Part shown: piece by piece, positions 1 to 64,000 of the stretch
Position numbering within the stretch: the stretch's first letter is position 1
Layout of the letters: every line of letters starts with the position of its first letter
From: Chitinophagales bacterium
GTDB lineage: Bacteria > Bacteroidota > Bacteroidia > Chitinophagales > UBA2359
NCBI GenBank assembly: GCA_020628375.1
Contig: JAHDFD010000003.1
Location: 124,001-188,000, forward strand
Length of the DNA stretch: 64,000 bases
Direction of reading: 5' to 3'
Translations under genes and position numbers: made by a program
Notes under the pieces: generated by a model
Database searches by the model: none
The model's input: the letters and a program-made list of their open reading frames with translations, nothing else
What the model was told of the DNA's origin: nothing

Positions 1-60
1 GCGAACCGCAGCTAATAAAGGCTCTTCATCATCGAACAATCCTACTAAATATCTATGCAT
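1..60 (-). CDS. actD: ActD (DUF3341), N-terminal fragment
   Basis: The first 20 codons of a gene that runs off the left edge. The translation from the ATG at 60 begins MHRYLVGLFDDEEPLLAA, which matches the start of DUF3341 proteins, the ActD subunit of alternative complex III. It follows actC on the same strand with about 50 bases between, the usual actABCD order. ActD is a small membrane-anchored subunit of the quinol-oxidising complex. The identification rests on 20 residues plus gene order. Confidence 0.8.
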   Translation of the reverse strand, partial: MHRYLVGLFDDEEPLLAAVR

Positions 61-110
61 CTTTAAATAATTGATAATTGATAAACGATAATTGATCTTC
101 AGTAAATCAA

Positions 111-1622
111 TTAATTTTCCTTGTCTTTACGGTAAGCTGGTGAAGCGCCACCTAAACCATAATCAATACCACCTTCAGCTTTATCCTCTTCAGCTTGTTT
201 TGCCAAATACTGGTCTCCCATTGATTTCAAAATAGATTTAACCTCAGCGATCGCTACTACCGGGAAGAATTTACAGAATAATAAGAACAGCGTCATGAAG
301 ATTCCCATTGTTCCTACATAAATACCTACTTCAACCCATGTTGGTGAATAATATGACCAACTTGAAGGAATGAAATCACGGTGAACTGAAGTTACAATAA
401 TTACGAAACGCTCGAACCACATACCAATGTTAATAAAGATCGACATGATAAAGGTAACAGCGATATTTCTACGCATCTTTTTAAACCAGAAAATCTGAGG
501 TGAAATAACATTACAAGTCATCATTGCCCAGTATGCCCACCAGTAAGGTGCAGGTTCAACGCCCATTAATGGTCCGAAAATAACCGGATCTGCAATACGG
601 TTATTCTGGAACACGAACTGCTCGTAAACGTTTCCTGAATAGAATGCCATGAAAAGCTCTGTTAAGTAGGCAACCCCTACAATAGAACCAGTCATTAAGA
701 TTACTTTATTCATCGACTCGATGTGTGCTATAGTAATATAGTCTTTCAAGCCCATTACCACACGTGCGATCAACATTAGTGTTAATACCATCGCAAAACC
801 AGAGAAGATCGCTCCGGCAACGAAGTAGGGTGGGAAGATCGTTGTATGCCAACCTGGAATAACCGAAGTTGCGAAGTCAAAGGATACAATAGAGTGTACC
901 GAAAGTACTAATGGTGTACATAAACCTGCAAGGATCAAAGCTAACGATTCAAAACGTTGCCATTGCTTAGCGGTTCCTGTCCAGCCAAAACTTAAAGCAT
1001 TATATATTTTGCGTCTTATTCCGGTAGCTCTGTCACGAATAGTAGCAAAGTCAGGTAAAAGCCCTGAATACCAGAATAAAAGCGATACTGTAAAATAAGT
1101 TGAGATCGCGAATACGTCCCATAAAAGCGGAGAGTTGAAGTTAGGCCATAATGAATTCAAGCCTTCGCCACCACGTGAGTTCGGATAAGGAAAGATAAAG
1201 AATCCGTTCCATAAACGTCCCATATGGATCAGTGGGAATAGACCGGCACATATTACGGCGAAAATGGTCATCGCCTCAGCCGCGCGGTTAACCCCTGTAC
1301 GCCACTTCTGACGGAAGATCAATAGAATCGCAGAGATTAGTGTACCTGCGTGTCCGATACCTACCCACCAAACGAAATTGGTAATATCCCAAGCCCATCC
1401 GATGGTTTTGTTCAATCCCCAAGTTCCAATTCCTTTCCAGATAGTCCATGCAATAGAAAGCACTCCTATAACGGCAAAGGTCGCACTAATTAAAAAGCCA
1501 ATGATAAACATGGGCGTTGGTGCACTCTCCACTGGCCCACAAATATCATTAGATATATCTGTGTAGGTTTTGCTACCAGTGATCAATGGATCCCGAACGG
1601 GAGAAGTATAACCTGCTGACAT
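111..1622 (-). CDS. actC: ActC, NrfD-like integral membrane subunit of alternative complex III
   Basis: A 503-residue polytopic membrane protein of the NrfD/PsrC family, with about ten hydrophobic segments spread from residue 40 to 470. In alternative complex III, ActC holds the quinol-binding site and passes electrons to the iron-sulfur subunit ActB. The length is normal for ActC of Bacteroidota. It lies between actB and actD on one strand, about 85 bases after actB. The ATG at 1622 gives a sensible start, with a short hydrophilic N terminus before the first membrane segment. Family and role are clear from the sequence and gene order. Confidence 0.93.
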
Positions 1623-1707
1623 ACTTATTATTTTTTATTGCTCAGATCTTGAATTTCAGATAATTTGCACATCGAAATTCAAATTCCAATAGTTTTTTTA
1701 TTTTGAA

Positions 1708-4700
1708 TTATGAATGATGTCCGTGATCGCCTCCATGACCATCGTCGTGATGACCATCATGGTGTCCGCCATGCTTCACTTCCCCTTCATTCAATTTTTC
1801 ATCAATATTACGAACTTTAGTTAAGTAGCTAACCGATGACTTCACGTTTAATGCTTCTAATAAAACATAAGCACGATCATCGTTTTTCAACTTAGTTGTT
1901 TCGCTGTTTTTATCATTTATATCTCCGAAAGAAATAGCTCCTGTTGCACAAGCAGCCTGACAAGCTGTTTTTACATCACCATCTTTCAAAGGTTTCTTTC
2001 CTTTTTTAGCTTCTAATTTAGCTACCTGTATTTTCTGAACACAGAAAGAACATTTTTCAATAACCCCACGAGAACGAACAGTAACATCCGGATTCAAGAC
2101 CATACGGCTAAGGTTATCTGCCAATACAAACTCATCGTTCGTTGCCCCGGAAGAAGCGTAGAAACTATCTGCACCCTGATAATCGTACCAGTTGAAACGA
2201 CGTACTTTATAAGGACAGTTGTTCGCGCAGTAACGCGTTCCGATACAACGGTTGTAAGTCATTTGGTTCAATCCTTCTGAACTATGGTTGGTAGCATTTA
2301 CCGGACAAACATTTTCACATGGAGCATTATCGCAGTGCTGACACATCATTGGTTGGAATGCAACATGTGGATTTTCACCATACGGATCATTTTCTTTATC
2401 GAAAGAATAGTAACGATCTATACGCATCCAGTGCATTTCGTGAGCTCTGAATACTTCATTCTTTCCAACTATTGGAATATTATTTTCTACATTACAAGCA
2501 ACAGTACAGGCATTACATCCAATGCAGGCATTCAAATCAATTGCCATTCCCCAGTGATGCCCCTGCTTTAACTGATCGTCCCAACCAGGATATAGATCAA
2601 CCATGTGTACATGGCTGTGGTTTCCTGATTTATGATCTTCTTTATATTCTTTTAAGCTTGTTTCTTTAATTATTTCACGGTGATTACCCATTGCATCCAC
2701 ATCTTCAGGATTCAATGAATAATGTGTTTGTGTTTGAGGTAAAGGATAACCTGAACCAACTTTTTCTGCAGTTGCTCCGGTTACAACATAGTTAAACGTA
2801 TCTCCATCAAAACTAACGAATGGGAATAAGTTCTGTCCTGTAACACAATGCTCAGAACCCGGTTTAGTACGTCCATAACCTAAGGCTACAGCAATAACGT
2901 TGCTTTTTAATCCCGGCTGAACAGTTATTGGTAATTCAACAGATTTACCACCGGCACTGATCTTGATAATATCGTTATCCTCCCATCCATTATCGGCAGC
3001 CATTTTCTTAGAAACTACTGCTACATTATCCCAACAAACTTTAGTAATTGCATCAGGAGCTTCCTGTAAGTAAGGGTTATTGGCATATCTACCATCCCCC
3101 ATTGTTTCAGATTCGTATAAAACAACTTCTACTCCTCCTGACTTAATGTTATTAATGGCAGATTGTGCAGATGAAAGTGCGCTTCCATTGAAACGAACAA
3201 CAGCCGGAGCTGCAATTTCATATTCATTTACCTCTTCTTGATGTCCTTCGGCATGCCCTTCTCCGTGATGTCCATGATCGTGATCATCGTAATGTTCATC
3301 ATTGTGATCATGATCGCTTCCATGATGCGCATGATCATCGGCATGGTTAGCAGACATTTTAGTTGCTACTGCTGCATTTGAACCGTCGTGTAATAAGTTC
3401 AACCATTTCTCTTCATTACCAGAAAATCTTTCACGCATGAAGTCGTAGTATGACTTATTATATCCAGACCAAGCCAAAAGGCTTTCCTCCATTGATCTTG
3501 TATCGAATAAAGGTGCTATTGTTGGCTGAATAATATTCAAAGTACCTTTAACCGGCTCAACATCTCCCCAAGATTCCAAATAATGATTAGCAGGTGCTAA
3601 ATATTTACAAAACTCCGAAGTTTCATCTTCTCTGTCGCTGAAAGAGATAGAAGTCCCAACTCTTTTTAAGCCGGCTACGAACTTATCTGCTTCAAAGTAA
3701 TCATAAGCCGGGTTTACATTGTTGATAAGAACAGCATCTACTCTTCCGCTATTCATGTCATCAACCAATTTATTCATTGCTTTATCATCTCCCTGACTCA
3801 TCATGATCGGGTGACTGAAATCAATTGTATTTCCGAAGCTATTCAATTTATCATTGATCGCATTCACAACTAATTGAACATTTACATCGTTAGAAGCGCT
3901 CACAACTAAAGCCTTCCCACGTGCTGCTTTCAACGCTGCTCCTGCTTTCTTGATGGTTTTCTTGGTGTAGTCATCTAATTGAGCTGAAGAATTTGCGCTT
4001 CCACCAACAGCCTTCAATAACTCTAAAGCTACAGCGCCTGCCTGACTTGGTGAAATTGATGCACGATAATCAGCTGCTGCACCTGCTGATGTAACAAACG
4101 ACTCAAACTGAAAATGTTTAGACATCGTAACGTGATGAGCCGATACTTTTCTTGTTTTAATATAATCGGCAGTCTGACGGGTAGTTAAACCGAAAGTGTT
4201 TAAGAAATCACATTCTATACCAACGATTACTTCTGCCTTATCGAATAAATAAGAAGGCATTACTCTTTTTCCGAACGACTTTTCGTTAGCTTCAAGGATA
4301 CCAGCGTTTGAACAAGCATCGTAAGTTACTACTTTTAAACGAGGGAAACGATCTAAAACTGCTTGCGTTGAAGGTGAAGCTATTGTAGAAGTCAGTAGAA
4401 CAGCATTAGAAGCTGAACGTAATTTACCACTCACTTCAGTATCTAACTGACGCCAGTTTACTTTTGCGCCATTCGACTTAGGTGTTTTTAAACGTGCATT
4501 ATCATACAAGCTTACTACTGAAGCTTGTGCACGCGCACTTGTCCCACCCTGTGTAATTGAAGAAAGATCATTTCCTTCGACCTTGATTGGACGACCTTCA
4601 CGTGTTTTAACCAATACACTACAGAAATCTTTTCCATTAACGAAAGAAGATGCATAGTAAGTTGGCATACTTGGCAGTATCTGCTCCGGCTTATCTACGT

Positions 4701-4929
4701 AAGGAATTGCTTTACGTAATGGAATTTCACAACTTGCTGCGATGGTTGCAGCTGCTGTACTGAAGCCCAACATTTTAAGAAAATCGCGACGTGGTGCTTT
4801 AGCTTTTTCAGCTTTACTAAGCGTATTCGCCAATGGCAGTTTTTCAGGAAACTCATCATGAGCCTTTTGCTGAAATTCAGGTGAGTTTTCTAATTCTTCG
4901 TAACTTTTCCAATACTTCTTAGTATCCAT
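1708..4929 (-). CDS. actB: ActB, iron-sulfur subunit of alternative complex III
   Basis: A 1073-residue fusion of a molybdopterin-oxidoreductase-like domain (roughly residues 90-780) and a ferredoxin-like domain (about 800-1010). Near residues 46-67 is the Tat-variant signal typical of this family (RRDFLKMLGFS followed by a hydrophobic stretch). The ferredoxin part shows four cysteine clusters, including CIGCNACTVAC, CQHCDNAPCENVC and CIGTRYCANNC. Known ActB proteins have lost molybdenum and keep only iron-sulfur clusters. Unusual here are two His/Asp-rich stretches, at about residues 526-563 between the domains and at the extreme C terminus, likely metal-binding. It sits between actA and actC. 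Confidence 0.93.
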   Translation of the reverse strand: MDTKKYWKSYEELENSPEFQQKAHDEFPEKLPLANTLSKAEKAKAPRRDFLKMLGFSTAAATIAASCEIPLRKAIPYVDKPEQILPSMPTYYASSFVNGKDFCSVLVKTREGRPIKVEGNDLSSITQGGTSARAQASVVSLYDNARLKTPKSNGAKVNWRQLDTEVSGKLRSASNAVLLTSTIASPSTQAVLDRFPRLKVVTYDACSNAGILEANEKSFGKRVMPSYLFDKAEVIVGIECDFLNTFGLTTRQTADYIKTRKVSAHHVTMSKHFQFESFVTSAGAAADYRASISPSQAGAVALELLKAVGGSANSSAQLDDYTKKTIKKAGAALKAARGKALVVSASNDVNVQLVVNAINDKLNSFGNTIDFSHPIMMSQGDDKAMNKLVDDMNSGRVDAVLINNVNPAYDYFEADKFVAGLKRVGTSISFSDREDETSEFCKYLAPANHYLESWGDVEPVKGTLNIIQPTIAPLFDTRSMEESLLAWSGYNKSYYDFMRERFSGNEEKWLNLLHDGSNAAVATKMSANHADDHAHHGSDHDHNDEHYDDHDHGHHGEGHAEGHQEEVNEYEIAAPAVVRFNGSALSSAQSAINNIKSGGVEVVLYESETMGDGRYANNPYLQEAPDAITKVCWDNVAVVSKKMAADNGWEDNDIIKISAGGKSVELPITVQPGLKSNVIAVALGYGRTKPGSEHCVTGQNLFPFVSFDGDTFNYVVTGATAEKVGSGYPLPQTQTHYSLNPEDVDAMGNHREIIKETSLKEYKEDHKSGNHSHVHMVDLYPGWDDQLKQGHHWGMAIDLNACIGCNACTVACNVENNIPIVGKNEVFRAHEMHWMRIDRYYSFDKENDPYGENPHVAFQPMMCQHCDNAPCENVCPVNATNHSSEGLNQMTYNRCIGTRYCANNCPYKVRRFNWYDYQGADSFYASSGATNDEFVLADNLSRMVLNPDVTVRSRGVIEKCSFCVQKIQVAKLEAKKGKKPLKDGDVKTACQAACATGAISFGDINDKNSETTKLKNDDRAYVLLEALNVKSSVSYLTKVRNIDEKLNEGEVKHGGHHDGHHDDGHGGDHGHHS

Positions 4930-4992
4930 TGGTTCAATTAAGGTTATTGAATTAACTATAAACGTTTATAAAGTAGCCGTTAACCGGTTTGA

Positions 4993-6273
4993 TTAATAGT
5001 GACACTTCTGGCATTCTAAACCACCGATATCCTGAACGGTTACTTTAGATTTATCGCCATCTTTTATTGCCTTGTGTAGTTTTTCGTAATGGTGCAGATA
5101 GTAATCATTTCCGCTAAAATTAATTTCTTGATTACGGTGACATTCGATACACCAACCCATTGATAATTCGGAATGTTGTTCAACAACTTTCATTTCCTGA
5201 ATTTCACCGTGGCAAGTCTGACATTCTAAACCACCTGCATTTACGTGCTGTGCGTGATTGAAGTAAACGTGATCTGGTAAATTGTGAATACGAATCCACT
5301 CAATCGGTTTTTGCTCGTATCCTTCGATATATTTCTGACCTTCCGGGTCCCAACCTACAGCTTCATAAATCTTAGCAATTTCTTTGGTTCCGTATTCTGG
5401 TCCTTCTTTGATCGATTTGTGGCAGTTCATACAAACATTCACCGATGGAATAACCGCCGACTTACCTTTATTTGCTCCAGAGTGGCAATATTGGCAATCA
5501 ATTTCCCATTTCCCTGCGTGTAATGCGTGAGAGAATTTGATCGGCTGATCTGGCTGATAGCCCTGCATATAACCTAAACTAGTCGCATTATCATAAGTTG
5601 TATAACTTAAGAAACCGAATAATAACAAAGTAGCTGCTAATCTGAACCAACGATTACCTAATACTGTAGAAAGTGTAACAGGTTCAGCAGGTGCTTCCCC
5701 GTCTTTCTCACGTACCATTGAGTCTAATGACTTGATCAATCGACCTAAAGCGAATAAGATACCTAATAATAATAAGGTAACGACGCCTATGAAAATATTT
5801 GCCGGTGTGAATGCGAAAGTATCTTCTTCACCTTTATCATCTTGAGAACTATCAGTTGTTCCTTCATCTGTTTTAACAACAGGAAACATTTCTTCAACCT
5901 TGATATAAGTTAAGGTTGCATCAATGTCTTCGTCTTTCAACATTGGGAAGGCAGTCATGATAGAAGCATCGTAAGCTGCTGCTTTTTGAGCCAATGCATC
6001 TCCGGATTTAACCAATGCCTGGTTATTCTTTATCCATTTGTAGAGCCATTCGCGCTCATATTTGTCATAAACTCCAGCTAAAGGCGGACCAATTAACTTA
6101 GCGTTTACCTTATGGCACGACGCACAGTTATTCTCCCAGATCTTTAAACCTTTCTGGTATTCAGGCGATGCTTCTGCTTCAGCGCGAGATGCAAAATCCT
6201 GAGCATCAACGGTTTGAACACCTAAAACAACAAAGCAAAATATGAAAACGAACTTCTGAAGTACTGACACCAT
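4993..6273 (-). CDS. actA: ActA, multihaem cytochrome c subunit of alternative complex III
   Basis: About 426 residues with six CXXCH haem motifs: CASCH in an N-terminal monohaem cytochrome c domain, then CQYCH, CMNCH, CQTCH, CIECH and CQKCH in the pentahaem part. This is the ActA arrangement with a fused cytochrome c. A signal peptide (VLQKFVFIFCFVVLG) precedes the mature protein, and a further membrane anchor lies between the cytochrome c and pentahaem parts. I chose the ATG at 6273, just before the signal peptide. 6306 is an alternative, and the frame stays open to 6441 without obvious coding character. First gene of the act operon. Confidence 0.9.
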   Translation of the reverse strand: MVSVLQKFVFIFCFVVLGVQTVDAQDFASRAEAEASPEYQKGLKIWENNCASCHKVNAKLIGPPLAGVYDKYEREWLYKWIKNNQALVKSGDALAQKAAAYDASIMTAFPMLKDEDIDATLTYIKVEEMFPVVKTDEGTTDSSQDDKGEEDTFAFTPANIFIGVVTLLLLGILFALGRLIKSLDSMVREKDGEAPAEPVTLSTVLGNRWFRLAATLLLFGFLSYTTYDNATSLGYMQGYQPDQPIKFSHALHAGKWEIDCQYCHSGANKGKSAVIPSVNVCMNCHKSIKEGPEYGTKEIAKIYEAVGWDPEGQKYIEGYEQKPIEWIRIHNLPDHVYFNHAQHVNAGGLECQTCHGEIQEMKVVEQHSELSMGWCIECHRNQEINFSGNDYYLHHYEKLHKAIKDGDKSKVTVQDIGGLECQKCHY

Positions 6274-7130
6274 ACGTGTAGAATGATTGTAATATTTCCC
6301 TAACATTGTCAGAGTTTTGTAAAAAAGTGGTGCAAAATTACAACACAAGACATTCTGGTGGTAATTACTTGAACTATTTTTCACTATATTTTTTTTAGAA
6401 ATCTTTAACATAATCAGATTTAATTGAAAAAAACACCACAATTTGGTAATTTAAGGTAGATTATTCTGCTATTTTTTACTTAATCAATCAAATTCAAAGT
6501 CGATTAATACAGACTTTCGACTACCACAAATTACTACTTCAACACTTAATAAAGTAGTAAAGCTCATTATTGAACAGACAATTATTTTCTTGTCTAAAAT
6601 TTGATATAAAAACCAGGTAATTCTTTACACCAAAATTTTAATGATTTTATTATTCAGCTTTTACATGAGTTATTGAAGTGGTATTTAATGAAACTATCAA
6701 GTTGTGATTTACGTAATATGCTGTAGTTTTTTGGTAGAAAAATTAAGTTGAATTAAGAGTATGTTTAAATTTCTGTCAACTGAAAAACAATATTTCATGA
6801 ACCTGATTTTGAAAAATCGTATTTATTCAGCTTATATAAACGCACACAATTTTTCTTATTCAGAACCACAAACTATTGATTTTCTATTTAAAATAATTTT
6901 TAAACATACTCTAATATGTGAGCTATATCTACTGTCTTTTCTTTTACATAAGTTCGCTTAACATTTTCTTTTTGCTAAAAAAACGGCTGATGTTCAAATG
7001 AAATAATAAGTTCTGATAAAAATGTATTAATTTCAACATTCACAAACAGTTTCATCTGTTCTTCTATAGGCAAGACCAAAACCTACTTCCCATAATGGTT
7101 ATTTTTTAACAGTTGGTTAATTTTCTATTC
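6274..7130. other. Long AT-rich intergenic region upstream of the act operon
   Basis: Between the divergent starts of actA and the secreted protein at 7131. It should contain both promoters. I see only a weak inverted repeat (AAAGTC/GACTTT near 6497-6518) and a 66-codon open frame at 6761-6961 with no recognisable features, which I do not call a gene. Confidence 0.4.
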
Positions 7131-8699
7131 ATGAGAAAAAATTTACTTTATTTTTTAGGATTGATTTTCTCTATTTCTGTAAGTGCGCAATGCGTTGATA
7201 ACGGCAATTACTGGAATGAAAGCTGGGTATCTTGTCAAACCAGTCAAAATCCTAATTCTATAAGAGGAAACACGCATTGGATACTTTATGAATTCCATGA
7301 GAATCACAACATTGATTCTACTTATATATGGAATGCCAATCGTGCAGGAGAAAGTGGCTGGGGCGCTAAAGATGTAGTTATAGATTATTCTGAAGATGGA
7401 AACACTTGGATAGAGTTGGGAAGCTACACTTTTCCGCAAGCAAACGAAAGTGCCAATTATAGTGGATTCTTAGGACCTATATTCAATGGTGTTTCAGTTA
7501 ATAAAATATTGATAACCATACTTTCAACACACGACAATAGTTTGTGTGCTTCTATAGCCGAAGTACAATTCAGAGTTGATTGTCTGAATACCTGGTATCA
7601 GGATGCTGATAATGATGGACTGGGTAATGATCTAGTAATGTTAGAACAGTGTGAACAACCAGTTGGCTATGTAAGTAATAGTGATGATCGTTGTGATAAT
7701 GGTGCTTTAGGCTGGGAAGATGCTTTGACTATATTTGATGATAGCGGCTGTACCAATTGCCATAATACTAATGCAACTAGTGGTCTTAACTTAACAACTT
7801 ATGCAAGCTTCTTAAATGGTGGCAACCAATGTAGTGATTTGGCAAGCGGAACAATTTTGACCGATATCATTACTAATGGTTTTACTTGTTCGGGTGGGTA
7901 TGTTGCCCCTATGAATGGAAGTAGTTACGCTGCTGGTGCTGTTGATGCTGATGAATTGGCAACCTTACAGGCATGGATAGATGGTGGAGCACCTGAGTTT
8001 TGTGAAGACTATTGCTTCAATGGTGCTTGTACTGCTAATATTCAGCTTAAATTCTTCTTAGAAGGTCCTTATGATCCGATTCTTGGGGAAATGGTTACCG
8101 ATCTGAATAGTGCCAACCTTATTCCACTTAATCAGCCTTATAATGTAGCACCTTTCAATTATAATGGCGGTGAAAGCGTTGCAAGTTATCCTTCTCCATC
8201 AATTGTTGACTGGGTATTCATTCAGGCAAGAGATATTAATAATTGGGATACGGTAATTGAAAGCAGGGCTTGTTTTGTATTGAAAGATGGGACTTTGATG
8301 GATATAGACGGAAGCACTGGTGTGAACTTCTATACATTAGATGAAAATACCCGTTATCGTTTCGCGGTTTATCATAAAAGTCATTTAGGAATTTTAAGTG
8401 CTTCAGATATGGATATCCCAACTTCAGGAGTATATGATTTCACTAACTCTTCAGCAATGACTGAGGGCATATCACAAACGACATTAGTGGGCAGTATTTA
8501 TGCTTTACATGCAGGAGATTATGATAATAATGGAATTATCAACAATCAGGACTTTAACTTATGGACGACTAATGCAGCTGTTGTTAACCAGTATGTACAT
8601 TGGGATGGTGATTGCAATACAGTAGCGAATAATCAGGATTTCAACCTTTGGAATGTGAATAAGAGTAAGGTTGGTGAGACGAGTATTTACCTTCCGTAA
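7131..8699 (+). CDS. Secreted protein with cytochrome-c-like motif and dockerin-like C-terminal repeats
   Basis: 522 residues. The ATG at 7131 directly precedes a signal peptide (MRKNLLYFLGLIFSISVSA), so the upstream in-frame TTG at 7113 is not used. Residues about 20-150 resemble a discoidin/sugar-binding domain. A CTNCHNTNA motif near residue 208, in a segment resembling small cytochrome c domains of surface proteins, could bind haem. From about residue 300 comes a module shared with the protein at 16393-17475: a VDWVF segment, an HLGIL segment, and two calcium-binding-like repeats (GDYDNNGIINNQDFN and a later DGDCNTVANNQDF). No type IX sorting tail is visible. Probably exported; function unknown. 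Confidence 0.7.
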   Translation: MRKNLLYFLGLIFSISVSAQCVDNGNYWNESWVSCQTSQNPNSIRGNTHWILYEFHENHNIDSTYIWNANRAGESGWGAKDVVIDYSEDGNTWIELGSYTFPQANESANYSGFLGPIFNGVSVNKILITILSTHDNSLCASIAEVQFRVDCLNTWYQDADNDGLGNDLVMLEQCEQPVGYVSNSDDRCDNGALGWEDALTIFDDSGCTNCHNTNATSGLNLTTYASFLNGGNQCSDLASGTILTDIITNGFTCSGGYVAPMNGSSYAAGAVDADELATLQAWIDGGAPEFCEDYCFNGACTANIQLKFFLEGPYDPILGEMVTDLNSANLIPLNQPYNVAPFNYNGGESVASYPSPSIVDWVFIQARDINNWDTVIESRACFVLKDGTLMDIDGSTGVNFYTLDENTRYRFAVYHKSHLGILSASDMDIPTSGVYDFTNSSAMTEGISQTTLVGSIYALHAGDYDNNGIINNQDFNLWTTNAAVVNQYVHWDGDCNTVANNQDFNLWNVNKSKVGETSIYLP

Positions 8700-8717
8700 A
8701 TCGAGAAAAGTTAAAAG

Positions 8718-8844
8718 AAGTGGTAAGATTATTAATCTTCGCAGGAACGTCTGGCGACAATGACTTTCCGTTTCTCTAATGGTTCGTTATTGTGATAAAA
8801 ATCAAGCTCAGGCCGACACAATCCATGTTTGATTTTACCACTTT
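8718..8844. repeat. Inverted repeat enclosing about 110 bases
   Basis: Perfect 9-base arms AAGTGGTAA (8718-8726) and TTACCACTT (8836-8844) bracket a non-coding spacer between the secreted protein and the exosortase gene. A T-run follows the right arm. It could be a small mobile-element remnant (MITE-like) or a large-loop terminator for the gene ending at 8699. I cannot decide between these. Confidence 0.35.
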
Positions 8845-8928
8845 TTTAGCGACACTCTAAAACAGCACAATAATTTGATTATTAAGCATTTGTATTGTAT
8901 ATTTACTTCATTATTTACCTAGTTTGGA

Positions 8929-9459
8929 TTGACAAAGAAAAATACAATTTCTGATAAAAACTTGAAGATTAATATTAACGTATTAGTCTTCAAGTTTTTT
9001 GGATATATGCTTCTGTTTTATCTGACTTGGCCTACTGATCTTTTTCAAGATTATATAGTAAAGCCAGTATCAGTATTCTTTGCTTTTACTAGTACCATGT
9101 TATTAAACTTCCTATCTTATCCAGCTAAACAAATAGTTAGTTCAATAGGTCAAGATAACTTTACTATTAGTATTCAGAATGGCTGTGATGGAATAGAAGG
9201 GTTAGCGCTTCTTTTAGTTGCTATACTTATTTACCCTACCTCAATTAAAGACAAAATAACAGGTATTCTACTTGGTTCAATGGCATTAGTGCTTGTCAAT
9301 ATTCTTCGTATTTTAAATCTATATTTATTTAAAATTCATTTCCCCCATTTATTTGAGTTTTTCCATGTAACTTTTTGGCAGGTACTATTCATTAGTATTA
9401 CAGTGCTGACTTTATTTATTTGGGTAAAATGGACTAACAAACGTAATACTACTTCATGA
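8929..9459 (+). CDS. Exosortase/archaeosortase family transpeptidase (XrtH-like)
   Basis: A 176-residue membrane protein with the exosortase catalytic triad: Cys86 in NGCDGIEG, Arg127 in VNILRILNLY and His146 in FHVTFWQ. Exosortases cleave C-terminal sorting signals of exported proteins in the inner membrane. A protein with the matching type of signal (PTVGEWG) lies 2.4 kb downstream, which suggests the XrtH class; I did not place the subclass more exactly. The start is the TTG at 8929, because a stop codon (8920-8922) lies immediately upstream in frame and the first ATG would remove part of the first membrane segment. The stop overlaps the next start by four bases. Confidence 0.85.
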   Translation: MTKKNTISDKNLKININVLVFKFFGYMLLFYLTWPTDLFQDYIVKPVSVFFAFTSTMLLNFLSYPAKQIVSSIGQDNFTISIQNGCDGIEGLALLLVAILIYPTSIKDKITGILLGSMALVLVNILRILNLYLFKIHFPHLFEFFHVTFWQVLFISITVLTLFIWVKWTNKRNTTS

Positions 9460-10118
9460 ATAAACAGTTACTTTTAAAAAGTTCCTACTTCCTGATCCTG
9501 TATGTTTCACTCAGCTTATTGATTCAACAAACTCCTCTAAAAAAAGCACTGCCCGTTTTCTATTGTGCAATAGGAAACACTTTTAATAGTACATTTTACA
9601 ATGGTGGGGAAATTTCATTCAGAAATATAACTGATGAAGAAAGAATAGGAAAAAGAAAAGCAGAGTATGAAAAATATGATGTTCTGATGATCTTTATGAG
9701 TCAACAACAGAAAGAAAAAGCAAGAGAAAAAGCAAGGATTGCAGGAAGAAAAACTACAGAAATAACACCTATGCAATTCACAATCAATAGTTGGAATAAC
9801 CTTGGTATCTTTATCGTATATTTTACGAGTCTAATAATTGTATCTTCTGTGAATTTAAAGAAAAAGACAATTTCTTTCTCTTTTGGTTTAGTGCTGATAA
9901 TTCTATTTATTTCCATAAAAAATTGGTTTTCCCAAAGTGTAAAGTTTGCAGAGAATTACCCAAGATTTCAAGCAGGTATTGAATCTGAGACAGGCCTTAA
10001 AATAGCCCACCAAATTTATCTATTAGTCAATTTTATGGGCTTTGGTTTATTGATAGTTTCGACAATATGGGTGTTACTTATTGGCAATTCGTTAATAAAA
10101 AAGCCTGAATCGTTATAA
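9456..10118 (+). CDS. Exosortase-associated membrane protein
   Basis: 220 residues with an N-terminal membrane segment (residues 7-25), a hydrophilic loop of about 100 residues rich in Lys, Glu and Arg, and three C-terminal membrane segments. It is translationally coupled to the exosortase through an ATGA overlap at 9456-9459. Small membrane proteins encoded next to exosortases are a known class, and the position and topology fit that role. The function is unproven. The last codons (KKPESL) lie inside a hairpin that probably terminates the opposing gene. Confidence 0.65.
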   Translation: MNKQLLLKSSYFLILYVSLSLLIQQTPLKKALPVFYCAIGNTFNSTFYNGGEISFRNITDEERIGKRKAEYEKYDVLMIFMSQQQKEKAREKARIAGRKTTEITPMQFTINSWNNLGIFIVYFTSLIIVSSVNLKKKTISFSFGLVLIILFISIKNWFSQSVKFAENYPRFQAGIESETGLKIAHQIYLLVNFMGFGLLIVSTIWVLLIGNSLIKKPESL

Positions 10119-10131
10119 AACGACCCAGGCG
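10097..10131 (-). terminator. Rho-independent terminator for the minus-strand gene, overlapping a plus-strand coding end
   Basis: On the minus strand GCCTG (10126-10130) and CAGGC (10103-10107) pair, with inner TCG/CGA pairs, followed by six T. It terminates the gene at 10189-11601 while its DNA also encodes the last residues of the gene ending at 10118. The same hairpin family recurs at 11831-11865 and 15482-15518. Confidence 0.7.
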
Positions 10132-10188
10132 AATACAACAAAATATTTTGAAATAGCTTTATGCCTATTCCCTAAAAGTTGTTTCTTT

Positions 10189-11601
10189 TTACTTTATGTT
10201 TGAACAAGGAATTTTTTGTACTTCTTCGGAACTGTGTTGATAAGTCTCTCCAAAACCATTACCATTATAGTTTTGTCTAAAACTAAAAACCTGATAAACA
10301 CATTCTCCTTTAGCATTTTTACCTACACAAGCTCCATCTATTTTTCTAGCAACTAAAGCACCTCCTTCTGTAATATTCGTCCAATTTTGATTAGTAATAA
10401 TTGCTTTTGTAAAGTTTTCTTTTCGCCCTTGATTATTAACAGATTTCACCATTGCCTGCTCTAAGCTACTATCATTCATACGAGCTGCAGGTAATTGTAT
10501 ATCGGCAAATCGACTATCGGCAATCTTATTAGCTATATTTTTATAAAAAGTCTGGTCTCCACTTAAATTAATAGAGAAATCACCTTTGACTTCAGTATTT
10601 CTATCTACATCAAATAATAAGGTAAGTTCTACTTTATGTTTACGAGGAGATATACGAGACAACTCTTCATTAAAACGTTGTGTAGTATAATTACCCTTTT
10701 CAATATCTGAAGCAGCATTGTAAGAAGATGGATCAGGGACTAATACAAATTGTAGATAATTATTATCCAACTGGTCGTTTTCTAATTGTAGGTGACATTC
10801 ATATCTATTTGTCATTTGTTTTCCATCAATACGTAAGCGTATATCTAATCTTGAATCTTTTCCTTGTGCAGCTCTGACACTTCTGCCTAAGTATGCAGTA
10901 CCATAAATAGTTTCTCCTGTTTCAAAAGAACTTTTGATATCGCTTGAAGACTCACTATTAATTGAGAGCGGTTTGTTTGACCAAACTATTTTATTCAAGT
11001 TATCTTTATGAAAAGCGCTAACGTTATTGCTGGCACTACCACCTAAAGCATTAACTACCTTTTCGGCTTCAGCACCTAAAGCTCCTATTTGCGGATGGTT
11101 TGGTGAAATAAGTTCAATTGCATCTGTAAAGTCCTTAGCTTCCTGAGCAAAATTTAGTCCTAAACCAACATTCTTTTCTTTATAGGAATAAGCTTTTTCA
11201 ATTAACTCATTAACTTTTCCAGTTAATACATTATCGACGAATTGATCATAATTTTTATGAAAATCTTCTAAAGTACGAATGTGCATTTTAGTAGCGCTAG
11301 AATTATTAGGCATAAACTTCGCTTTTTTGAGCTTCTTTTCTACCTCTGTTCTGTTGTAATCTTTAGCATTTTGTAGGTAGTCATGTCCTTTAGGAGCACG
11401 ATAAACACTTTCACTACTGTATAGGCGTTGTGCTATCTCATACTTTTGATAAAGGAAAGATTTAAAATCAAATGGCGAGGAACTACTTTTGTTTGATGAG
11501 TTTTTCTTGCCTATTTTAAAATTTTTATTAAACTGTGCTGAAGTATCAATAGATAACACTGAGCATATTATCAATACTAAAAGAATTCTGATGTTTTTCA
11601 T
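10189..11601 (-). CDS. Exported protein of unknown function
   Basis: 470 residues with a clear signal peptide (ILLVLIICSVLSIDTSA). The mature part is Ser/Lys-rich at first, then mixed alpha/beta without recognisable domains or a sorting tail. The start at 11601 is supported by the signal peptide. It is encoded convergently with the exosortase pair and upstream of it on the opposite strand, so it may belong to the same surface system, but nothing in the sequence proves this. I do not recognise the family. Confidence 0.6.
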   Translation of the reverse strand: MKNIRILLVLIICSVLSIDTSAQFNKNFKIGKKNSSNKSSSSPFDFKSFLYQKYEIAQRLYSSESVYRAPKGHDYLQNAKDYNRTEVEKKLKKAKFMPNNSSATKMHIRTLEDFHKNYDQFVDNVLTGKVNELIEKAYSYKEKNVGLGLNFAQEAKDFTDAIELISPNHPQIGALGAEAEKVVNALGGSASNNVSAFHKDNLNKIVWSNKPLSINSESSSDIKSSFETGETIYGTAYLGRSVRAAQGKDSRLDIRLRIDGKQMTNRYECHLQLENDQLDNNYLQFVLVPDPSSYNAASDIEKGNYTTQRFNEELSRISPRKHKVELTLLFDVDRNTEVKGDFSINLSGDQTFYKNIANKIADSRFADIQLPAARMNDSSLEQAMVKSVNNQGRKENFTKAIITNQNWTNITEGGALVARKIDGACVGKNAKGECVYQVFSFRQNYNGNGFGETYQHSSEEVQKIPCSNIK

Positions 11602-11830
11602 GATCTAACTGATTTGTGTATTAAAAAATTGATTTACACATGTTCTTATGTGCCTTTCTTAATTATTCAGAAAGCAAATCTATTTTACCAGTTGAGTTTT
11701 ACAAATTATATTTTGTTAGCAAAATTATTTATATCTCGATACACACAGACCTTCAAGGCACTGATAATCACAACTTTACAACACAAACATTTAAAAACCA
11801 TTATAAAAAAGGGTTGTACTTTACGCAAAT

Positions 11831-11865
11831 AAAAAAGCCTGAATCGTAATAAAACAATCCAGGCG
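11831..11865 (-). terminator. Rho-independent terminator of the sorting-signal protein gene
   Basis: Minus strand: GCCTGGATTG pairs imperfectly with CGATTCAGGC across an eight-base loop, then six T. It lies just after the stop of the gene ending at 11890 and is nearly identical to the hairpins at 10097-10131 and 15482-15518. Confidence 0.75.
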
Positions 11866-11889
11866 AAAAACAACTGCTACATTTTTTAC

Positions 11890-14469
11890 TTAAGCTGCTT
11901 TTTGATTACTCAGGATCATCAAGTGCATTAAGTAAGCAAATAATGGGCTTGCTATAGTTATACCAATAATATCAACAAGGGTAAAGAAACCATAAAAAGT
12001 CAGAGCATATAAAGCTATTAAAGTAACAAGTAATACAGTAAATGTAACTGCCTGAACAAATACTTCTTTGTTAAATGGATAAGCATTAATATCGTTCCAT
12101 CTAAATTGCTTATTGTATGTTTGTCCATTACTGAATAGTAACGAAGTTTGTCCATTAACAACAGCACTAATTAACACTGTATTCAATAATAAAAGACATA
12201 AAATAATAAGTCCCCATTCACCAACTGTTGGTACATTATCATTCTGAATAGGTGTATATTCAAAAGTTCTTAAACAGAATGGATTATTAGGGGCTCCATC
12301 GACACCAAAGGCTGCACCAAATTGTGAAGCAGCGGCATATAAAGTATTAGTTGCCGGATCAAAAGCAGCCCCTGAGGCATCTGCGATATCAGAAGCTAGT
12401 ACAGTTTGTGTTCCTGTTGTAGGTGAATCTAAAACAATTTGATTGAAAGTTCCGTTTGGTCCGGGTGTAAACGCATCGTTCACACAATAGTAAATTGTAT
12501 TATTACCCATCCAAACTATCCCATCTGCTGCAACTGTATTGTTTCCACCTGTAAAAGTTACTTGTTGCGCTACACCGGCAGTACCATCGGGGTTTATTGG
12601 CACATACCAGAATAAATCACTCTGAGCTAAATAAATACCATTTGTTCCATTGAAAACAATTCCTCCAATTCCACCATTTGCATCAGGCCACTGAACATCA
12701 TCTGCCCAAACAGAAACTGTATTTGTAGATGGATCAATTTTGATCACTCTTGCATCCGGTCCAAAATCACCTACATAATAGTTACCATTATTATCAATGG
12801 TTATTTCATGTCCGATAGTTTGTGCAGGGAAAGTCCATGAATTAACTAAGGTACCTGTTGATAAATCATAGGCATTTAAAGCACCTGCTGCTGCATTTGC
12901 AGGATTAAAATCCCAAGCAATATTGGCAACCGATAATAATAAGTTATTCGCTACATCAATTTCCAGTCCCCAAGCAGTCGACAAAGCACCTGTTGCTGGT
13001 GATAAAAATTCTGATATAGTTCCTGTTGTTAAATCTACTTGAGTAATTGCACCATTAAAAAAGTTTGAAGAATAAAGTTGCCCATTGTTAATAACGATAT
13101 CTTCTGGAAAAGCATTTTCTCCTATTGGCACACAATCTGTAGAGCTTGATATGCCATTATTAAAAACAGTGTATCTATTCGCTGCAAAAGTGTTAACATC
13201 AATCATTGCAAAATAATCACCAACGGTTGGATCTACCTGAAAAGCAGCAATTGAGGCATCAGCATCTGCTAAGGCTTCCCAAAATACAATAACAGCATAA
13301 TTGCCAGCCGATTCAACATTAACCCCACTCATTCTTTTGATATACCCCGGTTGTTGACTGGCAAAATCAGCATCGATTTCAGCATCTCTATCTTCAAATG
13401 TTTGGGCATCGACTCCGTCATTTATATCAAATGTTGTTATTTCTATTACATTATCTATATCTAATTCAAAATTCAAATCTAAGGGTTCAAGAGCTTCAAA
13501 TCTTTCTGCGGTAAAAGTATTGGTATCAATCATACCAAAGTAGTCCCCTACGGTTGGATCCGCACCAAAAGCAGCTATTGAAGCATCTGCATCTGCTAAG
13601 GATTCCCAAAAAACCATTACCACATATCTTCCATCTTGATCAACTCCAGTTTCACGCTTTAAAAAGCCCGGTTGTTGACTGGCAAAATCAGCTTCTATTT
13701 CTGCATCTCTGTCTTCAAAAACATTTGTATCAACTCCGGTGTTTAAGTTAAACCTTGTTACTTCAATTACTTGTTGTGAAATGTTTTCATTAAAAACAGT
13801 GTATCTATTCGCTGCAAAAGTGTTAACATCAATCATTGCAAAATAATCACCAACGGTTGGATCTACCTGAAAAGCAGCAATTGAGGCATCAGCATCTGCT
13901 AAGGCTTCCCAAAATACAATAACAGCATAATTGCCAGCCGATTCAACATTAACCCCACTCATTCTTTTGATATACCCCGGTTGTTGACTGGCAAAATCAG
14001 CATCGATTTCAGCATCTCTATCTTCAAATGTTTGGGCATCGACTCCGTCATTTATATCAAATGTTGTTATTTCTATTACATTATCTATATCTAATTCAAA
14101 ATTCAAATCTAAGGGTTCAAGAGCTTCAAATCTTTCTGCGGTAAAAGTATTGGTATCAATCATACCAAAGTAGTCCCCTACGGTTGGATCCGCACCAAAA
14201 GCAGCTATTGAAGCATCTGCATCTGCTAAGGATTCCCAAAAAACCATTACCACATATCTTCCATCTTGATCAACTCCAGTTTCACGCTTTAAAAAGCCCG
14301 GTTGTTGACTGGCAAAATCAGCTTCTATTTCTGCATCTCTGTCTTCAAAAACATTTGTATCAACTCCGGTGTTTAAGTTAAACCTTGTTACTTCAATTAC
14401 TTGTTGTGCTGAAATACTAACAGTAAATAGCATTAATAGTGTAAAAAGTAAAGAATTAAAATTCATCAT
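11890..14469 (-). CDS. Exported repeat protein with ABM-like domains, beta-propeller and PTxxEWG sorting signal
   Basis: 859 residues. A signal peptide (residues 1-21) is followed by four copies of a domain of about 100 residues, arranged A-B-A-B. Each resembles a dimeric alpha-beta-barrel (ABM-type) domain with motifs such as FEDRDAEI and DFASQQPG. Residues about 440-740 look like an SMP-30-type beta-propeller. The motif PTVGEWG at 747-753, followed by a hydrophobic stretch, matches the IPTL-CTERM signal recognised by XrtH-type exosortases, and an exosortase gene lies nearby. Unusually, some 106 residues with further membrane segments follow the motif, where a short basic tail is the rule. 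The two A-B pairs are identical at DNA level. Confidence 0.75.
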   Translation of the reverse strand: MMNFNSLLFTLLMLFTVSISAQQVIEVTRFNLNTGVDTNVFEDRDAEIEADFASQQPGFLKRETGVDQDGRYVVMVFWESLADADASIAAFGADPTVGDYFGMIDTNTFTAERFEALEPLDLNFELDIDNVIEITTFDINDGVDAQTFEDRDAEIDADFASQQPGYIKRMSGVNVESAGNYAVIVFWEALADADASIAAFQVDPTVGDYFAMIDVNTFAANRYTVFNENISQQVIEVTRFNLNTGVDTNVFEDRDAEIEADFASQQPGFLKRETGVDQDGRYVVMVFWESLADADASIAAFGADPTVGDYFGMIDTNTFTAERFEALEPLDLNFELDIDNVIEITTFDINDGVDAQTFEDRDAEIDADFASQQPGYIKRMSGVNVESAGNYAVIVFWEALADADASIAAFQVDPTVGDYFAMIDVNTFAANRYTVFNNGISSSTDCVPIGENAFPEDIVINNGQLYSSNFFNGAITQVDLTTGTISEFLSPATGALSTAWGLEIDVANNLLLSVANIAWDFNPANAAAGALNAYDLSTGTLVNSWTFPAQTIGHEITIDNNGNYYVGDFGPDARVIKIDPSTNTVSVWADDVQWPDANGGIGGIVFNGTNGIYLAQSDLFWYVPINPDGTAGVAQQVTFTGGNNTVAADGIVWMGNNTIYYCVNDAFTPGPNGTFNQIVLDSPTTGTQTVLASDIADASGAAFDPATNTLYAAASQFGAAFGVDGAPNNPFCLRTFEYTPIQNDNVPTVGEWGLIILCLLLLNTVLISAVVNGQTSLLFSNGQTYNKQFRWNDINAYPFNKEVFVQAVTFTVLLVTLIALYALTFYGFFTLVDIIGITIASPLFAYLMHLMILSNQKAA
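13159..14408. repeat. Perfect 620-bp tandem duplication inside a coding region
   Basis: Bases 13159-13778 and 13789-14408 are identical line by line, with a period of 630 bases (210 codons). The ten bases between them differ from the corresponding flank. The lack of even silent differences indicates a very recent duplication or ongoing gene conversion. Within each unit the two domains A and B are themselves diverged copies. Confidence 0.95.
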
Positions 14470-14543
14470 CTAATAGAATTTATGTTAAAATGACAAATTT
14501 CTAATAAATGGTTAATTATGAAACTACCAAAACAGGCAAATTT

Positions 14544-15407
14544 TCAACCATTTAAGTTATTAGCTCTAAAGTTTTTTGGTGTAAGCCCAGTATGTTTTTT
14601 GAAGAGCCTTGTCAGGTGATGTACTTCATTAAAGTTTAATTTATATGCAATTTCAGAAACTGTTTTATTTGTGTAAAGTAATTCACTCTTAATTTCGTTA
14701 ACTATTCTCTCCTTTATGATGTCTCTTACTGAAAGATTATAATATTTTTTAGTTAATTTATTTAAGGCGACCCCTGTAATATTCAACATCTGAGCATAAT
14801 CCTTTGCTTGATGAAATTTATCAAAGTTTTCTTCTAATTTCTTCTTAAACTCAATTAAGGTTTGGTGAAATTGGGCATTTATATCAATATTATGAAATTG
14901 ACAGAAATCTCTATTTAATTGAGCTAATATATAATATAAAATTGATCTTATTAGATGTTCACTATCTTCTTTAGGACTAATAATTTCTTTCCTTATTTCT
15001 TGAAAAAGATTTTTGTAAAGTGAGAAATCCTGTTCTTTATACTTTATTGTACATTTTATAGAAGGGTTAAAAAAATATTGCATTCTGTAAACAAAAAACT
15101 TATCTGCAAAAAAGTCGTTTAAAAACTCTTTCTCGAAAACTAAATAATAACCTAAAACATCATTATTCTCTAAATTCCATTGACGTTTCTGATATGGGCT
15201 TATAAATAATAATTGCCCGTTTTGAACATTAATTTTGTGTGCATCAAGAACAAGATATCCTTTTATTTTAGAGAAAATTAAAATCACAAAAAAATCGGAA
15301 CAATGTAAGTTGTCACTAAAATCAAAAAAAGGTAACTCTTCGATTTTACCAGCTTCTATTAATAACCCATTATTATACTTTGCTTTATTAAAACTATAGA
15401 CTTTCAA
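14544..15407 (-). CDS. AraC-family transcriptional regulator
   Basis: 287 residues. The C-terminal 100 residues form the double helix-turn-helix of the AraC family (TVSEIAYKLNFNEVHHLTRL and KHTGLTPKNFRA). The N-terminal part (1-170) is a probable ligand-binding cupin-like domain. It is transcribed towards the sorting-signal protein gene 74 bases downstream and is the obvious candidate for its regulator. A degraded duplicate of its last codons lies upstream at 15569-15660. The ligand is unknown. Confidence 0.85.
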   Translation of the reverse strand: MKVYSFNKAKYNNGLLIEAGKIEELPFFDFSDNLHCSDFFVILIFSKIKGYLVLDAHKINVQNGQLLFISPYQKRQWNLENNDVLGYYLVFEKEFLNDFFADKFFVYRMQYFFNPSIKCTIKYKEQDFSLYKNLFQEIRKEIISPKEDSEHLIRSILYYILAQLNRDFCQFHNIDINAQFHQTLIEFKKKLEENFDKFHQAKDYAQMLNITGVALNKLTKKYYNLSVRDIIKERIVNEIKSELLYTNKTVSEIAYKLNFNEVHHLTRLFKKHTGLTPKNFRANNLNG

Positions 15408-15481
15408 TTTATCAATTTTTCTATATTTTACTTATTAGCTTATTTTCCCTAAAAGTATGGTTAAATACTGTGTAACTTAAT

Positions 15482-15518
15482 AAAAAAACACCTGAATCGT
15501 AATAAAACGATCCAGGCG
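15482..15518 (-). terminator. Third copy of the region's terminator hairpin
   Basis: Minus strand: CCTGGATCG pairs with CGATTCAGG (one bulge), then seven T. No intact gene precedes it on the minus strand. It is followed by the relic at 15519-15665, so it appears to be the surviving terminator of a lost gene. Confidence 0.65.
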
Positions 15519-15665
15519 AAAATCTACTATTTATGTTATTTTAATTAAACTTACTTCTGATTTATTTAACAAATTTCTAATAAATGGGCAATCATACAAC
15601 TACCAAAACATGCAAATTATCAACCATTTAAGTTATTTGTACTAAAGTTTTTTAGCTTAACTTCA
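15519..15665 (-). pseudogene. Relic of a duplicated sorting-protein/AraC gene pair
   Basis: Bases 15569-15660 align closely with 14493-14585, the 3' end and downstream flank of the AraC gene. In the matching frame the relic still reads KNFSTNNLNG followed by a stop, against KNFRANNLNG in the intact gene. The preceding terminator copy matches the one behind the sorting-signal gene. A tandem copy of the regulator and target pair therefore existed here and lost almost all of its coding sequence. Confidence 0.75.
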
Positions 15666-15974
15666 TATTATTCTTATTTAGTCGCTCTTTGTCAACTCCA
15701 ATTCGGTTTTTTATTGCTCAGGTGATTGACTACAAAAAAACAATAAAAAAGGATTTTTTCTCTTAAAACTTTGATTCACTTTTTGAAGTTCCAAGTCGTA
15801 AAAGGTTTGTATGGACTGTAAATCTTATTTTTATATTCCCATTTTTGATCTAGTAATTTTTCATGAATTAATAAGTAAATCTCATGGTCAAACAGACTTT
15901 CTGTATCAGGGATTCTTACTTATACAATTTATGCTGTATTATGTATCAAAAAATAAAAAAACCCCAATTCGCTT
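15666..15974. other. Non-coding, AT-rich stretch
   Basis: Beyond the AraC relic, between it and the small gene ending at 15975, I see no gene. An open frame on the plus strand from 15811 has no coding character and overlaps the real minus-strand gene. Confidence 0.4.
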
Positions 15975-16322
15975 TCAAGATTTCGTCAAGCCCAAAAGTC
16001 TGCAAATACCTTTAAACATATTGTTTTCCAGAAATTCCCTTTTACCATCAACATCGATCAAGTCTGAAATAACACTAATTAGTTCTTGTTTTTCCATTTC
16101 TTCAAAATTCAATATCTCATAGTACTCTCTGATCTTAGTGATTCTTTTAAAATCTGAATCGAACTTGATTTCGTTCAGCATTTCGATAAAAGTTGTTTCT
16201 CCTACTGTTTTATGAATAAAATCAACTTCTTCACTTGAGCTTTCAAAGTCAGCTTCCATAAAGAAAATCAAGACATAGGCGATGAATTGATTCTTGGTCC
16301 AAATTGTTTTTAGTGAGTTCAT
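15975..16322 (-). CDS. Small TerB-like protein
   Basis: 115 residues, probably all-helical, with acidic patches. The spacing of ADFESSSEEVDF near the N terminus and LIDVDGKREF near the C terminus recalls TerB-fold proteins, where two acidic loops bind metal. The family assignment is tentative. It stands alone between two surface-protein genes, and a terminator at 16355-16387 separates it from its upstream neighbour. No clear partner. Confidence 0.55.
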   Translation of the reverse strand: MNSLKTIWTKNQFIAYVLIFFMEADFESSSEEVDFIHKTVGETTFIEMLNEIKFDSDFKRITKIREYYEILNFEEMEKQELISVISDLIDVDGKREFLENNMFKGICRLLGLTKS

Positions 16323-16354
16323 AATTTACATTTCGATTAAAACATCAATTAGTG

Positions 16355-16387
16355 AAACTTCCCGACTTCCAAAAAATCGGGAAGTTT
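16355..16387. terminator. Strong bidirectional terminator
   Basis: Arms AAACTTCCCGA (16355-16365) and TCGGGAAGTTT (16377-16387) pair perfectly around an 11-base loop, with T-rich sequence on the plus side. It lies directly after the stop of the gene ending at 16393. Confidence 0.85.
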
Positions 16388-16392
16388 TTGTA

Positions 16393-17475
16393 TTAAAATG
16401 GGTAGTCTAACATTTCGATTACACCAACAACAGATCTGTTCCCTGCCCAACAGTTATAGTCTTGGTTATTAACAATACCATTACCATCTATATCCTGCCA
16501 TTCATAAGTATTGACGACTGCGTTATTTCTTGCCCAGATATTATAATCTATATTATTTATTACATTATTTCCATCTATATCTCCTGCAAACAAAGCATGC
16601 ACCCCATTTATAAACTTTGTTTGTACAATTCCTTTCTCAATTCCTTCACCAAAATCCAATAAACTCTCGCTTGGGTATGCTAATTCAGACATGATTCCTA
16701 AATGGCTACGGTGATTTACTGAAACATGATAGCTTCCTTTAACAGATGATTTAAAGATGATCGATTCATCGAAAGTAGTAGCTTCACGCACAGAACCATC
16801 TTTAAAAAGTAAAGCGGCTTTCTTTTCTAATATTTGTCCACTTTGACTTCTAAGACAAACCAATACCCAATCTACTATGCTCGTGTCCTGGTCGTTAATT
16901 GCTAAAAAAGATTCATTCCCAGCGTAACGCATAGGCGTATTTCTGAAAGGTTGAGCTGCGGGTATTAAGCTAAGTTCATTGATCGTAGTTTTCATTGTTT
17001 GACTTTCTTCATTCAGGTATGCTTCGAGGTACATCTTTATATTCAACTTATATAAGTTCAAACCATCTACTACTATCGAACCTGAGCTTGTTTCACAGCT
17101 TTCTATCGTAAACTCAATTTCACTATAACAAGCTGCTCCTGTATTTGCATTTTCAGTAACAACTCTAACAATATGATTACCTATTGCTAAACCTGCCAGG
17201 TTCGTATAAATATCGGAAGACCAGATATAAGTTAACTGACTATTGGCAGCATAAATACTTTCATCGAAAGTTTCTGTACCGACCATTATACCATCGATCA
17301 TCAAACTAATATCGCTTGTAAATTCACTAACAGTGGTTTTAATAACTGTAGGCTTGTCAATACACTGAACGTTATTACTATCGGCATTTACAACAGCCAG
17401 ATCGCACCAGATAACAGAATTTGGATTAGCATTTAAAGTGGTGATGAAAGCAAATGTGAAAAATAGTTTTTTCAT
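16393..17475 (-). CDS. Secreted protein with dockerin-like C-terminal repeats
   Basis: 360 residues from the ATG at 17475, which begins a signal peptide (MKKLFFTFAFITTLNA); the frame is open further upstream to 17547 but that part overlaps the neighbouring gene. Residues about 25-135 may form an immunoglobulin-like domain. From about residue 150 the protein shares a module with the one at 7131-8699: SIVDWVL, HRSHLGIM, and two calcium-binding-like repeats, GDIDGNNVINNIDYN and DIDGNGIVNNQDYN. It is probably exported. No type IX tail is seen. Function unknown. Confidence 0.65.
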   Translation of the reverse strand: MKKLFFTFAFITTLNANPNSVIWCDLAVVNADSNNVQCIDKPTVIKTTVSEFTSDISLMIDGIMVGTETFDESIYAANSQLTYIWSSDIYTNLAGLAIGNHIVRVVTENANTGAACYSEIEFTIESCETSSGSIVVDGLNLYKLNIKMYLEAYLNEESQTMKTTINELSLIPAAQPFRNTPMRYAGNESFLAINDQDTSIVDWVLVCLRSQSGQILEKKAALLFKDGSVREATTFDESIIFKSSVKGSYHVSVNHRSHLGIMSELAYPSESLLDFGEGIEKGIVQTKFINGVHALFAGDIDGNNVINNIDYNIWARNNAVVNTYEWQDIDGNGIVNNQDYNCWAGNRSVVGVIEMLDYPF

Positions 17476-17515
17476 TTTCTTTTTATTTGCTATATGATTA
17501 TCTGGAAAGTAAAAG

Positions 17516-18472
17516 TCACAAAATACCAAGGTGAATAATTCGACCACCTGTTTGATTTACAGGACTAATACTTTTACCTATCACAATACCATTTTCAGGA
17601 GCAAAATATTGTTTTAAAGTGTTACCAAAAACATCTCTTAAAGTGGCTATTAAATCGCCTTTTTGTAGCAATTGGCGTAACTCAACGTGAACCGTTAAAA
17701 GTCCTCCTGTATCGGTAAAAAGCCAATAAGATTTTTGACAAATTACTGTTTTTGTGTCGCTTTTAATAGGTTCATCGTTTGTCATTTGAAGGTAACTCAG
17801 CACATTGTGTATGCCTTCAACACCACTTTTAATCATTTTTTTCTGAAACGTACTTGGGTTGCCCACTTCTAAGGTTATAGCAGGAATTCCCATATCGGCA
17901 GCAGCTCCTCGCAATGTGCCATCTTTTGGTGGGTTGTGAACAATGATTTGGGCGTTTTGTAGCTTTGCCAAATCGTTGGTTCTTGCTTCGCTTAGGTCGG
18001 CACGAACGTAGTAAGAATTTACCCTTCCATGACTGGCGGTGTGCAAATCTAAAAGGTATTCAAATTTACTTATTACTCGTTCAATAAATCTATGTGCATA
18101 CACCTGACTAACGTTTCCGTTGGCTTTACCAGGCATTATGTGGTTCAAATCTACACCATCAACAAAACGCCTTTTTTTACGAATGTAAGAAGGGATATTT
18201 ACTACTGGAATAGCAATTATTACGCCTTTCAATGTGTTTACATCTATTTCGTTAAATAACCGCTGAATAACGGGTATGCCGTTAAGTTCGTTTCCGTGAA
18301 CGGCAGCAGTAATACCCAAAACTGGTGTTTTTTGTGTACCTCGTGCCACCATTACAGGCAGGTAAATTGGGTTGCCTAAACCATCGGTTATAATTTTTAA
18401 CCAGTAATGATTAATGCTACACTCAGGCGTGTTGTTTATGTTTATTTTCTCAATAAATGGTATGTTATTCAT
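17516..18472 (-). CDS. Aspartoacylase/succinylglutamate desuccinylase-family hydrolase
   Basis: 318 residues of the M14-like AstE/AspA family. The zinc-site signature AVHGNELNG occurs near residue 55, the third ligand is probably in DLHTASHG near residue 141, and the probable catalytic Glu is in TLEVGNPS. These enzymes hydrolyse N-acyl amino acids or short amide conjugates. It overlaps the RimK-like ligase gene by four bases, so the three genes downstream of the sigma factor form one translationally coupled operon. The pairing of ATP-grasp ligases with such a hydrolase is a known theme. The substrate cannot be read from the sequence. Confidence 0.85.
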   Translation of the reverse strand: MNNIPFIEKININNTPECSINHYWLKIITDGLGNPIYLPVMVARGTQKTPVLGITAAVHGNELNGIPVIQRLFNEIDVNTLKGVIIAIPVVNIPSYIRKKRRFVDGVDLNHIMPGKANGNVSQVYAHRFIERVISKFEYLLDLHTASHGRVNSYYVRADLSEARTNDLAKLQNAQIIVHNPPKDGTLRGAAADMGIPAITLEVGNPSTFQKKMIKSGVEGIHNVLSYLQMTNDEPIKSDTKTVICQKSYWLFTDTGGLLTVHVELRQLLQKGDLIATLRDVFGNTLKQYFAPENGIVIGKSISPVNQTGGRIIHLGIL

Positions 18473-19464
18473 TGTGTTTTTGTGTTGTTTATTTGAGCAA
18501 AAGCCGATTTGAAGATTTCATTCGCTACCATTCTTACATAAGGCTTTTTTTGTTGTGCTTGTAGCTGAATAAAACCGCCAATACTGGTGGTATTTATTTC
18601 TGAAAGCACTCGTTTACCTTCGTCGTTTTCAAGTGTATCTATTCCGTACATCGTTATTTTATTGGCTTCCATTGCTGGTGCTACGGCTTCGACTATCGCA
18701 TATTCTTCTATGGTTAATTCCGAAGGTAAAGAAGTTCCGCCTTGCGCTACATTACAAAGCCAATTGTCGGAAGCTGGAACTCGCAACGAAGCTCCCAATA
18801 TTTTTCCATTTACCACCAAAATTCTTTTATCGCCTTTGCTTACATTTTTCAAAAACTTAACGGCTAAATAAGGCTGTTCTTCCAAGTTTTTTTCAATTTC
18901 TGAAACTGATAAAGTCTTAGTTCCATCGGAAATAATATTGCTTTCAATTTTAACAATACCTTTTCCTCCGTAGCCATAAATAGGTTTTAAAACAATTGGA
19001 AAATTTTGTGCAAATTCATTTACTTCTTCAATGGTTTTACAAACTTTCATTGGTGGACAAAAGTTTTTGAATTTCATTAAAAATGCTTTTGAACTTGTTA
19101 GGATAACGCCCATTGGGTCGTTTACGAAAACACAATTAAATTTTGATAAAAATTCAAAAAAAGTTGGATTAATGGGTTGTGGTAAACGTAATAATACAAG
19201 ATCATATTCTTTAATATCAGCTTCAATATCGGCAGGAAAATAATGCTTTCCATCATCACTAAATTTAAAATCATTATCTACTTCCTGAACAAATAGTTTT
19301 GAGTTTTTTCCTTTAAAAAACTTATTATTTTTATTGTTACCTACTGTTGCAATATCAACGTATTCTGAATGTTGATTGACAAATAATTCACGAGCCAAAT
19401 CATACACCGAATTTTGAATAGTGTGATTTGTATGGTTTGTTAGAATTAATACTTTCAGTTTCAT
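18469..19464 (-). CDS. RimK/GshB-like ATP-grasp ligase
   Basis: 331 residues. The ATP-grasp core starts near residue 125, with FPIVLKPIYGYGGKGIV (nucleotide-binding lysine and glycine loop), KGDKRILVVNGKILGASL and, near the end, VLSEINTTSIGG (metal-binding Glu/Asn). The N-terminal domain resembles that of glutathione synthetase. Such enzymes form amide bonds between a carboxylate and an amine. It overlaps both neighbours by four bases, so it is made together with another ATP-grasp enzyme and a deacylase. No adjacent peptide substrate is visible. Confidence 0.85.
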   Translation of the reverse strand: MKLKVLILTNHTNHTIQNSVYDLARELFVNQHSEYVDIATVGNNKNNKFFKGKNSKLFVQEVDNDFKFSDDGKHYFPADIEADIKEYDLVLLRLPQPINPTFFEFLSKFNCVFVNDPMGVILTSSKAFLMKFKNFCPPMKVCKTIEEVNEFAQNFPIVLKPIYGYGGKGIVKIESNIISDGTKTLSVSEIEKNLEEQPYLAVKFLKNVSKGDKRILVVNGKILGASLRVPASDNWLCNVAQGGTSLPSELTIEEYAIVEAVAPAMEANKITMYGIDTLENDEGKRVLSEINTTSIGGFIQLQAQQKKPYVRMVANEIFKSAFAQINNTKTQ

Positions 19465-20942
19465 AAGCTAATATTTGCTTGATTTATTTCTCTAATTAAA
19501 GTAGCATCATTATTGAGCGATTTGAAAAGGCGTTTTTTGAAATTTCCATTTTTACCAATCAGGTTTTGGCACATTTTATCTATGGCAATCATTGATAAAA
19601 CGGTTTGAATAAAAGCCTCTATCAAATCATCTAATCCTAAACCCAGTTTATTGAAATCTCGTCTGTCCATCAGCATCAATCTATTGGTGTCGCTTCCCCA
19701 TTCGTTACTGCCTTTTTTTACCGAAAGGTTTGTACCCAACATTGCCCACGAATCTGCACCGTTTTCAAGTTGTTCGCTTAGTGGTTTTTCGGCTCTACGA
19801 GCATATACACACAAGGGTTTTATGCCTTCTTTGGTAGCACTTGCCATTACTCTTAAATCACTTACAAAAGTGTTTCCCTTTAAATTTGGAATTGTTCCAA
19901 CGTGATAAAACTTCCCTTTTTCGCTGGTAGAACTCCACGAATAGTTACCAATAAGGCTTTGAACAATAAAGCGTTGGTAAGAAAATTCTTGTTGCATAAA
20001 AGCATCGAGTTCTTGTTGGTTTACAACAGTAAAAACGCCTTGCCCTGCGTTGCTGTACGGAATTTTAATAACGGCTTGACCACCCATTTTTTTAACCCAA
20101 AGTGGTATTTCGGCTTTGCTCACGTCCCAAATTGTTTGAGGCATATTTATCGCCAACCCACTTTCGGCAATTTCGGCATTAAACAAATCATAGGCTTTGG
20201 CAGCAACCATTTTATTACGTCCACCAGCCAAACAAGCCACTATCGGGTTTAAAATTTTTGTTTTGGTTTTTATGGGTACTCTATTCCACGGTTGTTGGGT
20301 TACATATTTAAAGCAAGCTCTTATGTCGTGCCATTCGTTTTGATGAAATACTTTTAAGATGCCGTTTTCAAATTTTATGTGTTCATTGGTTTGGTTATTG
20401 AAATATTCAATCAATAATACTTCTTCATTAAAAACATCGGCAATTACTGAAGCATAACCAGAAGTTTCTACAAAATTTTTATCGTAAATTACGGCTAATT
20501 TTCCTTCAATTTTGTTACCACTACTTCTCGAATTTATGTAAGGCTTAAAGGTGTTTTCTACCAAAAGCCGGTAGCTTCCTTGTTCTTTGTTATCATCTAA
20601 TAATGGCATTGATTTTTGCCCTGAAGGACAAGAGTTATTTTCAATTACCACCATTTTTCTGTTCCCTTGTGCCGATGTTGAATTGATTAAATCAGCTCCG
20701 CACCACAAAAAGTAGCGACACTTATAACTTAATATTTCTTCTAAAAAAGACCTGCTTACTTTTGGGTGAAGGTGGCAATAACGGTTTATGATTCGCTGTT
20801 TATCTAAATTCAGAAAAAATGCGATCATTGGATGGATAGTAGCATTTAAGGCTTTCGGATACCAGTGGTTTTCGCTTTCAAACGAATTCGGGCTTATTGT
20901 CTGTATCATTTCAATCTCTGAATAATTAGTATGTAAATTCAT
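19461..20942 (-). CDS. Second ATP-grasp-type ligase
   Basis: 493 residues. The segment VIKIPYSNAGQGVFTV (about residues 289-304) and the following FIVQSLIGN look like the nucleotide-binding part of an ATP-grasp fold. An upstream conserved-looking IENNSCPSG recalls ligases with an extra N-terminal domain. The family is not one I can name exactly. The ATG at 20942 overlaps the sigma-factor gene by 17 bases, and an ATG at 20909 is an alternative start without overlap. Two different ATP-grasp enzymes in one operon suggest stepwise synthesis of an amide-linked product. Confidence 0.7.
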   Translation of the reverse strand: MNLHTNYSEIEMIQTISPNSFESENHWYPKALNATIHPMIAFFLNLDKQRIINRYCHLHPKVSRSFLEEILSYKCRYFLWCGADLINSTSAQGNRKMVVIENNSCPSGQKSMPLLDDNKEQGSYRLLVENTFKPYINSRSSGNKIEGKLAVIYDKNFVETSGYASVIADVFNEEVLLIEYFNNQTNEHIKFENGILKVFHQNEWHDIRACFKYVTQQPWNRVPIKTKTKILNPIVACLAGGRNKMVAAKAYDLFNAEIAESGLAINMPQTIWDVSKAEIPLWVKKMGGQAVIKIPYSNAGQGVFTVVNQQELDAFMQQEFSYQRFIVQSLIGNYSWSSTSEKGKFYHVGTIPNLKGNTFVSDLRVMASATKEGIKPLCVYARRAEKPLSEQLENGADSWAMLGTNLSVKKGSNEWGSDTNRLMLMDRRDFNKLGLGLDDLIEAFIQTVLSMIAIDKMCQNLIGKNGNFKKRLFKSLNNDATLIREINQANISL

Positions 20943-21510
20943 TGTTAATTTCAGATTTAGCTAGCATATAAACTTGTTCCTTAGCTCTTTTAATACGCAT
21001 TTTTAGTGCAGAATGCGATAGTTTTAATTCTATTGATAGCTCATCGTAAGATTTCTGTTCGATATACTTGGCAATCAGTAGTTCCTGATCAGCAGGCTTA
21101 ATTAATTTCATGTACTTTTCTAAAACGCCAAATAAAAACTCTTTATAATCTTTACCATTTTCGACAAGATTTAATCTTAGTTCTATATCTCCACTTTGAA
21201 CAGAGTTTTGTTTTAGTTTATTCAATCTAAAGTGGTTCAAACATAAATTATTGGCGATACTGAATAACCAAGATTTGAATGAAGTTTGTTTCTTTAAAGA
21301 GTTAACATATTTGTGTACCTTAAGAAAACATTCTTGTGTTATATCTTCAGCAGCAGTGGCTTCTTTCACTTTATGTAAAGCAAAAGCATACACCTCTCCA
21401 TAATACTTTTTGTACAAAGTACTGAAAGCGATCTGATCATTTGAATTCTTTTGATAATTCAATACTGCATTGGAAGTTTCTAAAATAGCGTAATTGGATA
21501 AAGCAGTCAT
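20926..21510 (-). CDS. ECF-type RNA polymerase sigma factor
   Basis: 194 residues from the ATG at 21510; the frame is open further to 21585 but that extension is basic, hydrophobic and unlike the family. Region 2 (DITQECFLKVHKYVN and SFKSWLFSIANNLCLNHFR) and region 4 (KSYDELSIELKLSHSALKMR) are clear. It heads the ATP-grasp/deacylase operon, with its stop inside the next gene. No anti-sigma factor is adjacent. Its control may come from the two-component pair encoded just upstream. Confidence 0.88.
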   Translation of the reverse strand: MTALSNYAILETSNAVLNYQKNSNDQIAFSTLYKKYYGEVYAFALHKVKEATAAEDITQECFLKVHKYVNSLKKQTSFKSWLFSIANNLCLNHFRLNKLKQNSVQSGDIELRLNLVENGKDYKEFLFGVLEKYMKLIKPADQELLIAKYIEQKSYDELSIELKLSHSALKMRIKRAKEQVYMLAKSEINNEFTY

Positions 21511-21654
21511 TTTGCAAAAAAATTTGATTAAATAATTAATGCAAATATGAATGCGCCTAAATAGGTAATTTAAGCGGAATTTCACTGATTTTTCAAAATG
21601 GTTATTTCGCTTAGTTCTACGTAAAATACTTAGTTTACCTACTAGGTAAAATGC

Positions 21655-22305
21655 CTAATCCAGATTAACGATTTTATTTTTTATAGCGTACTTAACAAGT
21701 CCAGTTGTATTTTTCACATCTAGCTTTTCGATAAGATTTCGCTTATGAGTTTCAACGGTGCGAATACTAATAAAAAGTTCGTTGGCAATTTCCTGATTAC
21801 TGAATTCATCAACAATCAATTTAAGCACTTCGGTTTCTCGTTTGGAGAGTGGGATATTTGACTTTTTCGTATTTTGCGGATGTTGTTTATTACGTAATCT
21901 ATCGAGCATTGCCTTGGCAACTTCCCCCCTGAAGTAATTCCCTCCATTGTAAATGGTGTTTATTGCTTCACATAATTCGTGGCTACCAGTATCTTTAAGT
22001 AAATAGCCTGATGCACCCGCTTCGATCATTTCTAGAATATAATTGGTTTCGTTGTGCATTGATAGTGCTATAATAGCAATATCAGAAAAATTATCTGTCA
22101 GCTCTTTTGTAATTTCGATACCATTTTCTTTACCTATAGTTATATCCATAAGAATAATATCGACCAAATACTGATTGAGCGCATTATACATTTCTTGTTT
22201 GTTACCTGACAAAGCAACGACTTCAATATTTTCTTGTTTTTCCAATAAGGTCGCGATCCCCTCTCTGAAAACTTTATGGTCATCGACTACAAGTACTTTA
22301 ATCAT
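21655..22305 (-). CDS. NarL/LuxR-type response regulator
   Basis: 216 residues. The receiver domain (1-120) has the acidic pocket in VVDDHKVF and the phosphoacceptor Asp in IILMDITIG. The C-terminal LuxR-type helix-turn-helix reads LSKRETEVLKLI and ISIRTVETHKRNL. Its start overlaps the stop of the sensor kinase gene by four bases, so the two are a cognate pair. The next gene downstream is the ECF sigma factor, about 145 bases further on. Confidence 0.93.
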   Translation of the reverse strand: MIKVLVVDDHKVFREGIATLLEKQENIEVVALSGNKQEMYNALNQYLVDIILMDITIGKENGIEITKELTDNFSDIAIIALSMHNETNYILEMIEAGASGYLLKDTGSHELCEAINTIYNGGNYFRGEVAKAMLDRLRNKQHPQNTKKSNIPLSKRETEVLKLIVDEFSNQEIANELFISIRTVETHKRNLIEKLDVKNTTGLVKYAIKNKIVNLD

Positions 22306-23276
22306 GTTTCATCAAAATTATATGGTAAAGGTATTTCAATGGTGGTTAGTAAGCCTTTATTTTCGGCAGTATCTATATGTATTGTTCCTTCCAAAATTTG
22401 CACTCGACTTCGTAAGTTTCTAAAACCAATACCTTTTCGTTTGTTGTTGGATAAAGTAGAAAAATCATTTATCCCAATTCCGTCATCTTCTACCGTTAAA
22501 AGTATGGTTTCTTCGTGTTCTATTAACTGCACAAAACAATTTCTAGCCTCAGAATGTCGTACTACGTTGTTAATCAACTCTTGAATAATACGATAAATAT
22601 TTAAAGAAGTCTGTTTTTCAAGTTCTAGAAAATGCCCTTTAGCATAAAAATTAAAACTACATTTTGCTTTATTATTGAGTTTTTCAACCAGTAATTCAAT
22701 AGCCTTTACTAAACCAAAATCCATTAAGGTTGCAGGTAAAAGATTATGTGAAATATTCCTGATCTCTGTTGATACATCTTCTAATATTTCTTTTACACTT
22801 AGCAAGTTTTCATTTTTTGTTTCGAGCATGAAAGTATCTAATTGTAAAATTGATGCTGATAATAATGGTCCAATTCCGTCATGTAACTCTTTAGCTATTT
22901 TTCTGCGTTCCATTTCCTGCGCACGTAATATTTTTTTCAATGACTCAAATTGGACTTTTTTCGTAACACTAATATCATCTAAAGTTATTATTACTGAGTT
23001 GTCAATATAAATACCCTTTGCTTTTATATACAGTTCATCAAGCTGAATCTCAGAAAAAACGAAACTTCCTTTTTTTTGATTTAACAATTTTTGAACTCCA
23101 ATTTTAATTTGTCTTGGTATCCAAAAGATTTCCAATATCTTCTGACCAATTAATGTTTCTTGTTCTCCATCGAATTCCAGATAAGAAAACCAACGGTCAT
23201 TCAAACACCTTACTTCTCCCTTACTATTGACTATACAAATACCAACAGGAAGACCTTTGATTATTGTTTGTTCCAT
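22302..23276 (-). CDS. PAS-domain sensor histidine kinase (HisKA_3 type)
   Basis: 324 residues without membrane segments, so cytoplasmic. A PAS domain occupies residues about 1-110. The dimerisation and phosphoacceptor segment RRKIAKELHDGIGPLL contains the conserved His. The ATPase domain shows the N box in ELINNVVRHSEA, DDGIGI, and KGIGFRNLRSRV. This is the NarX/DesK-like class that partners LuxR-type regulators, and such a regulator follows with a four-base overlap. It is divergent from the polyamine operon across only 68 bases. The signal is unknown. Confidence 0.92.
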   Translation of the reverse strand: MEQTIIKGLPVGICIVNSKGEVRCLNDRWFSYLEFDGEQETLIGQKILEIFWIPRQIKIGVQKLLNQKKGSFVFSEIQLDELYIKAKGIYIDNSVIITLDDISVTKKVQFESLKKILRAQEMERRKIAKELHDGIGPLLSASILQLDTFMLETKNENLLSVKEILEDVSTEIRNISHNLLPATLMDFGLVKAIELLVEKLNNKAKCSFNFYAKGHFLELEKQTSLNIYRIIQELINNVVRHSEARNCFVQLIEHEETILLTVEDDGIGINDFSTLSNNKRKGIGFRNLRSRVQILEGTIHIDTAENKGLLTTIEIPLPYNFDET

Positions 23277-23344
23277 AATTTTCTAAAATTAAATGTGACT
23301 ATCCAGAATACGTTTGTCTTGTGTAAAATTAAACTTATTTTCTC
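23277..23344. promoter_or_regulatory. Shared divergent promoter region
   Basis: The only 68 bases between the leftward kinase-regulator set and the rightward seven-gene set. Both promoters must lie here or reach into the coding ends. I see no confident match to the Bacteroidota -33/-7 consensus. Confidence 0.4.
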
Positions 23345-23803
23345 ATGAAAAAAACTGGAATTATGCTAAGTCTATTAATGTTTTTTAGTGCTTGTTTTGG
23401 TGGAAATAAAAATACCGATAAACAACAAATTTCATCAACACACAAAATGATCCATGAAGAAGATTTTGAAGAGGAAGATTTTGAGCTGAATGAAGAAGAC
23501 AACTACGATGAAGATGATATTGATGAGGAAGAGGATGAAGATTGGGGTGAAATAAATATAGATGATTATGAGGAAACGGATGAAGAGGATGAGGAAACGG
23601 ATGAAGAGGATGAGGAATACGATGAAGAGGAGGAAGAAGATGAGGAATATGATGAAGAGGATGATTGGGGAGATATAGATATGGATGACCTGGACGAAGA
23701 AGAATTATATTATCTGAAGAAATATGTTCTTAATACTCCAAAACAACAGAGAAAGTACAAACGATTTAAAACAAATGATTATGAAGACTCAGAAATTATC
23801 TAA
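23345..23803 (+). CDS. Extremely acidic lipoprotein
   Basis: 152 residues. A lipoprotein signal (LSLLMFFSAC) ends in a lipobox cysteine near residue 17. Residues 36-120 consist almost entirely of Asp and Glu in short degenerate repeats, including DEEDEET repeated twice; the DNA shows matching tandem repeats between about 23575 and 23665. The C terminus turns basic. A strongly polyanionic surface lipoprotein could bind cations such as calcium or polyamines. That is inference. First gene of a tightly packed operon; it overlaps the next gene by 23 bases. Confidence 0.7.
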   Translation: MKKTGIMLSLLMFFSACFGGNKNTDKQQISSTHKMIHEEDFEEEDFELNEEDNYDEDDIDEEEDEDWGEINIDDYEETDEEDEETDEEDEEYDEEEEEDEEYDEEDDWGDIDMDDLDEEELYYLKKYVLNTPKQQRKYKRFKTNDYEDSEII

Positions 23804-24179
23804 AAAGTTTCAGAATCGCTATAGTGATTCTGAACTGAATGAATTCAACGATTTGCTTTGTTTGAAATTGTCAATTTGTGAATCTAAGATCATTGAGCTC
23901 GAAAACTCATTGAAAGAATATACCGAGGATGGTGGTGTTGGCTATGGTGGTGATCTCATGGATGTTTCGAGCAGACAAGATGAGAAAGAAGTGCTTATAA
24001 ATCTTCTAAACCGACAAAAGATTTATAAATTTCAGTTACAAAATGCCTTATTCAGAATTCAAAATAAAACTTATGGCATTTGCGTAAACTCAGGAGAAAA
24101 AATTTCCAAAGACAGGCTACGTATAGTACCAACAACAACAAAACTTGTTCAAATAAAAAAGGAAAAATCTAAAAAATGA
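23781..24179 (+). CDS. DksA/TraR-like protein with degenerate zinc finger
   Basis: 132 residues from the ATG at 23781. An N-terminal coiled-coil region is followed by the TraR/DksA signature (YGICVNSGEKISKDRLRIVP). Only one of the four zinc-binding cysteines remains: the C-x-x-C is CVNS and the second pair is missing. Many Bacteroidota homologues have such losses. DksA-type proteins act in the secondary channel of RNA polymerase with ppGpp. It overlaps the lipoprotein gene by 23 bases and the MscS gene by four. Confidence 0.8.
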   Translation: MKTQKLSKKFQNRYSDSELNEFNDLLCLKLSICESKIIELENSLKEYTEDGGVGYGGDLMDVSSRQDEKEVLINLLNRQKIYKFQLQNALFRIQNKTYGICVNSGEKISKDRLRIVPTTTKLVQIKKEKSKK

Positions 24180-25057
24180 ACATCTTTCATTTTATATTTT
24201 CAAGAGCAGTTTTGTTGATTTTATGTTTATTTGTTAATTACTACTTAATGAATGACATTGAGATAGAATACCTAAAAGGGCTATCTCAAACACTTACTAA
24301 TTTGATGGTGATCCTTTTGCTGGTAAGTATCATTTTTCAAATAGTAATAAGTGGGTACAGGAGGAAAGTAAACCTCTTGTACCCTAAACAAGATAATATC
24401 GTTGCAGCTGTAAATAATATCTATAAAATAATTTTCATTATTGGTGTATTTGTAGCAGCTCTCTCACTTTTTAATATTAAACTAAGCACTGTTTTCACTT
24501 CAATAAGTATAGTCGCTGCTGCTATAGCAATCGTTACCAAAGAAGAACTGTCGGCGATACTGTGTGGTTTTATTATCACTTTTTCAAAGAATATAAGCAT
24601 AGGGGATTTTGTTAAAATTGGGACTTACAAAGGTCAGATCAAACAAATAAGTCTTACTAAAACCCATTTACTTACCTTGGAAGACGAACTGATTTTTATT
24701 CCTAATTATGAAGTACAGCATTCTGAAATAACTAATTATTCTAAGTATTCAAAGAGTAAAATTCATTTCCCATTACAATTTTCAGCTATACTACAACAAA
24801 GTAGTTTAAGGCAATTAGAAAAAGAAATCTTCCATAAACTGGAAAAAGAACTTCCATTAAAGATTAATACCGTTCAATTTCAATATAAAGAAATGAACGA
24901 TAACAAAGTAATGATTGACCTGATCTTTGAGATACATAAATTCAGATTAGATACTATTAAAAAAGCATATCAAATAGCGATAGGCGTAATTATCGATTTT
25001 ATTAATATTAATCAACTGATAATTGGAAATAACAATTATGAAGAACACCTATTTTAA
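24176..25057 (+). CDS. MscS-family mechanosensitive channel
   Basis: 293 residues. Three to four membrane segments (about 7-25, 37-60, 82-100, 108-130) are followed by the MscS pore and beta domain, with ISIGDFVKIGTYKGQIKQIS and IFIPNYEV. These channels open under membrane tension and release small solutes. It is translationally coupled to the DksA-like gene upstream (ATGA overlap) and overlaps the decarboxylase gene by 20 bases, an unusual partnership that suggests osmolyte or polyamine flux. Confidence 0.88.
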   Translation: MNIFHFIFSRAVLLILCLFVNYYLMNDIEIEYLKGLSQTLTNLMVILLLVSIIFQIVISGYRRKVNLLYPKQDNIVAAVNNIYKIIFIIGVFVAALSLFNIKLSTVFTSISIVAAAIAIVTKEELSAILCGFIITFSKNISIGDFVKIGTYKGQIKQISLTKTHLLTLEDELIFIPNYEVQHSEITNYSKYSKSKIHFPLQFSAILQQSSLRQLEKEIFHKLEKELPLKINTVQFQYKEMNDNKVMIDLIFEIHKFRLDTIKKAYQIAIGVIIDFININQLIIGNNNYEEHLF

Positions 25058-26456
25058 CCTGATCGATCAAACCTATTATTTTCCACAAGACGGTTTTGAT
25101 TTACAACACAAATTTTTAAAATTCAATGGAATATCTCTTAAGTTTCTAATAGAAAAGCATGGAACTCCACTCCGAATTATGTATTTACCCAAAATAGGGC
25201 AGCAAATTAAAAAAGCTAGGAACTTATTCAATCGAGCGATAAAAAAATTAAATTATAAAGGCAAATATCACTATTGTTATTGTACTAAATGCAATCATTT
25301 TGCACCAGTAGTAAAAACTGCTTTACAAGAAGGTGTAAACCTCGAAACTTCATCGGCTTACGATATTGATCTGATTTTTCAATTATTGAAAGAAAAGGAA
25401 ATTAAAAAATCAATCATCATTATTCACAACGGTTACAAAAGCCAAGAATATCTTGAAAAAATTATTAAACTAAATGAAATGGGATTCAAAAATTCCATAA
25501 ATATTTTAGATTCAAAAAGTGAACTGCAACGCCTTGAGCAACTGTTGCCGAAAAAGCTAAAAACGCCAATAAAAATTGGTATTAGAATGGCAATAGACGA
25601 AGAACCACAGTCGCAATATTATACCTCTCGTTTGGGGATTCGCCCTTCGGAAATTCCACAATTTTACACCAAAGAAATTAAGGGAAATGATAAACTCGAT
25701 TTAGCAATGGTTCACTTTTTTGTCGATTCGGGCATAAAAGATACGCTTTACTATTGGGGCGAATTTCAAAAGGCTTTGAAACTATACGCTAACCTAAAAC
25801 GAGAAGCTCCATCACTTCGAGCTATTAATCTGGGTGGTGGTTTTCCTATTAGAAACAACTTGGGTTTTGAATACGATTACGAATATATGATTAAAGAAAT
25901 TGTAAGTAATATTCAGGCACTTTGCGAAGAAGAAAAAATTGAACACCCTGATATATTTACCGAATTTGGCAAATATACCGTAGGCGAAAGTGGAGCAATT
26001 ATTTTCAAAGTTTTGGAACAGAAAAAACAAAACGATACCGAGCTTTGGTATTTGGTTGATAACAGTTTAATGAATACCATTCCTGATGCGTGGTCGATTT
26101 TAGAAAAATTTATTTTACTGCCCATCAATAAATGGGACAATGAATATACAAGAGCCAATATTGGCGGTATAAGTTGCGACCATTCCGATTATTATAATTC
26201 CGAAGAACTAAACCAGCAAGTAATGTTGCCAAGCTATGAAGATGCTGACCCAGAACCTTTGTACATCGGCTTTTTCCATACAGGAGCGTACCAAGATTCG
26301 ATAAGTGGTTACGGGGGCATAAAACACTGCTTGATTCCTTCGCCAAAATATGTGTTAATTGATACCGATGAAAAAGGCGATTTTGTTGATTCGGTTTATC
26401 GAGATCAACAAAATCCTGAAGAAATGCTCAAAATTTTAGGATACAAAATTGAATAA
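25038..26456 (+). CDS. speA: Arginine decarboxylase, Flavobacterium type
   Basis: 472 residues of the fold-III PLP decarboxylase family, closely resembling the short arginine decarboxylases of Flavobacteriia. The PLP lysine is probably in YCYCTKCNHF. A glycine loop (NLGGGFPI) and the segment YIGFFHTGAYQDSISGYGG near the end are typical. I chose the ATG at 25038; the TTG at 25023 lies upstream in the same frame. It should convert arginine to agmatine, the substrate of the agmatinase two genes on. Overlaps mscS by 20 bases. Confidence 0.88.
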   Translation: MKNTYFNLIDQTYYFPQDGFDLQHKFLKFNGISLKFLIEKHGTPLRIMYLPKIGQQIKKARNLFNRAIKKLNYKGKYHYCYCTKCNHFAPVVKTALQEGVNLETSSAYDIDLIFQLLKEKEIKKSIIIIHNGYKSQEYLEKIIKLNEMGFKNSINILDSKSELQRLEQLLPKKLKTPIKIGIRMAIDEEPQSQYYTSRLGIRPSEIPQFYTKEIKGNDKLDLAMVHFFVDSGIKDTLYYWGEFQKALKLYANLKREAPSLRAINLGGGFPIRNNLGFEYDYEYMIKEIVSNIQALCEEEKIEHPDIFTEFGKYTVGESGAIIFKVLEQKKQNDTELWYLVDNSLMNTIPDAWSILEKFILLPINKWDNEYTRANIGGISCDHSDYYNSEELNQQVMLPSYEDADPEPLYIGFFHTGAYQDSISGYGGIKHCLIPSPKYVLIDTDEKGDFVDSVYRDQQNPEEMLKILGYKIE

Positions 26457-26458
26457 TT

Positions 26459-27055
26459 ATGCTTCATCCTTCAACAACCTTAAAATTCATAAGCTCAGAA
26501 ATGGGCTTCGGTGTATTTGCTACCGAATTTATACCAAAAGGCACAATTACCTGGGTACAGGATAATTTCGATCAGGTAATTCCTAAAGTCGAATATAAAA
26601 AAATGGAACAAGCCTACAAAAGCATTTTAGAATACTATGGTTTCAGAAATAATTCTGGTGATTATATTCTTTGTTGGGACAATGGAAAATATATAAATCA
26701 CAGCTTCCATTCAAATTGCCTTTCAACGGCATACGATTTTGAAATCGCTGTCAGGGACATACAAATCGGTGAAGAACTGACCAATGATTATGGCTATCTG
26801 AATATTGAGCAATCTTTTGTACCCAGAGAAGAAAATAGTTCAAGAAAAGTCGTTTATCCAGATGATTTACTAAAATATTATCCACAATGGGATAGACAAA
26901 TCAAGGATGCTTTTCGCTATTTACACCAACTGAATCAACCTTTAGCCAAGTTTTTCACCGATGAAGAATGGACTTATGTAATAGCAAAATCAAAAAAACA
27001 TATTCCTATTGATTCTATTATCTGCAACTATTTTAAAGAAGAAGAAAATGATTAG
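26459..27055 (+). CDS. SET-domain protein
   Basis: 198 residues. The SET signatures are present in order: GFGVFATEFIPKGTITW (start of the fold), YINHSFHSNC (the NHS-type motif) and GEELTNDYGY (the catalytic tyrosine region). SET proteins are usually S-adenosylmethionine-dependent lysine methyltransferases. No post-SET cysteines follow. It is inserted between arginine decarboxylase and agmatinase, two bases after the former and overlapping the latter by eight. A role in modifying a polyamine or a protein partner is possible but unproven. Confidence 0.85.
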   Translation: MLHPSTTLKFISSEMGFGVFATEFIPKGTITWVQDNFDQVIPKVEYKKMEQAYKSILEYYGFRNNSGDYILCWDNGKYINHSFHSNCLSTAYDFEIAVRDIQIGEELTNDYGYLNIEQSFVPREENSSRKVVYPDDLLKYYPQWDRQIKDAFRYLHQLNQPLAKFFTDEEWTYVIAKSKKHIPIDSIICNYFKEEEND

Positions 27056-27911
27056 AAAAATGACCTTAAAAAACTTTGCAGGTATTGATCGCAAATTTTC
27101 TGAAAAAGAATCAGCTTCTATCATATTACAATCTTATGCTTATGACGGAACAAGCACTTGGGGTAAAGGAGCTGATAAAGGTTTTGACGCATTTTTAGAA
27201 GCTGCTGAAAACATGGAGCTTTATGATATTGAAACAGCTTCAGAAGTCTATAAAAAAGGTATTTATGTTTCTAGAGAATTGTACGACTTCGATAGCCCCG
27301 AAGAAATGTTTGCGGTAACTTATAATAAAACGAAAAAACTACTTCAATTAAACAAGTTCCTTACTTTTTTTGGCGGCGAACATTCTATAAGCATTGGAAT
27401 AATAAATGCCTTCAATGAATATTTTAAAGATCTGACAGTCTTACAATTAGATGCACATGCCGATTTAAGACCGTCTTATAATGGCAGTGCTTACAACCAC
27501 GCTTGTGCTATGCATCAGGCAAGTAAAGCAACAAATCTTATTCAAGTAGGGATAAGAAGTATGGATGTTTCAGAGCAAAAATATATAAACGAATTTCAAT
27601 GCTATTATGCTCATGAAATGCACAATACGAATGGCTGGATCAAGGAATCGATCAATCAAATGACTGACAATGTTTACATCACTTTAGATTTAGATGTTTT
27701 TGATCCTTCAATCATGCCTTCAACTGGAACTCCTGAACCTGATGGTTTAAATTTTCATACCGTTACAACCTATCTGAAAGAAGTATTTGCCAATAAAAAT
27801 GTGGTTGGTTTCGATATAGTGGAATTGGCTCCAATAAAGGGAATTAATGCTCCTGATTTCTTAGTGGCAAAATTGTATTACAAAATGTTATCCTATAAAT
27901 TCTTTAGTTAA
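27048..27911 (+). CDS. speB: Agmatinase / ureohydrolase family
   Basis: 287 residues from the ATG at 27048 (27060 is an alternative). The manganese-binding motifs of ureohydrolases are intact: GGEHSIS, LDAHADLRP, and ITLDLDVFDPSIMP; VGFDIVELAP follows. With the decarboxylase upstream it should turn agmatine into putrescine and urea. It overlaps the SET gene by eight bases and ends one base before the deoxyhypusine synthase-like gene. Confidence 0.9.
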   Translation: MIRKMTLKNFAGIDRKFSEKESASIILQSYAYDGTSTWGKGADKGFDAFLEAAENMELYDIETASEVYKKGIYVSRELYDFDSPEEMFAVTYNKTKKLLQLNKFLTFFGGEHSISIGIINAFNEYFKDLTVLQLDAHADLRPSYNGSAYNHACAMHQASKATNLIQVGIRSMDVSEQKYINEFQCYYAHEMHNTNGWIKESINQMTDNVYITLDLDVFDPSIMPSTGTPEPDGLNFHTVTTYLKEVFANKNVVGFDIVELAPIKGINAPDFLVAKLYYKMLSYKFFS

Positions 27912-27912
27912 A

Positions 27913-28884
27913 ATGAACCATTCAATTTCCAACTTCATAGAAAATCACTATAAGCACTTTAACGCCGCCAGTTTAGTAGATTCTGCTAAAGCCTACAAGC
28001 AACAAATTTTGCAAGGAAATAAAATGATGATAACCCTGGCAGGTGCAATGAGTACGGCAGAAATTGGTAAGTCATTAGCTGAAATGATACGCCAAGATAA
28101 AGTGCATATTATAAGTTGTACTGGCGCCAATTTAGAAGAAGATGTATTTAATTTAGTAGCACATAATAGCTACAAACGCATTCCAAATTACAGAGATTTA
28201 TCGGCAAAAGATGAAGCAATTTTGTTGGAGCAACATTACAATAGAGTTACCGATACTTGTATTCCAGAGGAAGAAGCAATGCGAAATATTGAAGAACATT
28301 TGTTTGATGTTTGGCAAAAAGCCGATGATGAGGGTAAAAGCCATTTTCCACACGAATATTTTTACAAAATTCTTTTGAGTGGCGAATTAAAAGAAAAGTA
28401 CCAAATTGACCCTAAAGATTCTTGGTTGTTAGCTGCGGCAGAAAAAAACATTCCGATAGTTGTTCCTGGTTGGGAAGATTCAACTTGCGGTAATTTTTTT
28501 GCTTCTTATGTTTATACAGGAATGTTGCAATCCAATATAATAAAATCCGGTATTGAATATATGGTATATTTATCAGATTGGTATTTGAAAAACAGTAAAA
28601 ATAACGGCATCGGCTTTTTTCAAATTGGTGGTGGCATTGCAGGCGATTTTCCAATTTGTGTAGTACCAATGTTACACCAAGATTTAGAATATGACAATGT
28701 ACCTGTTTGGTCTTATTTTTCTCAAATAAGCGATTCAACAACCAGTTACGGTTCATATTCAGGAGCAGTTCCCAATGAAAAAATAACATGGGGCAAACTT
28801 TCTGTTGATACTCCTAAATTTATTATAGAGTCAGATGCAAGTATTGTCGCTCCACTAATTTTTGCTTACATACTTGGGTGGTAA
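27913..28884 (+). CDS. Deoxyhypusine synthase-family protein
   Basis: 323 residues, colinear with the deoxyhypusine synthase-like proteins of Flavobacteriia (AGAMSTAEIGK near the NAD site, VPGWEDSTCGN, QIGGGIAGDFPICV, TSYGSYSGAVPNEKITWGK with the probable active lysine). Bacteria lack eIF5A, and the bacterial members studied make homospermidine or related polyamines with NAD. Last gene of the seven-gene operon, one base after agmatinase, so a product built on putrescine is likely. Confidence 0.9.
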   Translation: MNHSISNFIENHYKHFNAASLVDSAKAYKQQILQGNKMMITLAGAMSTAEIGKSLAEMIRQDKVHIISCTGANLEEDVFNLVAHNSYKRIPNYRDLSAKDEAILLEQHYNRVTDTCIPEEEAMRNIEEHLFDVWQKADDEGKSHFPHEYFYKILLSGELKEKYQIDPKDSWLLAAAEKNIPIVVPGWEDSTCGNFFASYVYTGMLQSNIIKSGIEYMVYLSDWYLKNSKNNGIGFFQIGGGIAGDFPICVVPMLHQDLEYDNVPVWSYFSQISDSTTSYGSYSGAVPNEKITWGKLSVDTPKFIIESDASIVAPLIFAYILGW

Positions 28885-28887
28885 TTT

Positions 28888-29265
28888 TTAGATACTTTCA
28901 TTTTTCAACAAATTTAAAATTCGTTGTAACTCTGGACGAATAGGCATTGGTTTTAACGCTGAAACATTTGCGCCTCCGGTATTTCCTGTAGGAATAACAT
29001 CAATAAAAGATTTTATCCCGCCAAAAATCAAGCGAGGAATTTGCCCGATCACTTCTTTAGTATTTTTGATCTTAATACCAAAATGTAGCATTTTCCAATG
29101 TACAAAAGTGTGAGCAAAAGGGTATGCCTGTCCAATTATATGAGCATTTTCTAAATGCTGAAATGCAAGCACGTAATCATTTTTTGAAAATGCTGATTCA
29201 AAATTGACTATTTCTTCCTCAAAGTAAGGCTTTAACACTTTAGGTAACTTAGTATTGAATTTCAT
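28888..29265 (-). CDS. DUF3703 protein
   Basis: 125 residues from the ATG at 29265. Typical DUF3703 features are HLENAHIIGQ, HTFVHWKMLHFGIK and VIPTGNTGGANVSALKPMPI. The function of the family is unknown; it often accompanies metal or sulfur resistance genes. Here it is downstream of two YeeE/YedE-type transporter genes on the same strand, and ends three bases from the convergent polyamine operon. Confidence 0.85.
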   Translation of the reverse strand: MKFNTKLPKVLKPYFEEEIVNFESAFSKNDYVLAFQHLENAHIIGQAYPFAHTFVHWKMLHFGIKIKNTKEVIGQIPRLIFGGIKSFIDVIPTGNTGGANVSALKPMPIRPELQRILNLLKNESI

Positions 29266-29371
29266 AGTATGAAGTTTTGAAACGTTAGTTAATTGAAATT
29301 TAATACAATTTGAAATATAATTTTTCGCGTAAACCATTTTCCAATTGTAAAATATTAAATTTAAAAGAATT

Positions 29372-29785
29372 CTAATGCGGTAAAATCTCTCTCAAAATAC
29401 CATAAGCGAGTGTCCCTAAAACAGCGCTTCCTATTACAATTAAGATTGGCAAATAACCATTCCCTACTAAAGTAAACATTGGTCCCGGACAAGCACCGCT
29501 TAATGCCCAGCCCAAACCAAATACAATTCCTCCTAAGAAATAACGATAAGTAGCAGGATTTTTATCTTTCAGCTGAATTATTTCACCTTCAGTATTCTTT
29601 AATTCACGACGTTTGATAAACTGCATTATTAAAATGCCAAAAGCTAAGGCTGTTCCAATAATGCCATACATGTGAAAAGCATCGAAACGGAACATTTCCT
29701 GAATTCTGTACCAAGAAATAGCTTCTGATTTGGTCATCACTATTCCGAATAAAATGCCTATGAATAAAAATTTTATGAATTTCAT
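29372..29785 (-). CDS. YeeE/YedE half-transporter (DUF6691-like)
   Basis: 137 residues, four membrane segments, with the conserved SGACPGPMFTL cysteine motif near residue 105 that in YeeE-type thiosulfate transporters contacts sulfur. It is the second half of a split transporter; the first half is encoded 12 bases upstream. Such pairs belong to BigR/ArsR-controlled reactive-sulfur operons. Confidence 0.87.
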   Translation of the reverse strand: MKFIKFLFIGILFGIVMTKSEAISWYRIQEMFRFDAFHMYGIIGTALAFGILIMQFIKRRELKNTEGEIIQLKDKNPATYRYFLGGIVFGLGWALSGACPGPMFTLVGNGYLPILIVIGSAVLGTLAYGILREILPH

Positions 29786-29797
29786 TAAAATGTAAGT

Positions 29798-30355
29798 TTA
29801 AAATATGAGTGGAAAAATCAGATAAGTCATGGTTAAGCCTCCAATGAAGAAACCAATGACTGCAATTAAAGATGGTAGTTGAAAATTCGATAGTCCGCTA
29901 ATGGCATGCCCAGAAGTGCAGCCCCCTGCCCAACGTGCACCAAATCCAACTAAAAAGCCTCCGACCACTAAAACTAAAAAGCCTTGAATCGTGGCAATAC
30001 TTTCCCAACTAAATAACTGAGCAGGTACTAAAGCCCCGTCAAAAGCAATACCCAATCCCGCTAAGTCATTTACCGTATTCTGTGACAATTGTAAGGCTTC
30101 ATTTGAATTCAAATAATTCTGTGCTATAAATCCACCCAAAATTGCTCCGAAAATAAAAACCAGATTCCAGATCTGTTTTTTCCAATCGAAATTGAAAAAA
30201 CCAATTTTTTTACCCGCTCCTCCCATTGAACAAATCGTTCTTAAATTAGAAGAAACACCAAACTCACCTCCTGCCCACAGCAGCAGAAACATCACAAAAG
30301 CTATAACAGGTCCTGAAACGTACCATGCCCAGGGTTGACTTATATATTCTATCAT
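29798..30355 (-). CDS. YeeE/YedE-family sulfur transporter half
   Basis: 185 residues, about five membrane segments, with two sulfur-handling cysteine motifs (NLRTICSMGG and RWAGGCTSGHAISGLS). This half pairs with the product of the gene 12 bases downstream. Together they probably move thiosulfate or another sulfane-sulfur species across the inner membrane, consistent with the persulfide dioxygenase and TauE genes upstream. Confidence 0.88.
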   Translation of the reverse strand: MIEYISQPWAWYVSGPVIAFVMFLLLWAGGEFGVSSNLRTICSMGGAGKKIGFFNFDWKKQIWNLVFIFGAILGGFIAQNYLNSNEALQLSQNTVNDLAGLGIAFDGALVPAQLFSWESIATIQGFLVLVVGGFLVGFGARWAGGCTSGHAISGLSNFQLPSLIAVIGFFIGGLTMTYLIFPLIF

Positions 30356-30456
30356 AATTATTTTTTAAATGAATACTTTAATACTTATTCTTATATTCAA
30401 ATGTTTTAACAAAGGTTGCTATAATGTTAGATTATTAAATTTTAAATTTTTGTTTG

Positions 30457-31104
30457 TTATTGTGCGGTAATAATGTATTGATATTCCAGTAGTTCCATTT
30501 CTTTTTTAAAGCTAGTAAAACCTGCTTTTTTCAGTTCTTCGACTACTTCATCAGCACTAACCTTATAGCGCATTGGTGGTCCGTGTTCTAATTCTTTTTT
30601 AAAGAAATCAATAACGATCAATGTTCCATTTGGTTTCAAGCCTTTTTTCACTTTGCTGAAATAATTAACTCTTTCATCTATGTGGTGATAAGTGTTTACA
30701 ATAAGTGCTTTTTCAACTTCAGCGTTTTTCAAATTTGGTGAATCGTAAGGAACTTTTCGAAGTTCCACAGGATATTGAAACTGTAAAGTATCCATTTTTT
30801 CTTTCATGTAATTCAAAAAACGATCATCCACATCGGCAGCAATCACTTTAGCACCCTTTTCGGCTAATCGAAAAGTAAAATAACCTGTGCCTGCTCCAAT
30901 GTCTATTATCGTTTGGTCGCTTACATCACCAATATATTCCATTACTTTTTTAGGCTTTTGGTATGCAGTTCTTTCTTTTCCTTCAAAGCGTTCTACCAAG
31001 CTATTAAAACCAAAACTATTCATAAAATCGTTGGCGGTTTCACAACTTTGTACAAGCATAACAAAAAGCAATAATAATGAAATCAGACAGCTATTTTTTA
31101 CCAT
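30457..31104 (-). CDS. Lipoprotein-like class I SAM-dependent methyltransferase
   Basis: 215 residues. A lipoprotein signal with lipobox cysteine (VMLVQSC, about residue 20) precedes a Rossmann methyltransferase domain: IIDIGAGTGYFTFRLAEKGA (motif I), VIAADVDDRF, and IVNTYHHID. A methyltransferase tethered in the periplasm is odd because S-adenosylmethionine is cytoplasmic; the anchor may face the cytosol or the signal may be an uncleaved anchor. It lies between katG and the sulfur transporter genes. The substrate is unknown. Confidence 0.8.
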   Translation of the reverse strand: MVKNSCLISLLLLFVMLVQSCETANDFMNSFGFNSLVERFEGKERTAYQKPKKVMEYIGDVSDQTIIDIGAGTGYFTFRLAEKGAKVIAADVDDRFLNYMKEKMDTLQFQYPVELRKVPYDSPNLKNAEVEKALIVNTYHHIDERVNYFSKVKKGLKPNGTLIVIDFFKKELEHGPPMRYKVSADEVVEELKKAGFTSFKKEMELLEYQYIITAQ

Positions 31105-31122
31105 CGCGAAGGTTGTTAAAAG

Positions 31123-31152
31123 AAAAGACTGTTATTGAGATCACAGTCTTTT
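31123..31152 (-). terminator. Terminator of katG
   Basis: AAAAGACTGT (31123-31132) pairs perfectly with ACAGTCTTTT (31143-31152) around ten bases; T-rich sequence follows on the minus strand. It lies 26 bases after the katG stop. Confidence 0.88.
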
Positions 31153-31177
31153 CTTGTTAGTAATTACCTAAACAAAA

Positions 31178-33367
<2,190 letters not shown>

Positions 33368-33461
33368 TTATTTGATTTAACAATTTAAAAGATTATACAA
33401 TATTATATTTTTCCTGCTAATAAAAAGAAGACACATATGTAAAACAAAACAATTTTTCATT

Positions 33462-34874
33462 CTATAAAGTTGACGGACAAACAAAGGCTGTTTTGGGAAT
33501 GTTCGTTTTTTCTATCGCTTTAAAACCTCCTTGAATATCGGTAAGGTTATGATACCCACGTGCTTTTAAAATAGATGCTGTTATAATTGAGCGGTAACCA
33601 CCTGCACAGTGTACATAAAAGTGCTCTTCTTTAGGAATTGCTGCCAAATGGTTATTCAATTCACTAAGCGGTATATTTTGTGCCGTTTTTATACGCTGAG
33701 ATAAAAACTCATTTTCCTTTCTAACATCAAGAACGAGTTTATTACTATCTTCTTTTAGAATTTTTTCAAGTTCGGTTGCATTGATTGAATCAACGGTATC
33801 AATTTCCATCTCTGCTTGCTTCCAAGCACTAAAGCCACCTTTCAAATAGCCTAAAACTTTATCGAAACCTACACGAGCTAATCGGGTTATTGCTTCTTCT
33901 TCTTTTCCTGCCGGTGCGATGAGTAATATTTTCTGATGAATATCAACGATCAACTCCCCTACCCAAGGTGCAAAGCTTCCATTTAAGCCAATAAAAATAC
34001 TATTGGGAATATGTCCTGCTGCAAATTCTTGTTGTGAACGAACATCGAGCATTAAAATATCTTCTTCATTTACCAATAGTTCAAATTCCTTCGGAGAATA
34101 TGCTCGTTTCCCTCTTTCTAAAACCGTATCAATGTGTTCGTAACCTTCTTTATTCAGCTTTACATTTAATGGGAAATAAGCAGGAGGTGGCAACAAGCCG
34201 TCGGTAACTTCTTTAATGAATTCTGCTTTGGTCATATCGGCACGTAAAGCATAATTCATTTTTTTCTGATTACCTAAGGTATCGACGGTTTCTTTCATCA
34301 TATTTTTACCACAGGCGGAACCTGCTCCGTGGGCGGGATACACGATTACATCATCGGGTAAAGGCATGATCTTATTTCGTAGGCTATCGTATGAAAAGCC
34401 TGCCAGATCTTCCATTGTTAGCTCTTCTGATTTTTGTGCTAGATCGGGACGTCCTACATCTCCTAAGAAAAGCGTATCTCCGGTAAAAATGGCGTGTTCT
34501 TTTCCTTTGGAATCCAAAATCAGGTAAGTGGTACTTTCCATTGTATGCCCAGGTGTATGCAATACTTTAATTGTAATATCTCCCAATGAAAACACTTCCT
34601 CATCTTTGGCAATGTATGCTTCAAATTTTGGATTCGCATTGGGTCCGTAAATAATTGGTGCAGCTGTTTTTTCAGACAAGCTCAAATGACCGCTTACAAA
34701 GTCAGCGTGGAAGTGGGTTTCAAAGATATATTTGATCGTATCTCCTGCTTTACTCGCCTTGTCTATATAAGGTTGTACTTCACGTAATGGATCGATGATA
34801 GCTGCTTCTCCATTACTTGAAATATAGTAAGCTCCTTGTGCTAAACAACCGGTATAAATTTGTTCTATATACAT
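33462..34874 (-). CDS. Persulfide dioxygenase-like metallo-hydrolase with two rhodanese domains
   Basis: 470 residues. The N-terminal metallo-beta-lactamase domain (1-200) has the ETHE1/Blh-type motif THFHADFVSGH and HTPGHTMES. The first rhodanese domain (about 265-360) has lost the active cysteine: the loop reads APAGKEEE. The second (about 375-465) keeps it in HCAGGYRS. This CstB/Blh-like layout oxidises persulfides to sulfite or thiosulfate. It follows the TauE gene by ten bases and precedes the transporter genes. Confidence 0.9.
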   Translation of the reverse strand: MYIEQIYTGCLAQGAYYISSNGEAAIIDPLREVQPYIDKASKAGDTIKYIFETHFHADFVSGHLSLSEKTAAPIIYGPNANPKFEAYIAKDEEVFSLGDITIKVLHTPGHTMESTTYLILDSKGKEHAIFTGDTLFLGDVGRPDLAQKSEELTMEDLAGFSYDSLRNKIMPLPDDVIVYPAHGAGSACGKNMMKETVDTLGNQKKMNYALRADMTKAEFIKEVTDGLLPPPAYFPLNVKLNKEGYEHIDTVLERGKRAYSPKEFELLVNEEDILMLDVRSQQEFAAGHIPNSIFIGLNGSFAPWVGELIVDIHQKILLIAPAGKEEEAITRLARVGFDKVLGYLKGGFSAWKQAEMEIDTVDSINATELEKILKEDSNKLVLDVRKENEFLSQRIKTAQNIPLSELNNHLAAIPKEEHFYVHCAGGYRSIITASILKARGYHNLTDIQGGFKAIEKTNIPKTAFVCPSTL

Positions 34875-34884
34875 TTTATCTTTT

Positions 34885-35679
34885 TTAATGTATTATAAAT
34901 TCTTTAGTTATTATAAAAACTGCCATTATAATTATGAAAAAACCAAATCCTTTCTGTAATATTTTTCCATCGATAAAATTATTAATAAATACACCAATGT
35001 AAATACCAGAAAGTGCAATAATTGTAAATATTCCTAAAAATTCCCAATCAATATGCATACTTAGTGCATCGCCGAGTAAAAAACCAAGAATAGATTTAAA
35101 TGCAATAATAATCAACGAGGTTCCTATGGCCTTTTTCATTTCTAAATTTGCAAACATCACTAGTGCAGGAATAATTAAAAAACCACCTCCTGCTCCGACG
35201 AATCCGGTAATACTACCGACAGTCAGTCCCTCAAGTAAAATTAAAGGATAATTATACACAACAACACCTCTTACTTCATGTTTACTTTTTGGATATAACA
35301 TATTATATGCAGCTACAATCATTAATAAGGCAAATAAACCAAACATTGCCATTCTTCTTGTAAAATAGAAATACCCAATATTAAATAACACATCTGGTAG
35401 TACTGGAACCACATAATGTCTGACTAACCAAACGCCAATTACAGCAGGAATCCCAAAAATAGTAGCAGTCTTCCAATCAACATTACCATTCTTATGCTGC
35501 TGAATTCCTCCAATTAATGCAGAAAAGCCAACAATAAAAAGAGAATAAGCTGTTGCTGTTTTTTCATCTAATAAAAAGATATACGCCAATACAGGTACGG
35601 CAAGAATTGAACCGCCTCCTCCAATTAATCCAAGTGAAATACCGATAAGTCCTGCTGCGATGAATCCAAAAACTTCCAT
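34885..35679 (-). CDS. TauE/SafE-family sulfite exporter
   Basis: 264 residues with about eight membrane segments and the paired glycine motifs of the TauE/SafE family (GISLGLIGGGGSILAVPV and GSITGFVGAGGGFLIIP). It probably exports sulfite produced by the downstream persulfide dioxygenase. It lies 58 bases from the regulator gene on the same strand and ten bases before the dioxygenase gene. Confidence 0.9.
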   Translation of the reverse strand: MEVFGFIAAGLIGISLGLIGGGGSILAVPVLAYIFLLDEKTATAYSLFIVGFSALIGGIQQHKNGNVDWKTATIFGIPAVIGVWLVRHYVVPVLPDVLFNIGYFYFTRRMAMFGLFALLMIVAAYNMLYPKSKHEVRGVVVYNYPLILLEGLTVGSITGFVGAGGGFLIIPALVMFANLEMKKAIGTSLIIIAFKSILGFLLGDALSMHIDWEFLGIFTIIALSGIYIGVFINNFIDGKILQKGFGFFIIIMAVFIITKEFIIH

Positions 35680-35737
35680 ATTTTAATATTCATTCATTTG
35701 ATAAAATATTCAAATAAATACACAAAAAAACTCAATT

Positions 35738-36046
35738 TTAAAGTTCACATTTTTTCAGACAATCAAAAATTTTCAGTATTTGCTTATTTTTGATACTGTA
35801 AAATACCTGCTTACCTTTTTTTACTGAACTAAGAATATCATTATCCTTCATTTTTGCCAAATGATGTGACATCATCGAAATCTCACAATCGATACCAATA
35901 CGTTCACAAATGGTACTTACATCCAAGGGTTCTTCTGTTTCTAAAACTTCTAAAATTTCGAGCTTTACAGGGTGCGCAATGGTTTTAAGTGTTTTAGCTG
36001 CAAACTGTAATTTTTCGATCGACAATTGACGTTTAGTCTGTTTCAT
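35738..36046 (-). CDS. ArsR-family repressor, BigR/SqrR-like
   Basis: 102 residues from the ATG at 36046. Winged helix-turn-helix of the ArsR family (VSTICERIGIDCEISMMSHH and ILSSVKKGKQVFYSI). Cysteines in the recognition region and a CLKKCEL end give a plausible Cys pair of the kind that forms a sulfur bridge in BigR and SqrR. This fits the downstream sulfur genes, which it probably represses until persulfides accumulate. The sensing mechanism is inferred from cysteine positions. Confidence 0.87.
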   Translation of the reverse strand: MKQTKRQLSIEKLQFAAKTLKTIAHPVKLEILEVLETEEPLDVSTICERIGIDCEISMMSHHLAKMKDNDILSSVKKGKQVFYSIKNKQILKIFDCLKKCEL

Positions 36047-36119
36047 AGCGCAAATATATGAATATTTTAGCATTTGTTCAAGTGTTTTTTAAAAATTTAA
36101 TTATTAAGATTGTTCTAAC

Positions 36120-36190
36120 ATGCTGTTGAGTTTCTTCAGAGACTTAAGCGAGGGAAAAGCTTGTTGGTTAGCGACCAACAAGGAGAGGGG
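36120..36190. repeat. Degenerate direct repeat left of mazEF
   Basis: Contains AAGCGAGGG, AAGCTT and the near-palindrome GTTGGTTAGCGACCAAC. It resembles 36902-36980 on the other side of mazEF over about 60 bases (same order of CATG, AAGCGAGGG, AAAGCTT, TTGGT-AGC). The toxin-antitoxin module is therefore bracketed by direct repeats. Confidence 0.6.
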
Positions 36191-36284
36191 AAATGGCATT
36201 TCTATTTTTTAAGGACTGTTACACAATAAAAACTTGCCTCTTTCGGATATACAAAGTATAATTGTGCTAATTAAAAGAATAACA

Positions 36285-36527
36285 ATGACCATAACAATTA
36301 ATAAATGGGGAAATAGTTTAGGGATCCGCATACCTAAAGACATAGCCCAAAAAGCCAATTTAAAAGCAGGAACGACTATGACCATTGGTTTAGACGATGA
36401 AGGTAAATTAATCTTAAAAGAAGCAAAAGAGTTGACCTTAGATGACTTGTGTTCAGGGGTAACACCAGAAAACAAACACGATCTCATATTTGATAATGAA
36501 GTAGGGAAAGAAAAATGGACATACTAA
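36285..36527 (+). CDS. mazE: MazE/AbrB-type antitoxin
   Basis: 80 residues from the ATG at 36285. Swapped-hairpin AbrB fold: MTITINKWGNSLGIRIP is the DNA-binding strand pair, as in MazE and ChpI. The acidic C-terminal tail should wrap the toxin. It overlaps the toxin gene by 13 bases, which couples their translation. The module lies between copies of a dispersed repeat. Confidence 0.92.
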   Translation: MTITINKWGNSLGIRIPKDIAQKANLKAGTTMTIGLDDEGKLILKEAKELTLDDLCSGVTPENKHDLIFDNEVGKEKWTY

Positions 36528-36856
36528 CGACAGCCCCCAAACGTGGAGATATAGTTTGGCTGGATTTAGACCCCAAAAAAGGAAGAGAACAAAAAGGGCA
36601 TCGACCTGTCTTAGTAATATCCCACCTACAACACAATGAAGTTTACCAACTAGCGATCATCATTCCTATCACTCGTCAAAAAAAAGGTTTCGGAATTGAA
36701 GTCCCTCTACCCAAGGATTGTTCTATTGAGGGCGTTTTATTGACCAATCAAATACAAAGCATAGATTGGAAAACAAGAAATGCGGTCTATGAAACCAATA
36801 TAGATACCGACACTTTACAATCGGTTCTAAAACGAATTGATGTTTTGATAAAATGA
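36515..36856 (+). CDS. mazF: MazF-type endoribonuclease toxin
   Basis: 113 residues, full length for MazF. PKRGDIVWLDLDPKKGREQ at the N terminus and RPVLVIS follow the PemK/MazF pattern; the conserved basic and Thr/Ser active-site region is in IPITRQKKG. It cleaves mRNA at short specific sequences; the sequence preference cannot be predicted here. Cotranslated with the antitoxin upstream. Confidence 0.93.
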   Translation: MDILTTAPKRGDIVWLDLDPKKGREQKGHRPVLVISHLQHNEVYQLAIIIPITRQKKGFGIEVPLPKDCSIEGVLLTNQIQSIDWKTRNAVYETNIDTDTLQSVLKRIDVLIK

Positions 36857-36901
36857 AGCAGTAGTGGAATAAAAGGTAAAAATAGAAAACTATGTATTGA
36901 A

Positions 36902-37310
36902 ATAGTCATGCCATGTTGCTCGAATCACTACGAAGATTCAAGCGAGGGGAAGGGAAAGCTTTTGGTCAGCAAACAAGATCGAAAAATAGTGATTTTAACG
37001 AGGGAAGAAGGCTATCAGTAAGGGTCATTCTGGTAAACACCAGAATGACATGGTTGTATAGTTCTTTCTTAACTTATGTAAGTTTCTCTTTAATAAAGCT
37101 CAATTGTGCATATATCTTCTATTCCCAAAAACTTTCATTGTTCGGTCATTTTCTGTTCTGGGAATGTCCACTCTAAGCTAGGCTTTTACAGAAGGAAAAA
37201 GACTAAATGTAAGGGTTGTAGATTCTGGTAAACACCAGAATGACGTGGTTGTATGGTTCTTCCTTAAACTCTGTAAGTTTCTCTATAACACAATTGATTA
37301 GTGATCAACA
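36902..37310. repeat. Dispersed repeat block between mazF and the type IX-secreted protein gene
   Basis: Holds the right-hand direct repeat of mazEF (36915-36980), then units of a family of about 190 bases. Each unit contains a hairpin around GATTCTGG/CCAGAAT (the first is perfect: GTCATTCTGG at 37024-37033 and CCAGAATGAC at 37040-37049; another around 37221) followed by GTAAGTTTCTCT. The same sequences recur at 39110-39830 on the other side of the neighbouring gene. No coding capacity seen. Confidence 0.8.
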
Positions 37311-37335
37311 TTGGGAGATTGAAACGTAAATTATA

Positions 37336-39000
37336 TTATTCTTTCACAAACCTTAATTCTTCGCCATTCTCGAAAATAAGTGTGTAAATACCATTGGCAA
37401 GACCAGAAATATCAATAAATGTTTCGTTCTGTGTAATACCTTTTAAATAACTTTTACCTGATAAATCGAATATTTCATATTTTATTGGTTTTGTAAATGC
37501 AGAATGTACATATAGTTCATCACTAGCTGGATTTGGACTGATCGAAAATTGTTTTTCATTAATATCAGATATCGCAACATCTTCACAATCTGCTGTTCCT
37601 GTAACTTGTAACATTTGTGAATAAACTGCGGTATCTTGACAAACAACAGCAGTTAGCTGAACTTCATAAGTACCTGCTTCACAAAACTGGTGTAATGGGT
37701 TTACCTCATTAGATGTTTTACCATCACCAAAATCCCAGATAAAATGACCACCATCTGATTGGTTTTCATAAACATTTTCACTCTCATTACTGAATTGAAT
37801 CTGTAAATTTTCTTCGTTTGGTAATTCAAAACTAAACTGTGCATTTGGTTCGGTTAGTAAACCTAAGCAGTTGGTTTTTAATAAGTAAGTGGAAACACCT
37901 GGTCCACTTTCATATCTGCCTGTGACTAATATACTACCGTCTTCTTCAATTTTCATGTCATATATATAGTCATCATCTGTACCTCCATAATATCTCTCCC
38001 AAAGTATATTTCCAAGACTATCTGATTTAACCAATCCTATATCTACATATTGCTCATAGGATGGATCAAATCTCCCCGTTCCGAATAATAAACTACCATC
38101 GTTAAATTCTCTAATTTCACTTATGATTGTATTTGGTAGAAAATCATCTAATGTGTATAAAATTTCTCCTTCTTTATCAAAAAACACTAAGTATGCATTA
38201 GGGAACTCAGCTTGATTGTTTACTTGAAAAGCACCAAGTAAATTGCCATTTTTTAATGTTGCTAAACGATCTCCCTTAAAATAATTATATCCATCTTTAG
38301 GAAGTAGGTGGGTATCTAATTCATTACCCTCTAAATCAAACTTCATTAAATAAGTATCACAATATTCATACACATCTAAATTAACATTTGGTATAGCATA
38401 AATATAATCTTCCGTTTTTGTAAATCCCCAACAATAAGCATCTTGCCCTAACCAATTATCATAGGTTTTGTAGTCAAGAGATTCTTTATTGACTAAATCT
38501 ACATAATACAATACAGGTTTTACCTTAAATTCAGGGGCTAAACGCATCATCCCGGCCAATATTTGTTTATTACTGTTTAGCTCAAAAATATCCATTATAC
38601 CCATAGGTTCATAAAAAGTGGTATCTATCAAATTCATTAAAGAATCATATTGAATAACCAGCGATTTCATGGGAGTTGGATAATTAGGTATTATATCACT
38701 AATCACATACAACCTATTATTTATTACAATTGATGCTTCGATAGAATCATCTCTATCTTCGTAATCAATTGATTCAAATTTGATAGAATCACCATATTCA
38801 TTTAAACGGTATATAAAAGTATCCCAAGTACCATCACTAGGTTTCATTACTCCACCCATTAAAAAATAATCACTTCCAAATTTTTGAACAACATCAGCAT
38901 TATTATTAAATGCAGGTGCATAAATTTTCAAAAAGTACTTTTCTTGGGCAGATAAGTTAACACTGAAAAGAAGCATCAATAGCAGTAGTAAGATTTTCAT
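37336..39000 (-). CDS. Type IX-secreted protein with PKD domain
   Basis: 554 residues. A signal peptide (LLLLLMLLFSVNLSA) is followed by a region resembling beta-propeller repeats (about 30-375), a PKD-like domain (about 385-465, HFIWDFGDGKTSNEVNP), and a C-terminal Por-type sorting domain (FSISPNPASDELYV to the end, with YEIFDLSGK and GIYTLIF). It is therefore exported by the type IX system and probably attached to or released from the cell surface. It sits alone between blocks of a dispersed repeat. The target or ligand is unknown. Confidence 0.85.
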   Translation of the reverse strand: MKILLLLLMLLFSVNLSAQEKYFLKIYAPAFNNNADVVQKFGSDYFLMGGVMKPSDGTWDTFIYRLNEYGDSIKFESIDYEDRDDSIEASIVINNRLYVISDIIPNYPTPMKSLVIQYDSLMNLIDTTFYEPMGIMDIFELNSNKQILAGMMRLAPEFKVKPVLYYVDLVNKESLDYKTYDNWLGQDAYCWGFTKTEDYIYAIPNVNLDVYEYCDTYLMKFDLEGNELDTHLLPKDGYNYFKGDRLATLKNGNLLGAFQVNNQAEFPNAYLVFFDKEGEILYTLDDFLPNTIISEIREFNDGSLLFGTGRFDPSYEQYVDIGLVKSDSLGNILWERYYGGTDDDYIYDMKIEEDGSILVTGRYESGPGVSTYLLKTNCLGLLTEPNAQFSFELPNEENLQIQFSNESENVYENQSDGGHFIWDFGDGKTSNEVNPLHQFCEAGTYEVQLTAVVCQDTAVYSQMLQVTGTADCEDVAISDINEKQFSISPNPASDELYVHSAFTKPIKYEIFDLSGKSYLKGITQNETFIDISGLANGIYTLIFENGEELRFVKE

Positions 39001-39109
39001 GCTGATAAGGTTTTAGGTTCGTGAGATGTAAAACTAATAATTCATCCGCATTTTATTATACAGCAACTCCAATAAATAAAAGAATTCATATACCCTTATT
39101 AGGGTTGAC

Positions 39110-39830
39110 CTAGATAGACTTTTGGTCAGCAAACAAGATCGAGAAATAGTGATTTTAATGAGGGAAGAAGGCTAATAGTGAGGGTTGTAGATTCTGGTAA
39201 ACACCAAAATGACATGGTTGTATAGTTCTTACTTAAACTCTGTAAGTTTCTCTTTATACAAATTTAAAAATAAAAAAACGTATAAATGATCGTGTCATAT
39301 TGAGCGCAATGTAATGAAGCCGAAATATAGACACCTCGCTATTTTTTTGGATAATTCGTATTATTTGGCTTCATTTGACAGTGATTTATACGCTCATAAA
39401 TGTACGTTGTATTAATAAAGCAACTGTACAAGTATCTTCTATTACCAAAAACTTTCATTGTTCGGTCATTTTCTGTCCTGCGGATGTCCACTCTAAGATA
39501 GGCTTTTACATAAGGAAAAAGACTAAATGTAAGGGTTATAGATTCTGGTAAATACCAGAATGACATGGTTGTATAGTTTTTACTTAAACTCTGTAAGTTT
39601 CTCTTTAATAAAACTCAATTGTGCATATATCTTCTATTCCCAAAACTTTCATTGTTCGGTCATTATCTGTCCTGCGAATCCTCCCTAAGCTAGACTTTTA
39701 CACAAGGAAAAAGACTAAATGTAAGGGTTGTAGATTCTGGTAAACACCAGAATGACATGGTTGTATAGTTTTTCTTTAACCTCTGAATGTTTCTATATAA
39801 CACAATTGATTAGTAATCAATATTGGGAAA
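39110..39830. repeat. Dispersed repeat block right of the type IX-secreted protein gene
   Basis: Three units of the family found at 36902-37310. Two complete ones (about 39434-39625 and 39629-39815) run in tandem with a period near 192-195 bases, and a partial one lies at 39118-39255. Each has the ATTCTGG/CCAGAAT hairpin (39542-39560 and 39734-39752). TTGGTCAGCAAACAAGATCG at about 39121 is shared with about 36963. The rest of 39001-39958 shows no gene. Confidence 0.82.
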
Positions 39831-39906
39831 GAAAAGCGAGGCGGACGATCTTTAGAATTTAACTAATAATATTTTTAGGATAAGGCGCAAATCAATCAAT
39901 AAAAAA

Positions 39907-39938
39907 ATCCACGTCTCCTCATTTGAGTTGACGTGGAT
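39907..39938 (-). terminator. Terminator of the RING-protein gene
   Basis: ATCCACGTC (39907-39915) and GACGTGGAT (39930-39938) pair perfectly; on the minus strand seven T follow. It lies 20 bases after the stop codon of the gene ending at 39959. Confidence 0.9.
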
Positions 39939-39958
39939 TGATAAGCAAAATAGGTTTG

Positions 39959-42193
39959 TTAATCTACCAATAATTGTGTAACGGCTGCGGTATTAGTCGC
40001 CCATTGAATATCGTACACCTCATCTGCTTCTGCATCTTCGGTTAATTTCAAACCTTGTGCTTCTGCTTTTATGTTCAGCAAAGTACCTATATTCAAACGG
40101 CTATCTAATTTATTCAGTAAAGTCTCAACACCGTTCAGGTTCAAGCCTTGTACCACCTGACCATAGTAAGGCATTTCTAACCAAATAACTTCTCTGGCTT
40201 CAACATCCAACACACCGAAGACCAAACCCTTTGCTAAAGGCTGTGTAATTCTTACCTGATGTTGTACGCAACTCGGATCGTAAGCTACACCTGATTTTCG
40301 GGAAATACGCATCGAATGTTTACTATCCATCCAACCGACTACCATATTCGCTGTCAGGTTTCCGTTGCTGTAGGCATTACAAGTAAAGCTTACATACTTA
40401 GCACCTAATGTTTCCAATTTATCTACATCAATATTGATATACTCTGCTGTTCCTACTTTTGAAGGAATACTTCTTATATCACCGCTGTGTTGACATCCCG
40501 GAATCGTTAAGCTACTATATGAACAGAACTGTGCTTTATGCTCATAAGCTACATAACAACTCAAATCCATATCCAGGTGTTGAGCAGGCATTCCTTCTCC
40601 CCACTGCATGAACAAACGAACTTCGTTTCCTTCTAAAGGAAATCTTGTTCCCATTAATGCTGAAGGCATATCCTGAACATTTTCGCTTCGCTCTCCGATC
40701 GAAACCGGCATATTGAATAAAGCAGGATCGATATAGATCGTTTTGCTTTTATTTGGAACTCCTGCAAATCGCTTCTTCATCGCCAATAGCGTTAAATCTT
40801 CGATTTTGGCTTTCATTCCATCCAATTGTTTCTGATCGTACATTTCTAACAAAGGGTGTGTATCGATCGTTTTACGGATACCGCCCAGCGTTTTCACACT
40901 TCTTTTACCATTCGGTTTGAAGTAATTATCGGCATACATATTCAAGCTGAACACCAAACGAGCCGGAACCTGATCAACAACATCAGCAAAAGCATTGATC
41001 GTTATATCATCGCCGAACCACAACATATTCGAGAATAAAGAACGAGCAAACACACCTGGCTTTTCTTTCAAAATTCTCAACGATTTTTCGGCATTGAACT
41101 GCTGACGATTCTTGTTCAAAATCCCTTGCCATACTTTATACTTCTTGTTATAGAAAATATCCAGTATTGTTTTCAACTGCTCGAAACCAGCTTTTTTACT
41201 ATATTCTGCCAATCGTAAAGCTCTGATAAAACGCACCCACATATTTCTTTTAGGGTGCATGATCTCACACACTTTCTTAGGCGACATCGACAAGCCATTC
41301 AACCATGAAGCTACCATTTTACATTCTTTACGGCTGTACTTCAACTTCAAAGCTTTTTTCTTATCTAAACTTGCTGTATTACAATTACTGAAAAAGTTGA
41401 ACAAATGTGTATTATTCTCTTTCGTTTTATTGATAATGGTTTTAGGTTCTACAATTTGTAAGAAGCCTGTTTTCTTATACCACAAGTAACGTAAGATATC
41501 ATTCGGTGTAGAGAAATAAGATGCTGCTTTTTCAGCGTCTCCTTTTTCAACCAAAGTATCGATCAATAACATTAAGGTTTCTTTCATTGCCACTGCTACG
41601 TTTGGTATATCGAAAGAAAGAATCAATGTTTTCAGGCTTTCTACCTGTGTTGCATCTAAAGCCGTTTTCGACTTCAATAGATCATTCAGATAGTTCGTCA
41701 TATCGTCTTCTTTCCACAGATCAAGCACTTTCAATTTAGAACCTTGCTCGTTCAATTTCAGCTCTTCTTGTTGGAAAGGTGTTCCACAGAAAGGACAACC
41801 ATTATATCTTTCTAAAGGGAAAGTTTTCTTCGGAATATAGTGTCCGCATTTCAACTTTGATCCCCAATTCAGCTTCAGCACATTAGCAAAAAATGCTATA
41901 ATATGATCTGAACGTGATTCTCCGGTAGGAATATCCCAACCTTTCACCAATGGTGTCCAATTTTTATTCGTCCCCATTACTTCACGTAAAGCTTCCAGAA
42001 TTTCATGTTTCAGCTTTGGTGCTGCTGCGTTTAGTGCATGCAATAAAGGTTCTGAAAAGGTAAAACCTAATTTACGTGCATTCGCCAGTAAAATAGTACT
42101 GGTTTCTGAGATTTCCTTTACACTCTGCGCACATGCTGCTGCAGGAATAAAGATGGCACTTTGTCGAAGACTTACTTTAATTAAGTTTTTCAT
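39959..42193 (-). CDS. MXAN_6230/SCO0854-family RING-domain protein
   Basis: 744 residues. Family features in order: an N-terminal segment (IFIPAAACAQ, LARKLGFTFSEPLLHAL-like, then NWTPLVKGWDIPT); a short zinc site with Cys116-Gly-His118 and Cys133-Pro-Phe-Cys136, which supplies only half of a full RING ligand set; a long helical middle; and a C-terminal beta-rich domain (EVRLFMQWGEG, DLSCYVAYEH, HSGDIRSIPS, GTAEYINIDVDKLE). The family is known mainly from Myxococcus and actinobacteria. Its function is not established. Here the start codon lies 24 bases after a structured RNA element, and a tRNA-like array precedes it on the same strand, which suggests an RNA-related role. It has its own terminator. 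Confidence 0.75.
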   Translation of the reverse strand: MKNLIKVSLRQSAIFIPAAACAQSVKEISETSTILLANARKLGFTFSEPLLHALNAAAPKLKHEILEALREVMGTNKNWTPLVKGWDIPTGESRSDHIIAFFANVLKLNWGSKLKCGHYIPKKTFPLERYNGCPFCGTPFQQEELKLNEQGSKLKVLDLWKEDDMTNYLNDLLKSKTALDATQVESLKTLILSFDIPNVAVAMKETLMLLIDTLVEKGDAEKAASYFSTPNDILRYLWYKKTGFLQIVEPKTIINKTKENNTHLFNFFSNCNTASLDKKKALKLKYSRKECKMVASWLNGLSMSPKKVCEIMHPKRNMWVRFIRALRLAEYSKKAGFEQLKTILDIFYNKKYKVWQGILNKNRQQFNAEKSLRILKEKPGVFARSLFSNMLWFGDDITINAFADVVDQVPARLVFSLNMYADNYFKPNGKRSVKTLGGIRKTIDTHPLLEMYDQKQLDGMKAKIEDLTLLAMKKRFAGVPNKSKTIYIDPALFNMPVSIGERSENVQDMPSALMGTRFPLEGNEVRLFMQWGEGMPAQHLDMDLSCYVAYEHKAQFCSYSSLTIPGCQHSGDIRSIPSKVGTAEYINIDVDKLETLGAKYVSFTCNAYSNGNLTANMVVGWMDSKHSMRISRKSGVAYDPSCVQHQVRITQPLAKGLVFGVLDVEAREVIWLEMPYYGQVVQGLNLNGVETLLNKLDSRLNIGTLLNIKAEAQGLKLTEDAEADEVYDIQWATNTAAVTQLLVD

Positions 42194-42217
42194 GAATTAA
42201 TAAGATTTAAAGGTTAA

Positions 42218-42296
42218 GGGTAATTGTTCCGGCAAAACTCCGAGGTATAAGCTCGGCGACTTTTAGTCCAAAAAGAAGTAGCCGGAAACTTGACCC
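42218..42296 (-). ncRNA. Structured RNA element E5, abutting the RING-gene start
   Basis: 79 bases. Shares the layout of E1-E4 read on the minus strand: outer stem (GGGT 42218-42221 with ACCC 42293-42296), GGGTCAAG internal loop, second stem GCCGGAAAC/GTTCCGGC, TACTTC, hairpin GACTTTTAGTC, hairpin CCGAG/CTCGG, then AATTACC. The stem bases differ from the other copies while the internal-loop bases are kept. It ends 24 bases before the ATG of the RING-protein gene, so it could act in that gene's 5' leader. Confidence 0.75.
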
Positions 42297-42302
42297 AAAA
42301 TG

Positions 42303-42429
42303 CGAGACAGGTTGGATTCGAACCAACAACCTCAGGAGCCCTAAAAGAAGTAAGTCGATATTGACCTTTTAATGGGTAATTTATCAACTATCCATAACCC
42401 TGTACTCTATCCAGTTGAGCTACTGTCTC
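42303..42429 (-). tRNA. tRNA-like D with a 50-60-base insertion in the anticodon loop
   Basis: 127 bases. Acceptor stem GAGACAG/CTGTCTC is perfect; D arm GCTC/GAGT; T arm GTTGG-TTCGAAT-CCAAC. The anticodon stem CAGGG/TCCTG is interrupted after the loop TTATGGA by an insertion. With U33 fixed the apparent anticodon is ATG, unusual for a bacterial tRNA. The insertion contains GTTGAT/ATCGAC enclosing AAATTACC and GGTCAAT, then TTACTTC: the core of the E elements, opened at the other side. Discriminator G, no CCA encoded. Confidence 0.75.
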
Positions 42430-42440
42430 AAAAAAGAAAA

Positions 42441-42515
42441 GCAGGTAATTGTACAAGTAAGTTTCTACCTGAAAGAAGTGACCGAATGGTCGGAAGTAAC
42501 CTGTACTTGACCTGT
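42441..42515 (-). ncRNA. Structured RNA element E4
   Basis: 75 bases between tRNA-like C and D. Outer stem GCAGGT (42441-42446) with ACCTGT (42510-42515), extended outward by GAAAAG/CTTTTC. Second stem GTACA/TGTAC; hairpins GACC-GAAT-GGTC and TTTC/GAAA. It keeps GGTCAA, TACTTCC and AATTACC on the minus strand like the other copies, although the stems differ, which is compensatory change. Confidence 0.78.
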
Positions 42516-42536
42516 ACTTTTCTCGTTATCAAATTG

Positions 42537-42926
42537 TCGGGTGGGCTGGAATCGAACCAGCGCACAAAGTGTTGATATTGAAGTAGTAAGTTGATATTGA
42601 CCTAGGTAATCTTCAAACATCATCAGGAATCGAACCTAAAGTCGAATGACTTTACCAATATGGAAGTATGTTTAAATTGACCTGTTGTTTAGCAACGATA
42701 AAATAATAACTTCAACTTTTTGTTTGTAATATTTTACAAATAATTTCGCCAAAAACACTCACCATAGAACTGCTATGTTTTCGTTTTTTTAGCTCATTCT
42801 TCAAAAAATATTTTTTCCAAAAATGATGAACTTAATATTCAACCGTTGCTTAATTCGATATTTTTCAAAACAAAAAGGTAATTTATCAACTTTCAGTCTT
42901 CTGCTCTACCACTGAGCTACCACCCG
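42537..42926 (-). tRNA. tRNA-like C, split by an insertion of about 300 bases
   Basis: The 5' half (42926 downward) reads acceptor CGGGTGG, D arm GCTC/GAGC, then GAAGA and loop CTGAAAG with apparent anticodon GAA (Phe). The 3' half ends in T arm GCTGG-TTCGATT-CCAGC and acceptor CCACCCG, which pairs perfectly with the 5' acceptor although 375 bases lie between. The insertion starts with GTTGATAAATTACC and ends with GGTCAATATCAACTTACT, again the E core in rearranged form with a perfect six-base stem. It encloses a complete element E3. The 3' anticodon-stem strand is not clear, so this may be a degenerate gene. Confidence 0.6.
42604..42683 (-). ncRNA. Structured RNA element E3, inside tRNA-like C
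   Basis: 80 bases. Outer stem AGGT/ACCT (42604-42607 with 42680-42683), second stem AAACAT/ATGTTT, TACTTCC, hairpin AAAGTC-ATTC-GACTTT, and a T-arm-like hairpin AGG-TTCGATT-CCT in place of the second hairpin of other copies. The T-loop-like sequence is notable and may reflect a tRNA fragment. It keeps GGTCAA and ATTACC. Confidence 0.65.
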
Positions 42927-43039
42927 TAATTGCAGATTAAGCACTTTTATTAAAACCATTTTAGTATAATGGCTATACTTTCTAGTAATTAGACACACCG
43001 ATATACATTTTCATTGTTTCTTTAGAAAAAGTTTGTTTC

Positions 43040-43090
43040 AAAAAAACTCCACTTTTCAGGTATCCGTTGGTCTGAAGACACAACGGAAGT
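43040..43090 (-). terminator. Hairpin repeat with T-run, copy 1
   Basis: Minus strand: CCGTTG pairs with CAACGG, with an outer ACTTCC/GGAGT helix, followed by seven T. 44 bases are shared with 52834-52885 apart from two differences. It would end minus-strand transcription after tRNA-like B, which would split the array into two transcripts. Confidence 0.65.
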
Positions 43091-43198
43091 AAATAAATGT
43101 ATAGAGTAGCATGGTAATTAGAAATAAATACTGCTTAACTACAAGAATTTCAAAGAACTACATTCAGCGAAAAAAGATTCCCTGAATTTTATTTTTTG

Positions 43199-43323
43199 CG
43201 AGACAGGCTGGAATCGAACCAGCGACCTAGGCGTTAACGGTATCTGTAGTAAGTTTTTATTGACCAATTCTGATAATTTAAAAACTATAGAGGGCCTTGC
43301 TCTACCAACTGAGCTACTGTCTC
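43199..43323 (-). tRNA. tRNA-like B with a 50-base insertion in the anticodon loop
   Basis: 125 bases. Acceptor GAGACAG/CTGTCTC, D arm GCTC/GAGC, T arm GCTGG-TTCGATT-CCAGC. After AGGCC and loop CTCTATA (apparent anticodon CTA, which would read UAG) comes an insertion with stem GTTTTT/AAAAAC enclosing AAATTATC and GGTCAAT, then TTACTAC, as in tRNA-like D. GCCT closes the anticodon stem, with one mismatch. Discriminator G, no CCA encoded. Confidence 0.72.
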
Positions 43324-43328
43324 AAAGT

Positions 43329-43402
43329 GCAGGTAATTGTGAAAGTTGGGTTCATTAAAAGTGAATTGGCTAAAAGCCGGAAGTAACTTACACTTGACCT
43401 GC
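43329..43402 (-). ncRNA. Structured RNA element E2
   Basis: 74 bases, nearly identical to E1. Outer stem GCAGGT/ACCTGC (with a further T-A pair), second stem GTGTAAGT/ACTTTCAC, TACTTCC, hairpin GGCT-TTT-AGCC, hairpin TTCA/TGAA. The last hairpin is TTCG/CGAA in E1, a compensatory pair change. It lies six bases from tRNA-like B. Confidence 0.82.
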
Positions 43403-43425
43403 AAATATTTTAAAGAACTAATTTG

Positions 43426-43499
43426 TGAGACAGGTCGGATTCGAACCGACGACCCGTAACTTAAAAGATTACTGCTCTAACCAGCTGAGCTACTGTCTC
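43426..43499 (-). tRNA. tRNA-Lys(UUU)-like, uninterrupted
   Basis: 74 bases forming a complete cloverleaf: acceptor GAGACAG/CTGTCTC, D arm GCTC/GAGC, anticodon arm GTAAT-CTTTTAA-GTTAC with anticodon TTT (43463-43465), T arm GTCGG-TTCGAAT-CCGAC, discriminator A. CCA is not encoded. The acceptor stem is identical in B and D, which differ elsewhere, and is not what I expect of a housekeeping tRNA-Lys. It may be a specialised tRNA-like RNA and not the cell's translational tRNA. Confidence 0.78.
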
Positions 43500-43504
43500 A
43501 AAAA

Positions 43505-43579
43505 GCAGGTAATTGTGAAAGTTAGGGTTCGTTGACAGCGAAGTGGCTAAAAGCCGGAAGTAACTTACACTTGACCTGC
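43505..43579 (-). ncRNA. Structured RNA element E1, first of the array
   Basis: 75 bases. Outer stem GCAGGT (43505-43510) with ACCTGC (43574-43579), second stem GTGTAAGT/ACTTTCAC with one A-A mismatch, TACTTCC, hairpin GGCT/AGCC and hairpin TTCG/CGAA. It is the most upstream member on the minus strand, so the promoter of the array should lie in 43580-43760, which also holds the promoter of the divergent gene at 43761. Confidence 0.82.
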
Positions 43580-43760
43580 AATTATGTTATTTCTAAGAAC
43601 AATTCCGATTTGAATTATGATAATCAATATCTTTATTTCCTATCGACAGGACAAATGTAAAAGGGGGTGTGCGCAGCCTATTTGCGTAGTAATAAAAAAG
43701 ATGAAAAAAAATTATTTTTTCTTTAATTCATACTTATTTAATATCATTTATTTTTGTAAA

Positions 43761-44390
43761 ATGGGAGCATTACCACTTATAAAAGACCGCAAAGATTTTT
43801 CATTAGAAGAATATTATCAGTTTCAGGATAAGATCAGTACTGAGGGCTTAGTTATAGCAGGTGAAGTTATTAACCGGGTTGAATTTTATAATGGTGAAAT
43901 TTGGTTTATGGCTGGTGGAACGATCAATCATTCTCGGATATCTGGAAATTTGTACTATGCTATAAGAAGTTTACTAGATGGGGCAAAATGCGAGCCTTTT
44001 GGCAGTGACACCAATTTAGCACTTGATAAATTCAGAAATATTTTTCACCCTGACCTTTTTATTGTTTGTGATGGAATAAAAACTAGTGAGTTCGATAAAA
44101 ATGGTATTACCAATGCTTCTGTTATTATAGAGGTTTTATCGAAAGGAACAGAAGCTTATGACAGAGGAGGCAAATTCAGAAAATATAAGCAGATTTCAAC
44201 ATTCAAAGAATATATTTTGATTAATCAAGATAAACCGCTTGTTGAATCATTTGTAAGGCATGATTCAAATTTATGGTCGATACACTATTTTGAAGGCTTA
44301 GAAAGTTCATTTAAAATAGAAACTTTGAATTTGTCTGTTTCATTAAAAGATGTTTATAGTGGAATTGAGTGGGAAACAAAAGTGCCCTAA
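43761..44390 (+). CDS. Uma2-family endonuclease-like protein
   Basis: 209 residues from the ATG at 43761; the frame is open upstream to 43617 but that part is low-complexity and unlike the family. Uma2 (DUF820) features: RVEFYNGEIWFMAG, NHSRISGNL, HPDLFIVC, and VIIEVLSKGTEAYDRGGKF, which carry the Glu, Asp and Glu-x-Leu residues of a PD-(D/E)XK nuclease fold. Such genes are frequent and often solitary; the biological role is unknown. It diverges from the tRNA-like array. Confidence 0.85.
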   Translation: MGALPLIKDRKDFSLEEYYQFQDKISTEGLVIAGEVINRVEFYNGEIWFMAGGTINHSRISGNLYYAIRSLLDGAKCEPFGSDTNLALDKFRNIFHPDLFIVCDGIKTSEFDKNGITNASVIIEVLSKGTEAYDRGGKFRKYKQISTFKEYILINQDKPLVESFVRHDSNLWSIHYFEGLESSFKIETLNLSVSLKDVYSGIEWETKVP

Positions 44391-44409
44391 TCATAATTCA
44401 GACTAGGGC
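44384..44409. terminator. Possible terminator between convergent genes
   Basis: GCCCTA (44384-44389) pairs with TAGGGC (44404-44409). It overlaps the last codons of the Uma2 gene and is followed by AATTTGTTTT on the plus strand. Moderate support only. Confidence 0.45.
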
Positions 44410-44443
44410 ATAATTTGTTTTGGTTAAAGCATGAAGACGATAA

Positions 44444-45790
44444 TCAAGGTACATTTAAAATTGATATGGTACCGTTAACTGCATCACAAGTTGGCTGACA
44501 AACGACTGCACAATCTGTACTTACAGCACCGCTGAGTGCTGCTCCTGTTGGTACACACCCTGCCATGGTAGCTGCCATTATATTCCCATCTGTTGAGAAA
44601 TCGTAGGTTAATGTGGCATCAGTGTCATTTGTATCCGGACAAATATTAGAAACACCTGCTATTCCAGCCACACTACTACACATAGTTCCACCAACTTGTA
44701 TTTCCGCTGAACCAGCCGCTCCATCACAAACTGGTTCAACAACAACAATATCATACTGAGGAATAGTTGTAAGCGTATGAGTTCCAACTAATGAATATAC
44801 TCCATTACATAGCAAGTAAGCATAAGTAAGCTGATCCTCTACATCGCAGATTCCGCTATGAATACCATTAGCCGTTAAATCATCATGTACTGCAGCATCA
44901 GCAGGCACTGCTACTGATGAATAAACTAAAGTGGCACTACAAGAGGCAGAGGCTGCTGCAATCGTTGCATCTGCAGCAACAACATTTTGCCAATCGGTAA
45001 TCTCTGTGGTTAAACCACCATCGCAAATAGTAGCCGAATTATCAACTTGTGCAGAAACTTCAGGAACAACATTATCAAAAACATAGGTAATACAAATTTC
45101 ATAGTCAACATCAACTAAAGCTTGAGTTATTGCTTGCCCATTAACGAAGTTTTCACAATTTGTTGCAGCTGGTGAATTACCTTCGACCCATGAAAATGCA
45201 GGAATAATATCTACACCAATAGTACCGCCAGGTACTATAACATAATCGGGGCTTGCAGCATAATCTGGAATACCATTATCTCTGTCAGTTAAGGTTAAAT
45301 CAGCACAAGCAGAATAATTACATGTACCTCCACCGGCACAAGCTCCTGTTCCAAATCCATCATCACCAGGGGTATTTACATCCAAGTAGTTGAAGTTACT
45401 GTTATCAGTTAATGTCAACGTACCTCCAGCATCGTAATATACATTTCCAAAAACAGAGAAAAAACCACAAGCGTCAGTATATCCATTCGGATCGGTTAGT
45501 GTAACCGTATTCGTGTTAATTTCTACTATCGCTGATGTTACCGTAGGAGCTGAACAAGATGCAGGCGAAGGAATAGTAAAATTGTGTAAATAACCTTCAC
45601 TTGGAGAAGGCGCAGGTGAAGCACAACAGTATTGAAATTGATTTCTATCTGGCCCTATTAAATCTGCAACCGTTTTACATTCTGTTATAGTTGTTCCACA
45701 AACAGATTCCGCTTGAGGTACACACTGTGCTTGAAGTATTTCAGATAAATACAAGCACACAAGTGTGACCAAAATAAATTTAATTTTCAT
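44444..45790 (-). CDS. Cysteine-rich exported protein, perhaps truncated
   Basis: 448 residues with a signal peptide (ILVTLVCLYLSEILQA). The mature protein has about two dozen cysteines and beta-rich, immunoglobulin-like segments typical of large Bacteroidota surface proteins. It ends abruptly after NGTISILNVP without a type IX or other sorting domain, so it may be the front part of a once longer protein. No recognisable catalytic motif. It stands alone between the Uma2 gene and the sdh operon. Confidence 0.6.
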   Translation of the reverse strand: MKIKFILVTLVCLYLSEILQAQCVPQAESVCGTTITECKTVADLIGPDRNQFQYCCASPAPSPSEGYLHNFTIPSPASCSAPTVTSAIVEINTNTVTLTDPNGYTDACGFFSVFGNVYYDAGGTLTLTDNSNFNYLDVNTPGDDGFGTGACAGGGTCNYSACADLTLTDRDNGIPDYAASPDYVIVPGGTIGVDIIPAFSWVEGNSPAATNCENFVNGQAITQALVDVDYEICITYVFDNVVPEVSAQVDNSATICDGGLTTEITDWQNVVAADATIAAASASCSATLVYSSVAVPADAAVHDDLTANGIHSGICDVEDQLTYAYLLCNGVYSLVGTHTLTTIPQYDIVVVEPVCDGAAGSAEIQVGGTMCSSVAGIAGVSNICPDTNDTDATLTYDFSTDGNIMAATMAGCVPTGAALSGAVSTDCAVVCQPTCDAVNGTISILNVP

Positions 45791-45891
45791 AAAAGTAGAA
45801 TTATTGAATTACAAGAATAGAAGGCATATTAAGTAGTTTGAAAAAAGTTTCTTAATATAACTAGTGAAGATAAGGGCTTTTTTTAAAACAA

Positions 45892-45925
45892 AAAAGTCAG
45901 ACTGAATTTTTCCAGCCTGACTTTT
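45892..45925 (-). terminator. Terminator of the sdh operon
   Basis: AAAAGTCAG (45892-45900) pairs with CTGACTTTT (45917-45925). On the minus strand the hairpin is followed by TTTTT. It lies about 25 bases after the sdhB stop. Confidence 0.85.
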
Positions 45926-45949
45926 ACAATAAAATATGAATGTTATTAT

Positions 45950-46699
45950 TTACTTTTCTCCAAAGATACTTGCAGACATATACTCGCGATTCATTCTCGC
46001 AATATTAGTTATAGAAATACCTTTAGGACATTCGGCTTCGCAGGCACCAGTATTCGTACATGAACCAAAACCTTCTTCATCCATTTGATCTAACATTTTA
46101 AGCACTCTCGATTTGCGCTCAGCATCTCCTTGTGGTAATAAAGCAAGGTGCGATACTTTAGCTGAAACAAACAACGCAGCAGAAGCATTTTTACAAGCAG
46201 CAACACAGGCGCCACAACCAATACATGCAGCAGCATCGAAAGCTTCGTCGGCAGTTTTCTTTTCTACAGGTACGGCATTAGCATCTACCGCATTTCCTGT
46301 ATTAACAGAAATATATCCACCTGCCTGAATAATTCTATCGAAAGCTGAACGATCAACAACAAGATCTTTCACAACAGGGAAAGCACTAGCTCTCCAAGGT
46401 TCAATGTCTATAGTATCACCATCCTGAAAAGAACGCATGTGCAACTGGCAAGTCGTAGTCAGATTCGATGGTCCGTGTGGTTGTCCATTTATATATAAAC
46501 TACACATTCCGCAAATACCTTCACGACAATCGTGATCGAATTCTACAGGTTCTCCTCCATCCCGAATGATCTGTTCATTCAACATATCCATCATCTCAAG
46601 GAAAGACATATCTTCATCTACCCCATCTAATTTGTAGGCTTGCATCGATCCGGAAGCATTGGTGCTAGCTTGTCGCCATATATTTAATGTAAGTTTCAT
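45950..46699 (-). CDS. sdhB: Succinate dehydrogenase/fumarate reductase iron-sulfur subunit
   Basis: 249 residues. The [2Fe-2S] ligands are in [12 protein letters not shown] and a later Cys in TTTCQLH; the [4Fe-4S] and [3Fe-4S] clusters use [12 protein letters not shown] and [15 protein letters not shown]. It carries electrons from the flavoprotein to the membrane subunit in complex II. Last gene of the sdhCAB operon, 75 bases after sdhA, with a terminator behind. Confidence 0.97.
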
Positions 46700-46774
46700 A
46701 TTTTATATTATTTTATCAGCACTGATACATAATAATTAACTGATTAACTATTACCCACCAATAAAAAAGTATTA

Positions 46775-48697
46775 TTATTTGTAAGAACGTGTTTTAAGTT
46801 CTACATTTTCGAAAACAAGTTCTTCCACATTTCTAATTGGTTCCTGGTTATCGCCAGTATATTCCCAAGCAGCTACATGTGTAAAATCTTCATCATTACG
46901 TTTTGCTTCTCCTTCCTCTGTTCTATATTCTTCACGGAAATGCCCCCCTGCAGATTCTTCACGAGCCAATGCATCGCGTGCCATTAATTCGCCTAATTCT
47001 AAGAAATCGGCAACACGACCTGCTTTTTCCAGTTCCTGGTTTTTTGAATCTTTTGTTCCCGGCACTCTTACATCTTCCCAGAACTCTTTACGCAATTTCT
47101 GAATTTCACTGATTGCCCATCGTAAGCCTTCACCATTACGCGACATACCTACTTTTTCCCACATGATCTTACCTAACTTCTTGTGGAAATCATCGACTGT
47201 ACGAGAACCATTAATGTTTATCAGTTTATCCAAACTTGCTCTCACAGCATTCTCTGCTTCATCGAAAGCTGCATGATTGATATCTACTTTAGGATCAGAA
47301 ATTTTCTTTGACAAATAGTTTCCAACAGTATAAGGAATAACAAAATATCCATCTGCTAAGCCCTGCATTAAGGCAGAAGCACCTAAACGATTTGCTCCAT
47401 GATCGGAGAAATTCGCTTCTCCTAAGGCATATAAGCCCGGAACGGAAGTACTTAATTCATAATCTACCCATAAGCCACCCATCGTATAGTGAACCGCAGG
47501 GAAAATACGCATTGGTACTTCATAAGGATTTTCGTCGGTAATTCGCTGATACATTTCAAACAGGTTACCGTATTTTTCTTCAATACGGTTTTTCCCCTGT
47601 TCTTTAATTGCTCTTGAGAAATCAAGGTAAACAGCTACTCCTGTTTTTCCAACGCCCCTACCCTCATTCGTTACATATAATGCTGCACGCGATGCAACAT
47701 CACGCGGAACCAAATTTCCAAACGACGGATATATTCTTTCTAAATAATAATCTCTGTCTTCTTCTGCAATTTCACTTGGGTGTTTACCACAATCTTCTTT
47801 ACGCTTAGGCACCCAAACACGCCCATCGTTACGCAAACTTTCAGACATTAAAGTAAGCTTAGACTGATTATGTCCGGAAACCGGAATACAAGTCGGGTGA
47901 ATTTGTGTAAAACAAGGATTCGCAAAATAAGCTCCTTTCTTATAAGCTTTCCAAGCAGCAGTTACATTAGAACCCATTGCGTTGGTAGAAAGGAAGAAAA
48001 CATTACCATAACCACCAGTACAAAGTAAAACGGCATGCCCACCATGGCGTTCGATCTTACCATTTATCAGATTACGGGTAATAATGCCTTTTGCTTCGCC
48101 ATTGATCTTAACAACATCAAGCATTTCATGACGATTATACATTTTTACTCTACCCGAAGCAATCTGGCGGCTTAAAGCACTATAAGCACCAATTAGTAAT
48201 TGCTGTCCGGTTTGACCACGAGCATAAAATGTTCTGGAGACCAATACACCACCAAATGAACGGTTGGTCAATAAACCACCATAATCACGCGCGAAAGGAA
48301 CACCTTGTGCAACGCACTGGTCAATAATACTTGCACTCACTTCAGCCAAACGATGTACGTTCGATTCTCTAGAGCGGTAATCTCCTCCTTTGATCGTATC
48401 GTAGAATAAACGATAGTTGGAATCTCCATCATTCTGATAATTTTTAGCGGCATTGATTCCTCCTTGTGCTGCAATTGAGTGTGCACGTCGTGGAGAATCC
48501 TGAAAACAGAATGCCTTTACATTATATCCTAACTCTGCAAGCGTTGCTGCTGCAGAAGCTCCGGCTAAACCGGTTCCAACAATAATCACATCTAATTTGC
48601 GCTTATTATTTGGTGAAACCAATGGCACCTCTGACTTGTATTGTGTCCACTTATCGGCAAGTGCACCAGCAGGAACTTTTGAATCGAATTTTGACAT
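46775..48697 (-). CDS. sdhA: Succinate dehydrogenase/fumarate reductase flavoprotein subunit
   Basis: 640 residues. FAD-binding [20 protein letters not shown] at the N terminus, [15 protein letters not shown] with the His that carries covalent FAD, and the catalytic region [12 protein letters not shown]. The length fits the Bacteroidota/epsilon type of SdhA. It oxidises succinate in the citric acid cycle, or runs in reverse under low oxygen. Between sdhC and sdhB. Confidence 0.97.
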
Positions 48698-48805
48698 ATT
48701 TTCTTTTTTTGTATTGACCTATTATTTTAACACGCTAATTTGGCTAATGTTTGAATTTATGTTCAGATATTGAATTATTGCTTCATTAAAGCAATTTCCG
48801 AATAC

Positions 48806-49498
48806 TTAAATAATGCCATTAGCAATAAGGTAAGCAGCAATTGGCTGTAAAGCAAAACCAAAAGGAACACCAATTGCGATGATATAACCCAATATTTTAA
48901 TAATAGGTGTGTATTTATTATGAACGAAACCTAATGATCGGAATGCACTTTGGAATCCATGCCAAAGGTGAAAACTGATCGCAGCAAGTGATATCAGGTA
49001 AAATAATACGTATAATGGGCTTTTAAATGCTGCCATTACAATGGTATGAAGATCTTTTACTTTATTTCCATCGTACTCAACATAAGGTACACTTCCAAAT
49101 TTCATTTCAAACCAAAAGCTTTTCAGGTGAATTATAATAAAGAAGAAAATAATTACTCCCAATAATCCCATATTACGAGATGCCCAAGAAGAGCTTTTTC
49201 CTGCCTTAGAAGCAGCATATTTGGTTGGACGTGATTTTTGATTTTGTAGGCTTAATACGATTCCATCAATAATGTGGAAAGCAATTCCTAACATAGTAAA
49301 AATAGAGGCTACTTTAATTGGTGGAAATGTAGTCATAAAGTAAGCATATTCGTTAAATGCTCTTGCACCATTTGGATCCAGTAAAACTAAGTTTCCGGCC
49401 ATGTGTACTACCAGAAATAAACACAGGAACAATCCTGTAAGACTCATGATTAACTTTTTTCCTACCGAAGAAAACAGAAAGTTAGTTATCCAATTCAT
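48806..49498 (-). CDS. sdhC: Succinate dehydrogenase cytochrome b558 subunit
   Basis: 230 residues with five membrane segments, the single-polypeptide diheme cytochrome b type found in Bacteroidota (no separate SdhD). Histidines suited to haem binding are in LVVHMAGN, AFHIIDG, IIIHLKS and SFHLWHGF. It anchors SdhAB and exchanges electrons with menaquinone. First gene of the operon. Confidence 0.95.
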   Translation of the reverse strand: MNWITNFLFSSVGKKLIMSLTGLFLCLFLVVHMAGNLVLLDPNGARAFNEYAYFMTTFPPIKVASIFTMLGIAFHIIDGIVLSLQNQKSRPTKYAASKAGKSSSWASRNMGLLGVIIFFFIIIHLKSFWFEMKFGSVPYVEYDGNKVKDLHTIVMAAFKSPLYVLFYLISLAAISFHLWHGFQSAFRSLGFVHNKYTPIIKILGYIIAIGVPFGFALQPIAAYLIANGII

Positions 49499-49595
49499 AA
49501 TATGCTTTTAAGAATTTTTCACAAATTTACTACTCGAATGATTAAGAAACTACGGCTTTGGCTTCCTTTTGCGAAAATTCTGCCATTTTTTGTTA

Positions 49596-49636
49596 GTTAA
49601 TGAGTTTAACAGTTTAACAGTTTAAGAGTTCAAGAG
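49596..49636. repeat. Short imperfect tandem repeat
   Basis: About four copies of an eight-base unit (AGTTTAAC drifting to AGTTCAAG), between sdhC and the dehydrogenase gene. Probably replication slippage; no function seen. Confidence 0.6.
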
Positions 49637-50644
49637 TTAATAAGCTTGTTGTAAATCTATTACATTAATGTATTCAGGTTTTTCATTAATTGATTCATTC
49701 AAATTGTGAATTACATCGTTCCAGCGTTCAAGGTCGTTCATAGGGCTTGCTGCTCTGTGTGGAGACAGAATAATGTTGTTTAACTCATGGAAAGGATATT
49801 GGTATGGATATTTTCGCCCTTCTTCATCTGGTTCAGGTCGATAATTATACCATACATCTATTGCTGCTCCTGTAATTTTATTTTCCTTCAGTGCTGAATA
49901 AAGTGCTTTTTCTTCTATTAGATCTCCTCTTCCAACATTCAAAACAAGACTATTTTTCTTTAGTAAATGAATATTATGTTCTGCAATAAGGTGTTTACTT
50001 TCCGCAGTTGAAGGTACTGCCGCAATCAATATATCTATTTCTTTAAGAAAATGCTCGAGTTGTTGTTGTTCTATTGAATATAAAGAACAGTTTTCAGGCT
50101 TAATAAGCCATTTTTTGTTTTTACAAATTGAAAAACGGCATCCAAAGCCTTGTAGCATTTGATGAACATTTCGGTTTACAGCTCCATAACCTAACAATCC
50201 AATTCTTTTATTTCTTAACGGAATAGAAATTCCTTCTTTATCACCTGAACGCCATTGTCCATTTTTGAGTAAGTTATGGTGTAATATAACTTTATTACTG
50301 AGTGATAGCAGAAGTGCTACCGTATGCTGAGCTGTAAAGTAAGCGTTGCCATGGCTATTCATTAAACGAATATTTTTCTTCTGTAAGGTAGTTTTAAATG
50401 CTTCGACAATATGTTGAACCCCAGCTCCCGGGTTAATGATGGTCTCGAGTGTTTTGGCTTTTTCAAAAATTTTATCAGTAAACCGCCAACCAACTAAAAC
50501 AGATACATTTTCTAACTGTGGAAGAATAGCTTCTTCTTTCGAACTTTCTGTGAAATAGTAATTGAGCCTTGAATCGAGTTTAGATATTATATAATCTTTG
50601 AGTGAAGGGTCTGCTTTAAAAGCAAAAAGTATTTTCTTATTCAT
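49637..50644 (-). CDS. D-isomer-specific 2-hydroxyacid dehydrogenase family protein
   Basis: 335 residues from the ATG at 50644, which overlaps the stop of the Uma2 gene by one base (TAATG). NAD-binding loop GLLGYGAVNRNVHQML, then LNVGRGDLIEEKALYSAL and the catalytic His in ILSPHRAAS. The first part of the glycine loop is G-x-G-x-x-N, not the usual G-x-G-x-x-G. The substrate cannot be named. It is coupled to the Uma2 gene, an odd pairing with no clear meaning. Confidence 0.87.
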   Translation of the reverse strand: MNKKILFAFKADPSLKDYIISKLDSRLNYYFTESSKEEAILPQLENVSVLVGWRFTDKIFEKAKTLETIINPGAGVQHIVEAFKTTLQKKNIRLMNSHGNAYFTAQHTVALLLSLSNKVILHHNLLKNGQWRSGDKEGISIPLRNKRIGLLGYGAVNRNVHQMLQGFGCRFSICKNKKWLIKPENCSLYSIEQQQLEHFLKEIDILIAAVPSTAESKHLIAEHNIHLLKKNSLVLNVGRGDLIEEKALYSALKENKITGAAIDVWYNYRPEPDEEGRKYPYQYPFHELNNIILSPHRAASPMNDLERWNDVIHNLNESINEKPEYINVIDLQQAY

Positions 50645-51255
50645 TAATTCTTTTCGATCAATTCTTTCAGGCAAAAATTACAATCATCAATAATATTAAC
50701 AGTGTCTCCAAGCTGATAAATTTCCCAGGGGGATTTTTGGGTTGCCACTACTACATTCTTACTTTCAGTAAAAATCCAAATTACTCTTTCTACACCAAAA
50801 TTTAACAAGTCGGTAGTTTTTTCCTGATAATACGACATTACATCGTTTTCATAATTGCTTAGATCGGCATCAATATCTACTTCAATTACAACCTTAGGTG
50901 GAATTTTTGAATAGTGTTTATCAATTAAAACTTCATTTTTTTCATAGATGGCTAAATCTAAACATCTAGAATTATTCTTAGACAAAAGAATACCTAGTTC
51001 TGATGTGAACAGATCAAATTTTTCTGCTATTCCTTTTTTACCTAGCAATAATATCAATAAAGTAATTAATCTGGATTGCAAACTACTGCTTCCCATTTCC
51101 TGTGGTTGTTTGGTGAGTAAAATAAATTCCTGATAACCTTTATAAAAAACAGGTTTTCCACGTACAACTTCATATACGTAAGGCAGTAAATAATCAGGAA
51201 GTGGTTCGAGCAAACCCATTTGCTGCCATTTAGCTTCTGTTTTGGTAGTTGTCAT
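50644..51255 (-). CDS. Uma2-family endonuclease-like protein
   Basis: 203 residues of the DUF820/Uma2 type: YEVVRGKPVFYKGY, RCLDLAIYEKNE and PKVVIEVDIDADL give the Asp and Glu-x-Asp pattern of a restriction-endonuclease-like fold. It is only distantly similar to the other Uma2 protein at 43761-44390. It is followed at a one-base overlap by the 2-hydroxyacid dehydrogenase gene. Role unknown. Confidence 0.82.
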   Translation of the reverse strand: MTTTKTEAKWQQMGLLEPLPDYLLPYVYEVVRGKPVFYKGYQEFILLTKQPQEMGSSSLQSRLITLLILLLGKKGIAEKFDLFTSELGILLSKNNSRCLDLAIYEKNEVLIDKHYSKIPPKVVIEVDIDADLSNYENDVMSYYQEKTTDLLNFGVERVIWIFTESKNVVVATQKSPWEIYQLGDTVNIIDDCNFCLKELIEKN

Positions 51256-51451
51256 AATTCAAATATAATTGAAAAAAATACAATGTAATTTTGAAATACT
51301 TAACTTTAAAACTATTTTCTATTGTAATATGCCCTTCGACAGCGGTGTCTGCCACTACGCTCAGGGCTTTTTCAATTTACCATAGACAAACCCTAAGCAA
51401 TATAAAGTCTACTATATGAACAATTTTTAAGAATACGTTTATTGGTAAATT

Positions 51452-52144
51452 ATGTATAACATAAGAAAAATGAAATTCATTCACTTTATAGATGCTGCTT
51501 CCAAGGAAATAGTTTTGAGAGAAGGACTTTCTCTTAAGCCAAATCATAGAAAAATTAACAAAGAAAGCTCAGGTATTTTCTGTTATCCATTAGTAAAAAT
51601 ACCTTTTAAAATTCCAGGTACTGAAAAAGAATATGATGACATTAATGACTTTCTAACTTTTAAAAAAGAAGAAGAATTATTAAACACATCTTTATCTATT
51701 GAAGAATCCTGGGAAGTGATTGGTGCTTCAAGAGTTACACGTAGAGATCCAAAGGTTAAAAAAGTAGCAGCAGCAATTTTTGAACTTAATAAAGATCATT
51801 GGCCAATTACTGTTTTTATCAATATTAGACATACTATTGGAAATAAATTCGCTCAAATATTGGAAAGCAATCAAAATACAGGAATTGTTTTTAAAGGATA
51901 TGAAAATAACCTTATGCAATTAGTTAATAACATTCAACATGAAAGATATGTAATCGCTAGTGCTCCTTTTTCAGTTGATACAGAAAGTGATCTTTTAAAT
52001 TTTATAGATAAACTTATCTTAGTTGGCGGTGGGCTTTGGAAAGAAGATTCTTTTGAATGTATGCTAACCGAATGTGTTCGTAGAGAGAATATTGAAAGAA
52101 TAACAGAATTAGAAAATAAGTACTATGATTCTTTTATAGAATAA
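51452..52144 (+). CDS. Hypothetical protein
   Basis: 230 residues, soluble, mixed alpha/beta. I do not recognise the family. The ATG at 51452 or at 51470 could be the start. Fragments such as EESWEVIGASRVTRRDPKVK and FVINIRH-like strands give no motif. It is followed 14 bases later by a DUF6090 gene on the same strand, so the two may form an operon. Confidence 0.6.
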   Translation: MYNIRKMKFIHFIDAASKEIVLREGLSLKPNHRKINKESSGIFCYPLVKIPFKIPGTEKEYDDINDFLTFKKEEELLNTSLSIEESWEVIGASRVTRRDPKVKKVAAAIFELNKDHWPITVFINIRHTIGNKFAQILESNQNTGIVFKGYENNLMQLVNNIQHERYVIASAPFSVDTESDLLNFIDKLILVGGGLWKEDSFECMLTECVRRENIERITELENKYYDSFIE

Positions 52145-52158
52145 AAACACATAACAAA

Positions 52159-52719
52159 ATGAAAAAGGTACTTCAACTGATAAGAGAAATCATTCCGGTA
52201 ATATTAGGCATTTTAATCGCATTATTAATTAATAACTGGAATGATAATAGAAAAGAGAGAAGATATTTAGATCAAATATATTCTTCGATAAAAAACGAAT
52301 TAGAGGAAAGTGTTGCAGATATTAAAAGGAATATTCCCAAACAATTAGCAGCAGTTGATACTATAAATAATTATTTGAATAATAACGCATATTCTATATA
52401 TGATATAATGATCAAAGCGGATGGTATTCATTCTCCTTCAATAAAAACCAATTCATGGAATGCTTTAGCTAATTCTAAAATTGAATTAATAGAATATGAA
52501 AAACTTTCTGCATTGGCCGATATTGAAGATTGGAAGAAAAATTTAAGTAAGAGAACTGAAAGGCAAATGGATTTTCTATTTCAAAACATGGAGGAAACCG
52601 ACAAAGGAAAAAAGGAAATTTACAGAATGATCGTTTTAGATATAGTTGGGTCTGAAAAAAGATTACAATCAACAATAGAAGAAATATTAAAAGAAGAACC
52701 TTATGTTAGTTATAGATAG
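52159..52719 (+). CDS. DUF6090 family protein
   Basis: 186 residues. A single N-terminal membrane anchor (IPVILGILIALLINNWNDNR) is followed by a long helical, charged region. This is the DUF6090 pattern common in Flavobacteriia, where many paralogues occur. Function unknown. Probably cotranscribed with the preceding gene. Confidence 0.78.
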   Translation: MKKVLQLIREIIPVILGILIALLINNWNDNRKERRYLDQIYSSIKNELEESVADIKRNIPKQLAAVDTINNYLNNNAYSIYDIMIKADGIHSPSIKTNSWNALANSKIELIEYEKLSALADIEDWKKNLSKRTERQMDFLFQNMEETDKGKKEIYRMIVLDIVGSEKRLQSTIEEILKEEPYVSYR

Positions 52720-52833
52720 TTAGGGTTCGGTTGGCTCACCTGAGTTCGGCAAGCTCACCCTGACAATGAAGAAATAATTAATAATCAAAGTCATACTAAT
52801 ACAATTTGAAAAATATATAACCGTATATATTAC

Positions 52834-52885
52834 AAAAAAACCTCCACTTTTCAGGTATCCGTTGGTCTGGAGACACAACGGAGGT
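52834..52885 (-). repeat. Hairpin repeat with T-run, copy 2
   Basis: Same 44-base sequence as 43040-43090 with two changes. CCTCC/GGAGG outer and CCGTTG/CAACGG inner stems; seven T follow on the minus strand. Nearby are REP-like copies of GTTCGGCAAGCTCACCCTGAC (about 52745-52765 and 52890-52910). No minus-strand gene ends here. Confidence 0.7.
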
Positions 52886-52940
52886 CAGAGTTCGGCAAGC
52901 TCACTCTGACAGCATAGAAAAATGATAACACATCGAAAGA

Positions 52941-53804
52941 ATAGAAATACATATTGTTCCAAAACTAAAAAAGCCTATTCGTTTACAGGAATACGGAGTT
53001 GGCATTTTCCTGAATGCTCCAACAAAATCTGCTTTAAAAAAGGTTATAAAGAAACAATGTATTAAAGTGAATGGGAAAGTAGCTACTACTGCCACTTATA
53101 TAAATGGAGAAGAAAGGATCGAATTTTCTGTTCCGCCAATAAAAACACAAAAGAAACAACTAGTATTTCCACTTGAAGTAATTTATGAAGATGAATATTT
53201 AGCGGCAATACATAAGCCAGCTGGAATTTTAGTAAGTGGAAATAGTTTTAAAACAATTGCTAGAGCGCTTAGTCAAAATATCAAAATAAGTACACTAAAT
53301 GATGCTACAAATCCACAACCAGTACATCGGCTTGATTATGCCACAACCGGAATTTTATTAGTTGGAAAAACAAGCTCAGCTATTCGTGAATTAAGTAAAC
53401 TATTCGCTGAAAAAAAGATTGCTAAAAGTTATCTTGCCATTACTATTGGCAATATGGACAAATCGGGAAATATTACTTCAAACATTGATAACAAACCTGC
53501 TGAATCTGAATACAATTTACTCGACACTGTTGTTTCAAAAAGGTTTGGGCAACTTAATTTGGTAGAACTCAACCCAAAAACCGGTAAAACCCATCAATTA
53601 CGCAGGCATTTGCTCAGCATTGGTAATCCGATATTGGGTGATAAACAATATGCCTTTGATGATTTAATTTTAAAAGGAAAAGGCATGTATTTACACGCCT
53701 TTTCGCTTATTTTTTCGCATCCATTCACTGGAGAAAAATTATATCTGAAAGATAGATTCACCAAACGATTTGAAAAGATCTTTGATAAATCTTTCTTTGT
53801 ATAA
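52941..53804 (+). CDS. RluA-family pseudouridine synthase with non-standard start
   Basis: About 287 residues if read from the ATA at 52941. The S4 RNA-binding domain (KKPIRLQEYGVGIFLNAP, then IKKQCIKVNGKVATT) lies before the first usual start codon, a GTG at 53067, and is in frame with the catalytic domain, whose Asp is in HRLDYATTGILL. No ATG, GTG or TTG lies between the upstream stop (52926-52928) and the S4 domain, so the gene either starts at ATA or ATT (52941 or 52953) or has lost its start and makes only the shorter form. It modifies uridines in rRNA or tRNA. Confidence 0.82.
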   Translation: MEIHIVPKLKKPIRLQEYGVGIFLNAPTKSALKKVIKKQCIKVNGKVATTATYINGEERIEFSVPPIKTQKKQLVFPLEVIYEDEYLAAIHKPAGILVSGNSFKTIARALSQNIKISTLNDATNPQPVHRLDYATTGILLVGKTSSAIRELSKLFAEKKIAKSYLAITIGNMDKSGNITSNIDNKPAESEYNLLDTVVSKRFGQLNLVELNPKTGKTHQLRRHLLSIGNPILGDKQYAFDDLILKGKGMYLHAFSLIFSHPFTGEKLYLKDRFTKRFEKIFDKSFFV

Positions 53805-53816
53805 ATATCCCAAGAG

Positions 53817-53975
53817 TTGTTGGTCAGCAACCAATACAGGAATTATTTTTAGTCAGGCTACCGGCATAAAAAAGAGTCGTTGGTCAGCGACCAACGAAGG
53901 ACTCGTCAGCGACCAATGAAGGATTGATCAGCAACCAATGAGGGACTTGTCAGTAATTAACGAAGGGATTAATCG
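53817..53975. repeat. Palindromic GTTGGTCAGCGACCAAC repeat cluster
   Basis: Four or five degenerate copies of a palindrome GTTGGTC-AGC-GACCAAC with GAAGGA spacers, the last four spaced about 24 bases. A related copy is at 36164-36180 beside mazEF. It lies between convergent genes. Likely a REP-like element. Confidence 0.75.
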
Positions 53976-53996
53976 TTCTTAGGCGAATCATATCCT

Positions 53997-54692
53997 TTAA
54001 GCTTCTCTTACCGTTCTTTGCTCGATACGTTTTTCGTAGGCTTCTCCTTTGAAAATACGTTGAATAAAAATTCCCGGAACATGTATTTCATTTGCATTCA
54101 ACTCACCTGCTTCTACTAATTCTTCAACTTCAACAATGGTTACTTTTCCTGCCATTGCCATCATCGAATTAAAATTACGAGCTGTTGCTTTAAAGATCAG
54201 ATTTCCATGCGTATCTCCCTTCCAGGCTTTAATAATAGAAAAGTCTGCACGTAATGAATGTTCTAGTATATGTGGCTTTCCATCAAAATCTCTTACTTCC
54301 TTACCTTCCGCAACTTCGGTACCAAAACCCGTTGGTGTAAAGAAAGCCGGAATACCAGCACCACCCGCACGGATCTTTTCAGCAAGTGTTCCCTGTGGTG
54401 TTAATTCGACTTCTAACTCTCCTGCCAATAACTGGCGCTCAAACTCATCGTTTTCACCAACATAAGAAGAGATCATTTTCTTGATCTGGCGTGTTTGTAA
54501 TAATAAGCCCAAACCAAAGTCATCCACTCCGGCATTATTAGAAATACAAGTAAGTCCGCTTACTCCTTTTTCTCTTAATGCCAGAATACTATTTTCAGGA
54601 ATACCACATAAACCAAAACCACCAAGCATAATTGTGGCATTATCTGGAATATCATTTATTGCAACTTTTGCATTATCAACTACCTTATTCAT
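53997..54692 (-). CDS. scoA: 3-oxoacid CoA-transferase subunit A
   Basis: 231 residues from the ATG at 54692, normal for SCOT subunit [14 protein letters not shown] and the family segments [14 protein letters not shown] and [13 protein letters not shown] are clear. With subunit B it moves CoA between succinyl-CoA and acetoacetate. The gene for subunit B, which carries the catalytic Glu and normally follows directly, is absent: repeats and a plus-strand gene follow instead. Subunit B must be encoded elsewhere, or the gene is an orphan. Confidence 0.92.
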
Positions 54693-54789
54693 CACTTATA
54701 TTTAGGTTCTTTTGAAAGCTCAAAGATATTTAAAACTTTTTTAAGATTTTTTGAAATAATACAACACTTAAATTACATTATTTTGTAAT

Positions 54790-55641
54790 ATGATTAATAA
54801 GACTTTAATACTTATATGTGTGTTCTTTCTTTACAATTCAGTAAATGGGCAAACAATTTCGGGCTTTATCAAAGATCAGAACAATGAAATACTCAGTTAT
54901 GTAAACGTAGGTATTTTAGGCAAAAGTGCGGGAACTGTCAGCGACGGCTCCGGAGCATTCTCATTTGAGTATGATGCGAAAGAAAATACAAAAGATACAC
55001 TTCGCTTTTCTATGATCGGTTACGAAACCAAAGATTTACTATTAGCCGATTTCGCTTCTGGAACTACCGTTAACTTGAATGAAACGGTATATGATTTGCC
55101 TGATGCTGAAGTATCTGCAAAGGCATTTAAAAAAGAAAAACTATTAGGGAATCCACCTAAACCCAAAGGAGCTTTTTATACTTATCAGGACGATAGTTAT
55201 GGCGGTGAAATTGGTCAGTATGTAAAAAATAGGAAAGGAGAAGTTTGGCTAAAAGAAGCACAATTTTATGTTCATGAAAGTTCGTTTGATTCGGTTGTTT
55301 TTCGTTTAAAAATTTACGATCTTACAAAAAACAAAATGCCTGAAAATCAATTATTACCGGAAAATGTAATTCAAACATTTAAAGCCGACAACGGTATTGT
55401 AAAATTTGATATTTCTGATTTGAACATATTGATAGACACTGATTTCATGTTGGCTTTAGAATGTATAAATACTTATGGAGAAGTAACAGAAATAAGTAAG
55501 TCGCTTACCTTCGGTGGTGGAATTTGGAGTGGTCCATCTTATTATAAGGAAACAAGTCAGAGTGATTGGTTAAATTTGAAAGCTGAAGTACCTTTTTTCG
55601 TCAATCCCGGACTGGGAATTGGTGTAATCGTTAAGTATTGA
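54790..55641 (+). CDS. Exported protein with carboxypeptidase-regulatory-like domain
   Basis: 283 residues. Signal peptide, then a CarboxypepD_reg-like domain (residues 22-105: ISGFIKDQNNEILSYVNVGI and MIGYETKDL), then a beta-rich unknown domain. Proteins with this N-terminal domain are usually surface or outer-membrane associated. The stop overlaps the TTG start of the next gene by four bases, so the two are probably cotranslated. Confidence 0.75.
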   Translation: MINKTLILICVFFLYNSVNGQTISGFIKDQNNEILSYVNVGILGKSAGTVSDGSGAFSFEYDAKENTKDTLRFSMIGYETKDLLLADFASGTTVNLNETVYDLPDAEVSAKAFKKEKLLGNPPKPKGAFYTYQDDSYGGEIGQYVKNRKGEVWLKEAQFYVHESSFDSVVFRLKIYDLTKNKMPENQLLPENVIQTFKADNGIVKFDISDLNILIDTDFMLALECINTYGEVTEISKSLTFGGGIWSGPSYYKETSQSDWLNLKAEVPFFVNPGLGIGVIVKY

Positions 55642-56954
55642 ATTTGATTTTAATTTATTCTATAAAAATAACCAACAGACTCGAATACATCTTCGATCTT
55701 ATATTCAAAGAAATATTAGGTATTAACCTGCGGTTTACCACTGATGAAGAAGTTTTCAGGGATTTTAACGGAGCAAAGTTGAATTATGGCAAACAGAAAC
55801 AGGAAAATGAGCTTTTCTGTTATGCTGAAAATATTCTGTTTGAAAAGAACCAGAAAGCATTCGATATTGAAGTTGGAGAATTTAGGAATATCAAATGCAT
55901 CTTTTATCACAATCATAAAGATTCAGTACTTCCCTTTGATCCCTTTGCAGCTGCTTTCTATCTGGTAACGCGTTACGAGGAATACCTCGAATTCAATGCT
56001 GACAGATATGGTCGTTTTAATTCGGATCAAAGTATTTCATTTAAGTATGGTTTTTTAAAGAAACCAGTAGTTAATATATGGGCATACTGGTTAGCAGCTA
56101 TCCTTCGTGACAGATACCCTAACCTGGTTACAGAAGAAAGAAAATTCAAGTTTATTCCAACTTACGATATTGACATAGCTTATTCCTATAAATACAAAGG
56201 TTTTATCAGAAATTTAGGAGCTTTTTTAAATGAATTAAGAAACTTTAATTTCAAAGGAATTTCCAAAAGAGCTAAAGTGTTGTTTGGCAGTAAAAAAGAC
56301 CCTTACGATACTTATGGGTTTCAAATCGAATTACAGAAAAAGTACAACTTAAGCCCTATTTACTTTTTTCTTCTTGGGCAATTCAGTACGTTAGACAGGA
56401 ATATATCTTCTGACACACCTGCTTACCAACATCTGATGCAATCTATTGCAGATTATGCCAAAGTTGGCATACACCCGTCATTCAAATCATATCAAAACCC
56501 TGATCTGGTAATCAAGGAGATAAAATTACTTTCAAGATTAATTAAGCGTGATATTACCCATAGCCGTCAGCACTATATATTACTGCATTTTCCTCAAATT
56601 TATCAGCAACTTTTAAAAAATGAAATAAGGCGTGAATTCAGTATGGGTTATCCCGACAGAATCGGGTTCAGGGCGGGAATCGCTTCTTCCTATTTGTTTT
56701 ATGACCTTAGTATTGAAACCAAAACTCCAATGCGTATTTTTCCATTTTGTATAATGGATGTTACCCTGAAAGATTATTTGCAATTAGATACAAAAAAAGC
56801 TTTGAAGGAATGTTTAGATATGCTGGAAGAAGTAAAAAAGGTGAATGGCTTATTCATAACTATATTTCACAATCATACTTTAAGTGAAACCGATGGTTGG
56901 GAAGGCTGGTCGCTTCTTTACGAACAATTGGTTCAGAAAGCTACTAGGAGATGA
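55638..56954 (+). CDS. Polysaccharide deacetylase-like protein (DUF7033 type)
   Basis: 438 residues starting with TTG at 55638, which overlaps the previous stop. The N-terminal third matches the DUF7033 type found in Bacteroidota; the rest has a degenerate NodB-like barrel with FIPTYDIDIAYSYK, VGIHPSFKSY and HYILLHFP. The metal-binding Asp-Asp-His set is only partly evident, so activity on N-acetyl groups of a glycan is uncertain. No signal peptide; cytoplasmic or unconventional. Confidence 0.78.
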   Translation: MNLILIYSIKITNRLEYIFDLIFKEILGINLRFTTDEEVFRDFNGAKLNYGKQKQENELFCYAENILFEKNQKAFDIEVGEFRNIKCIFYHNHKDSVLPFDPFAAAFYLVTRYEEYLEFNADRYGRFNSDQSISFKYGFLKKPVVNIWAYWLAAILRDRYPNLVTEERKFKFIPTYDIDIAYSYKYKGFIRNLGAFLNELRNFNFKGISKRAKVLFGSKKDPYDTYGFQIELQKKYNLSPIYFFLLGQFSTLDRNISSDTPAYQHLMQSIADYAKVGIHPSFKSYQNPDLVIKEIKLLSRLIKRDITHSRQHYILLHFPQIYQQLLKNEIRREFSMGYPDRIGFRAGIASSYLFYDLSIETKTPMRIFPFCIMDVTLKDYLQLDTKKALKECLDMLEEVKKVNGLFITIFHNHTLSETDGWEGWSLLYEQLVQKATRR

Positions 56955-57013
56955 ATCATGAATCATGATTGATGATTGATGGATGATGGATGATGGATTT
57001 AGTATAAATAAAA

Positions 57014-57047
57014 ACCGCTGTTAAAGTATTAAAACCCTAACAGCGGT
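57014..57047. terminator. Bidirectional terminator
   Basis: ACCGCTGTTA (57014-57023) pairs perfectly with TAACAGCGGT (57038-57047). It lies between the convergent genes ending at 56954 and 57066, with a T-run on the minus strand. Confidence 0.9.
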
Positions 57048-57065
57048 AAACATATTAAATTGTTT

Positions 57066-59960
57066 TTACTTCCTTACACCATCAATATATTCAACAATGA
57101 ATGCATCACTATATTCACGTGCTTTAATACGTTGAAGAATATCTTCAGCAGTAAACTTATCACTAATAGGTCCTAAAACGACCTTACTTACACCACTTGA
57201 GCTAGTTTCTGTTGAAATACTATAACCCAAATCTCCAAGTGCCATTTCAAATTTAGATAGATTGGGATCTTTTCTGAATGCACCTAATTGTATTTTGAAT
57301 TCATTCCCGGAACCAAAAGTACCAAAGCTACTTCCTGAACTCGCTGCACTTCCACTATAATCAGCATTTGCATCAAAAGTACTAAAAGTCGTTCCTGAAG
57401 TAGAGCTTCCAGTAGAAGAACTACTGAAATCACTATCGAAGAAAGTTCCGTCTGAATTGTAGCTGTTCGAGCTAGAAGAACCAGATGAACTATCTTTAGT
57501 ATAAGTATCACTTATAACTGGCGTATAAGTAGAACCTGACGAATAGGTTGTTGTATTTTCTTCTATATAATAGCTATCATCACCAAAATAACGAGGTAAA
57601 CTGTAAATCGCATTATTATTGTATCCGACAACTTTAAACTCTGTTCTTCTGTTTTCCTGATGTTTCGACTTTGAGCAAGGTACACCATTGGCACACCCAT
57701 TTATTAATTGCGACTCTCCATAACCAACTCCTGAAATTCTATCTGAAGCAATACCCTTGCTAACAATATAATCAACTGCCGATTGAGCACGACGTTGTGA
57801 TAATTTCATATTATAAGAATCGGAAGCTCTTGAATCTGTATGAGAACCCAATTCTAATATAATTCCCGGATTTTCAAACATCATTTTAACAACTTTATCC
57901 AACTCCACAGCAGCATCCGATCTGATGTCGTCTTTATCAAGGTCATAATAAATATGATTCAAGTTCAGAACTTCGCTAGGTACTAAAGATGGATTTAAAG
58001 GATCAACATCGATCTTCGTAAGGAACAAGTCTAATGGAATATCCTTTGTTAAAGGAGAAGAACAATCTCTGCCTTTTGTTGAGAAATTTTCTGTTTCTGT
58101 AAAATATTGCTCCTTAGAAGCCATTACCAGAAAATCCATTTCTCTGTCAACATCAATAAAATAATTTCCATTGCTATCGGTAATAACCGTTTTGGTGAAT
58201 TTGGTAACACTGTTTGTAACACGAACAGTTGCTCCCGAAACCGGTTGACGGCTGTCTCTGTTGAAAACAGTCCCTTTAAGCTGACATTTCTTACTTAAAT
58301 CGGTATCGCTCAAACCACTACTACCATTTCCTGATCCATCGCCTGATCCATCCGTTGCATTACTACCATCGCCAGAACCGTCACCATTTTCACCATCCGG
58401 ATCACCAATACCCGATACAAGGTCTTCAGGACATAGTGGCACTTTAACCTCTAATTCTCCTTCACTCAATTCTTCAGAAAGTAATTCAAGCTCAAAGCCT
58501 TCATAATTCGGGCGGCTTGCTTCTATTCTATAATCTACATCGGTTAAAATAGGCATAGAGAACTTACCATCATCATAAGTAACACTTTCTTGTTTTAACT
58601 CTCCATCTTCATATAATTTTACCGTTACTCCTTCTAGTAATGCTTCGGTATTACAATCAACTACAAAGCCTTCTAAAGTATATTTTGACCGGGTGAAGCT
58701 ATAAATGTCATCATCTCCTTCGCCACCATATCTGTTTGACGCTAAATAACCTTCAGATTTATCTTCATTGATAATAAAACCAAAATCATCGAAGTAAGAA
58801 TTGATCGGCACACGCAAATTTTCAGCAGCAGTCCAATCATTTCCAACTTTTCTAGACTCAAAAATATCCAAACCACCTAAGCCCGGTTGTGCATCGGAAG
58901 AGAAATACAATGTTCCATCTTCATGAATGAAAGGGAACATTTCACGTCCTTCAGTATTGATAACCGGTCCTAAATTTTCAGGCTCACTCCAGCCTTCTCC
59001 CTGACGGTAGCTCACATAAATATCCTCGTTTCCATATCCGCCCGGCATATCTGAAACAAAATAAAGTTCATCACCATCGAAAGATAAAGTTGGATGACCA
59101 ACAGAATATTCATCACTATTAAAAGGAAGCTCTTCTATATCTCCCCATTTATCACCATTTCTTTTTGCTGTATAAATTTTTAAACGAATCGTATTGTCCT
59201 TATCTTTTCCCTTTTTACCTCTTATATAATTATTTCTGGTGAAGAACATTATTTCCTCATCCTTAGAAAAAGTAACAGTACCTTCATGTAACCATGTATT
59301 GGCTTTTCCTTTAAATAACTTCGGTCGTTTTAACTCCCAGGGTTTACCATCTTTTTTCTCTTTATCAGCTGTATAAAGATCCAGGTATGGAGCATTAGTC
59401 CAGTTATAAACACGCTCTTCAAACTTTTCACCTCTGGCTGAAGCAAATAAAATCCCATCTTCATAAAAAGCCGGACCAAAATCAGATGCCTTAGAGTTCA
59501 CGTCTGTGATTTTTAACACATAAACTCCAGGATCTCTTTTGAAATAAGTTTCTCTGTCACAGGCTTCTACCTGACGCATTCCACGTGTATCGGCAGGAAC
59601 TCTGTTCGCGTATTCAAGAAACACATCCCGCGCTTCATCGCACTTATCGTTAATTTTCAATGCCATACCATAACGCAAATAATGAATATCTTCTGCTTCC
59701 GGTAATTCGATAACCTTAGCGTACCACGCTTCGGCTTCGGGTGGCATATTCATTAAACGATAACATTCAGCCAATTTGATTATGGCTTCAGGGGTGTTCT
59801 TTTTATCAGCAATTTCCTTATACAACTCGGCAGCTTCCGGATAGGAAAAAGCTTCATAAAGTTTATTCGCTTTTTTCAACTTACCTTTCTGAGCATGCAA
59901 ATTGTTTGGTACAACTGCTATCATCAAAGCAACAATTAATAAGTAGTACCACTTTTTCAT
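57066..59960 (-). CDS. Large OmpA-family protein with TPR, WD40-like repeats and SPOR domain
   Basis: 964 residues. Signal peptide; TPR-like repeats (about 30-120); PD40/WD40-like beta-propeller (150-430, with SFDGDELYFVSDMPGGYGNEDI-type repeats); two carboxypeptidase-regulatory-like domains (about 435-500 and 560-640) separated by a Gly/Ser/Asp linker; an OmpA peptidoglycan-binding domain (about 665-775, LELGSHTDSRASDSYN and RISGVGYGES); a Ser-rich linker; and a C-terminal SPOR domain (about 890-964). The first parts match PorE-like proteins that tie the type IX machinery to peptidoglycan. The added SPOR domain gives a second peptidoglycan contact. Confidence 0.88.
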   Translation of the reverse strand: MKKWYYLLIVALMIAVVPNNLHAQKGKLKKANKLYEAFSYPEAAELYKEIADKKNTPEAIIKLAECYRLMNMPPEAEAWYAKVIELPEAEDIHYLRYGMALKINDKCDEARDVFLEYANRVPADTRGMRQVEACDRETYFKRDPGVYVLKITDVNSKASDFGPAFYEDGILFASARGEKFEERVYNWTNAPYLDLYTADKEKKDGKPWELKRPKLFKGKANTWLHEGTVTFSKDEEIMFFTRNNYIRGKKGKDKDNTIRLKIYTAKRNGDKWGDIEELPFNSDEYSVGHPTLSFDGDELYFVSDMPGGYGNEDIYVSYRQGEGWSEPENLGPVINTEGREMFPFIHEDGTLYFSSDAQPGLGGLDIFESRKVGNDWTAAENLRVPINSYFDDFGFIINEDKSEGYLASNRYGGEGDDDIYSFTRSKYTLEGFVVDCNTEALLEGVTVKLYEDGELKQESVTYDDGKFSMPILTDVDYRIEASRPNYEGFELELLSEELSEGELEVKVPLCPEDLVSGIGDPDGENGDGSGDGSNATDGSGDGSGNGSSGLSDTDLSKKCQLKGTVFNRDSRQPVSGATVRVTNSVTKFTKTVITDSNGNYFIDVDREMDFLVMASKEQYFTETENFSTKGRDCSSPLTKDIPLDLFLTKIDVDPLNPSLVPSEVLNLNHIYYDLDKDDIRSDAAVELDKVVKMMFENPGIILELGSHTDSRASDSYNMKLSQRRAQSAVDYIVSKGIASDRISGVGYGESQLINGCANGVPCSKSKHQENRRTEFKVVGYNNNAIYSLPRYFGDDSYYIEENTTTYSSGSTYTPVISDTYTKDSSSGSSSSNSYNSDGTFFDSDFSSSSTGSSTSGTTFSTFDANADYSGSAASSGSSFGTFGSGNEFKIQLGAFRKDPNLSKFEMALGDLGYSISTETSSSGVSKVVLGPISDKFTAEDILQRIKAREYSDAFIVEYIDGVRK

Positions 59961-60175
59961 CGGTAATTTTTTATTTTCAAAAATCTATATTCTATCTCAA
60001 TAATATTCCTTGTATCTGATTTAAAAATTCCTTTTAAAACAAAGTTATTCGGGAACATCAACAAGGCTTGTCCAAAAACGATACCAATTTGTATGCCTAT
60101 TTAAAAAGCAAGTGTAACTTAGCATACGATAAATAGCCCCAATACCCGAAATACAGCACTTTAAAATACAAAAGA

Positions 60176-61933
60176 ATGGGATTGAAAAAAAATTTACTTT
60201 TATACTTTTTCCTGATTTTAACCATTTATTCCTGTAAGTTACTTTCTGAAAAAAAATCAGTTGAGAAAACTGAATCCGATACTGTTGAAATGGGTGTTTA
60301 TGCTGATAATACTATGGTTGTTACAGCACATCCTGAAGCCAGTAAAATTGGGATCGACTTGTTAAAGTCGGGAGGAAATGCCATCGATGCAATGGTTGGT
60401 GTTCATTTTGCGCTTACAGTATGCTACCCTAGAGCAGGAAATATTGGTGGTGGTGGTTTTATGGTATATAGGAACAATGAAGGAGAAAGCCATACACTTG
60501 ATTTTCGGGAAACGGCCCCAGAACAAGCCAGCAGAGATATGTATCTTGATGAAAACAAACAGGTGATTAGCCGACTTAGTCTGGATGGTCATTTGGCAGT
60601 CGGGATTCCGGGAAGCGTAGATGGAATGTGGGAAGCACATCAGAAATTTGGCAAATTAAGTTGGGAGCGAGTTGTTCAGCCAGCTATAGAACTTGCAGAA
60701 AAAGGATATAGGCTTACGATTGGTGAAAAAGAAAAAATGGAAAAATATGCTGAAGATATTATTCAATTCAATACAAAAGAAAACCTCTTTACTCAACTAC
60801 AAGCACCAAATGCAGGTTCAACTTTCATTCAGCAAGATTTGGCTAATACACTAAAAATAATTCAGCAAAAAGGAAGAGATGGTTTTTACACGGGCAGAAT
60901 AGCCCAATTATTTATTGAAGAAATGGAAAGAGGAAATGGTATTATTACATTAGAAGATCTGAAAAATTACGAATCAAAATGGCGTGAACCGCTTCAGGGT
61001 ATTTATAAAGAAAAGTACAATATCATTTCTATGCCTCCTCCTTCCAGTGGTGGAATATGTTTATTACAAATGCTAGAAATGTTAGAAGATTTTCCACTAG
61101 AAAATTGGGGATTTCATTCTAAAGAAAGTGTTCATATTATTAATGAAGTAGAACGATTGGCTTATGCCGACAGAGCAGAACATTTAGGTGATCCTGATTT
61201 TTACAATGTTCCAATAGAAGCACTTTTAAACGCTAGTTACTTAGAAAACAGACTTACTTTAATAAATGAGCAGGAACGTACCCCTTCTTCAGTAATTAAA
61301 GCGGGGGTTGTATCTAAAACTTCATCGGGTAGTAAAAACAGAAAAGAAGAAAGCGAGGAAACTACCCATTATTCGATAGTTGACAGCGAAGGAAATGCTG
61401 TTTCTGTAACAACTACTTTGAACAGTAATTATGGTTCGAAGGTAGTAGTAGGTAATGCTGGCTTTTTTCTGAATAATGAAATGGATGATTTTAGTGCAAA
61501 GCCGGGCGTTCCAAACCAGTTTGGTCTAATAGGAAAAGAAGCAAATGCCATTCAGGCGGGCAAACGTATGCTTAGCTCTATGACTCCTACGATCGTTGAA
61601 AAAAATAACGAATTATATATGGTATTAGGCACTCCTGGCGGTTCAACGATTATTACGTCTGTTTTACAGAATATTATTAATGTAGTTGAATATGACATGA
61701 AAATGCAGGAATCGGTAAACAGCTGTCGTTTTCATCACCAATGGAAACCAGACACTTTATTTATGGAACCTTCGTGTTTTGATACTGATATTGTAAATGA
61801 ACTTAAAAAATCAGGTCATACACTTATTGAAAAAGAAAAAATTGGCAGGGTTGATGCTATTTTAATTCATGAAAACGGACGCTTGGAAGGCGCAGCTGAT
61901 CCAAGAGGAGAAGATAAAGCGATGGGGTACTAA
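60176..61933 (+). CDS. ggt: Gamma-glutamyltransferase, lipoprotein type
   Basis: 585 residues. Lipoprotein signal with lipobox (LTIYSCKLL). GNAIDAMVGVHFALTVCYPR and GNIGGGGFMVYR precede the processing site; the autocatalytic and nucleophilic Thr is in EETTHYSIVDS, and GTPGGSTIITSV is near the C terminus. The enzyme cleaves glutathione and transfers gamma-glutamyl groups in the periplasm or at the outer membrane. Stands alone. Confidence 0.93.
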   Translation: MGLKKNLLLYFFLILTIYSCKLLSEKKSVEKTESDTVEMGVYADNTMVVTAHPEASKIGIDLLKSGGNAIDAMVGVHFALTVCYPRAGNIGGGGFMVYRNNEGESHTLDFRETAPEQASRDMYLDENKQVISRLSLDGHLAVGIPGSVDGMWEAHQKFGKLSWERVVQPAIELAEKGYRLTIGEKEKMEKYAEDIIQFNTKENLFTQLQAPNAGSTFIQQDLANTLKIIQQKGRDGFYTGRIAQLFIEEMERGNGIITLEDLKNYESKWREPLQGIYKEKYNIISMPPPSSGGICLLQMLEMLEDFPLENWGFHSKESVHIINEVERLAYADRAEHLGDPDFYNVPIEALLNASYLENRLTLINEQERTPSSVIKAGVVSKTSSGSKNRKEESEETTHYSIVDSEGNAVSVTTTLNSNYGSKVVVGNAGFFLNNEMDDFSAKPGVPNQFGLIGKEANAIQAGKRMLSSMTPTIVEKNNELYMVLGTPGGSTIITSVLQNIINVVEYDMKMQESVNSCRFHHQWKPDTLFMEPSCFDTDIVNELKKSGHTLIEKEKIGRVDAILIHENGRLEGAADPRGEDKAMGY

Positions 61934-62004
61934 AATTTATGTTACTACTCAGCATTTAAAATCTCAAAAAAAATTATTAATTTAGCATTTTAAAAATATA
62001 TTCA

Positions 62005-63048
62005 ATGCGTAAAATATTTTCTATTCTCGCTGCCTTTGTAGTGTTAACCTGGGTTTCTTGTAATAACGATACTAGTGAAACAAATGGTAATACCCGTTAT
62101 ATCGATGAAATTTTCACATTTGAAAAAACAAGTAATATAGAGTTTGCAGAAGCAGAGTCTTTGATATGGGTTCAGCCTTACTCTATTACTTCACAAAATA
62201 TTACTTATTCCAAGGATTTAGATTTTGATCTTTATCAGCCGGAAGGTGATACCGCAACCGATCGCCCATTAATTATTATGGCATTCGGTGGTGCTTTTGT
62301 TGTTGGAACGAAAATACAACCAGAGTTGGTAAGTTTTTGTGAAAGTATGGCAAAAAGAGGATACGTTGTAGCTTCGATCGATTATCGTTTAGGGTTCAAT
62401 GTTTTTGATGATGATACAGCCGTTCGTGCTGTTTATCGTGGTGCACAGGATGTTATTTCAGCTATTTTATATTTCAAAGGAAATGCGGCTCAATATGGTA
62501 TCGATCCTGACAAGATCTTTGTAGGCGGAAACAGTGCAGGTTCTATTTCTGCAATTCATGCTGCTTATGGAGAAGCTTCGGAAAGATCAGGAAATGATCT
62601 GTTCAGTTCTACCTACGATGTGAACGGATGGCCTGATTTGGGAGAACCAACAGAAGGAAACACAGCGAGTGGTTTAAATTATTTAGCTTCAGGTGATTAT
62701 AATGTTGCCGGCATTGTTAATTTATGGGGTGCTATTGGTGATTTGGATTTGATCAACGATGCACAACACGAACCAATGATATCATTTTATGGCGACGCTG
62801 ATGGCATTGTTAGTCCTTATTCAGGTGCTCCTTTTGAAGAAACATTATCAAATTTACCAGGGGTTAGTGGTATCGTAACTTTCCCTGTACTTCATGGTTC
62901 TGTTCCTATGCACGATCAATTGAACAGCTTAGGAATTTATAATGAAATACATAATTTCGCCGGAGAAGGTCATGAGCCTTGGCGTGATGAAAACCAAGCG
63001 ATTGAAATCAACGATAAAACAGCTGAATTCTTACATAGTTTACTATAA
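62005..63048 (+). CDS. Alpha/beta-hydrolase (carboxylesterase-like) lipoprotein
   Basis: 347 residues. Lipoprotein signal (VVLTWVSCNN). Oxyanion region AFGGAFVVGTK, nucleophile elbow GGNSAGSIS, Asp in SFYGDADGIVSP, His in GEGHEPW: a complete catalytic triad in family order. Probable esterase or lipase; the substrate is unknown. Follows the gamma-glutamyltransferase gene by about 70 bases on the same strand. Confidence 0.85.
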   Translation: MRKIFSILAAFVVLTWVSCNNDTSETNGNTRYIDEIFTFEKTSNIEFAEAESLIWVQPYSITSQNITYSKDLDFDLYQPEGDTATDRPLIIMAFGGAFVVGTKIQPELVSFCESMAKRGYVVASIDYRLGFNVFDDDTAVRAVYRGAQDVISAILYFKGNAAQYGIDPDKIFVGGNSAGSISAIHAAYGEASERSGNDLFSSTYDVNGWPDLGEPTEGNTASGLNYLASGDYNVAGIVNLWGAIGDLDLINDAQHEPMISFYGDADGIVSPYSGAPFEETLSNLPGVSGIVTFPVLHGSVPMHDQLNSLGIYNEIHNFAGEGHEPWRDENQAIEINDKTAEFLHSLL

Positions 63049-63076
63049 TTGATAGTTGATAATTCGTGGTTGATAG

Positions 63077-63111
63077 TTGATGAATGATAGGTAATTTTTA
63101 TCATTCATCAA
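63077..63111. repeat. Inverted repeat in an ATTGATAATTGAT-type region
   Basis: TTGATGAATGAT (63077-63088) and ATCATTCATCAA (63100-63111) pair perfectly. It is embedded in low-complexity TTGATAATTGAT sequence like that at about 68-105. It could serve as a terminator after the esterase gene, although the T-run is inside the loop. Confidence 0.6.
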
Positions 63112-63194
63112 TTATCGTTCATCAATTCTCAATTATAAACTCCTACTTTAATCGAATTAGCTGTAAATTTGCACCTCATTTTAAAAACAGAATA

Positions 63195-63305
63195 ATGGAA
63201 TTTTTCTTTATTGCAATTATTTTATTTGGAATTGTAGCTGTTTTTATGGCTATCGGTCGTGTTGCTACTCCTCGTAAGCGTTTACACGATCACGATGATC
63301 ATTAG
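63195..63305 (+). CDS. Small membrane protein
   Basis: 36 residues: one membrane segment (FFFIAIILFGIVAVFMAIG) and a basic then His/Asp-rich tail (KRLHDHDDH). The start is the ATG at 63195; the upstream part of the frame is not coding-like. Function unknown; the His/Asp end might bind metal. Confidence 0.5.
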   Translation: MEFFFIAIILFGIVAVFMAIGRVATPRKRLHDHDDH

Positions 63306-63322
63306 AAATAGTAAGGCACTAT

Positions 63323-64000
63323 TTATTTGAGTTCCTCTATTTTTTCTTTCAGCCAGGTAATATCTGCTACCTGACTTTCTGCTGTAAGTTGTTTTTCTAC
63401 TTCTTCAATATTCTTTTTTCCACCATCTCTTATATTTCGGATCTTTTTAATATATCTGATCAGGTTCTTGTACATTTTCCGATAATTCGGAGCAACCATT
63501 TTCTTTCTGTTCAGTAATACTTTAAAGCTGTCCATTAAAGAAGTAAGTGCGGCATTTTCATCGGTCTCATAATACGTTTTGAGCAAAAGCGACTTTGCAT
63601 CGAGTATATAGAAAACTCCCTGATAATCTACATTTATCAAGAGACTTATTACTTCATCATAGTCTTTAAGATAAAAATGGTATTTAGCCAGATTATATGT
63701 ATAGGCATTATCGCGATACATTTCTGGAATGTAATCTTTAAAATCTTCGATAAACTTAAGTGCCCAATCCAACTCTCCTACCCTGAGCGATACAGTAATG
63801 ATATTTTTATAAGTCCATGGAGACAGTACATTATCTTCTTGTATATTTCCTTTAAAGATCAATTGGGTATTTATAAGCGCTTTGTACAGATCCAATAGTT
63901 CGTTCAGAAAATAACTATTACCTGCATTCACTTTTTTAATACAATAGTTTTGAGCAACAATGTATAAGTTTCTGGCCTCTTCGGCAGGGAAATATGCCGA
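63323..64000 (-). CDS. Helical repeat (TPR-like) protein, C-terminal part
   Basis: The frame continues past the right edge, reading FPAEEARNLYIVAQNYC just before the GTG at 63931, so the gene is partial and starts outside the window. The visible 225 residues are all-helical with repeats of the TPR type (DYDEVISLLINVDYQG, DAKSLLLKTYYETDE). No membrane segment. Function unknown. Confidence 0.75.
   Translation of the reverse strand, partial: SAYFPAEEARNLYIVAQNYCIKKVNAGNSYFLNELLDLYKALINTQLIFKGNIQEDNVLSPWTYKNIITVSLRVGELDWALKFIEDFKDYIPEMYRDNAYTYNLAKYHFYLKDYDEVISLLINVDYQGVFYILDAKSLLLKTYYETDENAALTSLMDSFKVLLNRKKMVAPNYRKMYKNLIRYIKKIRNIRDGGKKNIEEVEKQLTAESQVADITWLKEKIEELK

Follow-up and report, generated by a model that had tools for sequence, protein, structure and literature searches.

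The question raised by this locus is what function a series of tRNA-like sequences, interspersed with structured RNA elements, could have immediately upstream of a gene for a RING-type protein. It lies within a stretch of 64,000 nucleotides from a Chitinophagales bacterium, referred to here as the window. A first-pass annotation had described tRNA-like sequences alternating with elements termed E, and we could confirm its order and place: all five E elements and the tRNA-likes A to D are present, and on the minus strand E1, A, E2, B, C (with E3 inside), E4, D and E5 precede the RING open reading frame.

Composition of the array

Two covariance models were used. R1 describes the E elements (48 training sequences, including E1 and E4 and excluding E2 and E3), and R2 the permuted core motif found within tRNA-likes (trained on B and D, among others). 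The features are, in window positions:

43670..43688, minus strand: palindromic operator TACGCAAATAGGCTGCGCA; 42 of 52 arrays have a similar site upstream
43652..43659, minus strand: TACATTTG, seen in the sequence, which we take to resemble the Bacteroidota -7 box TAnnTTTG
43502..43582, minus strand: E1, R1 58.2 bits, R1 training sequence; payload hairpin of 4 bp with loop CTGTCAA (Asp-like)
43425..43499, minus strand: tRNA A, uninterrupted tRNA-Lys(UUU), found by ARAGORN and Rfam (70.4 bits)
43326..43405, minus strand: E2, R1 59.0 bits, absent from the training set; payload loop CTTTTAA (Lys UUU)
43199..43323, minus strand: tRNA-like B, with the core motif interrupting its anticodon arm; Rfam tRNA 52.1 bits
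43244..43292, minus strand: core motif in tRNA-like B, permuted order; R2 59.0 bits, training sequence
42535..42926, minus strand: tRNA-like C, halves discernible by inspection; no tRNA score from Rfam or ARAGORN
42599..42688, minus strand: E3, nested; R1 35.5 bits, not a training sequence
42438..42518, minus strand: E4, R1 58.9 bits, training sequence; payload hairpin of 4 bp with loop TTCAGGT (Leu CAG-like)
42303..42429, minus strand: tRNA-like D, with the core motif interrupting its anticodon arm; Rfam tRNA 50.3 bits
42345..42395, minus strand: core motif in tRNA-like D, permuted order; R2 61.4 bits, training sequence
42218..42299, minus strand: E5, core letters present, P2 with one extra base; payload hairpin of 5 bp with loop CTTATAC
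39959..42193, minus strand: RING-type protein of 744 aa, distantly related to the MXAN_6230/SCO0854 family

The common core of the E elements consists of GGUCAA, a stem of almost always 8 bp, UACUNC and AUUAYC. The E layout of 74-80 bases proposed earlier holds as far as its parts are concerned, but its constant portion turned out to be narrower, and the hairpins represent a variable payload. Likewise, tRNA-likes and E elements do alternate, but the first pass had missed that this core also lies inside the anticodon arms of B, C and D, circularly permuted to P2', AAUUACC, P1, GGUCAA, P2, UACUNC. The same element is thus used in both orders. E5, whose loop is identical to a tRNA-Ile anticodon loop of our reference set, was not detected by R1.

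Only tRNA A is an intact cloverleaf with a 7-nt anticodon loop and the only one of the four that ARAGORN reports, as tRNA-Lys(UUU); B and D score solely across inserts of about 60 nt, and C, which has no such cloverleaf, is missed by Rfam as well. The acceptor stem GAGACAG is common to A, B and D. Without its insert at position 33/34, B would have the Asn loop CTGTTAA, while skipping the insert of D restores no known loop. In C, an insert of about 310 nt splits the anticodon arm and harbours E3 within its P1 loop; the payload of E3 (ATTGGTAA plus GGTTCGATTCC) is of the D-loop and T-arm (elbow) type.

The claim that the layout belongs to no described RNA family agrees with our Rfam searches, in which only tRNA (A, B and D) reached the gathering score in the window, and a known Rfam family was excluded on this basis. 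At E values up to 1, the array region gave only two further matches far below gathering scores (RsaF between B and C with 21.3 bits against 60; one of the two is on the antisense strand of tRNA A), and no bacterial Y RNA or YrlA match.

Covariation and distribution of the core motif

That the stem sequences vary while pairing is kept, as noticed in the first pass, was substantiated in two ways. In the stems of 48 E elements, 90.9% of cells pair, with a covariation score of 0.722 versus 0.191 in shuffles. One earlier statistic for stem P2 had used copies preselected for at least 7 of 8 pairs, so a test on 101 sites picked without any pairing criterion was added: 82 of these pair at 7 or 8 of 8 positions, compared with 0-4 at shifted offsets and a mean of 8.7 (maximum 18) with dealt partners.

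Among RING homologs with at least 300 nt of upstream sequence (53 stretches; noticed duplicates were removed, without an exhaustive check), 51 are preceded by strict core copies and the other two by covariance-model matches. Strict E copies number 0 to 5 per array. In a search of 395 genomes of the class, R1 matched six, all belonging to the seven RING-positive ones (best 12 first-look candidates per genome). The first-pass annotation had held that a lack of homologous elements, of covariation or of transcription would reduce the locus to a chance repeat array; on transcription there are no RNA data, but homologs exist elsewhere and the stems covary. The array is real and conserved, and chance repeats were rejected on the grounds of stem covariation, the shuffle and offset controls and the distribution of R1 matches among the candidates scored.

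The model also performed on material unused in its construction. Of 20 plasmid records with a RING homolog three were inspected, and R1 found E elements upstream of RING homologs on a Hymenobacter plasmid (L160), at 59.7 bits, and on a Segatella plasmid (L162), twice at 43.7 bits. Rfam detected one interrupted tRNA on each of these two, R2 only that of Segatella. The distant RING homologs L043, L044 and L161 gave no R1 match. As to carriage by phages or viruses, a pattern scan of IMG/VR yielded 18 matches and no relative, and the four phage records found all had 22-25% identity; this candidate was rejected.

In 46 of 51 arrays, the distance from the beginning of the last strict E to the RING start is 70 to 106 nt, and, apart from two near-threshold matches, R1 matches lie upstream of RING in the loci searched (29 sources, without L047-L074). 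Such constancy is what one would expect if the E elements, chiefly the last one before the start codon, acted as a cis-acting leader that controls or processes the RING mRNA, perhaps as a sensor of RtcB or tRNA damage. We consider a leader rather improbable, as it leaves unexplained the diversity of anticodon payloads, the tRNA bodies and the several copies per array; moreover, on the Hymenobacter plasmid the E element ends about 220 nt before the RING reading frame, with a tRNA-like in between.

That the array derives from a repeat, mobile or decaying, which invades tRNA genes and leaves remnants behind is a notion already disfavoured and appears very improbable. The variable number of strict E copies, the nesting of E3 in C and one genome (L158) with an E and a tRNA-like away from RING would fit it. 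Against this, R1, scored on the best 150 of 6250 first-look candidates in this genome, found no copy beyond the array, the matches in the class were confined to RING-positive genomes, pairing is strongly constrained, and place and promoter are conserved.

Payloads and restored anticodon loops

The hairpins had not been seen as anticodon loops in the first pass. After collapsing 162 E elements at 85% similarity into 77 payload clusters, the payload hairpin loop of 13 clusters was exactly a reference tRNA anticodon loop, compared with 0.74 in shuffles (maximum 4 in 1000) and two clusters on the reverse complements. A looser U33/R37 hairpin pattern was dropped as unspecific (39 versus 38 on the reverse complement). 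The remaining 64 clusters have no exact reference loop; some other payloads look like tRNA elbows, and E1 payloads in Flavobacterium contain no clean anticodon arm. Taken together, these data demonstrate that one covarying core motif, in two permuted orders, carries payloads copying tRNA parts just upstream of one RING-type gene, the payloads being either anticodon stem-loops, which represent several isoacceptors, elbows of the D-loop/T-arm type, or complete tRNA bodies.

For the tRNA-likes split in the loop, often at 33/34, 14 copies were delimited by hand. Omitted were two unclear copies (L014 -282 and -1371), a stem-split one (L014 -800), two without a normal arm (L042 and L024, the latter with no anticodon arm left), L027 on account of its N bases, L051 and L064 on account of their closeness to L034, and C of the window, which lacks a clear 3' strand. 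With the insert left out, 7 of the 14 regain a real loop, compared with 0.53 in shuffles (maximum 4 in 5000). Among 48 distinct copies inspected for stem restoration, three lacked a recognisable T-arm; in 37 of the other 45, skipping the insert yields a 5-bp anticodon stem, 27 of them with a reference loop. This set, for which there is no shuffle control, contains many close Flavobacterium relatives, and the script takes the best-pairing frame. The commonest tRNA-like loop is that of tRNA-Lys; in genome G212 the array tRNA body is unlike the cell's own tRNA-Lys.

The restored stems and loops, together with the occurrence of the element in both orders and the association with RtcB described below, raise the question if the core is an intron or permuted intron, excised from the tRNA-like anticodon arm, with RtcB sealing the ends into a mature tRNA, and with permuted E elements giving rise to small circular RNAs that bear anticodon arms or elbows. 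This is possible, yet we regard it as doubtful. Inferred splice points, counted by hand, lie 0-3 nt from the motif in stem-split and up to 8 nt in loop-split copies, unlike the cuts of a fixed cutter, and no fixed distance was seen by eye among the copies. In addition, none of the neighbour genes examined was recognised as encoding an endonuclease, no reference loop is restored in half of the loop-split copies, including D of the window, and the stem-split copy L047 folds unspliced as a P2 hairpin plus an anticodon hairpin. In its boldest form, for which there are no RNA data and which we consider speculative and unlikely, Bacteroidota would have their own kind of tRNA splicing: an RNA element, perhaps a ribozyme, would be cut from anticodon arms that RtcB seals, and permuted copies would become circular RNAs whose displayed anticodon arms serve as exonuclease-proof sponges against anticodon nucleases. 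In the literature searched we found no description of RtcB-dependent tRNA introns or natural RtcB-made circles in bacteria; if the splicing reading is true, the array would represent both.

Repair genes, the RING-type protein and known systems

RtcB is the tRNA-splicing ligase of archaea and animals. Burroughs and Aravind reportedly mention, in an abstract of 2016, a 'novel tRNA-like molecule' in RtcB repair operons. The first pass guessed at a link to such operons even though no RtcB lies in the window, and the guess is supported by the presence of RtcB in 30 of 32 RING-positive versus 15 of 33 RING-negative genomes. The sample was not random, being the heads of lists: 32 genomes out of the 42 in which a close RING homolog occurs, and 33 negatives. 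In 14 of the 32, no more than 4 kb separate RtcB from the RING gene, and RtcB lies upstream of RING at L021, L024, L027, L037 and L042. Elsewhere, part of the loci have WYL, RtcB, RlaP, Rnl1 and Pnkp genes as neighbours. In the genome studied here, RtcB (L172) and the Rnl1 operon are on contigs other than that of the array.

The palindrome matched 29 times in 480,592 bases and not at all in one shuffled copy, and in most cases TTTG follows it at a similar distance. The other exact copy in this incomplete genome is flanked by a WYL gene on one side and a T4-type Rnl1-Pnkp operon on the other. The palindrome is thus shared by the array and by regulator or repair genes, as required of the operator of a WYL regulon. 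A WYL regulator probably controls the array; that the WYL protein itself binds the palindrome is inferred from position only, without binding data.

The RING protein matches NCBIfam NF041916, the model of the MXAN_6230/SCO0854 RING family, with E 2.6e-34 and 118.5 bits, far below the cutoff of 600, and is thus a relative and not a member by cutoff; all 18 aligned RING proteins match this model (best E 7.2e-46). Prok-RING_4 was matched below its cutoff (E 0.0025). TROVE was not matched by the 18 proteins (Pfam, E up to 0.1), and Foldseek returned no match at E 0.001 or below for the whole model (pTM 0.48) or the C-terminal 269 residues (pTM 0.79). Against solved structures, a profile search produced two weak hits (E 0.0036 and 0.0043), to a plant ABC transporter. 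A TerD fold of the C-terminal part remains a guess without a Pfam or Foldseek match; a TerD family annotation exists only on a distant Vibrio plasmid homolog. PADLOC assigned no known defence family. Plasmid homologs outside the Bacteroidota have 24-26% identity, and a distant homolog in Variovorax lies near a divergent rtcR.

We propose, tentatively and with slightly less than even confidence, that the array supplies the non-coding RNAs of a regulon for the repair of tRNA breaks, and that its anticodon arms act on anticodon nucleases as decoys or sensors; neither RNA nor protein data are available. According to this proposal, tRNA damage would lead the WYL protein to permit transcription of the operon, and the transcript would be cut into units. 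The RING protein may bind the core motif and hold the units, an assumption based on co-occurrence alone. The displayed anticodon loops could then occupy anticodon nucleases, such as toxins or phage-exclusion nucleases, or report on them, so that the real tRNAs are spared or sensed, while RtcB or Rnl1-Pnkp would reseal broken ones. With an insert in its anticodon arm, often at 33/34 in the loop-split cases, a tRNA-like acting as a decoy would be of little use in translation and difficult to cleave at that place. We count in favour the covariation without pairing selection, the plasmid finds, the restriction of R1 matches to RING-positive genomes among the candidates scored, the exact loops, the shared palindrome, the RtcB association, the repair genes among the neighbours, the tRNA body in G212 that differs from the cell's own and the Variovorax homolog near rtcR. 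Against it we count the clusters without an exact loop, the Flavobacterium E1 payloads, the lost arm at L024, the L158 placement, the lack of a fold match for RING and the separate contigs of RtcB and the Rnl1 operon; furthermore, a pure display decoy has no need of loops restored by insert removal.

Companion RNAs of RNA-repair operons are known, and their job is open. Here, the RNAs copy anticodon loops of several tRNAs as well as the elbow on one motif, so the decoy or sensor idea is directly testable, and the array offers an RNA motif with two permuted uses.

Archaea have tRNA introns and permuted tRNA genes and use RtcB as ligase. Like them, the array has anticodon arms that are interrupted at several positions, shows permuted orders and is linked to RtcB, but instead of a bulge-helix-bulge it has a core with an 8-bp stem and UACUNC, and no splicing endonuclease was recognised. 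T4 Rnl1-Pnkp repairs tRNA-Lys cut by PrrC; similarly, an Rnl1-like and a Pnkp-like gene lie here behind the same palindrome, and tRNA-Lys provides the commonest tRNA-like loop, whereas the tie to an RNA array and a RING gene differs from T4. The Salmonella rsr-yrlBA-rtcBA locus is a regulated RNA-repair operon with RtcB, Rsr, Y RNAs and a divergent regulator (PMC7790460). Both systems combine a link to RtcB, a gene for an RNA-binding or scaffold protein, tRNA-like non-coding RNAs and a divergent regulator, but with the array a RING-type protein replaces Rsr, WYL replaces RtcR and, unlike the Y RNAs, there are many short RNAs with different anticodon loops.

Architecture and covariation of the RNA elements

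42193-39959, minus strand: RING ORF (protein P0001), with the array upstream

On the minus strand the order proposed in the first-pass annotation, namely E1, tRNA-like A, E2, tRNA-like B, tRNA-like C (with E3 inside), E4, tRNA-like D and E5, is seen in the sequence. Rfam calls tRNA at A (70.4 bits), B (52.1) and D (50.3), and ARAGORN calls A alone, as tRNA-Lys(UUU). The E elements had been thought to belong to no described family, which agrees with Rfam, where nothing besides tRNA reached a gathering score. Two extra matches at E up to 1 were taken as chance: Plastid-ycf2 (29.1 bits vs 65.7), antisense to tRNA A, and RsaF (21.3 bits vs 60), which falls between B and C.

The constant core consists of GGUCAA, one strand of stem P2 and UACUNC, with the P2 partner followed by AUUAYC on the opposite side; stem P1 pairs GGU with AYC. 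E elements read P1-GGUCAA-P2-UACUNC-payload-P2'-AAUUACC-P1', the payload being variable hairpins. In tRNA-likes B, C and D the core is permuted: the 5' anticodon arm is followed by P2'-AAUUACC-P1 loop-GGUCAA-P2-UACUNC and then by the 3' anticodon arm. E3 is nested in the P1 loop of C, and by eye similar nesting occurs in three further loci (L015, L019 and L026). Between B and C (43119-42980, minus strand) lie two AATTAC motifs, TTTACTTCCG and the complementary ATACATTT/AAATGTAT, which looks like a decayed additional E element without GGTCAA.

Significant covariation, without which the array could have been dismissed as a chance repeat, was found. In 48 diverse E elements 90.9% of cells pair, with a covariation score of 0.722 vs 0.191 for shuffled and at most 0.225 for slid partners, and all 8 P2 pairs show both-side changes. 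For 20 permuted copies pairing was 97.3% and the score 0.523 vs 0.202, with both-side changes in 6 of the 8 P2 pairs. Because both sets had been preselected for pairing, the test was repeated on 101 pairing-blind sites, for which GGUCAA-N8-UAC with the next AUYAY after it was the sole criterion. At the predicted offset 82 of these sites form 7 or 8 of the 8 pairs; at twelve other offsets the number is between 0 and 4, and random partners give a mean of 8.7 (maximum 18).

Occurrence of the array and its RING gene

The NCBIfam model for MXAN_6230/SCO0854 RING proteins picks up P0001, with a score below its cutoff, as well as the homologs of P0001. Almost no variation is seen in the zinc-ligand pattern C116-x-H118 ... 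C133-x2-C136, and neither sequence nor fold searches brought up a PDB relative. Among 149 relatives 12 gave a match to the RING protein, which in 4 cases was distant or partial, and among 395 class genomes 7 did. A single genus accounts for 10 of the 11 matches in 395 phylum genomes, and 21 of 160 genomes of this genus were positive. Named species contributed 15 RING loci, including Flavobacterium hercynium, Chitinophaga niastensis, Chryseobacterium sp. Leaf180, Crocinitomix and Capnocytophaga. Some entries are shared between these lists, in which the source genome of the window is also counted.

Homologous elements, whose absence elsewhere would have counted against the array, are common upstream of RING genes. 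Among 57 upstream stretches, 4 were too short; 51 of the 53 usable ones contained one or more strict E elements, and the other two gave matches to R1, the covariance model of E elements (L038, 30.8 bits; L039, 40.4 bits). The 214 strict copies (162 E and 52 permuted) have a P2 of 8 nt in 212 cases; the lengths allowed were 8 or 9 in the strict pattern and 5 to 9 in its predecessor. In L041 (~9567-9639, minus strand) a short ORF (ATGAACAACACAAAAGAAATGAAGGTCAA) lies upstream of the RING gene, and its start apparently overlaps an E element.

R1 and R2, the model of the permuted core, were built from the 48 E elements and the 20 permuted copies. In the source genome, where the 150 best of 6250 first-look candidates were scored, R1 gave 4 matches, all in the array. 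In 493 kb from 29 sources its matches sit in arrays upstream of RING genes, with two near-threshold exceptions (L045; L034 at 18918). A covariance search of the kind proposed in the first-pass annotation gave R1 matches in 6 of 395 class genomes, all RING-positive; weak copies elsewhere were possibly missed, since scoring was limited to 12 first-look candidates in each genome. Two plasmid RING homologs found after model building are accompanied by E elements (Hymenobacter, 59.7 bits; Segatella, 43.7 bits twice) and by one interrupted tRNA per plasmid (51.7 and 43.2 bits in Rfam); R2 matched the Segatella insert and did not find that of Hymenobacter. In one RING-positive genome an E element and an interrupted tRNA-like lie on a contig other than that of the RING gene (L158 1412-1577, minus strand, G263:C222); the ORF adjoining this E element is read as YbaK/prolyl-tRNA editing-like.

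tRNA parts in payloads and interrupted tRNAs

As reference, 207 ARAGORN predictions in the loci gave 123 distinct sequences and 72 distinct anticodon loops. Payload hairpins (at least 3 bp, 7-nt loop) carry an exact reference loop in 13 of 77 clusters, assigned to Lys, Asn, Asp, Gly, Ile, Leu and Pro, vs a mean of 0.74 (maximum 4) in 1000 shuffles and 2 in reverse complements. A looser pattern, U33 plus purine 37, proves nothing, as its 39 clusters nearly equal the 38 of reverse complements. The window's exact loops are those of E2 (CTTTTAA, Lys) and E5 (CTTATAC, Ile); those of E1 (CTGTCAA) and E4 (TTCAGGT) are near matches. E3 belongs to a second payload class with ATTGGTAA-like and GGTTCGANTCC stretches, resembling tRNA D-loop and T-arm.

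The commonest tRNA-like type has its insert within the 5' strand of the anticodon stem, e.g. GG[insert]ACG CTTTTAA CGTCC. Of the 45 copies analysed, 37 form five pairs across the insert, and the loops of these include Lys (18), Arg (6), Gln, Asn and Pro. In 14 loop-split copies, delimited by hand, skipping the insert restored a reference loop in 7 (0.53 in shuffles). For an insert at 33/34, U33 precedes in 11 (shuffles 5.8), a known 34-38 follows in 7 (1.07), and both hold in 6 (0.43); an exception is the copy L014 -1179, where the insert sits at 37/38 or 38/39. B thereby yields CTGTTAA (Asn); no reference loop is restored in D. Such restoration is what splicing by RtcB, the main rival explanation, would predict, yet junction distances vary, which speaks against it. 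In one genome (G212) the array tRNA body differs from the genome's own tRNA-Lys, with acceptor strands GGGGCAG and GACTCGA.

Palindrome, repair genes and relation to known systems

A palindrome like TACGCAAA-N5-TGCGCA lies upstream of 42 of 52 arrays (29 matches in 480,592 bases vs 0 in one shuffled copy), and the window has a single match without mismatch. In L021, L037 and L042 such sites separate a WYL gene from an RtcB gene. TACGCAAAN5TGCG has just one further exact match in the source genome (69% complete), and this falls between a WYL gene, 46.8-55.5% identical to RING-neighbouring WYL genes in eleven loci, and a T4-type RNA ligase (PF09511, 64.5 bits), followed by Pnkp (HAD_PNKP, 170.9 bits). 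Only these two exact sites were counted, since matches with up to one mismatch are barely separable from a reversed control pattern (10 vs 6).

Listing the neighbours, as the first-pass annotation had suggested, revealed RtcB, WYL, Rnl1, Pnkp and RlaP beside RING genes in some loci; in F. hercynium the RING gene is followed by Rnl1, Pnkp and RlaP. RtcB is present in 30 of 32 RING-positive vs 15 of 33 RING-negative genomes. Of the two RING-positive genomes in which no RtcB was found, one is 75% complete and the other is G343, the genome of L038. The RING homolog of G343 has one aberrant E element with a GACCAA core (8016-8098); array and ligase may have been lost together there.

Near the RING locus L034 there are three extra palindromes (2653, 3739 and 9909), two flanking an Rnl1 gene (2692-3702) and one preceding a small unknown ORF, so that the regulon may be larger. 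The window also contains a Uma2-type nuclease ORF (43617-44390, plus strand; Pfam E 4.6e-22), whose true start is probably near 43761; this start would place the palindrome between the divergent ORF and array. A PemK/MazF-type toxin gene (36515-36856, plus strand; Pfam E 6.6e-24) lies ~3.1 kb past the RING gene, with no link shown.

From these findings, and without data on RING binding, transcript processing or nucleases, we infer that the array belongs to a system of RNA and protein for the repair of tRNA breaks, its RNAs presenting tRNA parts. A distant RING homolog in Variovorax has rtcR ~1.3 kb away on the other strand, and its locus gave no R1 match. No description of this RNA was seen in the literature searched. 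Partial prior notice is not excluded, because the abstract of Burroughs and Aravind 2016 reportedly names a novel tRNA-like molecule beside SPFH/Band-7 proteins.
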